From Candidatus Zixiibacteriota bacterium (GTDB lineage Bacteria > Zixibacteria > MSB-5A5 > GN15 > JAAZOE01), in the NCBI GenBank assembly GCA_030668485.1, contig DAOUTW010000008.1:30957-94956 (forward strand): DNA of 64,000 nt. Reading direction: 5' to 3'. The position numbers and the translations under genes are program-made. Of this stretch, positions 1 through 64,000 are shown piece after piece; positions within the stretch are counted from its first letter, which is position 1; the number at the start of each line of letters is the position of its first letter. Below the pieces are notes generated by a model, which worked only from the letters and a program-made list of their open reading frames with translations, ran no database searches and was not told the DNA's origin.

Positions 1-2258
1 CCCAACGGCAGTCATTACTAATAACGCAACGGGAAGAACAGGACCGATACCTGTTTTCGATCCGTTTTGACGGATATAAACCGTATATCCCGCGAGCTCT
101 TACGGTTGGACAGCGCCTGACGGCATATCTGACCGATCTGACCATCCGCGCCGACTATGGTTGCGCCGGTAACTTCGATTACCTGCCGATCCCATTTCGG
201 GCGGTGGCGACCGATATCGGTGACGGCAGCAAAGCAGTCCTGAAAAGCGGCAATCTGGCCGATGCCATGCGAGCCTCGATCGCTTTTCCGCTGGCATTCG
301 CGCCGGTGGAACTGGATGGTAAATACCTCATGGACGGCGGCATGGTCGATCCTATTCCGGTTAATATCTGCCGCCGGATGGGAGCCGATTATGTAATTGC
401 CGTCAATACCGCCTCGCCCCTTCTTCCGGTAGAAAATATCGATAATCCGGTCGATATCGCCAATCAGGTAACGACAATCATGACCCAGAACGCCCTGGCG
501 GAGCAGCTTCGCGGCGCCGATTACATTTTGACACCGTTGATCGATAGTCTGGAATCGCTCGATTTTGATATGATCGATACCCTGGTCGCGCTGGGGTATA
601 AAGCCGGCGTTCGGGCCGTTGGGGTGATCAAACGTGATTTGTCAGTTGGATCGGGTGAAGGAAATATCCGGATTAGTGGGGTTGAGACGATACGCGAAGA
701 TCAATTACTGAGCTATCTCAAGAATAATTTTCCGGTGCGGCCCGGCCAATCGATACAACCGGGTGTAATTAGTGAAGCGTTACTGTACGCCGACCGGGAG
801 ATGAAATTCCACCGGATGACGGCGTATCTTGTGCCGGCTGAGGATGGGACTGTTATTCGTATCGACGGCGAGCCGAATCTTCCGGGAAATAAGATCGATT
901 ATGAATTTGCCGGTAACAAAGTTATTCCCGATTCCCTTCTGGTGACCTACTTCCCGGCAGGCGAAAATCCGCTGTCGTTGATCGAGGTGAAAAAAGCGGC
1001 CGATTCGATTATCGCTCTTTTGCACGGGAGCGGGTTTGATCTGGCCCATATTCGTTCGATCGATTACGATCATGAAAACGGGCGACTGCAGGTTTCATTC
1101 GACGAGGGGTATCTTGATATTGTCGATATCCGTGGCAACCGCCGCACTCGGAGTTGGATTATCAAAGCCAACTACCCCCTCCGACCGGGAGATCCGTTCG
1201 ATGTGCGAAAATCGGATAAAGGGCTGGCTAATATTTTCGGAACCGGTTTTTTCGAGCATGTCGGACTGGATATCAGACCGACGGCCAACGGCGTTCAGCT
1301 TACTATTGACGTTAAGGAGAAGAAATTTACACAGGTTCGTTTCGGCGCTCATTGGGATGATGAGTACCAATCGGAGATGTTCGTCGAATTACTCGACGAC
1401 AATATTCTCGGGGCCGGGATTCAGGCCCTGGGCCATACCCATATCGGCTCACGGCGCAACAAATACGAGCTGTCACTCAAAGCCAACCGACTTTCCCGAA
1501 CCCTGATTACCGCTCAAAACCGGTTTTACTTTTCCCGTTTGCGGCGGCGTTTGTTTCAGGAGAACGGCGCACCCGACGGTTTCCGCGTTGAGGATCGGGT
1601 GGGATGGTCGATCCTGATCGGCCAGCAGATTGCCCGATTGGGGGCAATCGATTTCAAATATCGTCTGGAGGATATCAGTACCCGGCTGACTATCACGGGA
1701 GAAGAAGACGATCATGTCCTGTCGACCTTCACGGCCAAATCGACAGTGGAAACATTCAACAAATATCCCTATCCCGATTACGGGCATCGCCAGGATATCG
1801 CCATTGAATTTACCGGTAAATGGCTGGGGGGCACCTTTGAGGAATATACCAAAATCTTCGGATCGCTTGAGGGATACGCTCCGATCGGCGATTACCTGAA
1901 TATTCATCCGCGGGTTGCCGCCGGGATTTCGACCGCCAACCTGCCCGATATCGAAAAATATTATATCGGAGGTATGCATAATTTCTCCGGATATCGTACA
2001 GATCAACTTTATGGTGACAAATTCTTCGTGGCCAATGTTCAGTTGCGGATCAAATTTCCATATCGGGTCTACCTTATTGGAAATTTCGATTACGGTAATG
2101 TTTTCGACGATTATGAGCATATCAAGATCAAGGCTTTCCGCAAGGGTTGGGGTGGTGCTATTTCGATAGATACCCCGTTGGGCCCGTTCGATTTCGGCGC
2201 CGGCAAGGCCGACGACTCTGGCTGGCGGCTGTATTTAAATGTCGGCCTGCAGTTTTGA
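1..2258 (+). CDS. Patatin-like phospholipase with C-terminal BamA/Omp85-like surface antigen domain (5' end outside window)
   Basis: Frame is open from base 3 through the listed ORF start; DGG motif (LMDGGMVDPIPV) and C-terminal beta-barrel-like region ending in aromatic F. Confidence 0.85.
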   Translation, partial: QRQSLLITQREEQDRYLFSIRFDGYKPYIPRALTVGQRLTAYLTDLTIRADYGCAGNFDYLPIPFRAVATDIGDGSKAVLKSGNLADAMRASIAFPLAFAPVELDGKYLMDGGMVDPIPVNICRRMGADYVIAVNTASPLLPVENIDNPVDIANQVTTIMTQNALAEQLRGADYILTPLIDSLESLDFDMIDTLVALGYKAGVRAVGVIKRDLSVGSGEGNIRISGVETIREDQLLSYLKNNFPVRPGQSIQPGVISEALLYADREMKFHRMTAYLVPAEDGTVIRIDGEPNLPGNKIDYEFAGNKVIPDSLLVTYFPAGENPLSLIEVKKAADSIIALLHGSGFDLAHIRSIDYDHENGRLQVSFDEGYLDIVDIRGNRRTRSWIIKANYPLRPGDPFDVRKSDKGLANIFGTGFFEHVGLDIRPTANGVQLTIDVKEKKFTQVRFGAHWDDEYQSEMFVELLDDNILGAGIQALGHTHIGSRRNKYELSLKANRLSRTLITAQNRFYFSRLRRRLFQENGAPDGFRVEDRVGWSILIGQQIARLGAIDFKYRLEDISTRLTITGEEDDHVLSTFTAKSTVETFNKYPYPDYGHRQDIAIEFTGKWLGGTFEEYTKIFGSLEGYAPIGDYLNIHPRVAAGISTANLPDIEKYYIGGMHNFSGYRTDQLYGDKFFVANVQLRIKFPYRVYLIGNFDYGNVFDDYEHIKIKAFRKGWGGAISIDTPLGPFDFGAGKADDSGWRLYLNVGLQF

Positions 2259-2321
2259 CTAAATTTGCAATTTCGCCAAAAAGTGATTGACGTCGGTAAA
2301 GACACTACCTAAATTAATCAC

Positions 2322-3224
2322 ATGTTTAGGCGAAGGAGAATATATAAGAATTTCCATCCTGATCGGGATGTGGTCTTACATCATGGAAATTGTCTCGATC
2401 TGCTAAAACAGATTCCTGATGAAACAGTACAGCTAGTTGTTACCTCACCGCCATATAATATCGGAAAGGAATATGAAAAAAAGCTTAAATTGGATCACTA
2501 TTTACTCCAGCAGGAAACCGTGATAAAAGAATGTGTGCGTGTTTTATCAAAATGCGGTAGTATTTGTTGGCAAGTTGGCAATTATATAGAAAAGAAATCA
2601 ATTATTCCTTTGGACAGCGTTCTCTATCCTATTTTTCGTAAATTGGGATTGACCATGCGAAATCGAATCATCTGGAATTTTCAGCATGGATTACATTGTT
2701 CGCAGCGTTTTTCTGGACGCTATGAATCAGTAATTTGGTATACAAAATCTGATGATTATGTTTTTAATCTGGATCCGATTAGAGTGCCACAAAAGTACCC
2801 TGGCAAAAAATATTTTAAGGGCCCCAATGCAGGTAAATATTCATGTAATCCTCTCGGCAAAAACCCTAGTGATGTATGGCAAATCCCCAATGTTAAAGCC
2901 AATCATGTGGAGAAAACAGTTCACCCCTGCCAATTTCCCGTCGAATTAATAGAGCGATTAGTGTTATCGATGTCTAACAAAGAGGATTGGGTTTTTGATC
3001 CATTTTTGGGCACAGGAACCACTATAATAGCTGCCATCAGACATGATAGAAGAGGGGCGGGATCTGAAATTATGGAGAAATATGTAGAAATATCAAAGGA
3101 TCGGATTGAGCAGGAATCATTGGGCATACTAAAAACTCGTCCAATGAATAAGCCGATTTACGATCCCAAAGAAGCCGGTAATAGCCTGACTAACCCTCCT
3201 TGGGAAATAGAGCCAAAAACTTGA
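2322..3224 (+). CDS. Site-specific DNA methyltransferase, beta-class, probably N4-cytosine
   Basis: TSPPYNIG (motif IV) precedes FDPFLGTGTT (motif I); adjacent to a BglII-like endonuclease ORF. Confidence 0.85.
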   Translation: MFRRRRIYKNFHPDRDVVLHHGNCLDLLKQIPDETVQLVVTSPPYNIGKEYEKKLKLDHYLLQQETVIKECVRVLSKCGSICWQVGNYIEKKSIIPLDSVLYPIFRKLGLTMRNRIIWNFQHGLHCSQRFSGRYESVIWYTKSDDYVFNLDPIRVPQKYPGKKYFKGPNAGKYSCNPLGKNPSDVWQIPNVKANHVEKTVHPCQFPVELIERLVLSMSNKEDWVFDPFLGTGTTIIAAIRHDRRGAGSEIMEKYVEISKDRIEQESLGILKTRPMNKPIYDPKEAGNSLTNPPWEIEPKT

Positions 3225-3265
3225 TAATGCCTATTAACAATAACGGCTATTGAAAGAAGGGCATC

Positions 3266-3877
3266 ATGAAAATTGTCGAAACTTATTCCCACCTCAATGG
3301 ATTGGAATTTTTGCTTGTGCATAAGAAGAAATTATGGGGAGAAATAAAAACAGTTATAAAAAATGTCGATGCACGCGCCTGCAAGACTAAAATATCAAAA
3401 GAGAAAACCAAAAAAGGAAAACGTCTCTTTAGCCCGGTTGCGATGAATTCGGAATTCAAGCGTCTTCTGCAAAAATCGCAATGGGAGGAGAGTAGAGTAA
3501 GCTATTGGGTAACAAAAAGCGAAAAGCTAATTAGAAAGACACTGTCTATGCCTTCAGACGAGCAAAAGAAGGAAATTGTTGATGCGGGTGAAATTCCATA
3601 TTTTAGCTATAATCAGACCGATTTTGTCAAGGATAGAGTAGCACTGGAAGTGCAATTCGGTAAATACTCCTTTGTCGCATACGATCTTTTTGTTAAACAT
3701 CTTGCTTTTTATATAGGTGATAAAATAGACGTTGGAATTGAGTTGCTTCCCATGAAGGAACTTTCGTCACAAATGAGTTCTGGTGTCCCATATTATGAGG
3801 GGGAACTTTATAACGTGATCCGACAAGGTCGGGGTGTTCCTGCTGTACCTCTTGTAATTTTGGGAATCAAGCCATAG
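3266..3877 (+). CDS. Type II restriction endonuclease, BglII/BstYI-like
   Basis: Pattern DRVALEVQFGKYSFVAYDLF...DVGIELLPM resembles the catalytic core of the BglII/BstYI family; 42 bp downstream of the methyltransferase. Confidence 0.7.
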   Translation: MKIVETYSHLNGLEFLLVHKKKLWGEIKTVIKNVDARACKTKISKEKTKKGKRLFSPVAMNSEFKRLLQKSQWEESRVSYWVTKSEKLIRKTLSMPSDEQKKEIVDAGEIPYFSYNQTDFVKDRVALEVQFGKYSFVAYDLFVKHLAFYIGDKIDVGIELLPMKELSSQMSSGVPYYEGELYNVIRQGRGVPAVPLVILGIKP

Positions 3878-3915
3878 TTTTTTTATTCGATAGAAATATC
3901 TGCTGAATAGAAATA

Positions 3916-5709
3916 CTATTCCCGCAGGGTATCGAGCAGGCGTTTGTTGTAGATGGTCATCATGTCGTCGTAGCGGAGAACGCCGATGATCTTGTTGTCG
4001 CTGTGCGGCTCGATCACCGGCAACAGCTTCATCGCCCGGACGGCAAATTTCCGACGGACCTCTTCGAGATCCTCATCGGGGGTAACCGTCACCAGATCGG
4101 TATGCGCGATATCTTCGGCGATAATCAACTCCTGAACATCTCTTTTAGTCAACAGGCCGCGTAAATCCTGGAAGGAAATTATCCCCCGCAGATGATCGCC
4201 GTCATCAACCATCATGAAATACGATTCCCGCGAGGTTTCAATCTTGCGGATCAGCTCCTTCAGCGTTGTCCGGGGGCGGATCGATTCGTATTGACGATCC
4301 ATAACCTCATAGGTCTTGATCGCTCGCAGTACCGTCAGATCCTTACCGGCCTTCAGAAACACACCCCGCGAGGCAAGCTTGAAGGTGTAAATAGAATATT
4401 CGAACATATGCCGGGAAACCAGAGTAGAAAAGGTCACGGCAATCATCAGGGGCAGAATAATACGGTAGTCATTGGTCATTTCGAAAATGATCAGGATAGC
4501 TGTGATCGGAGCGTGAGTCGTTCCCCCGACCAGGGCCGCCATACCAACCAGCGCATAGGCTCCGGGAGTGGCGGTAATGGTCGGGAAAAGTGAGTGAGCC
4601 AGAGTCCCGAAGGCGCCGCCTGCCATCGCGCCCATAAACAGCGAGGGGGCGAAAATACCGCCGGAATTGCCTGATCCGAGAGTCAGCGATGTTGCGGCAA
4701 CTTTCAGGAAAATGAGTATGAAGAGCAATCCGAAAGCCATGCGACCATAAAGGGCGACGTCGATAGTGGAGTAACCATCGGCAAATACCTGGGGATAGAA
4801 TATCCCGATAATACCCAATAAAAATCCGCCAATCGCCGGCTTGCTGATTTCCGGGATTTTCAGGTTATCAAAAAAGTTTTCCGACCAGCCGAGGACGCGG
4901 GTAAACATGAGCGCGACAAAGCCGCAGATGACGCCCAAGATCACATAAAGGGGAATTTCCCAGGCCGAAACCAGTTCATATGACGGAATCTCAAAGGCAG
5001 GGTGATTGCCGAGAAAGAACCGGGTGATCACCGAGGCCAGAACCGATGAGAGCAAAACGGGAGCAAAAGTTTTGATGGCGAAATCGCCCAGAATGATTTC
5101 GAGGGAGAAAATTATCCCGGCAAGAGGGGCATTAAAGACGGCCGATATTCCGGCGGCAGCGCCGCATCCGACGAGGATTTTGACCCGATTGCCCGACATT
5201 TTGAAAATCTGGCCGATAGTTGACCCGATAGCCGACCCGATCTGGATGATGGGACCTTCACGTCCCGCCGAACCTCCCGATCCGATACAAATCGCCGATG
5301 CCAGCGCCTTGACCGCCGCTACCTGGGGCCGAATAATCCCGCCTTTTCGCGCTACGGCATCCATAACCTCCGGGACACCATGACCCTTGGCTTCCTTGGC
5401 AAAATAATAAATTATCGGTCCGGCCAGCAGGCCGCCGACGGCAGGGATAATCACTATCCACCATTTATAGCCGCCCTCTCCGACACTCAGAAGACCCGAG
5501 AGGACATCGGCCGAATAACCAAAAAAGAGCTGCCGGGCATACTCGATAAGGGAAATAAAGAGAATCGCGCCGAAACCGGTTCCGATTCCGACCACAATCG
5601 CCAGGGAAATCAGGATGTTGGTTTCCGACAGGCGAAATAAATTGCCTATTTTTCTCGACAGTAATTTTTGCATCGTAACATTTCTTAAAAGCGCTTCAAT
5701 GTACAACAA
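3916..5709 (-). CDS. ClC-family chloride channel/antiporter with C-terminal CBS domain pair
   Basis: GSGGSAGREGP and GSGNSGGIFAPSLFMGA motifs plus C-terminal CBS-like region. Confidence 0.93.
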   Translation of the reverse strand: MLYIEALLRNVTMQKLLSRKIGNLFRLSETNILISLAIVVGIGTGFGAILFISLIEYARQLFFGYSADVLSGLLSVGEGGYKWWIVIIPAVGGLLAGPIIYYFAKEAKGHGVPEVMDAVARKGGIIRPQVAAVKALASAICIGSGGSAGREGPIIQIGSAIGSTIGQIFKMSGNRVKILVGCGAAAGISAVFNAPLAGIIFSLEIILGDFAIKTFAPVLLSSVLASVITRFFLGNHPAFEIPSYELVSAWEIPLYVILGVICGFVALMFTRVLGWSENFFDNLKIPEISKPAIGGFLLGIIGIFYPQVFADGYSTIDVALYGRMAFGLLFILIFLKVAATSLTLGSGNSGGIFAPSLFMGAMAGGAFGTLAHSLFPTITATPGAYALVGMAALVGGTTHAPITAILIIFEMTNDYRIILPLMIAVTFSTLVSRHMFEYSIYTFKLASRGVFLKAGKDLTVLRAIKTYEVMDRQYESIRPRTTLKELIRKIETSRESYFMMVDDGDHLRGIISFQDLRGLLTKRDVQELIIAEDIAHTDLVTVTPDEDLEEVRRKFAVRAMKLLPVIEPHSDNKIIGVLRYDDMMTIYNKRLLDTLRE

Positions 5710-5859
5710 AAGGAACTTAAAGCAACCAAATTATACCTCTCCCGGTTTCATTAAATGTTATTTTCCGGAGATCGTATGACCTGATTTTCCTTGACTTTAG
5801 CCCGTTTGACGGTAAATTATTGTCGTGAAAATATTCACGAACCACTGGGATATATAGGA

Positions 5860-7008
5860 ATGAAAACAAACTACGACGCAATCATCATTGGGGGCGGTAT
5901 TACCGGGTTGGCGCTGGCCTTTAATATGGCCAAAGCCAAATTCGGTGATATCCTGATTCTCGAAAAAGAGCTTTTTGTCGGATCGGGCGCGACGGCTAAA
6001 TGCGCCGGAGGTATTCGGGCGCAATTTTCTTCCAAAGTCAATATTGAAGTTTCCATAAAAGCTATCGAAGTTTTTGAGCATTTCGAAGAGATCACAGGCG
6101 AACCGGCTTTGTACGATCAGGTTGGCTATACCTTTTTGTTAACCGATGAGACCACGGTCGAATCCTATACCAAAGCGTTCGAACTTCAGAAATCGCTCGG
6201 TTTGGATGTCCGTATGCTCAGCCCCGAGGATGTTTCGGAACTGGCGCCACCGGTTCGTACCGATGATATCATCAAAGCAACTTTCTGTCCTCGCGACGGT
6301 CTGGGCGATCCGCATGAATTCCTCCAGGGATATTTTCGAGCGTCGAAAAGTCTGGGAGTGGAAATCCTGACCGAGACACCGGTCACCGGCGTTCTCGTTA
6401 CGGGCGGCAAAGTCACCGGTGTGAAAACACCGACCGGAGAATTTTCTTCTCCTCTGGTCATCAACGCGGCCGGGCCATTTGCCAAATTGATCGGTGAAAT
6501 GGTCGGCGCCAAAGTTCATGTAGAACCGTATCGTCGCCAGATCGTTACCAGCGGTCAGTTGAATTTCATTCCCGACACCATGCCGATGGTAGTCGATGTC
6601 TCTTCCGGCCTCTATTGCCACAGGGAATCGAAGGGCCTCCTGATGGGCTGGGCCGACGACAGCGTCGAGCCGGGCTTCGACGAGTCGCAGGATCCCGATT
6701 ACAACGACAACATTTTAATGAAAGCTTTGGATCGAATTCCCCGCCTCGAAACGGCGGAGGTCGCCAATAGCTGGGCCGGTCTTTACGAGACTACTCCCGA
6801 CCACAATGCCATCATCGGTTTTGCCGACGAGGTCGCAGGCTTCTTCATTATCGGCGGCTTTTCCGGACATGGTTTCATGCATGCTCCGGGAGCAGCCATA
6901 ATTGCTACCGAGATGATAGCCGGCCAAAAGACATCAATTGACATCAGCCGCCTGGCACCGAATCGCTTCGTTGAAGGCTCAATCGAGAAAGAAGTCAACG
7001 TCATATAA
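5860..7008 (+). CDS. FAD-dependent oxidoreductase (DAO/sarcosine oxidase beta-like)
   Basis: GGGITGLALAFNMAK dinucleotide-binding motif; ATG at 5860 preferred over the listed TTG at 5791. Confidence 0.85.
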   Translation: MKTNYDAIIIGGGITGLALAFNMAKAKFGDILILEKELFVGSGATAKCAGGIRAQFSSKVNIEVSIKAIEVFEHFEEITGEPALYDQVGYTFLLTDETTVESYTKAFELQKSLGLDVRMLSPEDVSELAPPVRTDDIIKATFCPRDGLGDPHEFLQGYFRASKSLGVEILTETPVTGVLVTGGKVTGVKTPTGEFSSPLVINAAGPFAKLIGEMVGAKVHVEPYRRQIVTSGQLNFIPDTMPMVVDVSSGLYCHRESKGLLMGWADDSVEPGFDESQDPDYNDNILMKALDRIPRLETAEVANSWAGLYETTPDHNAIIGFADEVAGFFIIGGFSGHGFMHAPGAAIIATEMIAGQKTSIDISRLAPNRFVEGSIEKEVNVI

Positions 7009-7027
7009 ATTTCCCCCGGAGAATTCT

Positions 7028-7774
7028 ATGAAAAATATTGCAAAAATCCTACCGGTTCTCGTGCTATTTCTTGTTTCCGCCTCTATGACAGCAGAACCTC
7101 CCGACCAGGATAATAGTGGTTGCCCCATGCACCAGGCCGCCGATAAAGGTTTCAAATTGCTCGACGAACTGCACCAGGTGATGGTCCCGGCCTGGCATGA
7201 AGCCTACCCGGCCAAAAACTATGTCGCCCTGGGTGAGGCGATTGCCAAATTCGATGCCATGATTCCGAAAGTAAAAGGGATGGCTCATACTTTCAAAACC
7301 ATCGAGCGCGAGGAACATTTCAATACCGCTCGGAACCGGTTTGTCGAGCTGGTCGGCAGAGGTAAGGCAATCAAGGGTACGGCGAATAACGATGCTCTCT
7401 ATGCCCTCTTCCCCGATCTTCATACCAGGTTTAAAGAAATGGCCTACTATCTGCTCCCTCTCGATTTTCCCGAATTTAATTCCCTGCGAATCGTCGTCGA
7501 TTTGATGATTGATACCCATCTCAAGAACAAAGACTACAAGGCGATTGTGACCTCACTGGAGGCTCTCAAAATAAAAAACGAGATGCTTCAGAAGGTGATT
7601 TTGCCTGAAGACCTGACATCGGTGGAAAAGAAGGCGGCAGCCGATATCGGTGAGATCGACAACATGTGTCGTGAATTGGAAGCCGCCAGCGGAGGGTTCA
7701 GCACCAAACTAATAGACGACTACCTGGGCAAACTGAAAATTCTTTGCGATAAGTTTGAACAGAACTATATTTAG
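7028..7774 (+). CDS. Secreted helical protein of unknown function
   Basis: ATG at 7028 followed by signal peptide (MKNIAKILPVLVLFLVSASMTA). Confidence 0.65.
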   Translation: MKNIAKILPVLVLFLVSASMTAEPPDQDNSGCPMHQAADKGFKLLDELHQVMVPAWHEAYPAKNYVALGEAIAKFDAMIPKVKGMAHTFKTIEREEHFNTARNRFVELVGRGKAIKGTANNDALYALFPDLHTRFKEMAYYLLPLDFPEFNSLRIVVDLMIDTHLKNKDYKAIVTSLEALKIKNEMLQKVILPEDLTSVEKKAAADIGEIDNMCRELEAASGGFSTKLIDDYLGKLKILCDKFEQNYI

Positions 7775-7814
7775 GGCCGTGTAACAATAGACGGGACGGA
7801 ATTAACCGACATAA

Positions 7815-8624
7815 ATGACAATGTCCAAAGATCTTATTAAACTGTTTAGTATCGGCCTGATTCTTTTTGCCGCCGGTTTCTTGCTGAAATCGGCCGGCGT
7901 TGCCGAACTTTCGGCGGCATCGTCCGCCGGAGAAAATCACCAGACCTTTGCAACCGCAGACGGCCTGAAACTCCATGCCTGGATCTCGGACGCCGCCAAA
8001 GAATCCGGTGGACAGGATCATCGTCATGGGCTGGCTTTGTTATTGCCGATGATGGCTAATACTCATACTTCTTTCGATCCGATCGTGGGAAAACTGAATG
8101 AGGTCAATTATACGACCATCGCCTTCGACCTTCGCGGCCACGGGGAGTCGATAATTTCGGGACCGGATACGCTTCTGGCCGGACGGATGGACAAGAGCGA
8201 GTTTGCGAAAATGGCAGCCGATGTCGAAGCTTTCTTCCTCGATTTTCGCAACAAGCATCCGCATGATTACAATTATTCGGATGTAGTCGTCATCGGAGCC
8301 TCGATCGGGGCTAATACGGCCGGGATGCTGCTGGATAAAGACTGGGTTATGCGCGCGGTGCTGCTTTCTCCGGGACGGGATTATTACGGTTTGCAGCCGG
8401 AAACGGTGATGACTGGCGGTGACAATCCGGCGAACAAACCGGTTTATTTTGCGGTATCGGTAGACGATACCTACTCGGCGGAGTCGAGCCAGTGGTTGTT
8501 CGATAATTATTCCGGACCCAAAGTACTTAAAAAATATCCCGGCGGCCTGCATGGAACTTCTATTCTAAGAGATGTCACCGATGCCGACAAGGAATTGATA
8601 AGCTGGCTCCGGCCCAAAAAGTAA
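7815..8624 (+). CDS. Alpha/beta hydrolase, membrane-anchored or secreted
   Basis: FDLRGHGES and VIGASIGANTAGM nucleophile elbow; C-terminal GGLHGTSIL. Confidence 0.8.
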   Translation: MTMSKDLIKLFSIGLILFAAGFLLKSAGVAELSAASSAGENHQTFATADGLKLHAWISDAAKESGGQDHRHGLALLLPMMANTHTSFDPIVGKLNEVNYTTIAFDLRGHGESIISGPDTLLAGRMDKSEFAKMAADVEAFFLDFRNKHPHDYNYSDVVVIGASIGANTAGMLLDKDWVMRAVLLSPGRDYYGLQPETVMTGGDNPANKPVYFAVSVDDTYSAESSQWLFDNYSGPKVLKKYPGGLHGTSILRDVTDADKELISWLRPKK

Positions 8625-8650
8625 TTTCCGGTTGAATTCAGAACCTATAA

Positions 8651-8677
8651 CCCGCCGAATTACCGGCGGGTTTTTTA
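8651..8677 (+). terminator. Rho-independent terminator
   Basis: CCCGCCG-aattac-CGGCGGG followed by T6. Confidence 0.85.
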
Positions 8678-8737
8678 TTGCCGATTGGCATGAATAAAGA
8701 CGATATATATGAGGTATTTATTGCGGAGGTAGATGAT

Positions 8738-8950
8738 ATGGCTATGAATAAATGTTCCAAATGCGGGAGTCGGAATATCGACCCCGGGCAATTGTACAGC
8801 GCCGGAGCGGTGGCATACAAGTCGGATAAACATCGCCTGATTTTTAATTCCAATTGCCGGGCGTATGCCTGTCTCGACTGTGGCTATGTCGAAACCTACG
8901 TCGATCCCGAATACCGGGAGCGAATCAGGAAGCTACCGCCGCGAGCATGA
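8738..8950 (+). CDS. Small zinc-ribbon protein
   Basis: CSKCGS...CLDCGY; GGAGGT Shine-Dalgarno upstream of ATG 8738. Confidence 0.65.
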   Translation: MAMNKCSKCGSRNIDPGQLYSAGAVAYKSDKHRLIFNSNCRAYACLDCGYVETYVDPEYRERIRKLPPRA

Positions 8951-9023
8951 TAGAAATCATCTCACGTTGTAACGAGTTGCAATTGGTAGCTGGAGTAAGT
9001 CGGAATTTTGAAAAGGAGTAGTC

Positions 9024-9317
9024 ATGGATACCGGGCAGGTTTATGAATTGAAGATCAATGAATCGATGGTGATTGCAAGAGGCTGGCTGGCCAAGCTGAC
9101 TGTCGTCTATGCCGGGATGCCTAACGAGTCTACCTATTCCCTGGCTCTGACTTATACCAGTTGTCATAATTCGATCGGGTATAATTTGTTTATCCCCAAA
9201 TCTCAGAGCGAGGTTATACTGACCAAAGGACGGCTGGTTATTCAGCGCGTGACGCCAACCAATATCTCATTCCGAATCGAAGACCGCGGGCAAAAGCATG
9301 GCAAGGCCCCGCTTTGA
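9024..9317 (+). CDS. Conserved hypothetical protein
   Basis: 97-aa ORF with AAAAGGAG Shine-Dalgarno upstream. Confidence 0.55.
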   Translation: MDTGQVYELKINESMVIARGWLAKLTVVYAGMPNESTYSLALTYTSCHNSIGYNLFIPKSQSEVILTKGRLVIQRVTPTNISFRIEDRGQKHGKAPL

Positions 9318-9362
9318 TAAGCGGGATAATAGATTGAGAAATAACCGGACCAAGGTCCGGGG

Positions 9363-9492
9363 CACGCTGGAATTGATTCCCTTGTAGAGAAGTTGGGGTG
9401 CCCCATCTCTTTAGAGGTGGGAATTTGAGATTTATCTAATTGCCAATGATTATTCTTGTAACCCTGCGTCTAAAGACGCAGGCCACCCGTGC
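9363..9492. repeat. 130-bp interspersed repeat, copy 1
   Basis: One mismatch against 14394-14523; contains two GTGC/GTGG hairpins. Confidence 0.9.
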
Positions 9493-9837
9493 ATAATGTC
9501 TTATGGGAGTGAAAGCTGGTCGAATAATGCCATAGGTGGAGGTAAAATCTTTTCATAAAATGCTGCCTGATCTAATATGATAATATTTTTTCCAAAATAT
9601 CAAAATATCATCGACCATTTTAGTCCAATATCCGTATACTCTTTGTGTTTCTAACACCAAAGCGAGTAGACTGCCAATTGTAAACTGAATATTGGGTGGT
9701 GTCGTTTCTTTTCGACCCAGAGGGTCTGACTGCATAGGGCGTAGTCCGGGTCTATGAGAGGTTCCACTCTCGATCAAGAGCACAATCAGCACTATAAGGA
9801 ATCGGTGAACCTGGAATGGCAATTGAGGTGACTGGTT

Positions 9838-12306
9838 ATGCACGACAAAGTGTTTCAGAGATGGACCGGGAGAGCTTGGGAAAACCATATCGGATACTGG
9901 TTGGCTACCACTCGGGGAGCTATGGGTAATTATTCGGGCAACTATGCTGTCGGAACTGAAACTCGATCCATAGTTTCTCAAATCCAACGCAATCTGATTA
10001 CAGGAATTTTGCTGGCCGCTTGCTACATTGGAGTTGCCAAATTTGGCCTGGCTTTCGCCATTCCCCCCGGCAATGCCACCGCCGTATGGCCGGCTTCCGG
10101 ATTGGCCCTGGCGGCTATCTTGCTATTGGGCTATCGAACCGCATGGGGAATCTGGTTGGGAGCATCCATCGCCGCGGCGACAACCGGAATTTCATTTGGG
10201 ACAGCAGCCGCTATTGGCGCTGGCAATACTCTGGAAGCCCTTCTGGCCGCCTGGATTTTTCGCAGATATATCGATCCGGATTCTCCCTTCGATAGGCCAT
10301 CGGAAGCATTTCGGTTCGCAATGCTGGTCGCTGTTTCAGCCGCTGTAGCTGCAACCTGCGGAATTATGACATTGTCTCTTGCAGGTTATATGCCATCGTC
10401 GGCACTGGCGGCAAACTGGCAAACATGGTGGCTCGGGGATGTCGCTGGTTTGATGGTGGTGGCGCCCCTGATTTTATCTTTCCTGGAAAAAAAGCGTCAA
10501 TCTTCGGTGAAAACCAGCCGACCCCTTATCTTCGCCAATCATGGTCTGTTAATCCTCATTGGCTTCGGCATTTTCGGGGGACTGCTGTCTGAGCATGTCG
10601 CCCGGGACATCCTTTATGTCACTGTGATTTATTTGATCTGGGCGGCTATTTCATTCAGATTTAAATATGTCACGGTGGCCATAGCGTTTTTGTCGGGCAT
10701 GGCCATTTGGGGGATCTCGCGTGGCGTGGGGCCATATTGTCTGATGTCTGTTGACCATTCGATTTTCGATCTTCAGCTTTTTATCAGCCTTTATGCTCTG
10801 ACCGGGTTGACGTTGGCGGGACTTGTCAGCCGGCGGCGGGAAGTTATGACGGACCTAAAAAATATGAAGTTCGCACTGGATCAATCGGCTATCGTGGCCG
10901 TAACCGACCGCAATGGATTAATTGAAAAGGTCAATGACAAATTCTGTGAAATCACGAAGTTCAGTCGCGAGGAAATTCTATGCCAGGCACCCCCTGTGTC
11001 AGACTCAGACGATCAACTCAGGGAACTGTATAAGAATCTAGTAGGGCAAAAGAACCCTGGCGATATATGGCGTGGCGAAGTCTCCTGTCGGGCCAAAGAC
11101 GGGGCGCCGTTTTGGACCAATACCACAATAGTACCGTTCCTCGACGATAGCAACCAGCCCAAGCAGTACCTGTCGATTTGCTTTGATATTACCAAGCAGA
11201 AACAGGCCAACGAGCATTCACGCCGTCTTTTCCAGGCGGTGGAAAAAACCACTGATATCGTCTTTATCACGGACCGGCAGGGACGGATCGAGTATGCCAA
11301 TCCGGCCTTTGAGACTATCACCGGTTTTGGTAGTGACGAAGTTGTGGGCCAAACGCCTCGTATTATGAAGTCCGGAAAACATGGGACGGAACACTATGAA
11401 ACGCTGTGGAAAACGATTCTCGGTGGGGATGTACATCGGTCAACGGTGATCAACTGCAAGAAAAATGGAGAATATTTCCATGCCGAACAAACCATCACAC
11501 CGGTCAAAAGCAAAGATGGAGAGATTTCCAATTTTGTGTCGGTTTTGAAGGATATCACCGAACTACTGGAGAAGCAGGAGCAGGAGGTGGCGATGCGTTT
11601 GGCTCGCCAGGTCCAACAATCGTATTATCGGGCCACGGCATCGGTTCGCGGCTATGATATTGCCGGATTTGCCTCTCCCGCCGATGAGACGGGGGGAGAT
11701 TATTTCGACTTTGTTAAACTGTCCGATGGCAGTCTGGCACTGGCTATCGGCGATGTCAGCGGGCATGGAATCAGCGCCGCTCTGATTATGGCCGAAACCA
11801 GGGCTTATCTGCGCTCATACGCCGGAACCTGCTGCGATGTCGGCGATCTATTGACCAATGTCAACCGTGCCCTGGCGCAGGATCTCGATCAGGGCCGGTT
11901 TGTTACCTTGCTGATCGTCTGCCTCGATTCAGTCAATAAGGTAGTGACATTCAGTGGCGCCGGACATGAACCGGGCTATCTGCTCAACCCTTCCGGCGGG
12001 ATTATCCAGGAGTTTGAGAGTGCCGGACCTCCATTGGGACTTATTTCCGATGTTGTCTATCCGTCGAGCAAGCCGGTTACGCTTCATAAAGATCAGTCGA
12101 TTTTGCTTCTCACCGATGGGATCACGGATACGCCGTTGCCGGATGGATATGCTTTTGGCGCCCGGCAGGCGATAAAATATTTTAATACTCACCGGGAAAA
12201 ACCGGCCCAGCAGATCGCGGAAGGTTTATGCGAAGCGGTGGAAGCCTATGCTGGGGATCAAAAACTTCAGGATGACATCACCTCGGTAGTTTTGAAGGTT
12301 TTGTAA
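9838..12306 (+). CDS. MASE1 - PAS - PAS - SpoIIE/PP2C serine phosphatase
   Basis: N-terminal multi-TM MASE1-like region; two PAS segments (TDRNGLIEKVNDKF, TDRQGRIEYANPAF); C-terminal GGDYFDF...GDVSGHGISAAL...LLTDGITD. Confidence 0.88.
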   Translation: MHDKVFQRWTGRAWENHIGYWLATTRGAMGNYSGNYAVGTETRSIVSQIQRNLITGILLAACYIGVAKFGLAFAIPPGNATAVWPASGLALAAILLLGYRTAWGIWLGASIAAATTGISFGTAAAIGAGNTLEALLAAWIFRRYIDPDSPFDRPSEAFRFAMLVAVSAAVAATCGIMTLSLAGYMPSSALAANWQTWWLGDVAGLMVVAPLILSFLEKKRQSSVKTSRPLIFANHGLLILIGFGIFGGLLSEHVARDILYVTVIYLIWAAISFRFKYVTVAIAFLSGMAIWGISRGVGPYCLMSVDHSIFDLQLFISLYALTGLTLAGLVSRRREVMTDLKNMKFALDQSAIVAVTDRNGLIEKVNDKFCEITKFSREEILCQAPPVSDSDDQLRELYKNLVGQKNPGDIWRGEVSCRAKDGAPFWTNTTIVPFLDDSNQPKQYLSICFDITKQKQANEHSRRLFQAVEKTTDIVFITDRQGRIEYANPAFETITGFGSDEVVGQTPRIMKSGKHGTEHYETLWKTILGGDVHRSTVINCKKNGEYFHAEQTITPVKSKDGEISNFVSVLKDITELLEKQEQEVAMRLARQVQQSYYRATASVRGYDIAGFASPADETGGDYFDFVKLSDGSLALAIGDVSGHGISAALIMAETRAYLRSYAGTCCDVGDLLTNVNRALAQDLDQGRFVTLLIVCLDSVNKVVTFSGAGHEPGYLLNPSGGIIQEFESAGPPLGLISDVVYPSSKPVTLHKDQSILLLTDGITDTPLPDGYAFGARQAIKYFNTHREKPAQQIAEGLCEAVEAYAGDQKLQDDITSVVLKVL

Positions 12307-12390
12307 GGATTTGTCCATCCCTGACCAAGGTCCGGTCCACACAGATTAATGGTCCGGCGCACCCGGCGCCGCTTTGATGGAAATCGAAGA

Positions 12391-12417
12391 TCGGGAGCCA
12401 CGCATTGTGACTCCCGA
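12391..12417. terminator. Hairpin between convergent genes
   Basis: TCGGGAG...CTCCCGA stem between the SpoIIE and radical SAM stop codons. Confidence 0.45.
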
Positions 12418-12437
12418 CCGTATTATTTTAACTGGAC

Positions 12438-13502
12438 CTATATTACAGGGGAAATGACTTCATTTTTATGACGGCAAAAGTAACTCTCATAAAGAGATTT
12501 CGTTGTAAAGAAGTTTGAAGCGCGGCAGCCGCCACGACAGGTATCGCCGACATCGCAACCACTGCATTTACCGGATAATAATTCCACATTGAATTTGCGA
12601 TTATAACTGAAATTCTCGGAATCGTGCCAGATATCGGCCAGGGATTTTTCGCGAACATTTCCTTCTATGAATGCTTCGTCATACATGGCGCCGCATCCTT
12701 TGATATTGCCCACGCTGTCAATAAATAGCGAACTGACGCCGGCCTGACAACCCTGCCAGTAACAAATGGGGGCGCTTCGTCCCCGAATATACATTTCATT
12801 ATCATCGAAATACCCGATGCTATCCGCTGCAATGACCAACATCGTTTTCTCCATGTTCTTCTCTCTTACGAATTCGGTAATTTGCGGTATCTTTTTGGGA
12901 TTGATAATAAGTTCCCGCTTATCGGCCAAATTTCCCATCGGGTTGGCCAACTGCAGTTGCCAGAGCTGGACATTGTTATCGACAAAGAGTTCGTACATAT
13001 CCTCCAGATCCGGGTAATTGAACTCCATTAAGCATGTCACGACTCCAATCCGAATATCAGCCTGATTCAACAGATTAAAAGTATTCATAATTTGAGAGAA
13101 GGCATCTTCTTTGCCTCTTATTTTAGTGTGATTTTCCTTCATACCGTCAACCGAAATTCCCACGTTGGATAATTGTGCATATTCTATCTGACCAATCTGT
13201 TTCTCACCGATCCTGTAGCCATTGGACATGGTATTTACCGCTACACCCTGGTCCGCCAATCGCCGGGATACTTTTTCCCAGCCTTTATACAAAAATATTT
13301 CACCCCCGATAAAGGTCAGTTCCTTACCGCCCAGTTCAACGAATTCGTCGGCGACGCGATAACATTCGTCCAGGGTTAATTCCAAATGCCTCGCGCTTCC
13401 GGCCACGGAACCGCAGTGCATGCAATTCATGTTGCACCTTAATGTCAGTTCCCACAGCCCTGAAAATAATTCATATTCAGATTGATAAGAGTCTTTACCC
13501 AT
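12438..13502 (-). CDS. Radical SAM protein with SPASM domain (candidate peptide maturase)
   Basis: CNMNCMHC [4Fe-4S] motif; C-terminal CSGCDVGDTCRGGCRA SPASM-type cysteines. Confidence 0.88.
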   Translation of the reverse strand: MGKDSYQSEYELFSGLWELTLRCNMNCMHCGSVAGSARHLELTLDECYRVADEFVELGGKELTFIGGEIFLYKGWEKVSRRLADQGVAVNTMSNGYRIGEKQIGQIEYAQLSNVGISVDGMKENHTKIRGKEDAFSQIMNTFNLLNQADIRIGVVTCLMEFNYPDLEDMYELFVDNNVQLWQLQLANPMGNLADKRELIINPKKIPQITEFVREKNMEKTMLVIAADSIGYFDDNEMYIRGRSAPICYWQGCQAGVSSLFIDSVGNIKGCGAMYDEAFIEGNVREKSLADIWHDSENFSYNRKFNVELLSGKCSGCDVGDTCRGGCRASNFFTTKSLYESYFCRHKNEVISPVI

Positions 13503-13576
13503 GTTGTCCTCATAGTGTGATAAGAATGTTCCCCGAAGACAAAGCCGCCAGCTTTGTCTTCGGAGAATTTCCAGAC

Positions 13577-13897
13577 TTATTTGAAAGTCACTGACCCGTT
13601 ATTCATAAATTGCTCGGTGATGTTTATGGAAGTAATCGGGTTTTTGATTTTCATTTCCACCCGGAGGTAATTGATCTGCTCATCGGTCAGATAGAGCACC
13701 CATTCAAATTTACGAATTCCGTCAATAGGAATTTTGTAAGATGCCGGGCAGTAAATAACCCCGGGTTTGAAGTTCATTTTCGTGACTCTTGTCAGGGGGA
13801 CTTTGAATTTTCTGAAATATTTAGGACTCACAAAATCCTTAATCATCCTTTTCTGCCATCCCGCCAGATACAGCGTCATTGCTTTGCCTCTTTGCAT
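13577..13897 (-). CDS. 106-aa hypothetical protein upstream of the radical SAM gene
   Basis: Strong AAGGAGG Shine-Dalgarno upstream of ATG; same strand as radical SAM gene, 74 bp upstream. Confidence 0.65.
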   Translation of the reverse strand: MQRGKAMTLYLAGWQKRMIKDFVSPKYFRKFKVPLTRVTKMNFKPGVIYCPASYKIPIDGIRKFEWVLYLTDEQINYLRVEMKIKNPITSINITEQFMNNGSVTFK

Positions 13898-14262
13898 AAC
13901 AATCCTCCTTATTATGGGTTAGCACACCTGCGATAAGCGATATTGCCAATTATCGGTTAGCGAAACTTATTCGGTTTTCAAATGATTACCTGACCAGGAA
14001 TATATATCCCGGTCCGTACTACTATTCAATCGCATCGCAAAGATTTTGATAGTGATTATAATCCAGATGCAATACCGTACACAAAATCTCTTGATAACGC
14101 CAATGTATAAGAATCTTAATCTGTTGTCAATTTTTTAATTCGATGGATATCGGAGTACAAACAAACCCACCCGACGTAGTCCGCTGTTGCGAACAAACTC
14201 TGGGCGGGGTACTCGGTTCCGTCCAATCGTAGAGTTTCAATCATTCATAAAGCAAGAACCCG

Positions 14263-14390
14263 ATCATTGCGAGGAGTGAGACCTTCGCAACGCGGGGGTC
14301 GAATGACGAAGCAATCTATCGTTTGATGATCCACGCAGTTACCTTATGATTATTATAGTTGAAGGAACAAAACCCGGATCAAGGTCCGGG
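14263..14390. repeat. Dispersed repeat 'CATTGCGAGGAGTGAG..GAATGACGAAGCAATCTAT', copy R1
   Basis: Similar to 14519-14680 and 15640-15800. Confidence 0.85.
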
Positions 14391-14393
14391 GTA

Positions 14394-14523
14394 CACGCTG
14401 GGATTGATTCCCTTGTAGAGAAGTTGGGGTGCCCCATCTCTTTAGAGGTGGGAATTTGAGATTTATCTAATTGCCAATGATTATTCTTGTAACCCTGCGT
14501 CTAAAGACGCAGGCCACCCGTGC
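14394..14523. repeat. 130-bp interspersed repeat, copy 2
   Basis: One mismatch against 9363-9492. Confidence 0.9.
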
Positions 14524-14680
14524 CAACCACAAAAATAGAATCCGGTCATTGCGAGGAATGAGGCCTACGCACCGCGGGGGTCGAATGACGAAGCAATCTA
14601 TAATGCGATCATCCTCGCAGTCACCGGATGGCTGTTATAATTGCAGGCAAAGAACCCGGACCAAGGTCCGGGCCACGATG
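14519..14680. repeat. Dispersed repeat copy R2
   Basis: Shares CCAACCACAAAAATAGAATCCGGTCATTGCGAGGAATGAGGCCTACGCACCGCG with R3. Confidence 0.88.
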
Positions 14681-14815
14681 GTTAATAGTCCCGGGCACCC
14701 GGCCACCATTCTGGTGGGGTACAAAGTCGCCTACCCCGCCAACGGCGGGGCGATTTAAACGTGACATCTTCTCCGCACGTCCTTATTATAGTATTAGTTC
14801 AGGGAGGTGTGGGGT

Positions 14816-15529
14816 ATGTCAAACAATTTTCGCAGTCTTGCTTTTCTATCGTGCATTTTTGCTATTCTAAGCATATTGGGGCCAGTCAATTCTCACAGCA
14901 GCAAAATGTTCAGTGGAACTATTGTCCTATTTCAGATAGACGAAAACAGTCGCATCTTTTGGTCTGTTGATCGCAACTTACCGGAATTACTTATTTCTGA
15001 CAGCATCATAAGAATTCCTGAAACACCATATATAAATTTTAGCGGCTTGCGAAGCCTTATTCACGAATTGATTCCTGATCGCAGACGCATAGCTATCATA
15101 ATCGTTCCTCATCCAAATTCGCACTTTATGGTTACCGATAAAATACTCAAGGTTATCAATCTAGTGGAAATGGAGGTGAATCAAAGCCGCGCGCAATTAA
15201 TTGGCCTGCCATTCGACAGCCTTCCGCAGCGCGATAAATTCAAACTTCTCCATGAATTGTGGCGATGGCAAGATCGTGACACCCGTATCATGCAAAAAGC
15301 TTATGCAGCTAACAAAATATTGATTTTCAGACAATCGCCCACTGCCGAGGAAAACACATTCATATTCAGATACGAAAGCAGCTATTGGAAAAACGAGAGG
15401 GACAGCCTTGTTCTTTATCCTCTCACAACAGCCAAACCCGGAATTGGCATCCCACCGCCGATTTCGGATGATGATGAAATTGATTTTGGGCCCATTGAAC
15501 TAAGTCCCCGGCCGCTGAAGAAAAAATAG
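14816..15529 (+). CDS. Hypothetical secreted protein between repeats
   Basis: AGGGAGGTG Shine-Dalgarno before ATG 14816; N-terminal hydrophobic segment. Confidence 0.55.
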   Translation: MSNNFRSLAFLSCIFAILSILGPVNSHSSKMFSGTIVLFQIDENSRIFWSVDRNLPELLISDSIIRIPETPYINFSGLRSLIHELIPDRRRIAIIIVPHPNSHFMVTDKILKVINLVEMEVNQSRAQLIGLPFDSLPQRDKFKLLHELWRWQDRDTRIMQKAYAANKILIFRQSPTAEENTFIFRYESSYWKNERDSLVLYPLTTAKPGIGIPPPISDDDEIDFGPIELSPRPLKKK

Positions 15530-15607
15530 GACGTGAGCAGCAGCGTGAATCGTTTCGTTTAATGGAGGGATTATGAAGTTTATCTTTGACTACTTTATTG
15601 ATCTTGC

Positions 15608-15800
15608 ATCCCTGCGTCCAAAGATGACAGGCCACGCGTGCCAACCACAAAAATAGAATCCGGTCATTGCGAGGAATGAGGCCTACGCACCGCGTGGGTC
15701 GAATGACGAAGCAATCTATCGCGTGATGATCCTCGCAGTTATCTTAAGATTGTTATAATTGCAGGCAAAGAACCCGGACCGAGGTCCGGGGCACACGGGT
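15608..15800. repeat. Dispersed compound repeat copy R3
   Basis: CCCTGCGTC..CAGGCCAC hairpin remnant, CATTGCGAGG module and CCCGGACC-GA-GGTCCGGG hairpin, same order as around R2. Confidence 0.88.
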
Positions 15801-15859
15801 TAGTCGTACCGGGCACCCGGCGCACCCGGCGGCGAATCGGGCACCACGCACCCGAGCGG

Positions 15860-16468
15860 TTAAGTGATAGATCGGTTCCCTCTTTTCCGATTGCACTTAA
15901 GACAAGTCAATCTTAGATTTTGTTCTTCAGAGCTACCGCCTTTACTTATAGGAATAATATGGTCAAATTCAATTTCATCATCTCGTAGATGGCGCCCGCA
16001 AATTTGGCATAAGTAATTATCCCGACGAACGATTCGTAGCATAACAGACCTTGGAATATTTCTTCCTATTCTTCTCAATTCTTTGGTTTCAGTAAAGGGC
16101 TCGTTTACGAAAAAAACTGGGCACAAGTGCCCGAAGATCTCACATGATTTTTCCTTGTCCGATTTATCAATTATTTCTGGGTATTCCTCGGGGTTGAATT
16201 CAGCAACCTGTTTTTTAAACACTTTTGCTTTTTCTGCATCATACGCATTTTTATCCAATTGTTGTTTTAAAAATTCGTTATGTGCCTTAGCTTCACCCCT
16301 TGTTTTGGGTAATAGAGGAAAATCTTCCACTACTGGACCATATGGACAATATTTGAGCTCCCAGCAAGGTTTGCAAATATTCTTTGTTCTTCTATCCCAA
16401 TCCTTGCGGACTACATCATCAGGCGTATCAGAGTTGTAGCCCAATTTCATCTTTATAGAATCATCCAT
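15860..16468 (-). CDS. HNH endonuclease with N-terminal cysteine cluster
   Basis: CQICGRHLRDDEIEFDHIIPISKGGSSEEQNLRLTCLKCNRKRGN. Confidence 0.85.
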   Translation of the reverse strand: MDDSIKMKLGYNSDTPDDVVRKDWDRRTKNICKPCWELKYCPYGPVVEDFPLLPKTRGEAKAHNEFLKQQLDKNAYDAEKAKVFKKQVAEFNPEEYPEIIDKSDKEKSCEIFGHLCPVFFVNEPFTETKELRRIGRNIPRSVMLRIVRRDNYLCQICGRHLRDDEIEFDHIIPISKGGSSEEQNLRLTCLKCNRKRGNRSIT

Positions 16469-16529
16469 TGATTTGATGCCTCCCCAAACTTATCAGTAAA
16501 TGGCGCGAATCATTAAAGAAATCTATCCA

Positions 16530-16562
16530 TCAACCATACTGCCAGCCGCGGTCACGGCCGAG
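16530..16562 (-). pseudogene. Duplicated 3'-end fragment of the neighbouring PEPCK gene
   Basis: Encodes LGRDRGWQYG* versus LGRDRGWRYG* at the PEPCK C-terminus; 33 bp with 3 mismatches to 16624-16656. Confidence 0.8.
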
Positions 16563-16623
16563 GCTTGTTGTTGAACACCGAACCCAGGTCATCCGCGCGA
16601 CAGCCGAAGACAGGCTTTGCCTG

Positions 16624-18483
16624 TTAACCATACCGCCAGCCGCGGTCGCGGCCGAGTCGTTCGTTCGGCTTCCAGTCAACCAGTTTCTTGACCGGTTTGC
16701 CGGTATCCTTCGGTGGCGGGATGTCGTCTTTTTTCTTCGATGAAATAAATACTTTGGGCGCTTTTTCCTGAGCGATACTATATGACTCTTCCGCGGCGCG
16801 GATAATTTCCGGCATCAACCACTCTTCGGCCACAGCTTCAGTAAACTTGCGACGGCCGCTGACGATGTCGCGGACATAATTGTCAATCTGATCCTGCGAA
16901 TAATACGCCTCGGGACGATATGCGGTCAGGTCCACACCCTCGGCGGAAACTATCGTTTCGGTGCCGAGGAAACTGTCCTGATACTTATTGGTGCCGCGCA
17001 GGTCGCCGCGCTGGATGGCGGCCATGGTGTCGATCGGAACCCGCTCGGTTTTGCGAATCATATTCTTGTTGCCGGCATCGTCCTTCTCGATAATCTCGCC
17101 CATCCCGCCGGTATTGTATTGATAGAAATGAACCTTATCGGGAAAACTACTGGCCAGATCCATGATGATGCGGTAAAACTGGTTGATCTTATGCGCCCGC
17201 GATCCGACAATAAACGGATCGGTGCCGACCGTCCGGACCGATTCGCCCGCCTTGGCCGGGTTTGATGCATAACTATGGCTCGATTCACCCCAAAGATATG
17301 CCAGCGCCGCTTGAATCGGCGTCAACCGCTGCGCGAAAGTCATAATCGTATTACGGCGAGTGATGAACGCGAAGACAATCCCGTCGAGTTCATCGACCGG
17401 CGGCAGATTGAGGGTATGATACCAGATATCTTTCATGGCAAAGGGCCAGTGGCCGCGGTCGATTTTCAACTGCTTACGCGCGATCACGCCGCGACCATTG
17501 CCGCACAGATTTTCATCAAGGAAATCGGGGTTGCCGTCGGCGTTGATCATGACATTTTCATAGAGCGCGCTTTTATGCACCAGCGAGTTGTACATCGATT
17601 CCTGCAGTTTGGCATCGACATCGGTTTTGACAAAGTAATTGAATTCCGAGCCGTAGGCGGTTCCGTCGTTTTTCAAAAAGCAGATATCATCCTGACAGAC
17701 CAGAGTCCGTTCGCCCTTTTTCCAGTCGAGACCGAGCTGATGGCATGACCAGGTGCTTTTGCCGGTGGCTGACAGCCCGAACAGCAAAACGCCGTAGCGT
17801 TTCAGCTTGTTGGTCTTGGCATCGCGGATGACAACCACCTTTGTTCCGGCATGCAATCCCAGCATCCCGAGCGAATCGGCATAATGCATACCGTTGCGCA
17901 GGAAACCCTTCTTGTCCTCGCCCATATAGTCGGAGCCGAGAACGAGGGTAGTATTATGATCGGGCAACATCAACGCCTGCTGGCGGATTTGATGTTCTTC
18001 CGGTATATGAATCAGAGTGAATTCGGGCCCGGGAGCATTCGTAACCGGCCCCATGGTATTACCCCACATGTAGGCCAGCCGATAATTTTTCAGATCGGCG
18101 ACCGACATATAGAGGTTACATTTCGGGTTATACTCGCCGTTCTGCCCCATCTGGCGGCGCAGCTTGACGAACGGCAGAGTTTCCATCAGGTGCAAAACCT
18201 TGTCCAACTCTTCCGGGGCCTTCTTGATAATATTTTTCTTTCCATCGGGCAGATGAAACTCGCGGACTTTTTCGCTTCCCAAATAACAGGTCTTGCCGCC
18301 GATACGGCTGGAGACCGCCGAACGCCATCCCCATGAACCGAACTTGGTCTGCGTTCCGGTCCTGATGGCCGGTTCGCGCAGATCTTCGAGGGTCACTTCC
18401 TTGATATTGGGGCCGTTGAGCCGCCGTTGCAGGTCCCGGCTAAACCGGGCGTACAACTCTAAATCATATATCGAATCAGACAT
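16624..18483 (-). CDS. Phosphoenolpyruvate carboxykinase (ATP)-like
   Basis: P-loop GVLLFGLSATGKSTW and downstream DD region typical of the PEPCK/HprK fold. Confidence 0.75.
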   Translation of the reverse strand: MSDSIYDLELYARFSRDLQRRLNGPNIKEVTLEDLREPAIRTGTQTKFGSWGWRSAVSSRIGGKTCYLGSEKVREFHLPDGKKNIIKKAPEELDKVLHLMETLPFVKLRRQMGQNGEYNPKCNLYMSVADLKNYRLAYMWGNTMGPVTNAPGPEFTLIHIPEEHQIRQQALMLPDHNTTLVLGSDYMGEDKKGFLRNGMHYADSLGMLGLHAGTKVVVIRDAKTNKLKRYGVLLFGLSATGKSTWSCHQLGLDWKKGERTLVCQDDICFLKNDGTAYGSEFNYFVKTDVDAKLQESMYNSLVHKSALYENVMINADGNPDFLDENLCGNGRGVIARKQLKIDRGHWPFAMKDIWYHTLNLPPVDELDGIVFAFITRRNTIMTFAQRLTPIQAALAYLWGESSHSYASNPAKAGESVRTVGTDPFIVGSRAHKINQFYRIIMDLASSFPDKVHFYQYNTGGMGEIIEKDDAGNKNMIRKTERVPIDTMAAIQRGDLRGTNKYQDSFLGTETIVSAEGVDLTAYRPEAYYSQDQIDNYVRDIVSGRRKFTEAVAEEWLMPEIIRAAEESYSIAQEKAPKVFISSKKKDDIPPPKDTGKPVKKLVDWKPNERLGRDRGWRYG

Positions 18484-18486
18484 TTC

Positions 18487-18912
18487 TTACTGTCCCTTGG
18501 GCAGGATTTCATCTTCACGGAAAAAGAAAGCCACTTCGGCTTTGGCCGTATCGGGGCCATCCGATCCGTGCACTACGTTTTTTTCCACCGAGGTGCCATA
18601 TTCACGCCTGATGGTATTGTATTTCGCTTTGGCCGGGTCGGTGGCGCCCATAAGTTCGCGCCATCTTTCGATGGAGCTATGACCGCCGAGGACCATGACG
18701 ACAACCGGGCCGGAGGTCATAAACTCAACCAGCGATTTATAAAACGGCCGGCTCTCATGAACGGCGTAAAACCTCTGCGCATCGTCCTTGCTGAGCTTGA
18801 CAACTTTCATTCCGCGCAGTATCAGGCCTGACTTTTCAATTTTGGCGATAATGTTTCCGGCCAGTTTGCGACTGACAGCGTCCGGTTTGATTATGCCCAG
18901 TGTATTGGCCAC
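18487..18912 (-). CDS. ndk: Nucleoside diphosphate kinase
   Basis: LGIIKPDAV N-terminus and catalytic NVVHGSDG. Confidence 0.97.
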   Translation of the reverse strand: MANTLGIIKPDAVSRKLAGNIIAKIEKSGLILRGMKVVKLSKDDAQRFYAVHESRPFYKSLVEFMTSGPVVVMVLGGHSSIERWRELMGATDPAKAKYNTIRREYGTSVEKNVVHGSDGPDTAKAEVAFFFREDEILPKGQ

Positions 18913-18921
18913 GACGGCCTC

Positions 18922-21267
18922 CTATCCTATCAATTCCCGGATACGCGCCTTGAGCGCCTCCGGCGGCATTGCCGCAATGTTGACTTTGTACGCAGCGGCC
19001 ACCCGGAACAACTGATGGAAATTGCGCCGTTGCAAATCTTCCTGGTCCACCGATGACGCCAGCATATACGGATTGAAAAACGGCTGCGTCATAAACGGCG
19101 ACATCCCGCCGTCTTCCGGCACCCGATAATTTCCGGCCGTGATATATTCCAGCGCGTCTTCCGGCGAAAGCTTCTCGACTGCCGGTCCGTTCGGGTCGCA
19201 ACTCAGCATTACCACCGCTTTCAGGCGAGTCCGCTTGACATACCGCTGCGGCCCATTGATCCAGGCAGGATCGATCATCGCCCGCGAATCTTTCGATCCC
19301 CAATAGCAATACGGATCGCCGAGATCGAGCGGGCACTCGTTTTGGAGCGCCTTCATGTTGGTCCAGTCGGCGCGGGTAGTGACGACATTTTCACATTTAC
19401 TGCGGTCGAATATCCGCGCATAACGGGGGAATTTCTCCGCGACCGATGTCTTGAAATAAAATTTCCGTTCGGGAGCGTCGGCAATCGCCTCGTCGCCTCG
19501 ATATCGGACAAACATCCAGTCGTTGGTCACGAATCGGGAATTGTCTTCTTCCAGAAGGCGGCTAAAGGTCGTTCCGCGCTTCATTCCCTTCGGTCCGATC
19601 AGAGCTATACCGCGCCCGTTGAAATCGAGACAGGCGGCGCGGATACCATGCACATCAAGCAGTCTTTCGCTGGCATGGGCCACCATCGCCAGAGCCCAGC
19701 TTCGCACCTGACCGTAATAGGTGGTGTTGAACATGACCGCCGTCTTCATATCCTGATTGTAATAGGCATACGGCTTGCGTCCGGCAACACCGTCGACGGC
19801 GTAGATGATTCCATGCGGTTCGAGGTCGGATTCGAGTTGAGCCGGATACCAGTTCTCGACCCAGAAATCATACAGATGCGGTACATTGGTCCTGAGTTGA
19901 ATGATAATGCCGTTGATATTGGCATTCCATTCGAAATACCGATCATACGGCAGGGCCGCTTCGGCCTCTTGCACAAGAGCATCGCGCTCTTCGATGGCAA
20001 TTGCCGTTTCGGCTTCGGTATTCTTCCGCGGATTGGTCATGACATTCTGCAAAGCCACCCGTTTGTATTTCGGCGATTCTTTCAGTCGAGCCATAGCCTC
20101 GATTACCCGGTCGGTGCCTTCTTCGATTTTTTCCATCGAGGTCGAATACGAAAAGCGAATATTGTCTTCGGCTCCGAACGCGCTTCCCGGAACCAGAGCC
20201 ACCGCCGCCTCGCGGAGAAGATAATATGACAGGCCGTAGGAGTTACGGATTTTCATACCGCCGTATTCCGTGTTATAATAAGCCGACACATTCGGGAACA
20301 GGTAGAAGGCTCCTTGCGGTTCAAAGCATGACACATTCGGGATCCGGCGTAATTTGTTGATCATGTAATTGCGGCGGGTCTGGAATTCGGCCACCATCTG
20401 GCTGATTTCGCTTTGATTTCCCGACAATGCCTCCGCTGCCGCTTTCTGCGCTATCGAATTGGCGTTGGAAGTCGAATGCGACTGGATGATACTCATCGCC
20501 GAGATAATTTCCCGCGGTCCCATCGCAAAGCCGATACGCCATCCGGTCATGGAATAGGCTTTTGAGACGCCATTGACGACCACAGATTTATCTTTGATTT
20601 TGTCACCCAGGGCGCCTACCGAGGTGAACTTATAGCCGTCATATGTCACTTTGTCATAGATTTCATCAGCGATAACGACCAGCCCTTCAGCGACAGCGAT
20701 CTCGCATATTTCCTGCAATTGTTCCCTGGTATATGCTCCGCCGGTCGGATTGCTGGGGTTGTTGAGGATCAACGCTTTGGTATTGAAATTGAGATTGGCT
20801 TTGAGTTCGTCCGGGGTAAGGAGAAAACCGTTCTCCTCGCGAGTCGGGACGATTACCGGCTTACCTTCGGCCATCAATACCATCTGAGGATATGACACCC
20901 AGTACGGTGCCGGAATGATCACTTCCTCGTCGCGGCTGACAATCGCCATGAGCAGGTTATAGAGGCATTGTTTCCCGCCGGTGCCGACAATGATTTGATT
21001 CTTCTGATATTCGATTCCCTGATCTTCGCGGAATCGAGTGCGAATCGCCTCTTTCAGTTCCGGGATGCCGTCGTTGGCGGTGTACCCGGTAAAATTGTTA
21101 TCGATGGCCTTTTTTCCCGCGTCCTTGATATTGGTCGGGGTGTTGAAATCAGGCTCCCCGACGGAAAAATCAATGACGTCAATCCCCTCGGCTTTCATCG
21201 CCCTGGCCTTGGCGCTGATGCGCAGGGTCGGGGAAAGTTCGAGACGGCCGATCCTGTTGGATATCAT
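18922..21267 (-). CDS. Aspartate aminotransferase (class I/II) fused to HprK/PEPCK-like P-loop domain
   Basis: N-terminal ~400 aa: NNPSNPTGGAYTREQL, VVNGVSKAYSMTGWRIGF; C-terminal ~370 aa: GIALIGPKGMKRGTTFSRLL..FVTNDW. Confidence 0.8.
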   Translation of the reverse strand: MISNRIGRLELSPTLRISAKARAMKAEGIDVIDFSVGEPDFNTPTNIKDAGKKAIDNNFTGYTANDGIPELKEAIRTRFREDQGIEYQKNQIIVGTGGKQCLYNLLMAIVSRDEEVIIPAPYWVSYPQMVLMAEGKPVIVPTREENGFLLTPDELKANLNFNTKALILNNPSNPTGGAYTREQLQEICEIAVAEGLVVIADEIYDKVTYDGYKFTSVGALGDKIKDKSVVVNGVSKAYSMTGWRIGFAMGPREIISAMSIIQSHSTSNANSIAQKAAAEALSGNQSEISQMVAEFQTRRNYMINKLRRIPNVSCFEPQGAFYLFPNVSAYYNTEYGGMKIRNSYGLSYYLLREAAVALVPGSAFGAEDNIRFSYSTSMEKIEEGTDRVIEAMARLKESPKYKRVALQNVMTNPRKNTEAETAIAIEERDALVQEAEAALPYDRYFEWNANINGIIIQLRTNVPHLYDFWVENWYPAQLESDLEPHGIIYAVDGVAGRKPYAYYNQDMKTAVMFNTTYYGQVRSWALAMVAHASERLLDVHGIRAACLDFNGRGIALIGPKGMKRGTTFSRLLEEDNSRFVTNDWMFVRYRGDEAIADAPERKFYFKTSVAEKFPRYARIFDRSKCENVVTTRADWTNMKALQNECPLDLGDPYCYWGSKDSRAMIDPAWINGPQRYVKRTRLKAVVMLSCDPNGPAVEKLSPEDALEYITAGNYRVPEDGGMSPFMTQPFFNPYMLASSVDQEDLQRRNFHQLFRVAAAYKVNIAAMPPEALKARIRELIG

Positions 21268-21270
21268 CGT

Positions 21271-22665
21271 TTATCCCTCGTCCGGATCGCCTGGCGACAG
21301 TTTTCCCGGATCATTTTTCGTTTTGGCCATTTTCTTGATCCACTCTTCCAGGTCAAATCCTGACAGCGATTTGACGACCGTCGGCAGTTGCGTCATCATC
21401 GAGGCCATTTCGCCGGTGATTTTCGAAGTCCCCATCGTGCCGTCGTTGGAGACCATGACGATCTTATCGATCTTGGAAAGCGGCGCGGCCATTTCGCGGG
21501 CCAGTTCCGGCATTTTGTCGAACATCATCTGCAACAGAGCCGGCTCAGAATAGGAGTTCCACGACTCGGCTTTCTTACGCATGGCGTCAGCTTCGGCCTG
21601 GCCAACCTTTTCAATCAGTTCCGCTTCGACAATACCCTGGACCCGTTTGGCTTCGGCCATACCTTTGGCTTCGGCTTCAAGGCGATACTGTTCTGCCGCA
21701 GCCGGCTTACGCACCGTCGCTTCCAGTTCCTGCTCGACACGCTCGATTTCTTTTTTCTCCAGCTCGATAACCGATTCTTTTTCGATCAGTTTGACTTTGC
21801 CTTCTTCGGTTTTCAATTCCTGGTTGAGTTTGTGACGTTCCAACTCATAGGCGAAATCGGCGTCGGCTTTCTTGCTGTTGAGAGATTTCTGCAGTTCAGC
21901 CTTTTTCAGTTCGAAATCCTGATTCGCTTTGGCGACTTCGGTTTCGGCGACTATCTTGGCGATATCTCCCTCTTTCTTCGCCCCAGCCGACTTGATGATG
22001 GCATCCCTCGCCGCTTCGGCTTCAGCCACTTCGGCATCACGCCGGGCCTCAACAATACGCGGTTTTCCCAGAGCCTCAAGATATCCCGATGGATCGGTGA
22101 TCTCTTTGAGATTGAAGGAAAGCAGCTTCAGCCCCATATTGGCGAAGTACTGCTCCACCTCCCCGAACACCTTCGAGGTGAAATCTTTGCGGTTCTTATT
22201 GAGTGATTCAAGATTTAAGGTACCGATCAAAGCTCTCGATGAACCTTCCAGCGTACGCAGGGCGACATCGCGAATGTCGGTCACCGGTTTACCCAGGAAC
22301 TGTTCCGCTGCCAGATGAATCGAGGCTTCATCGCCGGAGATTTTTACTTCCGCCGTCCCGAGGATGTTGCAACGGATACCGTTGGTCGAAATGGCGTTTT
22401 CGACCTGAATATTCATCGGGATAATTTCCAGGGGCAAAATCTGCGCCTGCTCGATAAAAGGCCGTACAAAGGTACCACCGCCGATACGGAATCGATATCC
22501 CACCTGTCTTGATGATCCGTCCGGCAGGGTCACACTACGTTTCCTCCCACCGGAAATAATCAGCACTTCGTTGGGGCCGACTTTCCGGTAGTTCTTCAGA
22601 AACATCACCACAATCGCCGCCAAAACGACGATGGCCACGATAACAATAATCAAAAGGGAACTCAC
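21271..22665 (-). CDS. Flotillin/SPFH (band 7) family membrane protein
   Basis: Single N-terminal TM, VGPNEVLIISGG, Ala/Glu-rich coiled coil; GTG start at 22665 has AAGGAGA Shine-Dalgarno. Confidence 0.88.
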   Translation of the reverse strand: MSSLLIIVIVAIVVLAAIVVMFLKNYRKVGPNEVLIISGGRKRSVTLPDGSSRQVGYRFRIGGGTFVRPFIEQAQILPLEIIPMNIQVENAISTNGIRCNILGTAEVKISGDEASIHLAAEQFLGKPVTDIRDVALRTLEGSSRALIGTLNLESLNKNRKDFTSKVFGEVEQYFANMGLKLLSFNLKEITDPSGYLEALGKPRIVEARRDAEVAEAEAARDAIIKSAGAKKEGDIAKIVAETEVAKANQDFELKKAELQKSLNSKKADADFAYELERHKLNQELKTEEGKVKLIEKESVIELEKKEIERVEQELEATVRKPAAAEQYRLEAEAKGMAEAKRVQGIVEAELIEKVGQAEADAMRKKAESWNSYSEPALLQMMFDKMPELAREMAAPLSKIDKIVMVSNDGTMGTSKITGEMASMMTQLPTVVKSLSGFDLEEWIKKMAKTKNDPGKLSPGDPDEG

Positions 22666-23022
22666 CTTATGCTCTCCTTGCGAAGAATGAAAAGGCGGCG
22701 CCACAGGCCGCCGCTTTATTTTCGTTTTTTAGGTGAGCAAGATAAATTTTTCACAAGCGGATGTCAACCGATCTTTTGCCTTTTGGACCGATTAAAAGGC
22801 TGGAACATATTGAAAAATCAGGCCTTTTTAGGCACAGAACTTACTTTGTACGTATTCAATTTTCGGCCCGGAAAGGCAGGAATTCCCGTGGTTATGCCGT
22901 TTGCGATATTTGGCCGGTTATATTGTCATTTGGGCAAAAATATATTATATATCCGCTTCCGGGGTGGTTGTCTCATCGCTGCCGCGGACTTAAAAAATCG
23001 AGTTTATTAGAAAGAGGTTACC

Positions 23023-24546
23023 ATGGCTATTATTATAGAAGGTTCGGGACTGACAATTGAGAAAATAGTCAGGATCGCGAGAAACAACGAGCCGGTCGAA
23101 TTGCATCCAGATGCAATCGAGCGGATAAAAAAATGCCGGGCGATGCTGGAGAAGAAAATCGAAGCCCATGAAATTATGTACGGCGTCAACACCGGCATCG
23201 GCGAATTTTCGGAAGTCGTCCTTGATGACGATCAGGTCAAGGATTTTCAAAAGTATCTGGTTTATAACCACAGCGCCGGTATTGGCGATCCGATGCCGAT
23301 TGAATATGTTCGCGGCGCGATGGCGGGCCGTATCAATGTCCATGCGCACGGCAACTCCGGCGTCAGGCTTGAAATTACTCAAACTCTGGTCGAGATGCTA
23401 AATAAGGGCGTCACCCCTTTTGCCTGCCAAAAAGGTTCGGTCGGGGCATGCGGTGATCTGGCGCCCATGTCGCAGATCGCACTATTGATGATGGGCGAAG
23501 GCGAAGCCTTTTATAAAGGTGAATGGCTGGAGGGCAAGGAAGCGATGGACCGCGCCGGGATACCGATCCCGGGTCTTCAGGCTCGCGACGGGCTGGCGGT
23601 GATCAATGGCTCCAATGTCCTGACGGCCATGAGCGCCATCTTTTTATATGATGCCAACAATTGGTTCAAGCAGGCGGAAATCGCCGCCGCCATGTCGCTG
23701 GAGGCGCTCAAGGCGAATATGAAGCCATATACTGCCAAACTTCATGAAGTGCGCGGATTCAAGGGTGCTGTTCGCAGTGCCGAGGCGATACGCAAGCTGG
23801 TCGCTGGTGGCGATCTGGCGGAAGACCGGGTCAAATGCAAAGTTCAGGATGCCTATTCCATGCGCTCCACACCGCAGGTTATCGGCGCGGCGCATGACGC
23901 TCTCGCCTATGCCCGGTCGCAGGTCGAGATCGAACTCAACGGCGTCGGCGACAACCCGATCTTCTTCCCCGATGAAAATCTGCAAATATCGGGCGCCAAT
24001 TTTCAGGGCACGCCGGTGGCATTGCCGATGGATATGATGAGTGCGGCCGTCACGATGGTCAGCGTTATGTCAGAACGTCGCATGAACCGGCTCAACAATC
24101 CGGCTCTCAGTGTCGGCCTGCCGCCGTTTTTGACCAAAGGCGCGGGAATGTTCTCAGGGATGATGCTGTCGCAATACACCGCTGATACGCAGATTGTCGA
24201 ACAGCGCATGCTTTCAGCCCCGGCCTCGGTTCAATCGATTCCAGCCGCTGCCGATCAGGAAGATTTCGTCTCGATGGGGATGAACACGGCCATCAAAAAC
24301 TTTCAGATAATGGATAACGCCTATGGCGTGCTCGGAATCGAATTCATGGCCGCTGCGCAGGCTCTTGATTTCCGTGATTACAAATTCGGCGACGGTGTCA
24401 CCAAAGGCAAAGAGGTGATTCGCAAATATGTGGATTTTCTCGACATCGACCGCCCGCTTTATCCGGATCATACCCGAATGAAAGAGTTGGTGAAATCCTG
24501 CGAGATCTTGGACGAGGTCGAGAAGGTTGTTGGGAGTTTGGAATAA
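23023..24546 (+). CDS. Aromatic amino acid / histidine ammonia-lyase family
   Basis: GSVGACGDLAPMSQ (MIO region), QDAYSMRSTPQV, ELNGVGDNPIF; Ala-Cys-Gly at residues 142-144. Confidence 0.9.
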   Translation: MAIIIEGSGLTIEKIVRIARNNEPVELHPDAIERIKKCRAMLEKKIEAHEIMYGVNTGIGEFSEVVLDDDQVKDFQKYLVYNHSAGIGDPMPIEYVRGAMAGRINVHAHGNSGVRLEITQTLVEMLNKGVTPFACQKGSVGACGDLAPMSQIALLMMGEGEAFYKGEWLEGKEAMDRAGIPIPGLQARDGLAVINGSNVLTAMSAIFLYDANNWFKQAEIAAAMSLEALKANMKPYTAKLHEVRGFKGAVRSAEAIRKLVAGGDLAEDRVKCKVQDAYSMRSTPQVIGAAHDALAYARSQVEIELNGVGDNPIFFPDENLQISGANFQGTPVALPMDMMSAAVTMVSVMSERRMNRLNNPALSVGLPPFLTKGAGMFSGMMLSQYTADTQIVEQRMLSAPASVQSIPAAADQEDFVSMGMNTAIKNFQIMDNAYGVLGIEFMAAAQALDFRDYKFGDGVTKGKEVIRKYVDFLDIDRPLYPDHTRMKELVKSCEILDEVEKVVGSLE

Positions 24547-24562
24547 GGCATTGTAGGAAGTT

Positions 24563-24608
24563 TTCCGGCAGGTCACAATTTGGCAAGCCAAATCAAGACC
24601 TGCCGGAA
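24563..24608. repeat. Composite 46-bp hairpin downstream of the ammonia-lyase
   Basis: TTCCGGCAGGTC-aca-ATTTGGC-AA-GCCAAAT-caa-GACCTGCCGGAA. Confidence 0.9.
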
Positions 24609-25007
24609 CAGTTAATAATTGATCGCCGATATGGAAATAGTGTAAATGTTGAAATTATACCTAATACTGGCGAGCTTAATCTAGATATCACTGAGTTATC
24701 GGGGGACATAAGCGTTATCAGACGCGAATTAAATGCATTGAAACACCAGAATAATGAAATTAATAAATATGCTGACCCCACCGAGCTACCACTTGAATTA
24801 TATAAGAATTATATTGAACCCAGGCAAAACCAATACAAGATTAGATATTTACCTTCCGACGGTGATATATATTATGAATGGATCGTTTTTTTAATTAGAA
24901 AATCACACTTATTCATTTAGGGTGGGTGGCTGCGATCTCTGATCGCCCCGAGTACTCGGGGCCGGTATCCAGCGTCGCAGGTGGAATAGGTTTGCTGAGG
25001 CGCAGCC

Positions 25008-25916
25008 TTATAGATTTGGCGGTAGAAAATGGAGTATCCATAGCCGCCCCTTATCATTTGTGGACGTCAACTGTGACGTATTCTCTTCCAATGTCTCACT
25101 ATTGACCCACAGAATCAACCGCCAGTATTGTGGTTCGCCATAGTACTTGATACTGAGTTCGCGCAAATTGGTAATTCCCCCTGATGTGTCTGCCGGAGTC
25201 AATGCAAGCGGCAATCCCTCTTCCTTGTAAAACTCAGTGAGCCAACTAAAGGTCACGTCATCGCCGAATCTCAGCCCCTTATTAGCCAAAGACAAAATGT
25301 GGTTATATGCTTGCTTACGATCGACATATGCGACTCTTACCCATGAACTGTCCCGGTAACGGGAGACATGCCAGATGTCCAGAACGGAGTTTGGAAGGAT
25401 CATCGTTTCGGGACTTGCGTCGCCTAAGGAAAAATAGCCTCGATCGCAATTAACAGCAGCCAAAAGCAGCCAGTATTTTTCCAGACCATATTCGGTTTTT
25501 GATATCCCGCCAAGCGTGCTGGTGTCTCTGATGACACGACTGACGACATGAACGCGTTCCGACGGTGTTTCGCCCAGAATAGTGGCGAGTATTGTCGAAT
25601 AATCTTCATCGCCTGCGATGTTTTGACTCCTTGCCAGCCAGAGGTCAAGAACGTCTGTGGAATTTGATGATTCCGATACCTGAACCCGGCCGACCTCCGA
25701 TTGCAGGGAAAAGACAATGATTACCATTCCAATCAAACAAACAATTATCCCCGGTGCGGCATTGTTTACAGTGGCTTTAATTCCGGGGCCTTGGATAGAG
25801 AAAGAACTCCGACCGGAAATTCCTCGAACGAACAAATAAACACCTAAGAGACACAGAGCGATCCCGACTGCCTCGGCGACCATCAATTGTATAAATTTGA
25901 GTTGAATGTCTCCCAC
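25008..25916 (-). CDS. Membrane protein with LysM-like C-terminal segment
   Basis: Two N-terminal TM segments; TNLRELSIKYYGEPQYWRLILWVN resembles a LysM-type motif. Confidence 0.55.
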   Translation of the reverse strand: MGDIQLKFIQLMVAEAVGIALCLLGVYLFVRGISGRSSFSIQGPGIKATVNNAAPGIIVCLIGMVIIVFSLQSEVGRVQVSESSNSTDVLDLWLARSQNIAGDEDYSTILATILGETPSERVHVVSRVIRDTSTLGGISKTEYGLEKYWLLLAAVNCDRGYFSLGDASPETMILPNSVLDIWHVSRYRDSSWVRVAYVDRKQAYNHILSLANKGLRFGDDVTFSWLTEFYKEEGLPLALTPADTSGGITNLRELSIKYYGEPQYWRLILWVNSETLEENTSQLTSTNDKGRLWILHFLPPNL

Positions 25917-26333
25917 AGACTGACCCTCAAACTGACGAATATTAGACTTTGAATCTTTTTACATTATGAAAAAGCTTTCAGTTCCCGGCGCTGTTGTTAA
26001 AATATCCATAGAATCTAAAATGTCAATAGGCTTGTGGATTCTTTTGCTGCCCGGCATCCCACAAAGTACCCCGCCCAGAGTCCGCCGCGGAAAATCACCG
26101 TCTGCCGGCTTGTCTATTGGCGCACGAGGACGTACGCCAACCACCAATATATTTAGCTCATGACCTGGGTCATCCACGCGATAGCAGAAAGCCGGCCTCT
26201 GCCGGCATTGGCCTGAAAACGGACATAAAAGTATTACCTTGCCCCAATCCTGTCCAGCACCACATATTCGATTTACTAAATAACAGTTGACGGCGCCTAT
26301 ATTCTGCAGTCATAAATATGATGGGGATGTGCA

Positions 26334-27845
26334 ATGAGGTTCTTCGAAATATCGATTCTGGCCGCGATTTTTATCACCTGTCTGTTCCTATTTGTCCGGA
26401 GGGAAAAGCGCCCCCGAATTTTGCACTATCTCCCGTCTGTCACGGTCATCCTGATGATCGTTCATTTTTTTATTGAAGGATATCGCTGGCAGATGTTCAC
26501 CGCTTATTCTGCGACTGTTATTATTTTCGTTTTGACCCTGCCTCATCTTATACAAGTAATTCGAACCGGATCACCGGTAGCGGCTCGCCGAAGATGGCCG
26601 GGGATACTGGGTGCCGTCGGTGTCCTCCTTCTTTTGGCTTATGTCGGTTTGATGAATTTTATATTTCCCATGTTTTCTCTGCCGGAGCCGTCCGGTCCTT
26701 ATTCCGTCGGAACAACCTATCTTTATTTTGTGGATACCTCGCGTGAGGATATCTTTACCGATGATCCTGACGACCTCCGGGAAATTTCGATCCAAGTCTG
26801 GTACCCGGCGGTACAGCCTGATGGGAAATCACCTATAAAGTATATGCCCCATGATGCGGCAGTTTCCTTTGCAGAATCATTCTCCCTGCCGGGATATATG
26901 ATGACCCACCTGTCTCGCATTCCTACTCATGCCTATCTCGATATCAATCTGGACACCGAAGGGGGGCCATACCCCGTTGTTTTATTCTCTCATTCGGGTC
27001 TGATGACAGGTTGTCAGGCGTTGGCCGAAGAGATGTCCAGTCATGGCTATGTCTTCCTGGCCATCGGTCATCAGCATTGGAATCCATTTACCCTTGGCGA
27101 TGACGGGGTAGTCATCCCCGGTGATCGGGATAATGCCTATCTGAAAATGATCCGGGATGAATTGCAATCGCCCGATGCCGAAAATATCAAATCGGGCATA
27201 ACCTGTGCCACCGACCATGAAACCAAACGTGGATTACAGCAGCAACTCAACGATGTTTACCCGATCAATATCAGCGATATCAGAATGTGGGCGGAAGATA
27301 TGGATTTCGTCATTGAAATCCTCGATACTCTCAACCAGGAGAATCGTTATTTCAACAAGTGGCTTGACCTCGACCGTATCGGTGTCATGGGATTTTCAAA
27401 AGGCGGTTGCGCCGCCGGTCAGTTCTGCGCCACCGATAACAGATGTCGGGCCGGTATCAATATAGATGGCTTTATGTACGGAGATATTGTCACCACCCCG
27501 CTCGAAAAGCCGTTCATGTTTATGCACAGCGAAACTTCTATCGACACCGCATTTATCAATGATTTCTTCTTCAATGAGTCGCATGCCGACGCTTATATGA
27601 TGAAAATCGATGGCGCTCGGCACCCCAATTTCGGTGACCTTTCACTTTTCGGCGGCATCCTGAAGTTGTATGAGACTCTCGGTCCAATCGATGGCGAACG
27701 CTGCGTTGACATCCAAAATGAATATGTGTTGGCCTTCTTTGATAAGTATCTGAAAGACAAGACATACATTCTTCTTGATGGGCCGTCCGATAAATTTCCC
27801 GAGGTCGATTTTCGTTACCGCCGGGGCGCAAAATCTTCAGAGTAA
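26334..27845 (+). CDS. Platelet-activating-factor acetylhydrolase-like alpha/beta hydrolase
   Basis: N-terminal TM segments; IQVWYPA, LFSHSGLMTG, VMGFSKGG nucleophile elbow. Confidence 0.78.
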   Translation: MRFFEISILAAIFITCLFLFVRREKRPRILHYLPSVTVILMIVHFFIEGYRWQMFTAYSATVIIFVLTLPHLIQVIRTGSPVAARRRWPGILGAVGVLLLLAYVGLMNFIFPMFSLPEPSGPYSVGTTYLYFVDTSREDIFTDDPDDLREISIQVWYPAVQPDGKSPIKYMPHDAAVSFAESFSLPGYMMTHLSRIPTHAYLDINLDTEGGPYPVVLFSHSGLMTGCQALAEEMSSHGYVFLAIGHQHWNPFTLGDDGVVIPGDRDNAYLKMIRDELQSPDAENIKSGITCATDHETKRGLQQQLNDVYPINISDIRMWAEDMDFVIEILDTLNQENRYFNKWLDLDRIGVMGFSKGGCAAGQFCATDNRCRAGINIDGFMYGDIVTTPLEKPFMFMHSETSIDTAFINDFFFNESHADAYMMKIDGARHPNFGDLSLFGGILKLYETLGPIDGERCVDIQNEYVLAFFDKYLKDKTYILLDGPSDKFPEVDFRYRRGAKSSE

Positions 27846-27945
27846 TTGATCCGGTGAAAATCTGATGAATTACCTTGCGTTACCTATGGCTTTTCCATGG
27901 GTGGGGTACGAAGTTTTCAGTGCCCCTCCAATGCCCATAATTAGT

Positions 27946-28395
27946 CGTGATGTGTAAGGCAGATGTCCTCATCTGCCTGGCCGCAGTTGACAGCCCGCCA
28001 AAACAGCTTGTATCATCCACGCGCCTTAATTATATTGAAATGAACGGCACATTACTGCTTTCGATCGAGTTCGGGAATTTCCTTTGAGGAGGGTTTCTCC
28101 ATGTTTTCCAAATCGCTTATAACTTTGACATTATTTTTTGCGATATCATTGATGATCAGCTTCAGTGAGTCGGTTCGTTCCGGCAATAATGAATACCCAA
28201 TGGACTGGCCGCAGGTTATATATACTTCAGATTTCAACAATGACCTGTCTTCTGACCTGGCAGTCGTATCCGGGCTGAACAATAGCGCGATACTGCTCAA
28301 CAACGGCAGCGGAGATTTTACAAATCTCGGATCGTCCTATACCGGAACCATGCAGAGAGATATTGACGGCGCCGATTTCGATGGCGATGGTAATC
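27946..28395 (+). repeat. Direct duplication copy 1: upstream region plus 5' part of FG-GAP gene
   Basis: Near-identical to 29421-29873. Confidence 0.92.
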
Positions 28396-29411
28396 TCGAC
28401 CTGGCCTTTGCCCTCTGGAACTTCGACTATGTGGCGGTCCGTGCCGGCAATGGTGACGGGACATTTCAAAGCCCGGTTTTGTACACTCTCGAAGGCGACC
28501 TTTCCCGCCCGCCGGGATTATGCATCGCCGATTTCGACGGCGATGACGATGACGATATCATTGTGACAGAAAACTATTATCATGTTGCCCGATTTCTGTC
28601 CAACGACGGCGACGGCACGTTTACGGTCGGACCATCCTATGCGACCGGGTTCTCACCCTGGGGAATCGCCGCCGCGGATTTGGATGGAGACGATGACATA
28701 GACCTGGCCGTGGCGCTCACCGGCGGAGATATGAGCATTATGCTTAATAACGGTGATGGCTCCTTCGCTTCCCCCGTCGGCTATCCCGGAGGGGGTGGTT
28801 CGAATTGGATCGTTGCAGCGAATCTGGACGGGGATACCGATATAGATGTGGTCATGACGACAGCCAACACCGATAGCATCGCCGTTTATTTGAATCATTC
28901 AAACGGCACCTTTGCACCTGCGACTATGTATCAAGCGGATTCACATCCCAAAAGCATAATAGCCGCCGACCTTGACGATGACGGCGACCAGGAAATCATA
29001 ACCGGCAACCTGGGAGCCGGTAACATTTCGATCTTTTATAATCCGGGTAGCGGAAATCTAATGCCGGCCTTAAATTACAATGTCGGCCATGGTCCGTGGG
29101 GGATTGCGGGCGATGATTTCGATGACGACGGGGACACCGATCTGGCCGTGACGTTATCCGAAGACAACATGGTTCGCATCCTGCAAAACGACGGTACCGG
29201 TACGTTGTATATCTGCGGCGACGCCAATGGCGACGGCACCGTCAATGTCGCCGATGCGGTTTATCTCATCAGTTATATATTTAAAGGCGGCCCCCCTCCC
29301 TACTCCATGGAGGCTGCCGATGCCAATGCCGATGGTGACGTCAATGTTGGGGATGTTGTCTACGTGATTGCCTACGTTTTCAGCGGCGGCCCCGCCCCCC
29401 AATGCCCCTGA
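28101..29411 (+). CDS. Secreted FG-GAP/VCBS repeat protein with C-terminal dockerin-like repeats
   Basis: Multiple DFDGDGxxDLA repeats; C-terminus CGDANGDGTVNVADAVYLISYIFKGGPPP...DANADGDVNVGDVVYVIAYVFSGG. Confidence 0.88.
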   Translation: MFSKSLITLTLFFAISLMISFSESVRSGNNEYPMDWPQVIYTSDFNNDLSSDLAVVSGLNNSAILLNNGSGDFTNLGSSYTGTMQRDIDGADFDGDGNLDLAFALWNFDYVAVRAGNGDGTFQSPVLYTLEGDLSRPPGLCIADFDGDDDDDIIVTENYYHVARFLSNDGDGTFTVGPSYATGFSPWGIAAADLDGDDDIDLAVALTGGDMSIMLNNGDGSFASPVGYPGGGGSNWIVAANLDGDTDIDVVMTTANTDSIAVYLNHSNGTFAPATMYQADSHPKSIIAADLDDDGDQEIITGNLGAGNISIFYNPGSGNLMPALNYNVGHGPWGIAGDDFDDDGDTDLAVTLSEDNMVRILQNDGTGTLYICGDANGDGTVNVADAVYLISYIFKGGPPPYSMEAADANADGDVNVGDVVYVIAYVFSGGPAPQCP

Positions 29412-29420
29412 TTAATTATT

Positions 29421-29873
29421 CGTGATGTGTAAGGCAGATGTCCTCATCTGCCTGGCCGCAGTTGACAGCCCGCCAAAACAGATCGTATCATCCACGCGCC
29501 ATAATTATATTGAAATGAACGGCACATTACTGCTTTCGATTGAGTTCGGGAATTTCCCTTTGAGGAGGGTTTCGCCATGTTTTCCAAATCGCTTATAACT
29601 TTGACATTATTTTTCGCGATATCATTGATGATCAGCTTCAGTGAGTCGGTTCGTTCCGGCAATAATGAATACCCAATGGACTGGCCGCAGGTTATATATA
29701 CTTCGGATCTAGATAATGATTTGTCTCTCGATCTGGCGGTCGTTTCCGATCTGAATAATTCCGCGATACTGCTCAACGACGGCGGCGGAGATTTTACAAA
29801 TATCGGGGCCTCTTATACCGGTACCATGCAGAGAGATATTGACGGCGCCGATTTCGATGGCGACGGCGCGCTT
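29421..29873 (+). repeat. Direct duplication copy 2
   Basis: Near-identical to 27946-28395. Confidence 0.92.
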
Positions 29874-30248
29874 GACATCGCGGTCAACAACCTGCTCGAT
29901 TCCAAGGTGGAAGTCTTTATCAATAAGAGCCCGTCCGATGTCGATGACGATATGCCCGCAGGCCTACCGGTCACGTATAACATGTCGCAGAACTATCCTA
30001 ATCCGTTCAACCCGTCGACGACGATTAAATACAGCCTCGATAAACGGTCTCCGGTTCGAATAACGGTTTACAATCTTCTGGGACAATATATCAAAACACT
30101 GTCCGATGAGGTTAAGAATGCCGGAACCTATTATGTCAGATGGGATGGCACTGACTGGAAAGGACAGCCGGCTTCGAGCGGTATCTATTTCTATCATCTC
30201 GATGCCGGTGGTATCATCGAGACGAAGAAGATGATGCTGTTGAAGTAA
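29577..30248 (+). CDS. Truncated FG-GAP paralogue with T9SS-type/FlgD-like C-terminal sorting domain
   Basis: N-terminus nearly identical to 28101 ORF; C-terminus QNYPNPFNPSTTIKYSL...GTYYVRWDGTDWKGQPASSGIYFYHL...KKMMLLK. Confidence 0.85.
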   Translation: MFSKSLITLTLFFAISLMISFSESVRSGNNEYPMDWPQVIYTSDLDNDLSLDLAVVSDLNNSAILLNDGGGDFTNIGASYTGTMQRDIDGADFDGDGALDIAVNNLLDSKVEVFINKSPSDVDDDMPAGLPVTYNMSQNYPNPFNPSTTIKYSLDKRSPVRITVYNLLGQYIKTLSDEVKNAGTYYVRWDGTDWKGQPASSGIYFYHLDAGGIIETKKMMLLK

Positions 30249-30472
30249 GATTAATGTCGGGTTATTCCTAATTTTTTCCCGGGAGCTCTGCGCTCCCGGG
30301 AAAATTTCATGGTTGCCACGCAGTATTATGTGCCAAACAATTTTGATAACGCTCTGAGATTTATTCCAGAACAAACGGCTTGACAATCATGATGAAAATA
30401 GGTATAATTCAATTCAATCTTTGATTTTTCTCCAAGGGACAATAAACATCTTATCGAGGAGGTAATTTACCT

Positions 30473-32398
30473 ATGAAAAAATTGTTTTTCATGCTAATGA
30501 TTATCGCTGTTGTTATATGGGCAGGCTGTGGGGACGAGGAAAACATAACCAACAACTATTTGGAATCGGATCTCGGTTCCATCATTGGGCGTGTCGTTCC
30601 TGCCGAAGAGGGGATTGAAGTCGCTGCCTGGCAGGCAATTGAGATAAAAAAGAGTTATACAGACGACGCCGGATATTTCGCGATTACCGATATTGAACCC
30701 GGACTCTATGAAATCAGAATAACAACGCCAGGGGGACGTCACAGGACAATTATTGATATCAAGGTATCCAGCGGACAAACCACCTCATTAGATGCCGTCG
30801 GAATAGATGCCGTTCCCGGACCACTGGTATCATTCTCTCCCTGTGAAGGTTGTGTACCTAAATCGACGTACGGTCTGTATATTTCCTTCACGAGCCATGT
30901 GGAAGTAGATATGAATTCCCTTAGTTCGGCAGTTGAGATACAACCAGCCACGGATGGTCAGTGGATAATTGAACAAATCTACGGTCCCGATATATACAAA
31001 TTCATCCCGGCCAATCCGTTGAGAACAAATACCGAATACCAGGTCGCTATTGGTCCCAATTTACGTTTTCAAAACGGCGAAGACTGGGGCGACAGTCTCA
31101 GTTTTTCTTTTACTACCGATGAAATGTGCATGCGAAACGTAGTCTGGAACCAATATTCGGCCCCCAATTCAATTCTTTCTACCTTCACCGGAAATCTCGT
31201 CAAATTTTATTTTTCCGGATGCCTGAACGAATCTTCCATACAAAATGCCGTTGATATCGATCCTTCGATTTCGCATACGATTATTTTCGATCCGGAAACC
31301 GACAATTTTGATCTATATGTGGATGGAGGCCTGACCAGCGGAGTTGATTATGCCATTACTCTCGATACCACTCTGGTAGATATATATGGTATTCCGATTG
31401 AGTCTTCGGTCATCTCGCATTTCTCAACCCTTCCTTTTGAAGCTACTGAAAAATACTACCCGTCCGGTTTCTACAATATCCCACCGCGACTTGACAATAA
31501 TCTTGTTTCTTATCGATACCGGGTGCCTATCGATACTACCTCTGCGTATTCGGCCATCACCATCGACCCTCCGGTACCGTTCGACATAAGAGTCAATGCC
31601 GGGTATTCCGATTATAGTCTGTACGTCTCACCGACCGGCCAGCTGAAACCGGCCACTGAATACACTATGATAATAGGCGAAAGCCTGGCAGCGGTCGATG
31701 GTGCCGTGACGGGAGAGGGCGATACTCTGTCTTTCATGGTGCAGTCGCTTACAATAACCCAGTATGGTATTAGAAGTGGTTATTCCAGTCTTGATACCAT
31801 TGTGGATCCCGGCACGAGTTTTGGCTGCAATATTTATCTGAATGCTGATATCAATATCGACTCGTTCAATATCGCTACGTCTATCGACCCACCTATGAAT
31901 GGTTTTTGGTATAAGGGATACAGTGGCTATTCTTCCCCTTATACGGAATACATGCAGTTCTTTTCCACAAGTCCCAACCTGCTTGAACCCAATGATACCA
32001 TTACCATATCCATTAATGGTTCAATAGGTCTGGCAGATGAGATCGGCTTGGGCGAAGATGTCGTTTTACGCCTGTATACCGAGCCTGTGCGGATAACATC
32101 TATGCTACCCAGCCAGGGTAGTCAAAATGTCTCTTATTATTCGAGTGTGCAAATAGATTTCAATGCACCCATGGACACCGTTCTTACTGAAGCGGCTTTC
32201 AGTATTACCACATGGGATGGCGACCCCGTACCCGGTACATTTTACTGGTATAACAATTACAGGGAGTTCAATTTCAATCCAACCGGCTATTTTATACGCG
32301 GCGAAACTTACAAAGCCTATCTTGACACCACCGCGCGCAGTACTACCGGACATCGGTTGGAAAGTCCCGGTTATACTTTCTTTAGGGTTAGCAATTAA
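30473..32398 (+). CDS. Lipoprotein with carboxypeptidase-regulatory-like and repeated SbsA-type Ig-like domains
   Basis: Lipobox VIWAGC; repeated 'F..CM..SS....V.I.P' Ig-like segments. Confidence 0.75.
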   Translation: MKKLFFMLMIIAVVIWAGCGDEENITNNYLESDLGSIIGRVVPAEEGIEVAAWQAIEIKKSYTDDAGYFAITDIEPGLYEIRITTPGGRHRTIIDIKVSSGQTTSLDAVGIDAVPGPLVSFSPCEGCVPKSTYGLYISFTSHVEVDMNSLSSAVEIQPATDGQWIIEQIYGPDIYKFIPANPLRTNTEYQVAIGPNLRFQNGEDWGDSLSFSFTTDEMCMRNVVWNQYSAPNSILSTFTGNLVKFYFSGCLNESSIQNAVDIDPSISHTIIFDPETDNFDLYVDGGLTSGVDYAITLDTTLVDIYGIPIESSVISHFSTLPFEATEKYYPSGFYNIPPRLDNNLVSYRYRVPIDTTSAYSAITIDPPVPFDIRVNAGYSDYSLYVSPTGQLKPATEYTMIIGESLAAVDGAVTGEGDTLSFMVQSLTITQYGIRSGYSSLDTIVDPGTSFGCNIYLNADINIDSFNIATSIDPPMNGFWYKGYSGYSSPYTEYMQFFSTSPNLLEPNDTITISINGSIGLADEIGLGEDVVLRLYTEPVRITSMLPSQGSQNVSYYSSVQIDFNAPMDTVLTEAAFSITTWDGDPVPGTFYWYNNYREFNFNPTGYFIRGETYKAYLDTTARSTTGHRLESPGYTFFRVSN

Positions 32399-32464
32399 GG
32401 TATCTCTGCAAAATTTGTGATAATTTTTGTTGAGGAGAACACGCGATAAATCAAACTCCGGATC

Positions 32465-32500
32465 GGGCAGCCCGCGGAGGCAGGCTGCCCCTTTTTTATT
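32465..32500 (+). terminator. Rho-independent terminator
   Basis: GGGCAGCC...GGCTGCCC followed by T-tract. Confidence 0.85.
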
Positions 32501-32627
32501 CTCGGATGCCTTGCCTCTCGACGGGGAACTCAGTACTCTGTAATGACGTCGTCAGGAATGGGTTCCTGACACCGCAACGACTCCAATGTCAGGTTTCCTG
32601 CCACAAACGCGGTGAACCCAATCTGCC

Positions 32628-34022
32628 CTACATCCTCTCAGGCACCTCATCATACGGCGTAAACCCCCGGACCCCTTTATGAAGATAGGCATACGGTTTA
32701 TGAAATGCCGGGTCGTCATGGATTTGCTTTAACAACTGATCACGAAACTCCGGCGCCGCCAGATGTGCGATACCGACCGCATGCTCACCCAGACTCAGCT
32801 TGCGGGGATCGAACGCCCCCTGTTCGGTGACAATAATTACCTGATCGGCCGGGATGGCGGTCGTGGTTATCCCCGCCGGGCAGCAGTCGACGATTTTTGA
32901 TATCCCGTCTTTGGTTTTCGATTTCAAAGCGATAATGGCAATCCCGTCTTTGGCGTACTGCGTCCCCCGGATGAAATCGCTCTGCCCGCCAATGCCACTG
33001 TAAATACTTCGAGCATCGAGGGAATCGGCCCAGATGTTGCCGTGCAGATCGACGCCGATGGCGCCGTTGATGGTAACCATTTTGGGCATTTCGGCGATTT
33101 CAAAAACACTGTTGGTATAATTGCACGGGCGGCTCTGCACCGAGCTGTTGTAATTATACCAGTCGTAGTTTTCCTGTTTGGAGGCGAGAAATATCGATGA
33201 TACGGCGAAATTGACCGGCCGTTTCCACCGATTGGTAACTATCCCCTGCTTTACAAGTTTGATCATCGCATCGGTAAAAAGCTCGGTATGGATCGCCAGG
33301 TCGCCAACCCCTTTGCGAATGATCGCATCGGTGACCGCTTCCGGCACCTCGCCGAGACCATACTGCAAAGTCGAACCTGGTTCGCTTCCGGTGCCATCCT
33401 CAATAAATAATGAGGCGATAATCTCGCCGATGCGCAGCGCGGTTCCATCGGGCTCGTGTACCGGGCTGGTTGGTAACGGGTAATCGGTATCATAGAGATA
33501 ATCGATATAACTTTCCGGGATGGTCGTCCCCAGCACAAACGGCATCCTGGCATTTCGCTCGGCAATTACGATACCATTATTGCGCCGCACCGACCGGATC
33601 GCCGCCATAACTGCCTCAACCGTCGTCCCCAGGCTATAATTGCCACCCGGATCGGGACCGCTGACACTGATGATGGCGACATTGGGACCGCCTTCCATCA
33701 TGGCATATTTGGGTATCTCCGACAGATGCATCGGATGATATTTGGCCCACCCTTTATTCACCGCCTCACGGGTCAGATAGCTGTTGAAAATGACCCGATG
33801 GGTCAAATCCTGACATCGCTCTTCCGAATAAAGCGGCTTGAGGCGTTCCCCCAGAGGCAGGACGCAGTAGAGAGCGACATGCCTGATGGATAAATCTTTG
33901 GCCAGTTGCTCCAGCAGGTCCTGGGGTGTGGCGGCGTTCCCCGATGTATAGATGACGCTTCCCGGTTTAAGTACCCGGTTATTTATAACTTCTTCCGGAT
34001 GTTTGACAATCTTCATAACCAA
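32628..34022 (-). CDS. Acetyl-CoA hydrolase/transferase (4-hydroxybutyrate CoA-transferase-like)
   Basis: GSVIYTSGNAATPQDLLEQL; GGQSDFIRGTQYAKDG; VIVTEQGAFDPRKLSLGEHA. Confidence 0.88.
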   Translation of the reverse strand: MVMKIVKHPEEVINNRVLKPGSVIYTSGNAATPQDLLEQLAKDLSIRHVALYCVLPLGERLKPLYSEERCQDLTHRVIFNSYLTREAVNKGWAKYHPMHLSEIPKYAMMEGGPNVAIISVSGPDPGGNYSLGTTVEAVMAAIRSVRRNNGIVIAERNARMPFVLGTTIPESYIDYLYDTDYPLPTSPVHEPDGTALRIGEIIASLFIEDGTGSEPGSTLQYGLGEVPEAVTDAIIRKGVGDLAIHTELFTDAMIKLVKQGIVTNRWKRPVNFAVSSIFLASKQENYDWYNYNSSVQSRPCNYTNSVFEIAEMPKMVTINGAIGVDLHGNIWADSLDARSIYSGIGGQSDFIRGTQYAKDGIAIIALKSKTKDGISKIVDCCPAGITTTAIPADQVIIVTEQGAFDPRKLSLGEHAVGIAHLAAPEFRDQLLKQIHDDPAFHKPYAYLHKGVRGFTPYDEVPERM

Positions 34023-34208
34023 TCCTCAAAATTCCCGCGATGCGGTATCGTTTATCTTAACTTCGAGCGAATACATAATCAATTTCCGCCAAAGAGTCCA
34101 TGTATTTATATTATCAAAGTGATCATTGAGGCGTCAAATTGCTGGTTTTTCCGGAGTTGCTCGTTATATTGGTATCAAGTTGAAATTCAAAACAGACAGG
34201 ATTATAAT

Positions 34209-34583
34209 TTGGGATTTTTCAAAAATATATTCAACCGGCCCCCCAAACCGGGTAAACCGCGTCCGGTGACCGACGCCACGTTCGATCAGGAAGTCCTCAA
34301 TTCCGATGTGCCGGTCGTGATCGATTTTTGGTCGCCGACCTGCCGACCCTGCCAGGTGATGGCAGGGCTCCTAAACGAGATCGGACCCGATTTTGCCGGG
34401 CGGGTTAATATTTTCAAGTTGAATGTCGCTCAGAATCCGGAGACGGCGGCACGATTTGAGATCAGAAGCGTGCCGACGCTGGTATTTATAATTGGCGAAA
34501 CGGTGGTCGATACGGTTGTGGGATTATTACCGCTGATGCCGTTGACGCAAAAGCTGGAAGATCTGGCGCGGAAGCGCCGGTAA
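34209..34583 (+). CDS. Thioredoxin-like protein (TTG start)
   Basis: VIDFWSPTCRPCQVMAGLLNEI and SVPTLVFI; start inferred by family length. Confidence 0.85.
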   Translation: MGFFKNIFNRPPKPGKPRPVTDATFDQEVLNSDVPVVIDFWSPTCRPCQVMAGLLNEIGPDFAGRVNIFKLNVAQNPETAARFEIRSVPTLVFIIGETVVDTVVGLLPLMPLTQKLEDLARKRR

Positions 34584-34618
34584 ATCGGTTCCGGTTATCC
34601 CCCGAGGGTATTCAGATT

Positions 34619-35169
34619 GGTGGCCCACCCCAGCTTGCTGGGGTGGGTTTATATTGACATAAGTACATACATTATTTATAAAATAGCCTTGACCAAGCTT
34701 AAGCATTTTGATCATCTTGGCACAGCCCGTTTTATCACTTTCTCATGCTTTCACTATCATCGACTATTGAAGGACGAGGTGGGGAGATGAATCTTGGTCC
34801 AGTAATAGGCAAAATCAAGGGCCAATCCGGACGGAAAATAATTACCGCATGGAAGAAATATCATCCTGGTAAACTCTCAAGATTGGCTATTATTAGAGAT
34901 GGTAAACCTCGTTATGCGTTTTGGCAGCGGCGGTGTTATGATCATAATTGCCGGACGGTGGAGGCCGTAAGAGAAAAGATTAATTATTGTCATATGAATC
35001 CAGTCAAGGCCGGAATGGTTTCAGATCCTGCCGATTGGCCATGGTCCAGTTATTATTGGTATCACGGAAAACGGGATTCAATTGTTGTTATAGATGATAT
35101 TGAATTGTAGTATTAAAGAGATATGAACCCACCTTAAATCCGCCAAAGCCGAATTTCAAGTGGGCCACC
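34619..35169 (+). mobile_element. REP-bounded fossil RAYT element
   Basis: 10-bp terminal inverted repeats GGTGGCCCAC/GTGGGCCACC, hairpins at both ends, RAYT remnant inside, flanked by ~107-bp direct duplication. Confidence 0.8.
34689..35110 (+). pseudogene. REP-associated tyrosine transposase (RAYT/Y1_Tnp) remnant, internally deleted and frameshifted
   Basis: Frame 1 (34689-34790): LTKLKHFDHLGTARFITFSCFHYHRLLKDE; frame 2 (34787-35110): MNLGPVIGKIKGQSGRKI...FWQRRCYDHNCRTVEAVREKINYCHMNPVKAGMVSDPADWPWSSYYWY. Confidence 0.85.
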
Positions 35170-35252
35170 GGTGGTTGTGGGATTATTGCCGCTGATGCCG
35201 TTGACGCAAAAGCTGGAAGACCTGGCGCGGAAGCGCCGGTAAGCAGGGCCGG

Positions 35253-35453
35253 TTATTCCTGAAGGGCATTCAAATCGTCAACAAATTTCCGGATATCGTC
35301 ATCGCCAAACCCCTTTTCTCTGGCCGCTTCCTCAATCGTGCCCCAGATCGGTTCGCCGCAGCGGATGCAGCGAAGACCAGCCCGGCTGAGGTATGTTACC
35401 GCAGCCGGAATCTTTTCCACCAGTTCTTCAATTGAGGTATCTTTCGATATCAT
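35253..35453 (-). CDS. DUF1858-type small protein
   Basis: SIEELVEKIPAAVTYLSRAGLRCIRCGEPIWGTIEEAAREKGF. Confidence 0.8.
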   Translation of the reverse strand: MISKDTSIEELVEKIPAAVTYLSRAGLRCIRCGEPIWGTIEEAAREKGFGDDDIRKFVDDLNALQE

Positions 35454-35461
35454 TGCAGTCC

Positions 35462-37537
35462 TTATGCTGCGCGCCCTTTCTTTTTCTCCCGCTGCTCCTC
35501 GACCACCTTTTCGGCGATACCGGCAGGCATCGGTCGGTACTCGAGAAACTCCATCGAGTAGCTGGCGCGTCCGCTGGAATTGGTGCGCAGGCTGGAGGCA
35601 TAACCGAACATTTCCATTAGCGGCACGGTGCCGGTCAGCTTTTGCGATCCTTTACGGTGCCGGCGCATACTTCCGATTTTACCTCGGCGGCGGTTGACAT
35701 CGGCGATTATATCACCCATGAAAACATCCGGGGTATTGATTTCGATTTTCATTACCGGCTCAAGCAGTTGCGGATGAGTTCGGGAAGCGATTTCCCTCAG
35801 GGCCTGGCGGGTGCAGATGCGGAAAGCCATTTCGCTTGAATCGACATCATGAGAATCGCCATCGATCAGAACAAACTTCATATCGACCATTGGGAATCCT
35901 GCCAATAGCCCGGTTTCGACCGTATCGCGAAAACCTTTTTCCACCGCCGGAATATATTCGCGCGGTATATTTCCGCCCTTGATATTATTGACAAACTCGA
36001 TTCCGGCGCCCTTGTTCGGCTCAATCCGGAAATCGATCCGGGCAAACTGGCCCCTGCCGCCGGTTTGCTTTTTGTATTTATAATCGTAACGGACTTCACG
36101 AGTGACCGTTTCGCGGAAAGCCACCGACGGCTTACCGACAATAACATCGACTTTGTGTTCGCTTTTGAGGCGATCGACGATAACTTCCAGATGAAGCTCG
36201 CCCATGCCGGAAATAACCGTTTCTTCGGTTTCATCGTCATAACTGGTCTTGAATGAGGGATCTTCCAGGCCGATCTTGCTCAAGGCCACCGACAATTTAC
36301 TTCTCTCTTTGACAACCGCCGGTTCGATTTTCATATCAAGCACCGTTTCGGGGTAATGAATCATTTCCAGGTGAATAGGACTTTCCTCATCGCACAGGGT
36401 ATCTCCCGTTGTGGTGTATTTCATCCCGATCAAAGCGCCGATATCGCCTGCCTTGAGTTCACTTACCTCTTCTCGGCTGGCGGCATGAATCCTCAAGATC
36501 CGCCCGACACGTTCCCGCTTGTTTTTGGTCGAATTATAAACATAACTGCCGGCGCTCAGCTTTCCGGAATATACGCGAATAAAGGTCTGCTGGCCGACAT
36601 AGGCATCATTGATAATTTTGAAAGCCAGCGATGAAAACGGCGGGCTGGGTGACGGCTTGCGAGAGATAACGACATTCGGATCATCAATATCCGAGCCGAT
36701 AATTATTCCCCGATCGATCGGCGAGGGGAGATAATCGACAACGGCGTCGAGCAGGAGTTGGATACCTTTATTCTTAAAGGCGCTGCCACAGAATACCGGC
36801 GTGATGCAAATACCGAGAACCGCTGTACGAGCGGCTCGTTTGATATCGTCGAGTAAAATCTCTTCACCATTAAGATATTTCTCTGCCAGATCGTCGTCAA
36901 AATCGGCCAGCTTTTCGATCATCGCTTCCCTGAATTTTTCGGCTTGTTCCTTATACTGGTCCGGGATTTCCGAATCGACCTTATCCAAACCCTGATAGGT
37001 GATCGCCTGCATCGTGACCAGATCAATAATACCCTCAAATTCAGCCTCGTCGCCCATCGGTATCTGGAACGGTACCGCATTGGCGCCCAGCATCTCATTC
37101 ATCATTTCCACAGTATTAAAAACGTCGGCTCCCTGCCGGTCGAGTTTGTTGATAAAAGCTATCCGGGGGACTTTGTACCGGTCGGCCTGATGCCAGACAG
37201 TCTCGCTCTGAGGCTCCACCCCGCCGACGGCGCAAAAAACCATCACGATACCATCCAGAACCCGCAGTGATCGTTCCACTTCCAGAGTAAAATCGATATG
37301 CCCCGGGGTGTCGATAATGTTGACGTGATGATCTTTCCACTTGGTCGTAATCGCCGCAGAGGAAATAGTAATCCCACGTTCTTGTTCCTGCTTCATGAAA
37401 TCCATGACCGCCTGGCCGTCATGAACCTCGCCCATTTTGTGGGTGCGCCCGGTGAAAAAGAGTATTCTTTCGGTTGTCGTGGTCTTTCCCGCATCTATAT
37501 GAGCCACAATACCTATATTTCTTATTTTCTGTGTCAT
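35462..37537 (-). CDS. fusA: Elongation factor G
   Basis: [45 protein letters not shown]. Confidence 0.96.
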
Positions 37538-37774
37538 TTCCTTACCTGCTTATTCAAGTTTTTACATCGGGAGATGGTATTATCCCCGACCCTTTCATAG
37601 CTAACAACTTCTTTCTCTTTAGGTTCCCCAGGAACCATTTAAATCCAGCTTCTCAATAGCCGGATTTTGCGGCCTACTGACTTATTCGACATTATCGGGA
37701 GAATCTAAAGAAGCAACGCCGACCCGATTTTGGGGCCGGCGCCAGGATTTATAATTTCGCCGATTCAGATTTTC

Positions 37775-39001
37775 TTAATGACTGCTGGGTTGGTGATTCA
37801 CCTTTTTCATGGTTTTGGCCTGTTCGGCGATTTCAGCGACCCCGCGAATAGCGGCATCGATATGTTCTTCGGTGTTAAAATACCCGATCCCGAATCGGAC
37901 TCCGCCATGTCTTTCGACAAGACCGAGTTGCTTATGCACCAGCGGAGCGCAATGTAATCCGGTTCGGGTGGCGACATTATGATCGACATCGAGCATGATG
38001 CCGACATCACCGGCTTCTAGACTTTCGACATTGATCGTCACTGTGGATATATGATTTTCGAGATCGTCGCAGCAATACAAAACGACGCCGTCGATCTGTT
38101 TGAGCCCATCGACCAGCCTTTGCGCCAGCTTCATTTCATGCTCGTGAATAACCTCGACGCCCCCCTGCTCTTTGATCCAATTCTGGGCCGCCCAGAGTGA
38201 CGCCACCCCGACCATATTGGTCGTCCCGAACTCCATTCGATAAGGGTAATCTTCAAGATGATATGGATAAGCCGAACGGACGCCGGTGCCGCCGCTGCGG
38301 GTCTGGCGGATATCCAGATGTTTGCGGACACAAAGACCGCCGATTCCGGTAGAACCCATCATCGATTTATGCCCGGTAAAGGCCAGGACGTCGATATTCA
38401 TTTCCTGCATATTGATCGGTATCTTGCCGGCGGTTTGCGAGGCATCGATGGCGAACGGAATCCCCATCTCCTTACAGATAGCGCCGATTTCGGCCACCGG
38501 CTGGACGGTCCCGATCACGTTGGAGCCATGATTGACAATCACCAGTTTGGTATTCGGCTTGATCGCCTTTTTGATCTCATCCGGCTCGACAAATCCCTGG
38601 CCGTTGAACGGCACATAGGTCGCCTCGACCCCTTCATCACGAACCTTGTGATTGATCGGGCGGATAACCGAGTTATGCTCCAGATTGGTGCTCACGACAT
38701 GGTCGCCGGAAGCAACCATTCCCTGGACAATCAGGTTCAGGGCGTCGGTAGCGTTATAGCTGAAGCAAAGCCGTTCCGGAGTAGCTTCATCGCCGCCGAA
38801 AAACCGGGTCAGCCGTTTCCGCAGGTCTTCAATGATATTACCGGCTTCGATCGCCTTGTCAAAACCGCTTCGACCGGGATTAACTCCGCAGTCGCGATAG
38901 AAATCGATCATGTATTTATATACGCTATCCGGCTTGGGCCAGGATGTCGCTGCACTATCAAGGTAGATCAACTCTTCCACGGTGTCTCCGTTGTTTGCCA
39001 A
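37775..39001 (-). CDS. Class V aminotransferase / cysteine desulfurase-like
   Basis: YLDSAATSWPKPDSV; AFTGHKSMMGSTGIGGL PLP lysine region. Confidence 0.88.
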   Translation of the reverse strand: MANNGDTVEELIYLDSAATSWPKPDSVYKYMIDFYRDCGVNPGRSGFDKAIEAGNIIEDLRKRLTRFFGGDEATPERLCFSYNATDALNLIVQGMVASGDHVVSTNLEHNSVIRPINHKVRDEGVEATYVPFNGQGFVEPDEIKKAIKPNTKLVIVNHGSNVIGTVQPVAEIGAICKEMGIPFAIDASQTAGKIPINMQEMNIDVLAFTGHKSMMGSTGIGGLCVRKHLDIRQTRSGGTGVRSAYPYHLEDYPYRMEFGTTNMVGVASLWAAQNWIKEQGGVEVIHEHEMKLAQRLVDGLKQIDGVVLYCCDDLENHISTVTINVESLEAGDVGIMLDVDHNVATRTGLHCAPLVHKQLGLVERHGGVRFGIGYFNTEEHIDAAIRGVAEIAEQAKTMKKVNHQPSSH

Positions 39002-39328
39002 TTCTCTTGTTTTCGTAGCCCCAAGATAGTCAAAAATCGTAATTTGTCAAATGATTCCATGCCGCTATAATAGCCGTATTTATAAACTTAAACAGGCCTC
39101 ACTTCTTCCACGATTGGGTGAATAATTTGGGCCGCCCATCAAGTTTGCTCAGTGAAGCTCCAGCTAGCCATCTTAAGAAACCCGGAGCAGAACTCCGGGC
39201 CACGCGGCCAGGTACATATACTAGTCAACTGGTCCCGGGCACCCGGCGGCTTGTCAGGTTGATGCACCCTTCATACTTCAGGACACGCGAGGACATACAC
39301 TAACCATAAAATATAGCCTGACGAAGTG

Positions 39329-40012
39329 CTATTCCCTGACAATATACTCCAAATCTTCTTCTCTGGATGTCGGCAGTTTTACCAGTATCTCCTGAGTTTT
39401 ACTTTCCCCGCACCAGGTAACAGACAGCTGGAGCGTATCTTCATGGATCAACTCGCCAGCGAGTTTTTCTACTGGTGCAATAAGAATCGATCGAGTATAT
39501 AGAAACAGAGAAGTATCTGCAGTCCTTAAGATATAAACTTTGTCTATCCGAGTGCTGTCGTAATAGACCAAACGGTTCCCATTCGATTCTATGGCGTAGG
39601 GAATTGTATCGCATTCGAAAGGATCATCAGAAGAACCCATATCGAAGGCTATTGTGCCCAAACTTCTCATCGGAACACGTAGCATATAGTGTACTCGGTA
39701 GGATGATAATCCCTCTATTATGCTCTCTTTTAGCAGCAATAGGTCATTATCTATAAAATTGCCGCAGATATCATGGGGTCCCTGGATTTCAAGAAGCTTT
39801 GATTTTTTGAATTGATAACTTTCTGTCGACTCCACATACACGCTGAGTATATATGCATCAAAAGCAGACGGATTGAGGCGGCTGACAGTCACCTTAAAAG
39901 AATCATTCTCTATCGTCCGAACAGTTTCTGTGCAGCCAATCAACACGGTAAAATAAATGATTAACCCGGCCACGCAGATGGCTCTCAGACATATATTTAG
40001 AAGTGCCATCAT
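39329..40012 (-). CDS. Putative lipoprotein, paralogue 1
   Basis: Lipobox LIGC; close similarity to 40122-40808. Confidence 0.7.
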   Translation of the reverse strand: MMALLNICLRAICVAGLIIYFTVLIGCTETVRTIENDSFKVTVSRLNPSAFDAYILSVYVESTESYQFKKSKLLEIQGPHDICGNFIDNDLLLLKESIIEGLSSYRVHYMLRVPMRSLGTIAFDMGSSDDPFECDTIPYAIESNGNRLVYYDSTRIDKVYILRTADTSLFLYTRSILIAPVEKLAGELIHEDTLQLSVTWCGESKTQEILVKLPTSREEDLEYIVRE

Positions 40013-40121
40013 GGACAGTTCTCCTTCTTATCATACAAGTCAATACCCTTTTGTATATGGCCGGTGGCCCGCCCCTTGGGCGGGGTACTCATGTAAGCGG
40101 CACCCGGCACTCGACTACAAG

Positions 40122-40808
40122 CTACTCTATGACGATATATTCCAAATCCTCTTCTATGGATGTCGGCAATTTCACCAGTATATCTTGAGCTTTATCTTCC
40201 CCGCACCAGGTAACCGATAGGCGGAGCGTGTCTTCATGAATCAACTCGCCGTCGAGTCTGTCCACCGGCGCAATACGAATAACTCCGGTATGCCGAGTTT
40301 TTGCCGTGTCGACAATTTTTACAACATATACCCTATCGAGCCAAGTACGTTCAATAGATGCCCGGCGGTTGCCAGAATATTCTATGGAATAGGGGAGAGA
40401 GTCATTACTTGTAAATGGATAGAAGTACTCATCGGAGTTCATCTCAATTGTACCAATACATTCCATCGGAACTCGTATTAAAAAATCCAATCGAAAAGCA
40501 GGAAAAGGAGATGCATATGGTTCTTTAAGGACTAAAAGGTCGCCGCTTAAAAACCCTCCCTCGAGGTCATTCGGCCCTTGGATCTTACAAAGTTTCGTTT
40601 TATGAAATTGATTATCGCCTTTTTGCTCCAGATACACGCTCAGTATATATGAATCAAAGGCCGATGGGTTGAGGCATCTTACTATCACCCTAAACGCGTC
40701 GTTTTCTATTGTTCGGACAGTTTTCGTGCATCCGCCAAACCCGATGGCGGCAAAGATCATTCCGAGCACGCAGATGCGGGTCAAATATTTGATTAGAAAC
40801 GCCATCAT
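40122..40808 (-). CDS. Putative lipoprotein, paralogue 2
   Basis: Lipobox FGGC; shares TVRTIENDxFxV..LNPSAFDxYILSVYxE and the C-terminus with paralogue 1. Confidence 0.7.
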   Translation of the reverse strand: MMAFLIKYLTRICVLGMIFAAIGFGGCTKTVRTIENDAFRVIVRCLNPSAFDSYILSVYLEQKGDNQFHKTKLCKIQGPNDLEGGFLSGDLLVLKEPYASPFPAFRLDFLIRVPMECIGTIEMNSDEYFYPFTSNDSLPYSIEYSGNRRASIERTWLDRVYVVKIVDTAKTRHTGVIRIAPVDRLDGELIHEDTLRLSVTWCGEDKAQDILVKLPTSIEEDLEYIVIE

Positions 40809-40988
40809 GGACAGTTATCCTCTCTATCATACAAGTCAATACCCTTCTGTATATGGCCGGTGGCCCGCCCCTTGGGGCAGGTTCCAGCTTTTTGGGTACG
40901 CTTTCATCATTGACAATTTCCGTTTAAACCAAGCAGGAACGTACCGCAAGCGATTTTACACACCAATCTTTATGATCGACACCCCCCC

Positions 40989-41537
40989 CTACAACCCCAA
41001 CACATCCCCTATCTTCATCATGCCGTCTTTGACCAGCGTCAGGAAATCCGGTAGTTCGAGACCGAGGTTGGAGCAGGCCGCCATGTTTTCGCGCTCCGCA
41101 CCGGCGGCAAACCGTTTTTCCTTGAACCGCCGCAGCATAAATTCGACATCGACACCCTCAAGACGCTTCCCCGGATGCATCAAGGCACAGGCAACCAGAA
41201 ATCCGGTAGTCGGATCGGTGGCATACAAGGCCCAATCCATCCGCGTCTGACAGGGCGTATGCCCCGGATGACAACGAATAGCACTTATCATCTCCTGCGG
41301 CAGATGATAATCTTTGAGCCATTCCTCGGTGATAAAGGTATGCTGCTGTGGTTTCTTGACCGTTTTGTCATAATCGAGATCATGCAAAAGCCCGGTCAGC
41401 CCCCAAATTTCAACATCCTCACCGAAATGCTCGGCCAGCCGGATCATGCCCGCCTCGACGGCATAGATATGTTTACGCAGGTTGATATTTTTGATTTTGC
41501 TTTCCATCAGGGAGGCAGCTTCTTCACGAGTAATCAT
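40989..41537 (-). CDS. HD/HDIG domain phosphohydrolase
   Basis: HIYAVEAGM...GLLHDLDYDK. Confidence 0.85.
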   Translation of the reverse strand: MITREEAASLMESKIKNINLRKHIYAVEAGMIRLAEHFGEDVEIWGLTGLLHDLDYDKTVKKPQQHTFITEEWLKDYHLPQEMISAIRCHPGHTPCQTRMDWALYATDPTTGFLVACALMHPGKRLEGVDVEFMLRRFKEKRFAAGAERENMAACSNLGLELPDFLTLVKDGMMKIGDVLGL

Positions 41538-41546
41538 CTATCTACC

Positions 41547-43511
41547 TCAATCGAGAAAATTCCAGTTAATCCCCCAGCTTTGGAACCAGCCGGTATAGGA
41601 ATATCCTTCGGGTCTTTCCTGATACTGACTGAGAGCATTATGCATCATATAATAAAAGGTAAAATCTTTCAGCGTGGCGTTGACGCCCCAGTCGACCATC
41701 GCCGTCGTGTTCAGTTCCTGCAACGTATATGAAAGCGGTCTCTCGAAATAAGTGATATCGCCGAAGAGACGGACATGCACATTGTATTTTTCGATATAGC
41801 GTTTCAGGCCGAGTTGACCGTACACCTGCCATCGCGGCGAATACGGCGTTTTGTCGCCGTACCGGTCGGAATCGATACGCCGGGCGGTGGCCGAAGCTTT
41901 GCCGTAAAACCACCAGAGGTCGTGGAAACTACCGCTTATATTGGCGTCGGCAAAAGTTACCTTGTCGTTTTCCGGAGTAATCTCGACACTGGGGTATTGA
42001 TCGAAGGTCTGTTCGTAATAGATCAAGTCTTTTGCCGTACCGGCATTGAATGAGGTCGAAATCTCGAATTTATCGGTGATGAATTGAATCGTCGCATTCC
42101 CGGTCAGCTTCTTCTCCGCCTTAAGATCGGTGTTGCCCCTCTCGTTGTATAGGCCCAGAGTTCCCTCCGGCAAATACAGATCGGTCAGGTCGGGCCAGCC
42201 CGATAGATAACCGCTGGAAACTGTCACTTGCCACCGCTGCCCGATCCGGCGCGAGTATCCGCCGGCGGCCTCGACAGCAATGTCCTGCAGTTCGGCGTCG
42301 CGCAACCGTCCAAAGAAAAACAAACGGCCACCTTGCAGATCGATCATCCCGGAGAGATCGCCGTAGCCGTAATACCGGGTCGCAAAGTAGCGATTAATAT
42401 AAAACTGCTCTTTGCCGAAACGGATCGACGCCTGGTAGAGACCACCATTGCGTGCCAGCAGGTATGACAGATCGGTATAGGTATCGCGGGGGCGAATGGT
42501 TTTGGTTATGTCGGCTGATCGGGATAGATTGAGATTATATCGGCCGGTCAAGACGCCGCCGAAAAATTCCTGGCGGGTTATCGATACCGCATATTGCTCG
42601 TCGCGGCGCAGCCTCCGGTAGGATAAATAGCCTCCCTTGCGCCGATAAACTCCGACACTGGCATCCAGGGTGGTGCGATAATTGAACCGGCGAAACAACC
42701 GGGCTTTAATATTATAGCTGTCGTCGTCAACATTGGAAACGAAGCCGTCCCCTTTCCGATAATCGGTGGAAAAGGCGAAACCGAGATCAGGAGTCAACAT
42801 GCGAGCCACCCGGCCCCGGGTGTAAGCATAACCGAATGCGCCCCGCTCAACGGTAAATTTCGTTACCGCCGGACCTTCGGGGATCCGGAACGGTTCGAGA
42901 TAGAGAAGCGACAGAGCGCCGGAAAGAGAGTTGTATCCGGCCAGAGGCCCTTCAACAATCGCAGCCCGCGCCACATCGCCGGTAATAATATCATTAAAAT
43001 CGATCAGGCCGTCACCGGGAATGGTTCGATCATACGGCGCCAGTTCATTATTCCCCGATCTGACAGTCATCCGGTCACCAGGCATCCCGAACGGCGCTAC
43101 CGTTGTCCGAAGGGGCGTTTCCAGAGAGGTGAGAGCGAAATAGGATGCTTCGTGGTATAGAAAGCCGGCCGCATCGCGCGGATAGAGATCGGCTTGTTGA
43201 ACATCGAACCGGTACTCATGGCGTGCAAAATAATGGATGAGACTGTCGAGCAGTTGCGGCGGCGGCGGCAGCGGCGGTATTTCAACGGTTGTGGTGGTAT
43301 CAATGCCAAGGCTGTCAAGGCTGATCATAGTGCTGTCGTCGATGGCCGCCGCAGAATCGACCGCCGGAGTACTAACGGAGTCGGAAGCGATGGAATCGAT
43401 TGCCGGAGAATCAGCCGGTGTTTCATCGGTATTCTGAGCTTGGATATTAATCCCGGGCAGAAAGCAGAGTAACATCAATACTCCGATTATGGCCGGTTGA
43501 CGCAGCATCAA
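41547..43511 (-). CDS. TonB-dependent receptor-like outer membrane protein
   Basis: Signal peptide, plug-like region (PGDGLIDFNDIITGDVARAAIVEGPLAGYNSLSGALSL), long beta-strand-rich barrel. Confidence 0.7.
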   Translation of the reverse strand: MMLRQPAIIGVLMLLCFLPGINIQAQNTDETPADSPAIDSIASDSVSTPAVDSAAAIDDSTMISLDSLGIDTTTTVEIPPLPPPPQLLDSLIHYFARHEYRFDVQQADLYPRDAAGFLYHEASYFALTSLETPLRTTVAPFGMPGDRMTVRSGNNELAPYDRTIPGDGLIDFNDIITGDVARAAIVEGPLAGYNSLSGALSLLYLEPFRIPEGPAVTKFTVERGAFGYAYTRGRVARMLTPDLGFAFSTDYRKGDGFVSNVDDDSYNIKARLFRRFNYRTTLDASVGVYRRKGGYLSYRRLRRDEQYAVSITRQEFFGGVLTGRYNLNLSRSADITKTIRPRDTYTDLSYLLARNGGLYQASIRFGKEQFYINRYFATRYYGYGDLSGMIDLQGGRLFFFGRLRDAELQDIAVEAAGGYSRRIGQRWQVTVSSGYLSGWPDLTDLYLPEGTLGLYNERGNTDLKAEKKLTGNATIQFITDKFEISTSFNAGTAKDLIYYEQTFDQYPSVEITPENDKVTFADANISGSFHDLWWFYGKASATARRIDSDRYGDKTPYSPRWQVYGQLGLKRYIEKYNVHVRLFGDITYFERPLSYTLQELNTTAMVDWGVNATLKDFTFYYMMHNALSQYQERPEGYSYTGWFQSWGINWNFLD

Positions 43512-44029
43512 CGGGTTTCCCGTACAGCAAGTTTGACGATCAGCGGATAGCAGGCAGGGAAAATCAGGCCGTTGGATACGATCGTGATCAGGGCGAACAT
43601 CAATCCGGCCGAGAGTGATTCCCAGAATGGCCCGAACAGCCAGGCCGATACGACGCTGACCAGAATTTGAAAGATTAATCCTGAAACGACACCCAACAAG
43701 GCGAACATGGCAAAACCTCTGGGAACAACGGCGCGCATAATTGCCGATCCGGCAACCGTGGCGCCGAGGGCGCCGACGATTATCATGCCGACTACCTGGG
43801 CAATGGTTGTCGGCACCGGAGCCATGCCGAAAGGGTTGAATACGGTCCAGAGGAACATTCCGAGGCCGCCGGCAGCCATTCCGGTTTTGCCTCCGAAAAG
43901 GGCGCCGCAGGTAAATACGGCAATAAAAGAAAGACTGACATTGGGGAGATAAACGCTGGCAAGCGCAAGAATATAGGCCAGGGCGGAGAACAGCGCCACC
44001 CTGGCCGCAAATTTCCCGTCAATTTTCAT
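43508..44029 (-). CDS. ECF transporter S component-like membrane protein
   Basis: ~6 TM segments, FGGKTGMAAGGLGMFLWTVFNP. Confidence 0.7.
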   Translation of the reverse strand: MKIDGKFAARVALFSALAYILALASVYLPNVSLSFIAVFTCGALFGGKTGMAAGGLGMFLWTVFNPFGMAPVPTTIAQVVGMIIVGALGATVAGSAIMRAVVPRGFAMFALLGVVSGLIFQILVSVVSAWLFGPFWESLSAGLMFALITIVSNGLIFPACYPLIVKLAVRETR

Positions 44030-46107
44030 CGCAACACGACAAATTTCTTTATCTGCTTTTCATCTTTGAATTTAATCACCGCCAGGTATGGTCCGGCGGC
44101 CACCAGTTCACCGCCTTCATTGGTATAATCCCATTGGTGAGCCGAAACCCTGGTGTCGTTTATGGTCAACTCGACTCCACGCCCTTCGATTCTCTGAACC
44201 ATCTCACCCGCCAGGGTCAGAATAGTCACCGACCAATCGATCTGGCCGCGATCCGACGATTGATAATTTACCGGAAAGGTTATAAGCTCATCGTTCTGGA
44301 TCCAAGCCGGATTGGGAAATGGTTCGCCGAAGATCAGCCCGGTGGCTGATATGGAAAAGACCCCTTCATTCTGTACCATTATTCCTGGATTTTCCACATC
44401 CGAAATTCTTATCAGGCAGAAATCAGATTCTATATTTGGTACCGGCCAGGGATACTGACCGTTGTTGGCCGTCGAGTTTACTACGTTCGACCAGGTGGCC
44501 CCATTGTCATCGGAAAATTCAATTTTAACGCTGTCTCCGGCATCAACCAGGCTCCAGCGGATGACAAATTCCCGCCCAGCATCAACTGTATCGCCCGCGT
44601 TAGGTCGGAGAACTCCATCGCCCATGGTGCTCACAGTCAAAGAATAGCCGACCTGCTTCGCATTTCCGCCCAGAACCGACAATATCAATGCAATCTTGTC
44701 GAAGTCGGCGGCATCCGGGATTTGGATCACCGATGTCACCGTATCATAATCGATATGTTCAACCACAACCGGCTGACCGATATCATCCTGCATACCCACC
44801 AGGGTTATACCCCAGGAATCCGCCGTTTCCGGTTCGAACTCGATTTTTATACCCAAGCTCATTAGATCGACATTCTCAAGCATGATATAGTTGGCGCCAA
44901 GATTGTCGGGGGTAATACTGTCTCCGAGAGCCACAGTCGTCGGATAATCGATTATCCTCGCTGCGAGGTTAACGGTGTCATAGTTGATTGCTTCCGGGAA
45001 ATAATCACCCGATTTGAAGCGGTGCTTGGTAAACAGATTCCAGAGAGCAAACTCCTGGAATTCGCTCTTCAGATCCGAAGTATCGCCCGACCTGCTTTTT
45101 ATTGCATCATCGGCAGCCAGCCACCAGTTAGGCCCCGAAACTTCGCCGCAGCCTTCCCAAATATCTCTGACGATAACGCTTCCATACCTTTCGGCCAGAA
45201 AGATCGGGAAAATAACCGAGGCATACATATGCAGATTGCGCCAGTAATTAATTGTCGGCGATCCCAATACCGTACCGGTGCGAATCGACCATTGCGGGAC
45301 ATCATAAAAATAAAGCAAGTAGTTGATATAGTCGTCTATATCATCGTAATGTTCCTCTTCCATGAAGACCGCCGACATCTCGATCCAGGCCGGATTGAAG
45401 TCGGGTGAGGATCCTTCCAACTCGCTGGCATCGATACCGAACTGAACGGTGTGAAAGAACTCATGGGCAAGACTGACCCGGAGCGCATTGAGCCGATTCA
45501 TTTCATAACCAGGGAAGCCTTCATAATCGTTTTCGATAAACATATAGGTCGTCATCGTCAAAGGAATCGTCGCCTGCACCGAATCGCGCACCGTCGCTCC
45601 ATAAGCCGGGAAATGGACGAAGTAGATATCCAAGAGTCCGTTTCCTCCGCCGTTGTAATATCCGTCTGAAATCGGGGGAGGATAGCCCAGGTCGCCCACG
45701 GTATGTTCCCAAACCGAGTCGCAGATCTTGCCGGCTTCGAATATATAATTGGGAACACCGGCCATGCTGTCCTGAACGTCGAACTGATATATCCGGTTGG
45801 CTCCTGTACCGGTATAATGGAGCAGGAAATGGTTGGTACTATAGGTATAAGACATAGTGTCTTCGCGCTCGTAATAGGCCGCTTTCGAATCGACCCCTTT
45901 GGGCTGACTGGATATTAGGGCATTCAGTATCGGAGTGGCGCATTTGATCGGCGGTTCCTCGCCATTGCGCACCGCGTCGGCAAGCTCTTCAAACATTGTC
46001 GTGACGGTTTCATTGTACTGCAGCCATTGTTCGGCCGACATCTCCTCCGCCGACAAGACGGCGCCCGACACCAGACATATAAATAATAATAGACTGATTT
46101 TTTTCAC
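44026..46107 (-). CDS. Secreted MXAN_6640-type putative metalloprotease with C-terminal sorting domain
   Basis: HEFFHTVQFGID zinc motif; GTG start at 46107 with AGGAG upstream; C-terminal FlgD/T9SS-like tail QIKKFVVLR. Confidence 0.75.
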   Translation of the reverse strand: MKKISLLLFICLVSGAVLSAEEMSAEQWLQYNETVTTMFEELADAVRNGEEPPIKCATPILNALISSQPKGVDSKAAYYEREDTMSYTYSTNHFLLHYTGTGANRIYQFDVQDSMAGVPNYIFEAGKICDSVWEHTVGDLGYPPPISDGYYNGGGNGLLDIYFVHFPAYGATVRDSVQATIPLTMTTYMFIENDYEGFPGYEMNRLNALRVSLAHEFFHTVQFGIDASELEGSSPDFNPAWIEMSAVFMEEEHYDDIDDYINYLLYFYDVPQWSIRTGTVLGSPTINYWRNLHMYASVIFPIFLAERYGSVIVRDIWEGCGEVSGPNWWLAADDAIKSRSGDTSDLKSEFQEFALWNLFTKHRFKSGDYFPEAINYDTVNLAARIIDYPTTVALGDSITPDNLGANYIMLENVDLMSLGIKIEFEPETADSWGITLVGMQDDIGQPVVVEHIDYDTVTSVIQIPDAADFDKIALILSVLGGNAKQVGYSLTVSTMGDGVLRPNAGDTVDAGREFVIRWSLVDAGDSVKIEFSDDNGATWSNVVNSTANNGQYPWPVPNIESDFCLIRISDVENPGIMVQNEGVFSISATGLIFGEPFPNPAWIQNDELITFPVNYQSSDRGQIDWSVTILTLAGEMVQRIEGRGVELTINDTRVSAHQWDYTNEGGELVAAGPYLAVIKFKDEKQIKKFVVLR

Positions 46108-46109
46108 TT

Positions 46110-46961
46110 TTAACTCCTGACGTCTCCGCGCTTTCCGGCGCGTTTTTGCCATGCTTCTTTCATGTCGACCAGGAATTCTTCCGGTACATTTTCCTGACCA
46201 ATAGATCCGTAGCGACCGTTGCGGTTATGAGAATCGGAACCGCCGGTGATAAATAATCCGTGGCGTTTCGCCAGTTGGCGATATTTCTTCCGGGTGGCGC
46301 GATTATGAGTGGGATGAAATATTTCCAGCCCATCCAAACCGTTTGCCGCCAGTTCTTCGATCATATCATCTTTTTTTGTCAATGCGGGATGAGCCATAAC
46401 GGCCACCCCCCCGGCTTCATGTATCAATTCAATCGCCTCAGCCGGTGTCAGCTTCGCTTTGGGCACATAAACCGGCCCGTTAAGGCCGAGATATTTGTCG
46501 AAGGCTTCATTATACGATGACACACAGCCTCTTTTTACCATCGCCTCAGCCAGATGAGGACGCCCCACGACGGCCTCGCCGGCCGCTTCCAGGACATCGT
46601 CGTATTTGATATCAAAGCCCAAATCGACCAGCCGTTCTATCATTCTTTTACCCCGTTCGGACCTGATCCGCCGAAATCTATCAAGCGTTTCCAGCAGCCG
46701 GCCGTAATCGGGGCGAAAAAGGTATCCCAGGAGATGAGTATCATCGTCGGCTTTCGATGCCGAGAGTTCGATTCCCGAAATAACTTCTATATTTTTGTCA
46801 CGCGCATACTCTGCAGCCTCGATATAACCCGAAACGACATCATGGTCGGTGATCGAGATCGCCTTCAACTTTATTTTCAGGGCCCGATCAACTATTTCCT
46901 TCGGGGTCTGTTTGCCGTCAGAGTGACTACTGTGAACATGCAAATCAACGAAATCAGGCAT
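46110..46961 (-). CDS. PHP-domain phosphoesterase
   Basis: VDLHVHSSHSDGKQTP, ISITDHD. Confidence 0.92.
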   Translation of the reverse strand: MPDFVDLHVHSSHSDGKQTPKEIVDRALKIKLKAISITDHDVVSGYIEAAEYARDKNIEVISGIELSASKADDDTHLLGYLFRPDYGRLLETLDRFRRIRSERGKRMIERLVDLGFDIKYDDVLEAAGEAVVGRPHLAEAMVKRGCVSSYNEAFDKYLGLNGPVYVPKAKLTPAEAIELIHEAGGVAVMAHPALTKKDDMIEELAANGLDGLEIFHPTHNRATRKKYRQLAKRHGLFITGGSDSHNRNGRYGSIGQENVPEEFLVDMKEAWQKRAGKRGDVRS

Positions 46962-48489
46962 TCATAATTTTCTGATCGACAATCCGTAAAACCTCTTCGA
47001 CCAGCGCTTCTCCTCTTGCCTTATAACCCTCAAATTCCCCTGTAAGTTTCCCCACAAAATCAGTATCGCCAAGACCGCTGATATTAATTCTGACGTTCAA
47101 GATAGCGCCGTCCATAGCCGCCTTGGCCATGAGGGCCCCCACTCCGGCATCGGAAATCGAATTAACATTTCCTTTTTCGGCGACAACCTTCACCAGCGAA
47201 AGCACTTCCAGCGATTTCTCGGCCACTTTCAAGGGCACCAGAGCAGCGCCTTTGTTGGCATCTTCAATCCCAACGGCTCGGGCTTTAACCTCCGCCTCGG
47301 TGTCTTTCGGCAGTTTGAAAGCGACCATAACGCGGTCGAAAGCCTCTTTGTCTTTGATAATAAGATCCATCAATTCCCTGCGCAAAACCTCGGATCGAGC
47401 CAGAATGGCGCTGATCTCGTCATGCACGGTTTTATATTTTTTCTTGGAAACGGTCAACCGGCTGACCATAGAAGTCAGGGCTGCGCCGAGAGCACCGGCT
47501 GCCGAAGCAACCGATCCGCCGCCCGGAGCGGGCGATGAGGAGGCGACTTCATTGAAGAATTCTTCCCCGGAACGCTGCTGCATCTCGGCCGCAGTTTTCA
47601 GTTTTTCCTCGAGGATTTGATCACTGGAAAAGTTTTCAAGACGCAGGTAGAAATCGGCCGCCTTGATCAAGGCGGCATTCGGTACCAGCCCGATAATTTC
47701 GGTCGATGTCACCGCGACGCCGAAACGTTCGGCTTCGATCTTGATCATTTCAAAAACACGATGCATCGGGGTTTTCTTGAAATTGACCAGGTTCATCGAC
47801 ACCTGGACGCAGTTGCGATCTTCGATTTCAAAGCCGAGCGCTTTGCAGAAGGCAAAACCGCCGGAACGGCTCCGGATCGCCTTGGCGATTTTTTTCGCCA
47901 CTTTGATATTGTTAGTGCCAAGATAGGCGTTGAAAGCAACCAGCGGCAGACGGACACCGATAACTGTCGCGCCCGCTTTGAGGTTCATTTTATCCGGACC
48001 GAAGTCGGGCTTCCGTTTTGGATTGACTCCCATCTCGTCGCGGAGACCTTCATATTCCCCTTTGCGAATTTTCGCCAGGTCCTTGCGGGCAGGACTGGTA
48101 GCCGCCTCTTCATACATATAAACCGGTATCTGCAATTTTTCGCCGATATCCTGGGCCAGTTCCCTCGCCAGTTGCACCGTTTCGGCAACTGTCATTTCCG
48201 AAATCGGGATAAACGGACAAACATCGGTGGCTCCCATCCGAGGATGCTCACCGGTATGAGTTTGCATATCGATCAATTCGGCCGCTTTTTTATAGGCCAG
48301 AAAGGCCGCCTGCTTGACCTCCATCGGGGAACCGACAAAGGTGACCACCGCCCGGTTATGGCTGGCATCCATCTCATGATCAAGCAGCGTGATTCCTTCG
48401 ACCGAGGTGATTTCGCGGATGATTTCATCTATAACTTCCGGACGCCGTCCCTCTGAAAAATTGGGGACGCATTCTACCAATTGTGCCAT
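46954..48489 (-). CDS. Bifunctional glutamate formimidoyltransferase / formimidoyltetrahydrofolate cyclodeaminase
   Basis: ECVPNFSEGRRPEVI N-terminal domain; C-terminal VASSSPAPGGGSVASAAGALGAALTSMV. Confidence 0.93.
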   Translation of the reverse strand: MAQLVECVPNFSEGRRPEVIDEIIREITSVEGITLLDHEMDASHNRAVVTFVGSPMEVKQAAFLAYKKAAELIDMQTHTGEHPRMGATDVCPFIPISEMTVAETVQLARELAQDIGEKLQIPVYMYEEAATSPARKDLAKIRKGEYEGLRDEMGVNPKRKPDFGPDKMNLKAGATVIGVRLPLVAFNAYLGTNNIKVAKKIAKAIRSRSGGFAFCKALGFEIEDRNCVQVSMNLVNFKKTPMHRVFEMIKIEAERFGVAVTSTEIIGLVPNAALIKAADFYLRLENFSSDQILEEKLKTAAEMQQRSGEEFFNEVASSSPAPGGGSVASAAGALGAALTSMVSRLTVSKKKYKTVHDEISAILARSEVLRRELMDLIIKDKEAFDRVMVAFKLPKDTEAEVKARAVGIEDANKGAALVPLKVAEKSLEVLSLVKVVAEKGNVNSISDAGVGALMAKAAMDGAILNVRINISGLGDTDFVGKLTGEFEGYKARGEALVEEVLRIVDQKIMNA

Positions 48490-48492
48490 AAT

Positions 48493-49482
48493 CTAACTCC
48501 GCTTCTTTGCAGTTTTATTTGCAGATTTTGATTTTCGTTTATATCGAGCTTTCAGCCCCCAGGCCAAAAGAGGGATCATCAGTTCGTGATGGCCGACAAA
48601 GTTGTAACCGGTTCCGCCATGCATGGTCGGCCGATGAACGACATTGGTCGCCGGGCGATAATGATTGATCATGTCGAAATTGGCGGTGATTATCTTATGC
48701 GGTTTGCCGTAGATGTTGCGCGAAACCGTCAGCGCCTTGAGGAAAACCTCCGGCAAAATTACCGCCGATCCGATGTTTATAAAGACTCCCCCGCCTTCGG
48801 CGCGGGAAATTTGGTGAGCCAGGATCTTGAAATCATGATGACTCGCGCGAGCCGCGGCGGCGGCGTCATATTGAGGATGCTGGCAGACGATATCGGTGTC
48901 GACGGCGATATGGATCATCGCTGGCAGGCCCAGACGATTGCAAGTGGCCAGCAGCGAATGTCGGCGATAACGGTTGGCTTTGTCATCAAGGACAATTCCG
49001 GCCGATTGGCCCAGTCCAAGTCCTTGATCCGAGGCATATTGAGTGGCTGTCGTAAATAACTTTGCGGTTTGGGCCGACATGCCGAAACTACCGTCGCCGA
49101 TACCGGCGGCAACATCCTCGGAGGTCTCGCCCACCATCGCAATCTCTGAATCATGAATCAACCCGGCCCCATTAAGGCATAGCCCGGTAATCAGCCCCTG
49201 TTTCATCAAGTCGATCAGAATCGGATTGAGACCGACTTTGATGACATGGCCGCCGGCCATAATTATAACCGGTTTGCCTTTGCGGCGGGCAGCTATAATC
49301 GAATCGATCAGCGCCTGGATATCTCCCGCTTTGAGGAATTTAGGCAGGCTGTCAAAAAAGGCTTCGGCCCCGGCGCTGCCGGGAATACCGGCCAGATTTT
49401 TCGACGATGCCAGCGACTTTCGCCTGGCCAGCGAAATCGTCTTGACGCGCTTGAGATCGACGGTATCGAATTTCGCCCTCAA
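48493..49482 (-). CDS. Conserved protein, possible deoxyhypusine synthase-like fold
   Basis: PVIIMAGGHVIKVGLNPILIDLMKQGLITGLCLNGAGLIHDSE; distant resemblance only. Confidence 0.5.
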   Translation of the reverse strand: MRAKFDTVDLKRVKTISLARRKSLASSKNLAGIPGSAGAEAFFDSLPKFLKAGDIQALIDSIIAARRKGKPVIIMAGGHVIKVGLNPILIDLMKQGLITGLCLNGAGLIHDSEIAMVGETSEDVAAGIGDGSFGMSAQTAKLFTTATQYASDQGLGLGQSAGIVLDDKANRYRRHSLLATCNRLGLPAMIHIAVDTDIVCQHPQYDAAAAARASHHDFKILAHQISRAEGGGVFINIGSAVILPEVFLKALTVSRNIYGKPHKIITANFDMINHYRPATNVVHRPTMHGGTGYNFVGHHELMIPLLAWGLKARYKRKSKSANKTAKKRS

Positions 49483-50324
49483 AATTCTTCCAGCCTCCCC
49501 AGTCGATAATCGGTCAATTCGGCGGTTATCGAACCGACCACCACCTTCGATTTCATCAATACCGGTAATCGCATCCGATCATCCGTAACATAGACTGTCA
49601 GTTTGCCCTCATGCTTGAAAATCCCGGATGACCGCAGCAACGGTTCCAGTTCCAGGCATTCAAATTCGCCGGCCTTGGTCTTGATTTTTTCCCTGCCTTT
49701 GACTTTCACTTCCAGAGGGTAGTTTTTCCCATCGGTGAAATTTTCGACAAAAACCGACTGGCCGACTTCGAGTTCCTGGGTTCTGACAAAGTACATAACC
49801 GAGAGAGCATCCTGAACATAAGGGGCGACCTCTATAGTATCATCTTTGTAAATTACGCTGTGATTTATCTGGTCGAAGGCATATTTTCGATGTGATCGAT
49901 ACTTGCCCTCCCGGATTTCCTTTTCGAAGCGCCACGAAAACAGCCCGATAGCATCGACGATCGATTCCACCCGGTCGCGAACCGGGTAAAAGGATGAGAA
50001 GAACTTATTTGAAGTGGCGGTACTCACCAACTGGTATGCCGGGCGGCCGTTGAACTCGATGATATCGGAAACCTCCAGCGTCGCGGTTCCGGCGTTTATG
50101 AATCCGTATCCGATATCAAATTGAAGCCATTCCCCGACTCCGAAAGCGATATTGTCGATCCGGCGATTGATTGCGTCATCCCCCGGATATAACGACTCGA
50201 TTTCCTCGGTCAGCGGTTTATCCTGCGCAACACCGTATTGCACTTTCACAAAATAAGCTATCGGCGCCAGGCCGCAGCCGATAATCATAACTACAATCAG
50301 ATTTTTAAAAACAGAATTACCCAC
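49479..50324 (-). CDS. DUF3108 domain protein
   Basis: GEWLQFDIGYGFINAGTATLEV...GKYRSHRKYAFDQ. Confidence 0.8.
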   Translation of the reverse strand: MGNSVFKNLIVVMIIGCGLAPIAYFVKVQYGVAQDKPLTEEIESLYPGDDAINRRIDNIAFGVGEWLQFDIGYGFINAGTATLEVSDIIEFNGRPAYQLVSTATSNKFFSSFYPVRDRVESIVDAIGLFSWRFEKEIREGKYRSHRKYAFDQINHSVIYKDDTIEVAPYVQDALSVMYFVRTQELEVGQSVFVENFTDGKNYPLEVKVKGREKIKTKAGEFECLELEPLLRSSGIFKHEGKLTVYVTDDRMRLPVLMKSKVVVGSITAELTDYRLGRLEEF

Positions 50325-50820
50325 TCCGGTCCGCCTCGTTTTGTTTGTTTCGGGCCAATTCTATCAGATCGGGAACCATCCGTCCCAGTTCCTCGCCAAT
50401 TTCCAGAAAGGTCTGGTTGTACATATCAAGCGAACCGCCGATAGGATCGGCAACTCCCTCGCCGTTTCCTCCCGGATCGGGAAACGATTTGAGCATAAAG
50501 GTCTTCTCTTCCGCCTCCGGCATCATCGATACTACCGCCTGATAATGCGACCTGGTCATCGTCAGGATAAGGTCGATCTCCTCCAGTAATTCTCTCGACA
50601 ACGGCCTTGATTTGTGATGGGAAAGGTCGCCGTCCCATGTCTTGACCGCTTCCATAGCATAGAGTGTCGCGGGACAGCCCGGGATCGCGGCTGTTCCGGC
50701 CGAAATCACCTGGATAGTTTCGATATCCCTGCCCTCCAGCAAAGCCCGCAATCCGGCTTCCGCCATCGGCGAACGGCAGGTGTTGCCGGTGCAAACGAAC
50801 AATATTCTAAAATGGCTCAT
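50317..50820 (-). CDS. Low-molecular-weight protein tyrosine phosphatase family
   Basis: ILFVCTGNTCRSPMAEA. Confidence 0.93.
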   Translation of the reverse strand: MSHFRILFVCTGNTCRSPMAEAGLRALLEGRDIETIQVISAGTAAIPGCPATLYAMEAVKTWDGDLSHHKSRPLSRELLEEIDLILTMTRSHYQAVVSMMPEAEEKTFMLKSFPDPGGNGEGVADPIGGSLDMYNQTFLEIGEELGRMVPDLIELARNKQNEADRSG

Positions 50821-50822
50821 CC

Positions 50823-51467
50823 CTACTTTTTCTCTTCCTCAAGGCAGCGCCTAATTTCCGCCTCGGGTATAGCTCCATAACGAAGGATAGTCACTTCGTC
50901 GGCGATTTTTGCCACCGTCGACGGAACCACTCCGTGGCAAGGGCCGGCATCGACATACAGGTCTACGGCATCACCCAGGGCCTCCCTGATTCCCACCGCC
51001 GTATCGGGCGAAATCTCGCCGCTGAGATTAGCCGAGGTCGCCGTTACCACAAACGGTACTTTGTCCATCAGAGCCAGGATCAAAGGCGACGATGAAACTC
51101 GAACCCCTATTCCATCTTCCGAGACAAAGCCCGGAGCCACAGCATTTTGATCTTTCCTGACCGGCATGACCAGCGTCAACGGTCCTGGAAGGAAACGGGC
51201 CGCCAGTTTTTCCGCGGCCTTATCGACGGAGCAAAACTGGCTTGCCATATCCAAATCTTTTACAAATAAAGCCGCTGTTACGCCTTTCAATCTTTTCTTA
51301 ACGGCGCAAATTTTCTGCGGCGCATCATTCCGGTCACCGCGAACCGATAGCGAATATTGCGTCTCGGTCGGCATCACTACCACCGAATTATTTGTCAGAG
51401 CCTCGACGATTTCATTTATCACGCTGATATCAGGCCTGACAGGATCGCACTCCAGCATCCGGCTCAA
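50823..51467 (-). CDS. Sua5/YciO/YrdC family (threonylcarbamoyl-AMP synthase)
   Basis: VVMPTETQYSLSV...KKRLKG...FLPGPLTLVM...VVTATSANLSGE. Confidence 0.9.
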   Translation of the reverse strand: MSRMLECDPVRPDISVINEIVEALTNNSVVVMPTETQYSLSVRGDRNDAPQKICAVKKRLKGVTAALFVKDLDMASQFCSVDKAAEKLAARFLPGPLTLVMPVRKDQNAVAPGFVSEDGIGVRVSSSPLILALMDKVPFVVTATSANLSGEISPDTAVGIREALGDAVDLYVDAGPCHGVVPSTVAKIADEVTILRYGAIPEAEIRRCLEEEKK

Positions 51468-52084
51468 AAGTCGTTATCCCCTGTTTCCGGGGCGATCTCA
51501 TCAGGTGGCACCGCCGTAGAATCGATCTGATCCTCCGGCAAAATCGGTTCATCCGTCAATTCATATTCCGGCGCATCGTTGACACGCAACACCACCCGCG
51601 CCACCCAGGCGTTGCGGTAGCCGATCGACTTGATCTCGGCGAGCATATTCTCCGCCTCATCCCTCGTTAAAAAATCCCCCACCCGAAGTTTGTAATAGGG
51701 AACCTCGTAATCGAGATAAATCGGTAGATTGAAAATCTCTTCGGCCAACTGGCGTTCACGTCCCGCTTCGGTATAAAGGCGCGAGGTGAAAATTTGAACC
51801 CGATAAACTTCGGTAGGAGCCGTGACCGATGCCGCCGAATCAAACTGGAGGTAAGATAAATCGCCTGGGCGCATCAGGGAATCTCCGGCATCGGCAACAG
51901 TAACCACCCGCACCGGGTGGACTTCGGGAACTATCTCCCTGTCTTCACTGGTGGCCAGAGGATCGAAGAGCGGCGTGGCCGGATCCTTTTTTTCATCAGG
52001 TGTACGGGTGCCGACCCGTCTCCCTCCGCATGAGACGATCATCGATGCCAGAATCATTATTACGACCGCAAAACGCACTATCAT
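51464..52084 (-). CDS. SPOR-domain lipoprotein
   Basis: IVSCGG lipobox; YRVQIFTSRLYTEAGRERQLAEE..YKLRVGDFLTRDEAENMLAEIKSIGYRNAWVARV. Confidence 0.85.
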   Translation of the reverse strand: MIVRFAVVIMILASMIVSCGGRRVGTRTPDEKKDPATPLFDPLATSEDREIVPEVHPVRVVTVADAGDSLMRPGDLSYLQFDSAASVTAPTEVYRVQIFTSRLYTEAGRERQLAEEIFNLPIYLDYEVPYYKLRVGDFLTRDEAENMLAEIKSIGYRNAWVARVVLRVNDAPEYELTDEPILPEDQIDSTAVPPDEIAPETGDNDF

Positions 52085-53160
52085 AAATATTTTTTCAAAT
52101 CCTCATTTTCGCCCAGTTTTGCCAGCAGTTCTTTTATTTTATCGAGCTGAGTCTTATGCGCCACCATGACCACATCGCCCGATTTGGCGATAACCAGATC
52201 GGAAACGCCCAGCGCGGCGATCATCCCGCCATCATCATTGTAGATGGTCGACTCGAAAGTGTTGAATGTCAGCGCCGGACCGATTATGACATTATTCCCC
52301 TTGTCCTGTTCTTTGAAGCGCTGCAACGACAGCCAGCTACCGACATCGTCCCAGACAAAATCGCCCTTGAGCGTCAGGACATTGTCGGCCTGTTCCATTA
52401 TGGCCACGTCGATCGAAACCGCTTCCGCCTCCTGATACAGTTTTTTGCGCTCTATGAGTTCATTGTCGGTGCCGATATGGGCTGAATATTCCGTCAACAG
52501 TTCGAACATTTCCGGCATATGCTGTTCAAACGCCTTGAGAATCGACTTCACTGACCAGATGAACATACCGGAATTCCATAAATGGCGGCCGCCGTAGTAG
52601 TATTGCTGGGCTACGGTCGGACGGGGCTTTTCCTTGAACGCCGTCACGCCAAAAACACTGATTTCATCAATTTCTCTCTGAGCGTCGGTAAGTTCGATAT
52701 AACCATAGCCGGTTTCGGCCCGAGTCGGTGTGATACCGATCGTTATCAGCTTGTCTTCCTTGGCGGCGATCTTGGTGCCCACCTTGATCACCTTAACCCA
52801 TTTCGCTGCCGGCTGGATCAGGTGGTCGGCTGACAAGACGACCATGATCGCATCGGGATCCTTCTTCTGCAAATGTATGGCAGCGCACCCGACAGCCAGA
52901 CAGGTGTTGCGCCCGAACGGTTCGGATAGAACACTCGATTCCTCAATCCGGTGGCAACTTTCGACGATGGCGTCTTTGATATTGCTCCCGGCCACGACAA
53001 TGGTTTGATCGATCGGGATAAAGTCCTCGATACGGTCGAGTGTTTCCTGCAGCAAATGTCTGTCGGAGGTTATTGCCAACAGTTGTTTGGGGTGAGATTC
53101 GTTGGAAAGCGGCCAGAATCTCTCACCCTTGCCTCCGGCCATTATTACGCCATAAATCAC
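52081..53160 (-). CDS. Mannose-1-phosphate guanylyltransferase
   Basis: VIMAGGKGERFWPLSNESHPKQLL; AFKEKPRP; GTG start. Confidence 0.93.
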   Translation of the reverse strand: MIYGVIMAGGKGERFWPLSNESHPKQLLAITSDRHLLQETLDRIEDFIPIDQTIVVAGSNIKDAIVESCHRIEESSVLSEPFGRNTCLAVGCAAIHLQKKDPDAIMVVLSADHLIQPAAKWVKVIKVGTKIAAKEDKLITIGITPTRAETGYGYIELTDAQREIDEISVFGVTAFKEKPRPTVAQQYYYGGRHLWNSGMFIWSVKSILKAFEQHMPEMFELLTEYSAHIGTDNELIERKKLYQEAEAVSIDVAIMEQADNVLTLKGDFVWDDVGSWLSLQRFKEQDKGNNVIIGPALTFNTFESTIYNDDGGMIAALGVSDLVIAKSGDVVMVAHKTQLDKIKELLAKLGENEDLKKYL

Positions 53161-53401
53161 TGGCTGGTCTCCCTTTATAGAAGTACCGAGAATACGTCAA
53201 TGATTGATAATACGATGCCCCAAATGCTATGTCAAGTAAACTTTATTTAACACAGTGATTTAGCCTCAGAGAGGAGCGGAAGACCCGACCCGATTGATCT
53301 GACGATTCTGCCATTAGGCGCCAAAATTACATTTGTCGAGCGAGATCTAATGAATTATACTTTCTTTGAAGCGGGTATGTTTTTGGCAATGAGGTTATTC
53401 G

Positions 53402-54343
53402 ATGAAATCACGCGCCCCTCGGAATAGAACGGTTACTTTATCCGATGCCGACCGTCGGCGTCTTAAGGGAAAACTGATCACCATCGACCGACTGGGCGAT
53501 GAAATGGACGCCCCCACCGGCACCATCGTGGGCGATTACCGGGAAGCTATCCCGTATCTGCCGCATGGGTTTGTCGACCTGCTGATTCTCGACCCCCCAT
53601 ATAACCTGAATAAGAACTTCAACGGTCAGAAATTCGCAAAGCAGCCAGTCAATAATTACACCGAGAAACTGCGCCAGATGTTTTTCTGTTTGAAATTGAC
53701 CCTGAAGAAAACCGCCTCTATCTATATCTGTGGCGATTGGCACAGTTCGGCCTCGATCTATACCGCCGCATCACAATTCTTCACCGTGCGCAACCGCATT
53801 ACCTGGGAACGTGAAAAAGGCCGGGGATCGAAAACCAACTGGAAAAATTCCAGCGAGGATATCTGGTTCTGCACCGTGTCCGATGATTATACTTTCAATG
53901 TCGATGATGTCAAACTGCGCCGCCGGGTCATGGCTCCATATCGTGAGGACGGCCAGCCGAAGGACTGGAAGGAAACCGATAAGGGGAAATTTCGCGATAC
54001 CGCCCCCTCCAATTTCTGGACCGATATCACCATCCCATTTTGGTCGATGCCGGAAAACACCGATCATCCGACTCAGAAAAGCGAAAAACTAATAGCCAAA
54101 TTGATACTGTCCGGGAGCAACCCCGGTGATTTTGTTTTCGATCCTTTTGCCGGAAGCGGTTCATCCTCGGTGGTCGCTAAAAAACTGGGGCGACGGTATC
54201 TTGGGATCGAGATGGATGAGGAGTATTGTCTGCTGGCTGAGCATCGTCTCGAACAGGCCGACGAGGACAAATCGATCCAGGGCTACACCGACGGCGTCTT
54301 CTGGGAGCGCAACACCCTCCCCGATCAAAAAAAATCAAAGTAG
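53402..54343 (+). CDS. Site-specific DNA methyltransferase, beta-class, no adjacent nuclease
   Basis: LLILDPPYNLNKNF and FDPFAGSGSSSVVAKKLGRRYLGIEMDEEY. Confidence 0.9.
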   Translation: MKSRAPRNRTVTLSDADRRRLKGKLITIDRLGDEMDAPTGTIVGDYREAIPYLPHGFVDLLILDPPYNLNKNFNGQKFAKQPVNNYTEKLRQMFFCLKLTLKKTASIYICGDWHSSASIYTAASQFFTVRNRITWEREKGRGSKTNWKNSSEDIWFCTVSDDYTFNVDDVKLRRRVMAPYREDGQPKDWKETDKGKFRDTAPSNFWTDITIPFWSMPENTDHPTQKSEKLIAKLILSGSNPGDFVFDPFAGSGSSSVVAKKLGRRYLGIEMDEEYCLLAEHRLEQADEDKSIQGYTDGVFWERNTLPDQKKSK

Positions 54344-54529
54344 TAACTCAAACTCAGATGGTCCACGCGACAGCCGTCGGCTAAAACCCGTTTCTGCCAC
54401 CTTTCGCCTTGACGCCGACACGTTGTTATCTTATAATATTACTGTCTATTAAATACTTTCTCATCCGGGAATCGCAACTTTGATCTACACCATTGGGATA
54501 ACGCAGGACATCTTGCAGGAGGGTTTTCT

Positions 54530-55225
54530 ATGAAATGGCTAATACTTCTATTGATTCTGTGCCCGGCATTGGCCTGGGGACAAATCTGGAACGACAACTT
54601 CGATGACGGTGATATCACCGACTGGGAAATGTATGGTGACGGCAGTTGGGGTTTGGTATCAGACGGCAGCCTGTGCCTCGAACAATCCAATATGTCGGCT
54701 TCCGATAGCTGGGCAGTCCCTGATGCCATTACCGATCAAGCTGATTATATAATGAAAGCAAGGGTGAAAGTCATTGGCTTCAGTGCCGACGGAGCTATCG
54801 AAATCCTGTGCCGCATGGATAATGGAGATATCCATTTCGGAATTGGGCATATGACTGGGTTTGACGGCATTTATATTTATGACGATAACAACAGCCTGAT
54901 TGCCGATTCCATGACGATGTCTATTACCTACGGTGAATGGTATCACTACATGGCCTATCTGAACGGCGACGCGGTCAAATTCAAAGTTTGGCACGAAGGC
55001 GATGCCGAACCGGTCGATTACCAGCTTTCTGCGATTGTTACCGGATGGAATGCCGGGATGGTTGGAGTCAGAACTTCTAATGCTTCTGCCCGCTGGGATG
55101 ATCTGATAATAATACCGGCCAATATACCTTTCCCATCGCTTAGTCCAATAGGGATATCAATCCTTGCGCTGATGTTGGTTCTGACGGGAGCTTATGCTCT
55201 GCGCAGGGCTTACCGACGAGCATAA
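54530..55225 (+). CDS. Secreted LamG-like protein with IPTL-CTERM-like sorting tail
   Basis: Signal peptide; C-terminus FPSLSPIGISILALMLVLTGAYALRRAYRRA. Confidence 0.75.
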   Translation: MKWLILLLILCPALAWGQIWNDNFDDGDITDWEMYGDGSWGLVSDGSLCLEQSNMSASDSWAVPDAITDQADYIMKARVKVIGFSADGAIEILCRMDNGDIHFGIGHMTGFDGIYIYDDNNSLIADSMTMSITYGEWYHYMAYLNGDAVKFKVWHEGDAEPVDYQLSAIVTGWNAGMVGVRTSNASARWDDLIIIPANIPFPSLSPIGISILALMLVLTGAYALRRAYRRA

Positions 55226-55251
55226 TTGTTTAATCTGTGAATGGTCCGATC

Positions 55252-55356
55252 CCCGGGAGCACAGGGCTCCCAGGCTACAAAACTGGGGGTGCCTCACCGC
55301 TTGCGGTGAGAATTTGATCCACAAGCATCCCCGGGAGCACAGGGCTCCCGGGCTAC
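55252..55356. repeat. Cluster of three REP-like hairpins
   Basis: 55252-55278 and 55330-55356 (GTAG type, minus orientation); 55289-55310 (GTGC-CTCACCGC-TT-GCGGTGAG). Confidence 0.85.
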
Positions 55357-55526
55357 GCTTCTGACTTTGTAAACCGGGATCAGAGACCATGGCCACACGT
55401 CCCAGTCAAAACAAATAGATTGACGAAATCGACTATTTCGCCTATTTTATGGATAGAACTTACCTTATTTTGGTATAAAACATATCATCGCCAAGAGTCA
55501 AATTATTATTCCTGGGAGGGATTATA

Positions 55527-57698
55527 ATGTTTTACAAGTTCAACTCTGGACTGATAGCGACGCTGCTTACTATAATTGCGGTGTCTCCACTTCAGGCCGC
55601 TTCACCTCAAGTGACAATTGTCGAACCGGCCCGCTATTCAGCCGGGGCATCCCCCGCTATCGAAATCTCAGCAACTTTCGATATGGCTATGAATCCTGCT
55701 TCCATCAATAGCACCTCCGTCACCGTCTTTAGCACACTATCCGGATTGAAATCCGGTACGGTGACTTACGATCCGGTTCTGAATAAAGCGATTTTCACTC
55801 CTCTAAGTCCTTTTTTCTACGGCGAGGAGGTGCGTGTCCAACTGGCCGCGACTATTGAATCTGCTATCGGCGAGACATTAAATGGCGGCTTCGGCTGGTC
55901 ATTTTATGTTGATGTCGACGAATTGAGCTCAGGGAATTTCGCCATCGGCTATGTGACTTCATTCGGACCCTCCATTTCCGATTTCGCAAATGGGGACGTC
56001 GATGGTGATCTTGATATTGATCTTATTATATCCCGTTTCGCAAACGAAATCACTATTTACCTGAATAATGGTCTGGGTGAATTCTCCCTTGGAGCGACAT
56101 GTAACATTGACGGAACTCCATATGGAATCGAGCCGGCCGATTGTGACAATGACGGCGATCTTGATATTGTCGTTGGTTGCGGCGGAGTGTCCGGTATCAT
56201 TGTTTTGACGAACGACGCCGGTACTTTTGTCCCATCAGATCCCTATATCGTTCTGCCCGGGGGTGTGCCGCGGATGGTTCACAGTGGTGATTTCAATGGT
56301 GACGGTTATCTTGATGTCGCCGTCGGTGACTATAATCGCCAATCTCTCACGCTAATGATAAACGACGGCCAAGCCCAATTTTCAATTGGAGGCAGCTTTG
56401 CCTTGCCCGGTATTCCCGATGAAATAAACAGCGCTGATCTGAATGGAGACGGATTTTCTGATATTGTCGTTGTCACTTACAATGACGACAGCATTTCCGT
56501 TTTCTTAAATGACGGTACCGGGGATTTTGGCAACCGGACTGACTATGGACATGGTGGATTTACCCATGGACTGGTGTTAAATGATTTCGATGCCGATGGT
56601 GATGCGGACATGCTTGTTACCAGGACTTTTAACGACAGCGTTGCCTATCTTAAGAACAATGGCGCGGGGGTATTTCAATATCACACAGGCATTGATTTTT
56701 ATAGGGGACAAAAGGAGATGTCGGTTTCCGATTTTGATGGTGATAACGATTTAGACGTTATTGTGGCAAGCGGCGGCGGCTTCAAGATCTGTCTTAATGA
56801 CGGCGCCGGCAATTTCGACGACCGTCCCAAGCATTTTACTGATGGCAGCGTGCAATGGGTCAGTTCTGCCGATTATGACGGCGACGGTTCAGTTGACCTG
56901 GCCACTTTGATCCAGCATGTTGTTCCGATCTTTGAATTGCAGATATACATAAATCAAATTTGCGTCGATTCCGATTTTGACGGTTATGGCGATCCCGGTC
57001 ATCCTGAAAATGTCTGCCAGGATGATAATTGCCCGAACGTCTACAATCCCGATCAGGCCGACCACGATGGCGACGGCATCGGGGATGCCTGCGACGAATG
57101 CACCGATTCCGATGGCGATGGCGCCGGAGATCCCGGATACTTTGCCAATACCTGCCCGACCGATAATTGTCCCGACACACCCAATCCGAATCAGGATAAC
57201 AGCGACGGCGACGAACATGGCGATGCCTGCGACAATTGCCTCTATGTTGATAATTCCAATCAATGGGATGTCGACGATGATGATATCGGCGATGTCTGCG
57301 ATGAGTGTACCGATTTCGATGGCGATGGTTATGGCAATCCCGGTTTCCCGGCCAATATCTGCCCTGTGGACAATTGTTGTTTCGAATTCAATCCCGATCA
57401 GGCCGATTCAAATTCGGACGGTGTTGGCGATGCCTGCGAATATTGTGACTGCATCCCCGGCGATGCCAATGGAGACGATGCCGTCAATATTGGCGATGCC
57501 GTACATATTATCGATTATGTTTTCAAAGGCGGCCTGCCGCCTATGCCATATTTCGAATGCAGTGGCGATCCCAATGGGGATTGCCAATGCAATGTAGGCG
57601 ACCCGGTATGGATCATCAGGTATGTCTTTTCGGGCGGCCCCCCGCCAATTAATTGTGAGGATTGGCGCAACCATTGCGGCCCGGTATTGCATAAATGA
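55527..57698 (+). CDS. Secreted SbsA-Ig/FG-GAP/thrombospondin type-3 repeat protein with C-terminal dockerin-like repeats
   Basis: DFDGDxDxD repeats; DDNCPNVYNPDQADHDGDGIGDACD; CIPGDANGDDAVNIGDAVHIIDYVFKGG. Confidence 0.88.
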   Translation: MFYKFNSGLIATLLTIIAVSPLQAASPQVTIVEPARYSAGASPAIEISATFDMAMNPASINSTSVTVFSTLSGLKSGTVTYDPVLNKAIFTPLSPFFYGEEVRVQLAATIESAIGETLNGGFGWSFYVDVDELSSGNFAIGYVTSFGPSISDFANGDVDGDLDIDLIISRFANEITIYLNNGLGEFSLGATCNIDGTPYGIEPADCDNDGDLDIVVGCGGVSGIIVLTNDAGTFVPSDPYIVLPGGVPRMVHSGDFNGDGYLDVAVGDYNRQSLTLMINDGQAQFSIGGSFALPGIPDEINSADLNGDGFSDIVVVTYNDDSISVFLNDGTGDFGNRTDYGHGGFTHGLVLNDFDADGDADMLVTRTFNDSVAYLKNNGAGVFQYHTGIDFYRGQKEMSVSDFDGDNDLDVIVASGGGFKICLNDGAGNFDDRPKHFTDGSVQWVSSADYDGDGSVDLATLIQHVVPIFELQIYINQICVDSDFDGYGDPGHPENVCQDDNCPNVYNPDQADHDGDGIGDACDECTDSDGDGAGDPGYFANTCPTDNCPDTPNPNQDNSDGDEHGDACDNCLYVDNSNQWDVDDDDIGDVCDECTDFDGDGYGNPGFPANICPVDNCCFEFNPDQADSNSDGVGDACEYCDCIPGDANGDDAVNIGDAVHIIDYVFKGGLPPMPYFECSGDPNGDCQCNVGDPVWIIRYVFSGGPPPINCEDWRNHCGPVLHK

Positions 57699-57902
57699 CT
57701 TGTACCCCACCTAAGCCCGTCTTAGGGCGCAAGGTGGGTTTACATTTTGATCCTGAGGCGTTTCCTTAATACATCATTGTATCTAATTCCGGGTGCCTCA
57801 TTCGCCAATTGAAAAACGGTCAGGAAAGCCTGCCGCGGCGGGTGATCGCATTAAACCCAGGTCTGAAGACCTGGGGCACCCAATTTTAATAATCTAAATT
57901 AG

Positions 57903-59447
57903 CTAAATTTCGAGGGCATTAAAGGTCGAACTTAGATATTCTATTAAATCACCGGCTACCAGCGAGCGCGGATTTATTTCACCCACTGCGATGTCGCCGG
58001 CGAGGCCGTGGATGAATACGGCACAGACCGCCGCCTCCAGCGGTGCCAGTTGCTGACCCAATAATGATACAATAATTCCGGTCAAGACATCACCCGATCC
58101 ACCAGTCGCCATCCCCCAGTTACCAGTCGGGCTGAGATAAACATCACCATCAGGTGAGGCAACTATCGTCGGCGATCCTTTTAGAACCACCACCGCATCA
58201 TATTTCTTCGCATACTCCGCCACCAGATCGAAATTATTAATCGGATTTTCATCGGGGCTCTGCCCTGTCAACCGCGCAAACTCACCCGGATGCGGCGTCA
58301 ATATCAACTCACCATGATCGGACAACAACGGCGAGTCATCGCCGGACAACGGGTACAAGCCATCGGCATCAATCACCGCCGGAATCTCCAGACTCGGAAT
58401 CAGCCGCCGAATCAGTTCGCCGGTTTCATGATGTCGCCCGATACCGGGACCGATGGCGACTGCATCGCGCTCCCTGAGTTGCATTCTAATTTCGCCGATC
58501 CCGCGTAACGCCAGTACCGACTTCTTACGATTCTCCGGCAATGGCGCGGTCATCACCTCCGTCAGCTTCGCTTCCAAAATCGGATTGAGCGACGAGGGAC
58601 ATCCGACCGTCACCAACCCTGATCCGCATCGCGCAGCCGCCATACCGGAAAGCGCCGCCGCTCCGGTCAGCCCCGGCGATCCGGCAAGGATATAGACCTT
58701 GCCAAAGTCCCCCTTATGCCCATCGGCTTTGGGAGTCGGCAGCAGAAACGAAACCGTTTCGCCGGTGATCAGGTTCGTATTGATATCAAATTTATCGACG
58801 ACATCATTCGGGATACCGATTGGAATCACCGCCACCGTGCCTGACAGTTCGCGCCCCGGTGATATAAAATGACCCAATTTCGGCAAGGCCAGGGTCGTGG
58901 TAACATCGGCGATCACCGCCGCGCCCTCGGCCTGACCGGTCGAAACATCGAGACCGGAGGCAACATCGACCGCGACCACAAACGGTTCCGCCTGATTGAT
59001 TTTATCAATGACGGTCACCGATATATCACGCGGCGCACCGGAGAACCCGGTGCCGAAAATAGCATCGATCACCATATCATAATTTGTGAAATCGGGCACG
59101 GATGATTCATCGACAATCTGAACCACATCATAACCGGCCTCGCGCACCCTGTCATAATTTCCCCGGCAATCGTCGGAGAGTTTTTCATCGTTCCCGACGA
59201 GGAAAAAATCGGGTTCGAGGCCATAGTCAAACAGATATCGCCCGACCACAAATCCGTCGCCGCCGTTGTTGCCGCGACCGCATACAATCGCGATGCGAGG
59301 ATTCTCGAACATGGTCAGGACATTGTCCCGGATATGTTCGAAAATCCCCCGCCCGGCGTTCTCCATCAATTCCAGCGACGGGATTTTTTCGACGTTGATC
59401 GCCTGACCGTCGATCTCCCGCATCTGATCCGCATTTACCAGCTTCAT
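57903..59447 (-). CDS. Bifunctional NAD(P)H-hydrate epimerase / ADP-dependent dehydratase
   Basis: CGRGNNGGDGFVVGRYL; LTPHPGEFARL; GNWGMATGGSGDVLTGII. Confidence 0.95.
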   Translation of the reverse strand: MKLVNADQMREIDGQAINVEKIPSLELMENAGRGIFEHIRDNVLTMFENPRIAIVCGRGNNGGDGFVVGRYLFDYGLEPDFFLVGNDEKLSDDCRGNYDRVREAGYDVVQIVDESSVPDFTNYDMVIDAIFGTGFSGAPRDISVTVIDKINQAEPFVVAVDVASGLDVSTGQAEGAAVIADVTTTLALPKLGHFISPGRELSGTVAVIPIGIPNDVVDKFDINTNLITGETVSFLLPTPKADGHKGDFGKVYILAGSPGLTGAAALSGMAAARCGSGLVTVGCPSSLNPILEAKLTEVMTAPLPENRKKSVLALRGIGEIRMQLRERDAVAIGPGIGRHHETGELIRRLIPSLEIPAVIDADGLYPLSGDDSPLLSDHGELILTPHPGEFARLTGQSPDENPINNFDLVAEYAKKYDAVVVLKGSPTIVASPDGDVYLSPTGNWGMATGGSGDVLTGIIVSLLGQQLAPLEAAVCAVFIHGLAGDIAVGEINPRSLVAGDLIEYLSSTFNALEI

Positions 59448-61825
59448 TTATTCTTACTTTCCGGCTCGAGAGATAATTTTATGACATCATAGGCATCCTC
59501 AACAAACTTGAACTTGAGCGCCTTTTTGAGTTCCGGCGGGATATCGAACAAATCTTTACGATTATCCTCCGGCAAAATGATAGTCTTGATCCCATACCGA
59601 TAAGCCGCCAGCAATTTCTCCTTGAGGCCGCCGATCGGCAGTACCTGCCCGCGCAGGGTTATTTCACCGGTCATCGCCAGCTTATCCTTGACCGGACGGC
59701 AGGTCGCTACCGAAGCCAATGCAACCGCCATCACCACCCCTGCCGAGGGGCCATCCTTTGGCGTAGCGCCGGAGGGAACATGGATATGCAGTTCATGCTC
59801 CTCGAAAAATTTCGGCGGGACCTTCAGCAGATGTGAAATCGACCTGACATACGAAAGCGCCGCCTGCATCGATTCCTTCATCACATCGCCCAAATGACCG
59901 GTCAGCAACAACGATTTCTTACCCGGCATGGCGGTCACCTCAACCTTGAGGACCTCGCCTCCGAATGCGGTCCAGGCCAGTCCGGCAACCTCGCCGATCC
60001 GGTCCTTGCTGAATTTGGTATCGGAAGTAAAGCGCGTCGGTCCCAGATACCGGCTCAAATCCTTGCCGGCAATTATATATTTCTTGCGGCTCCCGCCAGC
60101 CACCTTAGCCGCAACCTTGCGGCAGAGATTGGCCAGTTCCCGCTCAAGATTGCGCAATCCTGATTCGCGAGTATAATCATTGATGATCGATTTGACAGCA
60201 TCCTGCCGGATGGCGAGGTGCGAATTTTTCAGGCCGTGGTTATCCATCTGCTTCGGTAGTAAATGCCTTTTGGCAATTTGCGCTTTTTCCAAATCAGTAT
60301 AACCCGGTATCCGAATAACCTCCATGCGGTCCCGCAGCACCGCCGGAATCGGATCGAGCATATTAGCGGTGGTAATAAACATCACCCGCGAAAGATCGAA
60401 ATCGACTTCGAGATAATGATCGGAGAAAGCATGATTCTGCTCCGGATCGAGGACCTCCAGCAATGCCGACGACGGATCGCCCCGGAAATCGGTTCCGAGT
60501 TTGTCGATTTCATCGAGCATAAAAACCGGGTTATTCGACCCGACCCGTTTCAATCCCTGAATAATGCGTCCCGGCATGGCGCCGATATAAGTTCTGCGGT
60601 GCCCTCTGATTTCAGCTTCGTCGCGCACACCGCCGAGTGACAGCCGATAAAATTCCCGCCCCATGGCGCGAGCGATAGAACGCCCCAGCGAGGTTTTACC
60701 GACCCCTGGCGGACCGACAAAGCATAGAATCGGTCCTTTCATATCCGGCTTCAAACGGCGCACGGCCAAAAATTCGATAATTCTTTCTTTGACCTTATCG
60801 AGATCATAATGATCTTTATCGAGAATCTTGCGGGCTTTTTTGACATCGAGGATATCATCGGTCGACTTGGCCCACGGCACGGAAACCAGCCAGTCGAGAA
60901 AAGTGCGGCTGACAGTATATTCGGCCGATGACGGATTCATTTCGATCAACCGTTCCAATTCCTTGTCGGTCACTTTTCTGGCTTGTTCCGGCATGCCCGA
61001 TTCTTCGATACGCTCTTTGAGTTCGACTATTTCCGGCCGGGCGGCATCATCGCCCAGTTCTTTTTGAATCGCTTTTATCTGTTCTCGCAGGATATACTCG
61101 CGCTGCATCTTCCCCAATTCCTGCGCGGCATCGCTCTGGATCTTTTTGGAAAGCTCCAGCACCTCTTTTTCCCGGTTGATATGATATATCAGCTTCTCCA
61201 TCCGCTTCTGCACGTTCGGCTCAGCCACGAATTTCTGTTTTTCCTCGATCGAGAGGTTCATATTCGAGGCTACCAGGTCGGTCAACTGACCCGGCGTATC
61301 CTGGTTGAGGGCCGAGACATAAAATTCTTCGGACAGATACGGCGCCAATTCGATCAATTGCTTAAGCTGATCCATGAGATTGCGATGAAGCGCCTCGTTT
61401 TTAACCGATGGGGAATAGGTTTCATCGACGGCATCGATGGCAGCCATCAGGTAGGGATCGGAGGACAATGGTCTCTTAATCCTGATCCGCGACAGACCCT
61501 GTACCAAAAAACGGACCGACCCATCCGGGAAACGAAGCATTTTCAGGATATTCCCGGCGATTCCCGACCAGTAAATATCGTCAAACCCGGGATTGACAAT
61601 ATCGGCGTCGCGGGTATTGAAAAGACCGACTGTTTTACCCTGCATCAGGGCTTCGTCGATCAGACGGATATGGCTATTTTCCGTTATAATAAGAGGAACA
61701 ACCAGAAACGGAAAAACGACCACACCCTTGACCGGGAGGATCGGCATTTCCTTGGGAAGGACCACCGGTTCCTGCTGTTCTTTCATTATCGATATTTCCA
61801 ATTTATCTTCCTTTCCTGCGATCAA
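59444..61825 (-). CDS. lon: ATP-dependent protease La
   Basis: [20 protein letters not shown] Walker A; catalytic [14 protein letters not shown]. Confidence 0.97.
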
Positions 61826-62045
61826 TCATTTTTAATGGTCACCTTTAATATGCTAACCAAATCAAGTACGTAACGCAATCCAAAAAGGCCAGTGAAACTG
61901 GCCATTTGACACAAACCCTCTTCGATGACCGAAAAACAACTTCCCAAAAACATCTTGACTTTTTTTACGATTTCTTTACCCTGTGGCAACGTACAATTTG
62001 CAACAGCAAATAATATAAACGTATTTGTATGGAGGAATATGACGC

Positions 62046-62528
62046 ATGACTCCTGTTAATCCTAAAGTCTTAGAATCGCTCTCATGGGGCATATCGGCTG
62101 AAATCAAAGCCTATGTTTTCTATAAAGAGGCCGCCAAGTTTACAAAAAATGAGGAATTCAAGAAAACTCTGCTGGACCTGGCCGCCGAAGAGAAAAATCA
62201 TTACCGCGTCTTGGAACGGCAGCATCACTCGCTGGTCACCTCCGAAAAATGGGTTACCTATAACGATATCCTTCTGAAAAACGGCCTGCCGGATATCAAC
62301 GAGGATATGGCCAACAAACATCAGGAAGTCATCGACCAGGTGCGCAATGCCGAATCCGAACTGAAAGTTTTGGAAATCGCCTATGATCTCGAAAAACAGG
62401 CCAATGAGGTTTACACTGCCGCCGCCGAACGGGCTACCGACGATGAAGAAAAAGAGACGTTCGAATTCCTTGCCAAATTCGAAAAAGGCCACATGACTCT
62501 CATCCAGAAAATGATCGACGCCCTGTAA
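62046..62528 (+). CDS. Rubrerythrin/ferritin-like diiron protein
   Basis: SAEIKAYVFYKEAAKF...AAEEKNHYRVLE; second half EKQANEVYTAAAERATDDEEKETFEFLAKFEKGHM. Confidence 0.85.
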   Translation: MTPVNPKVLESLSWGISAEIKAYVFYKEAAKFTKNEEFKKTLLDLAAEEKNHYRVLERQHHSLVTSEKWVTYNDILLKNGLPDINEDMANKHQEVIDQVRNAESELKVLEIAYDLEKQANEVYTAAAERATDDEEKETFEFLAKFEKGHMTLIQKMIDAL

Positions 62529-62554
62529 GTCGTCAGATAAAAATATTGTTGCCA

Positions 62555-62589
62555 TAAAAAAAGGATACGCATTACGCGTATCCTTTTTT
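62555..62589. terminator. Bidirectional rho-independent terminator
   Basis: A-tract, GGATACGC-attac-GCGTATCC, T-tract. Confidence 0.9.
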
Positions 62590-62895
62590 ACTCACCATCA
62601 TTCAGATCATCTTCGCGACAGCCAAAGAGTGGCCCCTGCCTGCGCGACAGCCAAAAACAGGCCTCTGCCTGTGGTGCCGCACCGCTTGCGGTGCGAATTC
62701 ATATCCGGAGTTTCAGGTTATAGTACCTTCTTGCGCCAGGTCTGGCGCGCTATTGCGTCCGCCGCGGCGGATGACCTGACTGAATATCCACACTATTATT
62801 TGTTCCGCTGGGTCCTGATCCACATTGTGGATTGTGACCCGGCGGTATTTCGGTGTCAGGTCACACACCTTCAGCGCAAGACCTGATCGTGCATA

Positions 62896-64000
62896 CTATT
62901 CTTCCATCCATTGGCAGCAATTATCCACCGGCGGTTCGCCGCCTTTGAATACATAGCTGATCAGATAGACGGCGTCCCCTACGTTTGTATCGCCGTCACC
63001 GTTTGCATCTCCAATACAAGGGGGTTCCGGCGCTACGCCGCCCCTAAAGACGTAACTTATGGTATATACCACATCCCCGACATTCACCTGGCCATCGCTG
63101 TTGGCGTCTCCACACATATAGTCACAAACATCGCCAACGCCGTCATCGTCGGCATCAGCCTGATCAGGGTTTGAAATCGTCGGGCAATTATCAATATAAT
63201 TCGGGACCGAATCGCCATCATCATCGTCACGTTTCGTCCATTGTGCCAGATAGGCTGAGACCTTATTCCCTGTTATAGTGAACTCACCCCCCGCGATCAG
63301 GTTCCCATTGTACACGGTCAGGGCAGGGACATTGGGAGGATATGCTCCACCCATCCCCGATCCCAGCGGTGACCAAGCCGTACCGTCCCAGGAGGCGATA
63401 CGGTTGGCGCTTGACCCGCCCGCCTCCGAGAAACTGCCGCCAGCGATCAGGTTGCCATCGTACACGGTCAGGGCATTGACAGAGTTATAATTCATCCCCG
63501 ATCCCAGCGCTGACCAGGCCGTACCGTCCCAGGAGGCAATACGGTTGGCGCTTGTCCCGCCAGCCGTGGTGAAACCACCCCCCGCGATCAACTTCCCGTC
63601 GTACACGGTCAGGGCATAGACATAGGGATAATATGTTTCACCCATTCCCGATCCCAGCGTTGACCAGGCCGTACCGTCCCAGGAGGCTATGTAATTGGCG
63701 CTTGTCCCGCCTGCCGTGGTGAAACGGCCCCCCGCAATCAGCTTCCCATCGTACACGGTCAGGGCATAGACCCAGCTGTTCATCCCCGAACCCAGCAGTG
63801 ACCAGGCCGTACCGTCCCAGGAGGCGATACGGTTGGCGCTTGTCCCGCCCGCCGTGGTGAAATAGCCCCCCGCGATCAGCTTCCCATCGTACACGGTCAG
63901 GGCATAGACCCAGCTGTTCATCCCCGAACCCAGCGGTGACCAGGCCGTACCGTCCCAGGAGGCTATGTAATTGGCGCTTGTCCCGCCTGCCGTGGTGAAA
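62896..64000 (-). CDS. Secreted tandem-repeat protein with TSP3 and C-terminal dockerin-like repeats (5' end outside window)
   Basis: ~46-aa repeat VYALTVYDGKLIAGGxFTTAGGTSANxIASWDGTAWSxLGSGMNSW; TSP3-like repeat; CGDANSDGQVNVGDVVYTISYVFRGG. Confidence 0.85.
   Translation of the reverse strand, partial: FTTAGGTSANYIASWDGTAWSPLGSGMNSWVYALTVYDGKLIAGGYFTTAGGTSANRIASWDGTAWSLLGSGMNSWVYALTVYDGKLIAGGRFTTAGGTSANYIASWDGTAWSTLGSGMGETYYPYVYALTVYDGKLIAGGGFTTAGGTSANRIASWDGTAWSALGSGMNYNSVNALTVYDGNLIAGGSFSEAGGSSANRIASWDGTAWSPLGSGMGGAYPPNVPALTVYNGNLIAGGEFTITGNKVSAYLAQWTKRDDDDGDSVPNYIDNCPTISNPDQADADDDGVGDVCDYMCGDANSDGQVNVGDVVYTISYVFRGGVAPEPPCIGDANGDGDTNVGDAVYLISYVFKGGEPPVDNCCQWMEE

Follow-up and report, generated by a model that had tools for sequence, protein, structure and literature searches.

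A window of 64,000 nucleotides from the genome of a Candidatus Zixiibacteriota bacterium contains, at the junction of two convergent genes, a REP-bounded element with the remains of a gene for a REP-associated tyrosine transposase (RAYT), lying between two direct copies of the same host DNA. The question raised by this locus is how the two copies arose, and a preliminary description had offered two answers, an insertion that duplicated a long stretch of its target or a tandem duplication that was already in place. The analysis presented here supports insertion and disfavors the tandem route, although the latter is not formally excluded at the window. It is likely that the window holds a decayed mobile RAYT/REP element (a REPtron) inserted at the convergent junction, and that the insertion itself created the duplication of about 105 bp.

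The anatomy of the element is shown directly, and the claim that a 551-bp, REP-bounded, broken RAYT element occupies positions 34619-35169 (+ strand) with direct target copies on both sides held when the sequence was read. The element starts at 34619 with GGTGGCCCACCCCAGCTTGCTGGGGTGGG, an opening motif also written GGTGGCCCAC, and terminates at 35169 with GTGGGCCACC. Its left REP (34619-34647, + strand) consists of a GTGG head and the hairpin CCCACCCCAGC-TT-GCTGGGGTGGG; further copies of this REP type are dispersed through the genome in modest number (contigs C52, C110 and C129, and an array in contig C55). The right REP (35128-35169, - strand) is inverted, forms a longer imperfect hairpin that includes the terminal GTGGGCCACC, and is conserved in the two intact relatives of the element, one on contig C55 of the same genome and one on contig C722 of genome G003. 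The RAYT remnant between them (34683-35110, + strand; longest open frame 34745-35110) is supported by its match to the NCBIfam profile NF047646 and by alignments, and comprises N-terminal and C-terminal parts. A three-way alignment with the C55 and C722 units identifies the element as a deletion derivative, with 81% and 77% identity to the C55 unit in two blocks. Relative to the intact C55 copy, approximately 110 bp including the HUH motif are missing and the region of the catalytic tyrosine is kept; the same loss is seen in the alignment with both units. Since the HUH-encoding segment is gone, the element is no longer autonomous, and because the first half is deleted the remnant scores only 60.6 bits against NF047646 (cut-off 80), covering profile positions 68-146 of 146.

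The duplicated stretch covers the convergent 3' ends of two genes, one for a thioredoxin and one DUF1858-like. The left copy (34514-34618) completes the thioredoxin gene (34209-34583, + strand, start codon uncertain; an ORF matching Pfam PF00085 with 77.2 bits) and carries a decayed DUF1858 tail. The right copy (35173-35276) carries an orphan thioredoxin tail together with the functional 3' end of the DUF1858-like gene (35253-35453, - strand; an ORF matching PF08984 with 31.0 bits, just under the cut-off of 32.2). This division of the two genes between the copies is as the preliminary description had it. Its left-copy start at 34511 was 3 nt too generous, as positions 34511-34513 mismatch and the match begins at 34514. 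Its statement that the first 70 bp differ at only two synonymous sites also held: positions 34514-34583 and 35173-35242 are identical, in direct orientation, at 68 of 70 sites, and both differences fall at third codon positions of the thioredoxin frame. The full pair (34514-34617 and 35173-35275) is 87.5% identical over 104 columns (E ~6e-29). Divergence between the copies is uneven: the thioredoxin tail differs at 2 of 70 sites, the DUF1858 tail at about 11 of 35 (p = 8e-5), although each copy holds one orphan tail. The unevenness is unexplained and counts against insertion with duplication.

The family to which the element belongs is a known one. The intact proteins from C55, from contig C103 of the same genome and from locus L147 exceed the NF047646 cut-off, and intact proteins score 23-40 bits against the IS200/IS605 TnpA model NF033573, below its cut-off of 55. 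Intact relatives carry the HUH motif and a tyrosine that aligns to Y115 of E. coli RayT, and an inverted REP pair (GT(A/G)G head plus hairpin) flanks the gene in the window, C55 and C722 units. Relatives recovered by protein pattern were nearly all from Candidatus Zixiibacteriota, where they occur in 119 of 135 genomes, with 12 matches in the source genome. Phage records and viral contigs yielded no RAYT relatives. RAYTs on plasmids from other phyla were accompanied by REP arrays only or by no repeat, a point against the main reading.

The preliminary description had suggested a search of the genome for other elements with such ends and long flanking repeats, and family members with repeats of this kind were found both in the same genome and elsewhere in the phylum. 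On contig C103, an intact RAYT lies between the copies of a 138-bp direct repeat, which are identical at 137 of 138 positions; the sequence occurs exactly twice genome-wide. Unique, non-palindromic flanking direct repeats were present at 13 of 145 Zixibacteria RAYT loci, compared to 2 of 385 control windows that lacked a RAYT, resembled the loci in geometry and were screened with the same fixed filter set (Fisher p = 2e-6). The p value is merely descriptive, because the filters were set after the first cases had been seen; in an earlier control, none of 151 shifted windows contained such a repeat. REPs, BIMEs and dispersed repeats were removed from the list by test and by inspection. Hand inspection retained 12 of the 13 loci, with duplications of 37-197 bp; L266, which contains REP sequence, was not counted, and L163 was kept among the positives only as uncertain. 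The retained duplications include those of L152 (37 bp), L049 (the same locus as L259; 39 bp, 38/39 identical), L173 (59 bp, perhaps ~75 bp as judged from a sister genome), L147 (60 bp), L316 (76 bp, 78% identical), L328 (96 bp, 99% identical), L181 (101 bp; 2714-2814 and 3642-3742), L201 (124 bp) and L062 (197 bp; 1206-1402 and 2227-2423). One case sits in a single-contig chromosome (genome G008), which, together with the divergence between copies, argues against an assembly artefact. The recurrence of long, unique flanking duplications in this phylum is thus shown, and it is likely that the RAYT/REP units of Zixibacteria are mobile and insert with target duplications that are long and variable in length.

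The preliminary description had also held that copies of the element without flanking duplications would count against its reading, and such copies were seen in part: no duplication of this kind was detected at 133 of the 145 RAYT loci, and the solo GGTGGCCCAC REPs of the source genome have no long flanking duplications. Two of the positive loci are weaker than the rest. Third codon positions account for most of the differences between the copies of L062 (12 of 16) and of L181 (11 of 14), and for 26 of 33 over the four coding cases pooled; no difference falls at a second position in either locus or in the pooled set. As neutral decay of an orphan copy would not produce a third-position bias, L062 and L181 were given less weight. 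Both of their copies look as if they had been under selection, and it is possible that diverged paralogues or allele exchange are involved.

Several other repeats were considered and rejected. The repeat of L184/L135 (G003:C755) is dispersed, with 20 matching loci among those examined, and L092 and window positions 14255-15797 were likewise judged to be dispersed repeats. In the latter region, other REP types and a small ORF region lie interspersed among three copies of a ~140-bp repeat of the CATTGCGAGGA..GAATGACGAAGCAATC type. L190 is a strong palindrome (z ~ -6) without an informative empty site, the 33-bp repeat of L145 is itself a REP, and the identical 141-bp contig ends of G003:C935 are probably a circular-contig artefact. 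L165/L129, L146, L148, L132, L266, L347 and L297 are REP/BIME arrays or tandem element remnants; in L297 (G080:C10), a 152-bp direct repeat (878-1029 and 1632-1783, 98% identical) has REPs on both sides and flanks a RAYT, forming a locally duplicated composite REP unit. Elsewhere in the window, positions 39328-40866 contain imperfect tandem repeats ~795 bp apart and 73-81% identical in blocks, probably a duplicated gene. REP arrays also occur near contig ends in the source genome (locus L068 on C55, 3577-4734, with a 147-bp tandem unit in C55, and the ends of C110, locus L069), and assembly breaks may fall at arrays of this type. A separate observation concerns L087 (G003:C722, 7341-7613), where a 115-bp inverted REP doublet without a transposase gene (7407-7521) lies between direct repeats of ~60-90 bp, suggesting the possibility that non-autonomous REP doublets insert with long duplications as well.

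An empty site holding one copy of the target had been named in the preliminary description as support for insertion with duplication. None could be demonstrated for the window insertion, because the thioredoxin-DUF1858 junction is not preserved among the relatives searched. One-copy, element-free sites were shown instead at three sibling loci in same-genus genomes, and these belong to sibling elements rather than to the window insertion. At L201 (G023:C215), a broken RAYT lies in the 5' end of pth, and in G035 a single copy connects the upstream flank to the downstream gene without interruption (L201 897-1068 matches L209 2219-2048, and L201 1653-3000 matches L209 2148-816). At L147 (G088), positions 800-2906 and 3549-3751 align to overlapping stretches of L226 in G036, which implies one copy of ~57 bp. 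At L173 (G083), G015 has one copy and no element, with the downstream flank aligning only a few bases past the copy; the insertion is also present in G024. In both L147 and L201, the two copies agree with each other at bases where the sister genome differs, and the duplication therefore postdates the split. L328 likewise yielded no empty site, as the relatives found do not share its gene order.

The coding cases have in common that one copy keeps each gene complete. Gene 3' ends are duplicated in the window, L147, L152 and L049, and 5' ends in L201, L316, L062 and L181, while the L328 duplication spans the junction of two tandem genes and each copy completes one of them. As duplication of a gene end leaves the gene intact, such insertions survive selection; the sparing of genes is accordingly taken, by inference, to reflect selection among insertions and not targeting.

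As to whether the duplication formed on insertion, the main rival is a tandem duplication that came first, with the element later inserting at the junction of the copies and making no duplication itself. Tandem repeats arise commonly in bacteria, the window has no available empty site, and the third-position-biased differences in L062 and L181 would fit older functional duplicates. However, the element would have had to hit the junction exactly on some ten independent occasions, same-genus genomes carry one copy and not two, and similar repeats are rare in the controls (2/385). A relative with the tandem duplication but without the element, which the preliminary description would have taken as refutation, was not found, and prior tandem duplication is considered unlikely. 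It is also unlikely that the copies came from two diverged homologous molecules and were never identical, the element having either bridged these molecules or arrived through recombination with a related allele. The third-position-biased divergence (L062, L181 and the pooled coding cases) and the unevenness with which the copies of the window and of L201 have diverged along their length speak for such an origin; the near-identity of the copies in C103, L049 and L328 speaks against it, as do the bases that the copies of L147 and L201 share to the exclusion of the sister genome.

As to how the duplication forms, the main rival is hairpin slippage: a one-strand insertion in the manner of IS200/IS605, with the duplication arising later, or during replication of the element, by template switching or slippage past the hairpin ends. 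The hairpin ends are strong, the lengths vary widely (37-197 bp), up to ~80 nt of filler lies on the right side in some cases, and tandem repeats made of REPINs and their flanks have been described (PMC3116915). On the other hand, a one-step duplication reaching both ends of the element is most simply obtained as a joining product, and the solo REPs of the source genome lack such duplications. Slippage remains possible, though it is held to be rather unlikely.

The alternative to slippage is that the duplication results from processing of the two inverted ends on opposite strands, a reading that is inferred and that we hold only tentatively, with the balance tilting slightly against it. RAYTs cut the REP and not the inverted REP, on single strands, leaving 5'-phosphotyrosine and 3'-OH ends (PMC8266576). 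This strand specificity is known for the E. coli and Stenotrophomonas enzymes (PMC8266576) and is carried over here. If it applies, cleavage at one of the inverted REP ends would fall on the top strand and at the other on the bottom strand. The 5' ends so released would each attach to a 3'-OH in the target, one on either strand, with the two target nicks lying tens to about two hundred bases from each other. Where the 3' ends overlap, filling of the gaps would produce a long duplication whose length varies; with the reverse stagger, in which they do not, target sequence would be deleted. The model thus predicts that duplication lengths vary, that many insertions lack a duplication, and that some delete part of the target. 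In most cases, the duplication starts or ends within a few bases of a REP, which speaks for insertion with duplication. On the left it reaches to ~0-11 nt from the REP in most cases (26 nt in L152); on the right, the copy either abuts the REP or begins as much as ~80 nt beyond it. Right-hand gaps of 17 to 80 nt in several cases count against insertion with duplication, as does the lack, judged by eye, of a consistent cleavage or target dinucleotide.

The likeness to described RAYT/TnpA-REP REPtrons (Nunvar 2010, PMC2817692; Corneloup 2021, PMC8266576) lies in the NF047646 family, the HUH motif with the catalytic tyrosine, and the inverted, GTGG/GTAG-headed end hairpins. Described RAYTs are mostly single-copy, whereas the Zixibacteria units show insertions, duplications of 37-197 bp and empty sites; the 2021 paper reported no evidence of tnpA-REP mobility (PMC8266576). 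IS200/IS605 elements (IS608, ISDra2) share a related Y1 HUH transposase and hairpin ends, but their ends are processed on one strand and they make no larger target duplications (PMC2817692), a trait not met here, given long duplications at 12 inspected loci and same-genus single-copy sites at three, and the ends of the Zixibacteria units are inverted. REPINs and BIMEs (Bertels and Rainey 2011, PMC3116915) are similar in being inverted, non-autonomous REP doublets that are sometimes in tandem with their flanks; however, REPIN clusters repeat the REPIN together with its flanks, and here one element lies between two copies of unique host DNA. The IS1202 family (PMC10132070) is also relevant. Its duplications, at about 24-29 bp, are unusually long for a bacterial insertion sequence, with DDE chemistry and a narrow length range, in contrast to the HUH enzyme and the longer, variable duplications of the present elements. 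In the literature searched, which lacked most subscription papers, nothing was found on target duplications made by RAYT or REP elements. The element is thus of a known kind, and its insertion footprint is new and mechanistically informative.

These loci are footprints of RAYT insertion accompanied by empty sites, and a supposedly immobile family appears to move. The chemistry is constrained by a duplication that is both long and variable in length, which is hard to obtain from the one-strand route of IS200/IS605. A bolder reading, which at present we find rather less than convincing, is that Zixibacteria RAYTs are active transposons and not domesticated, using an undescribed HUH route that would process each inverted end on a different strand and join the two to the target at nicks with a wide stagger. 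If the opposite-strand route is true, it would produce duplications far longer than is usual for bacterial DNA transposons. The loci also show how a gene can stay complete despite an insertion at its end, and they name a phylum and particular elements in which RAYT transposition is directly testable.
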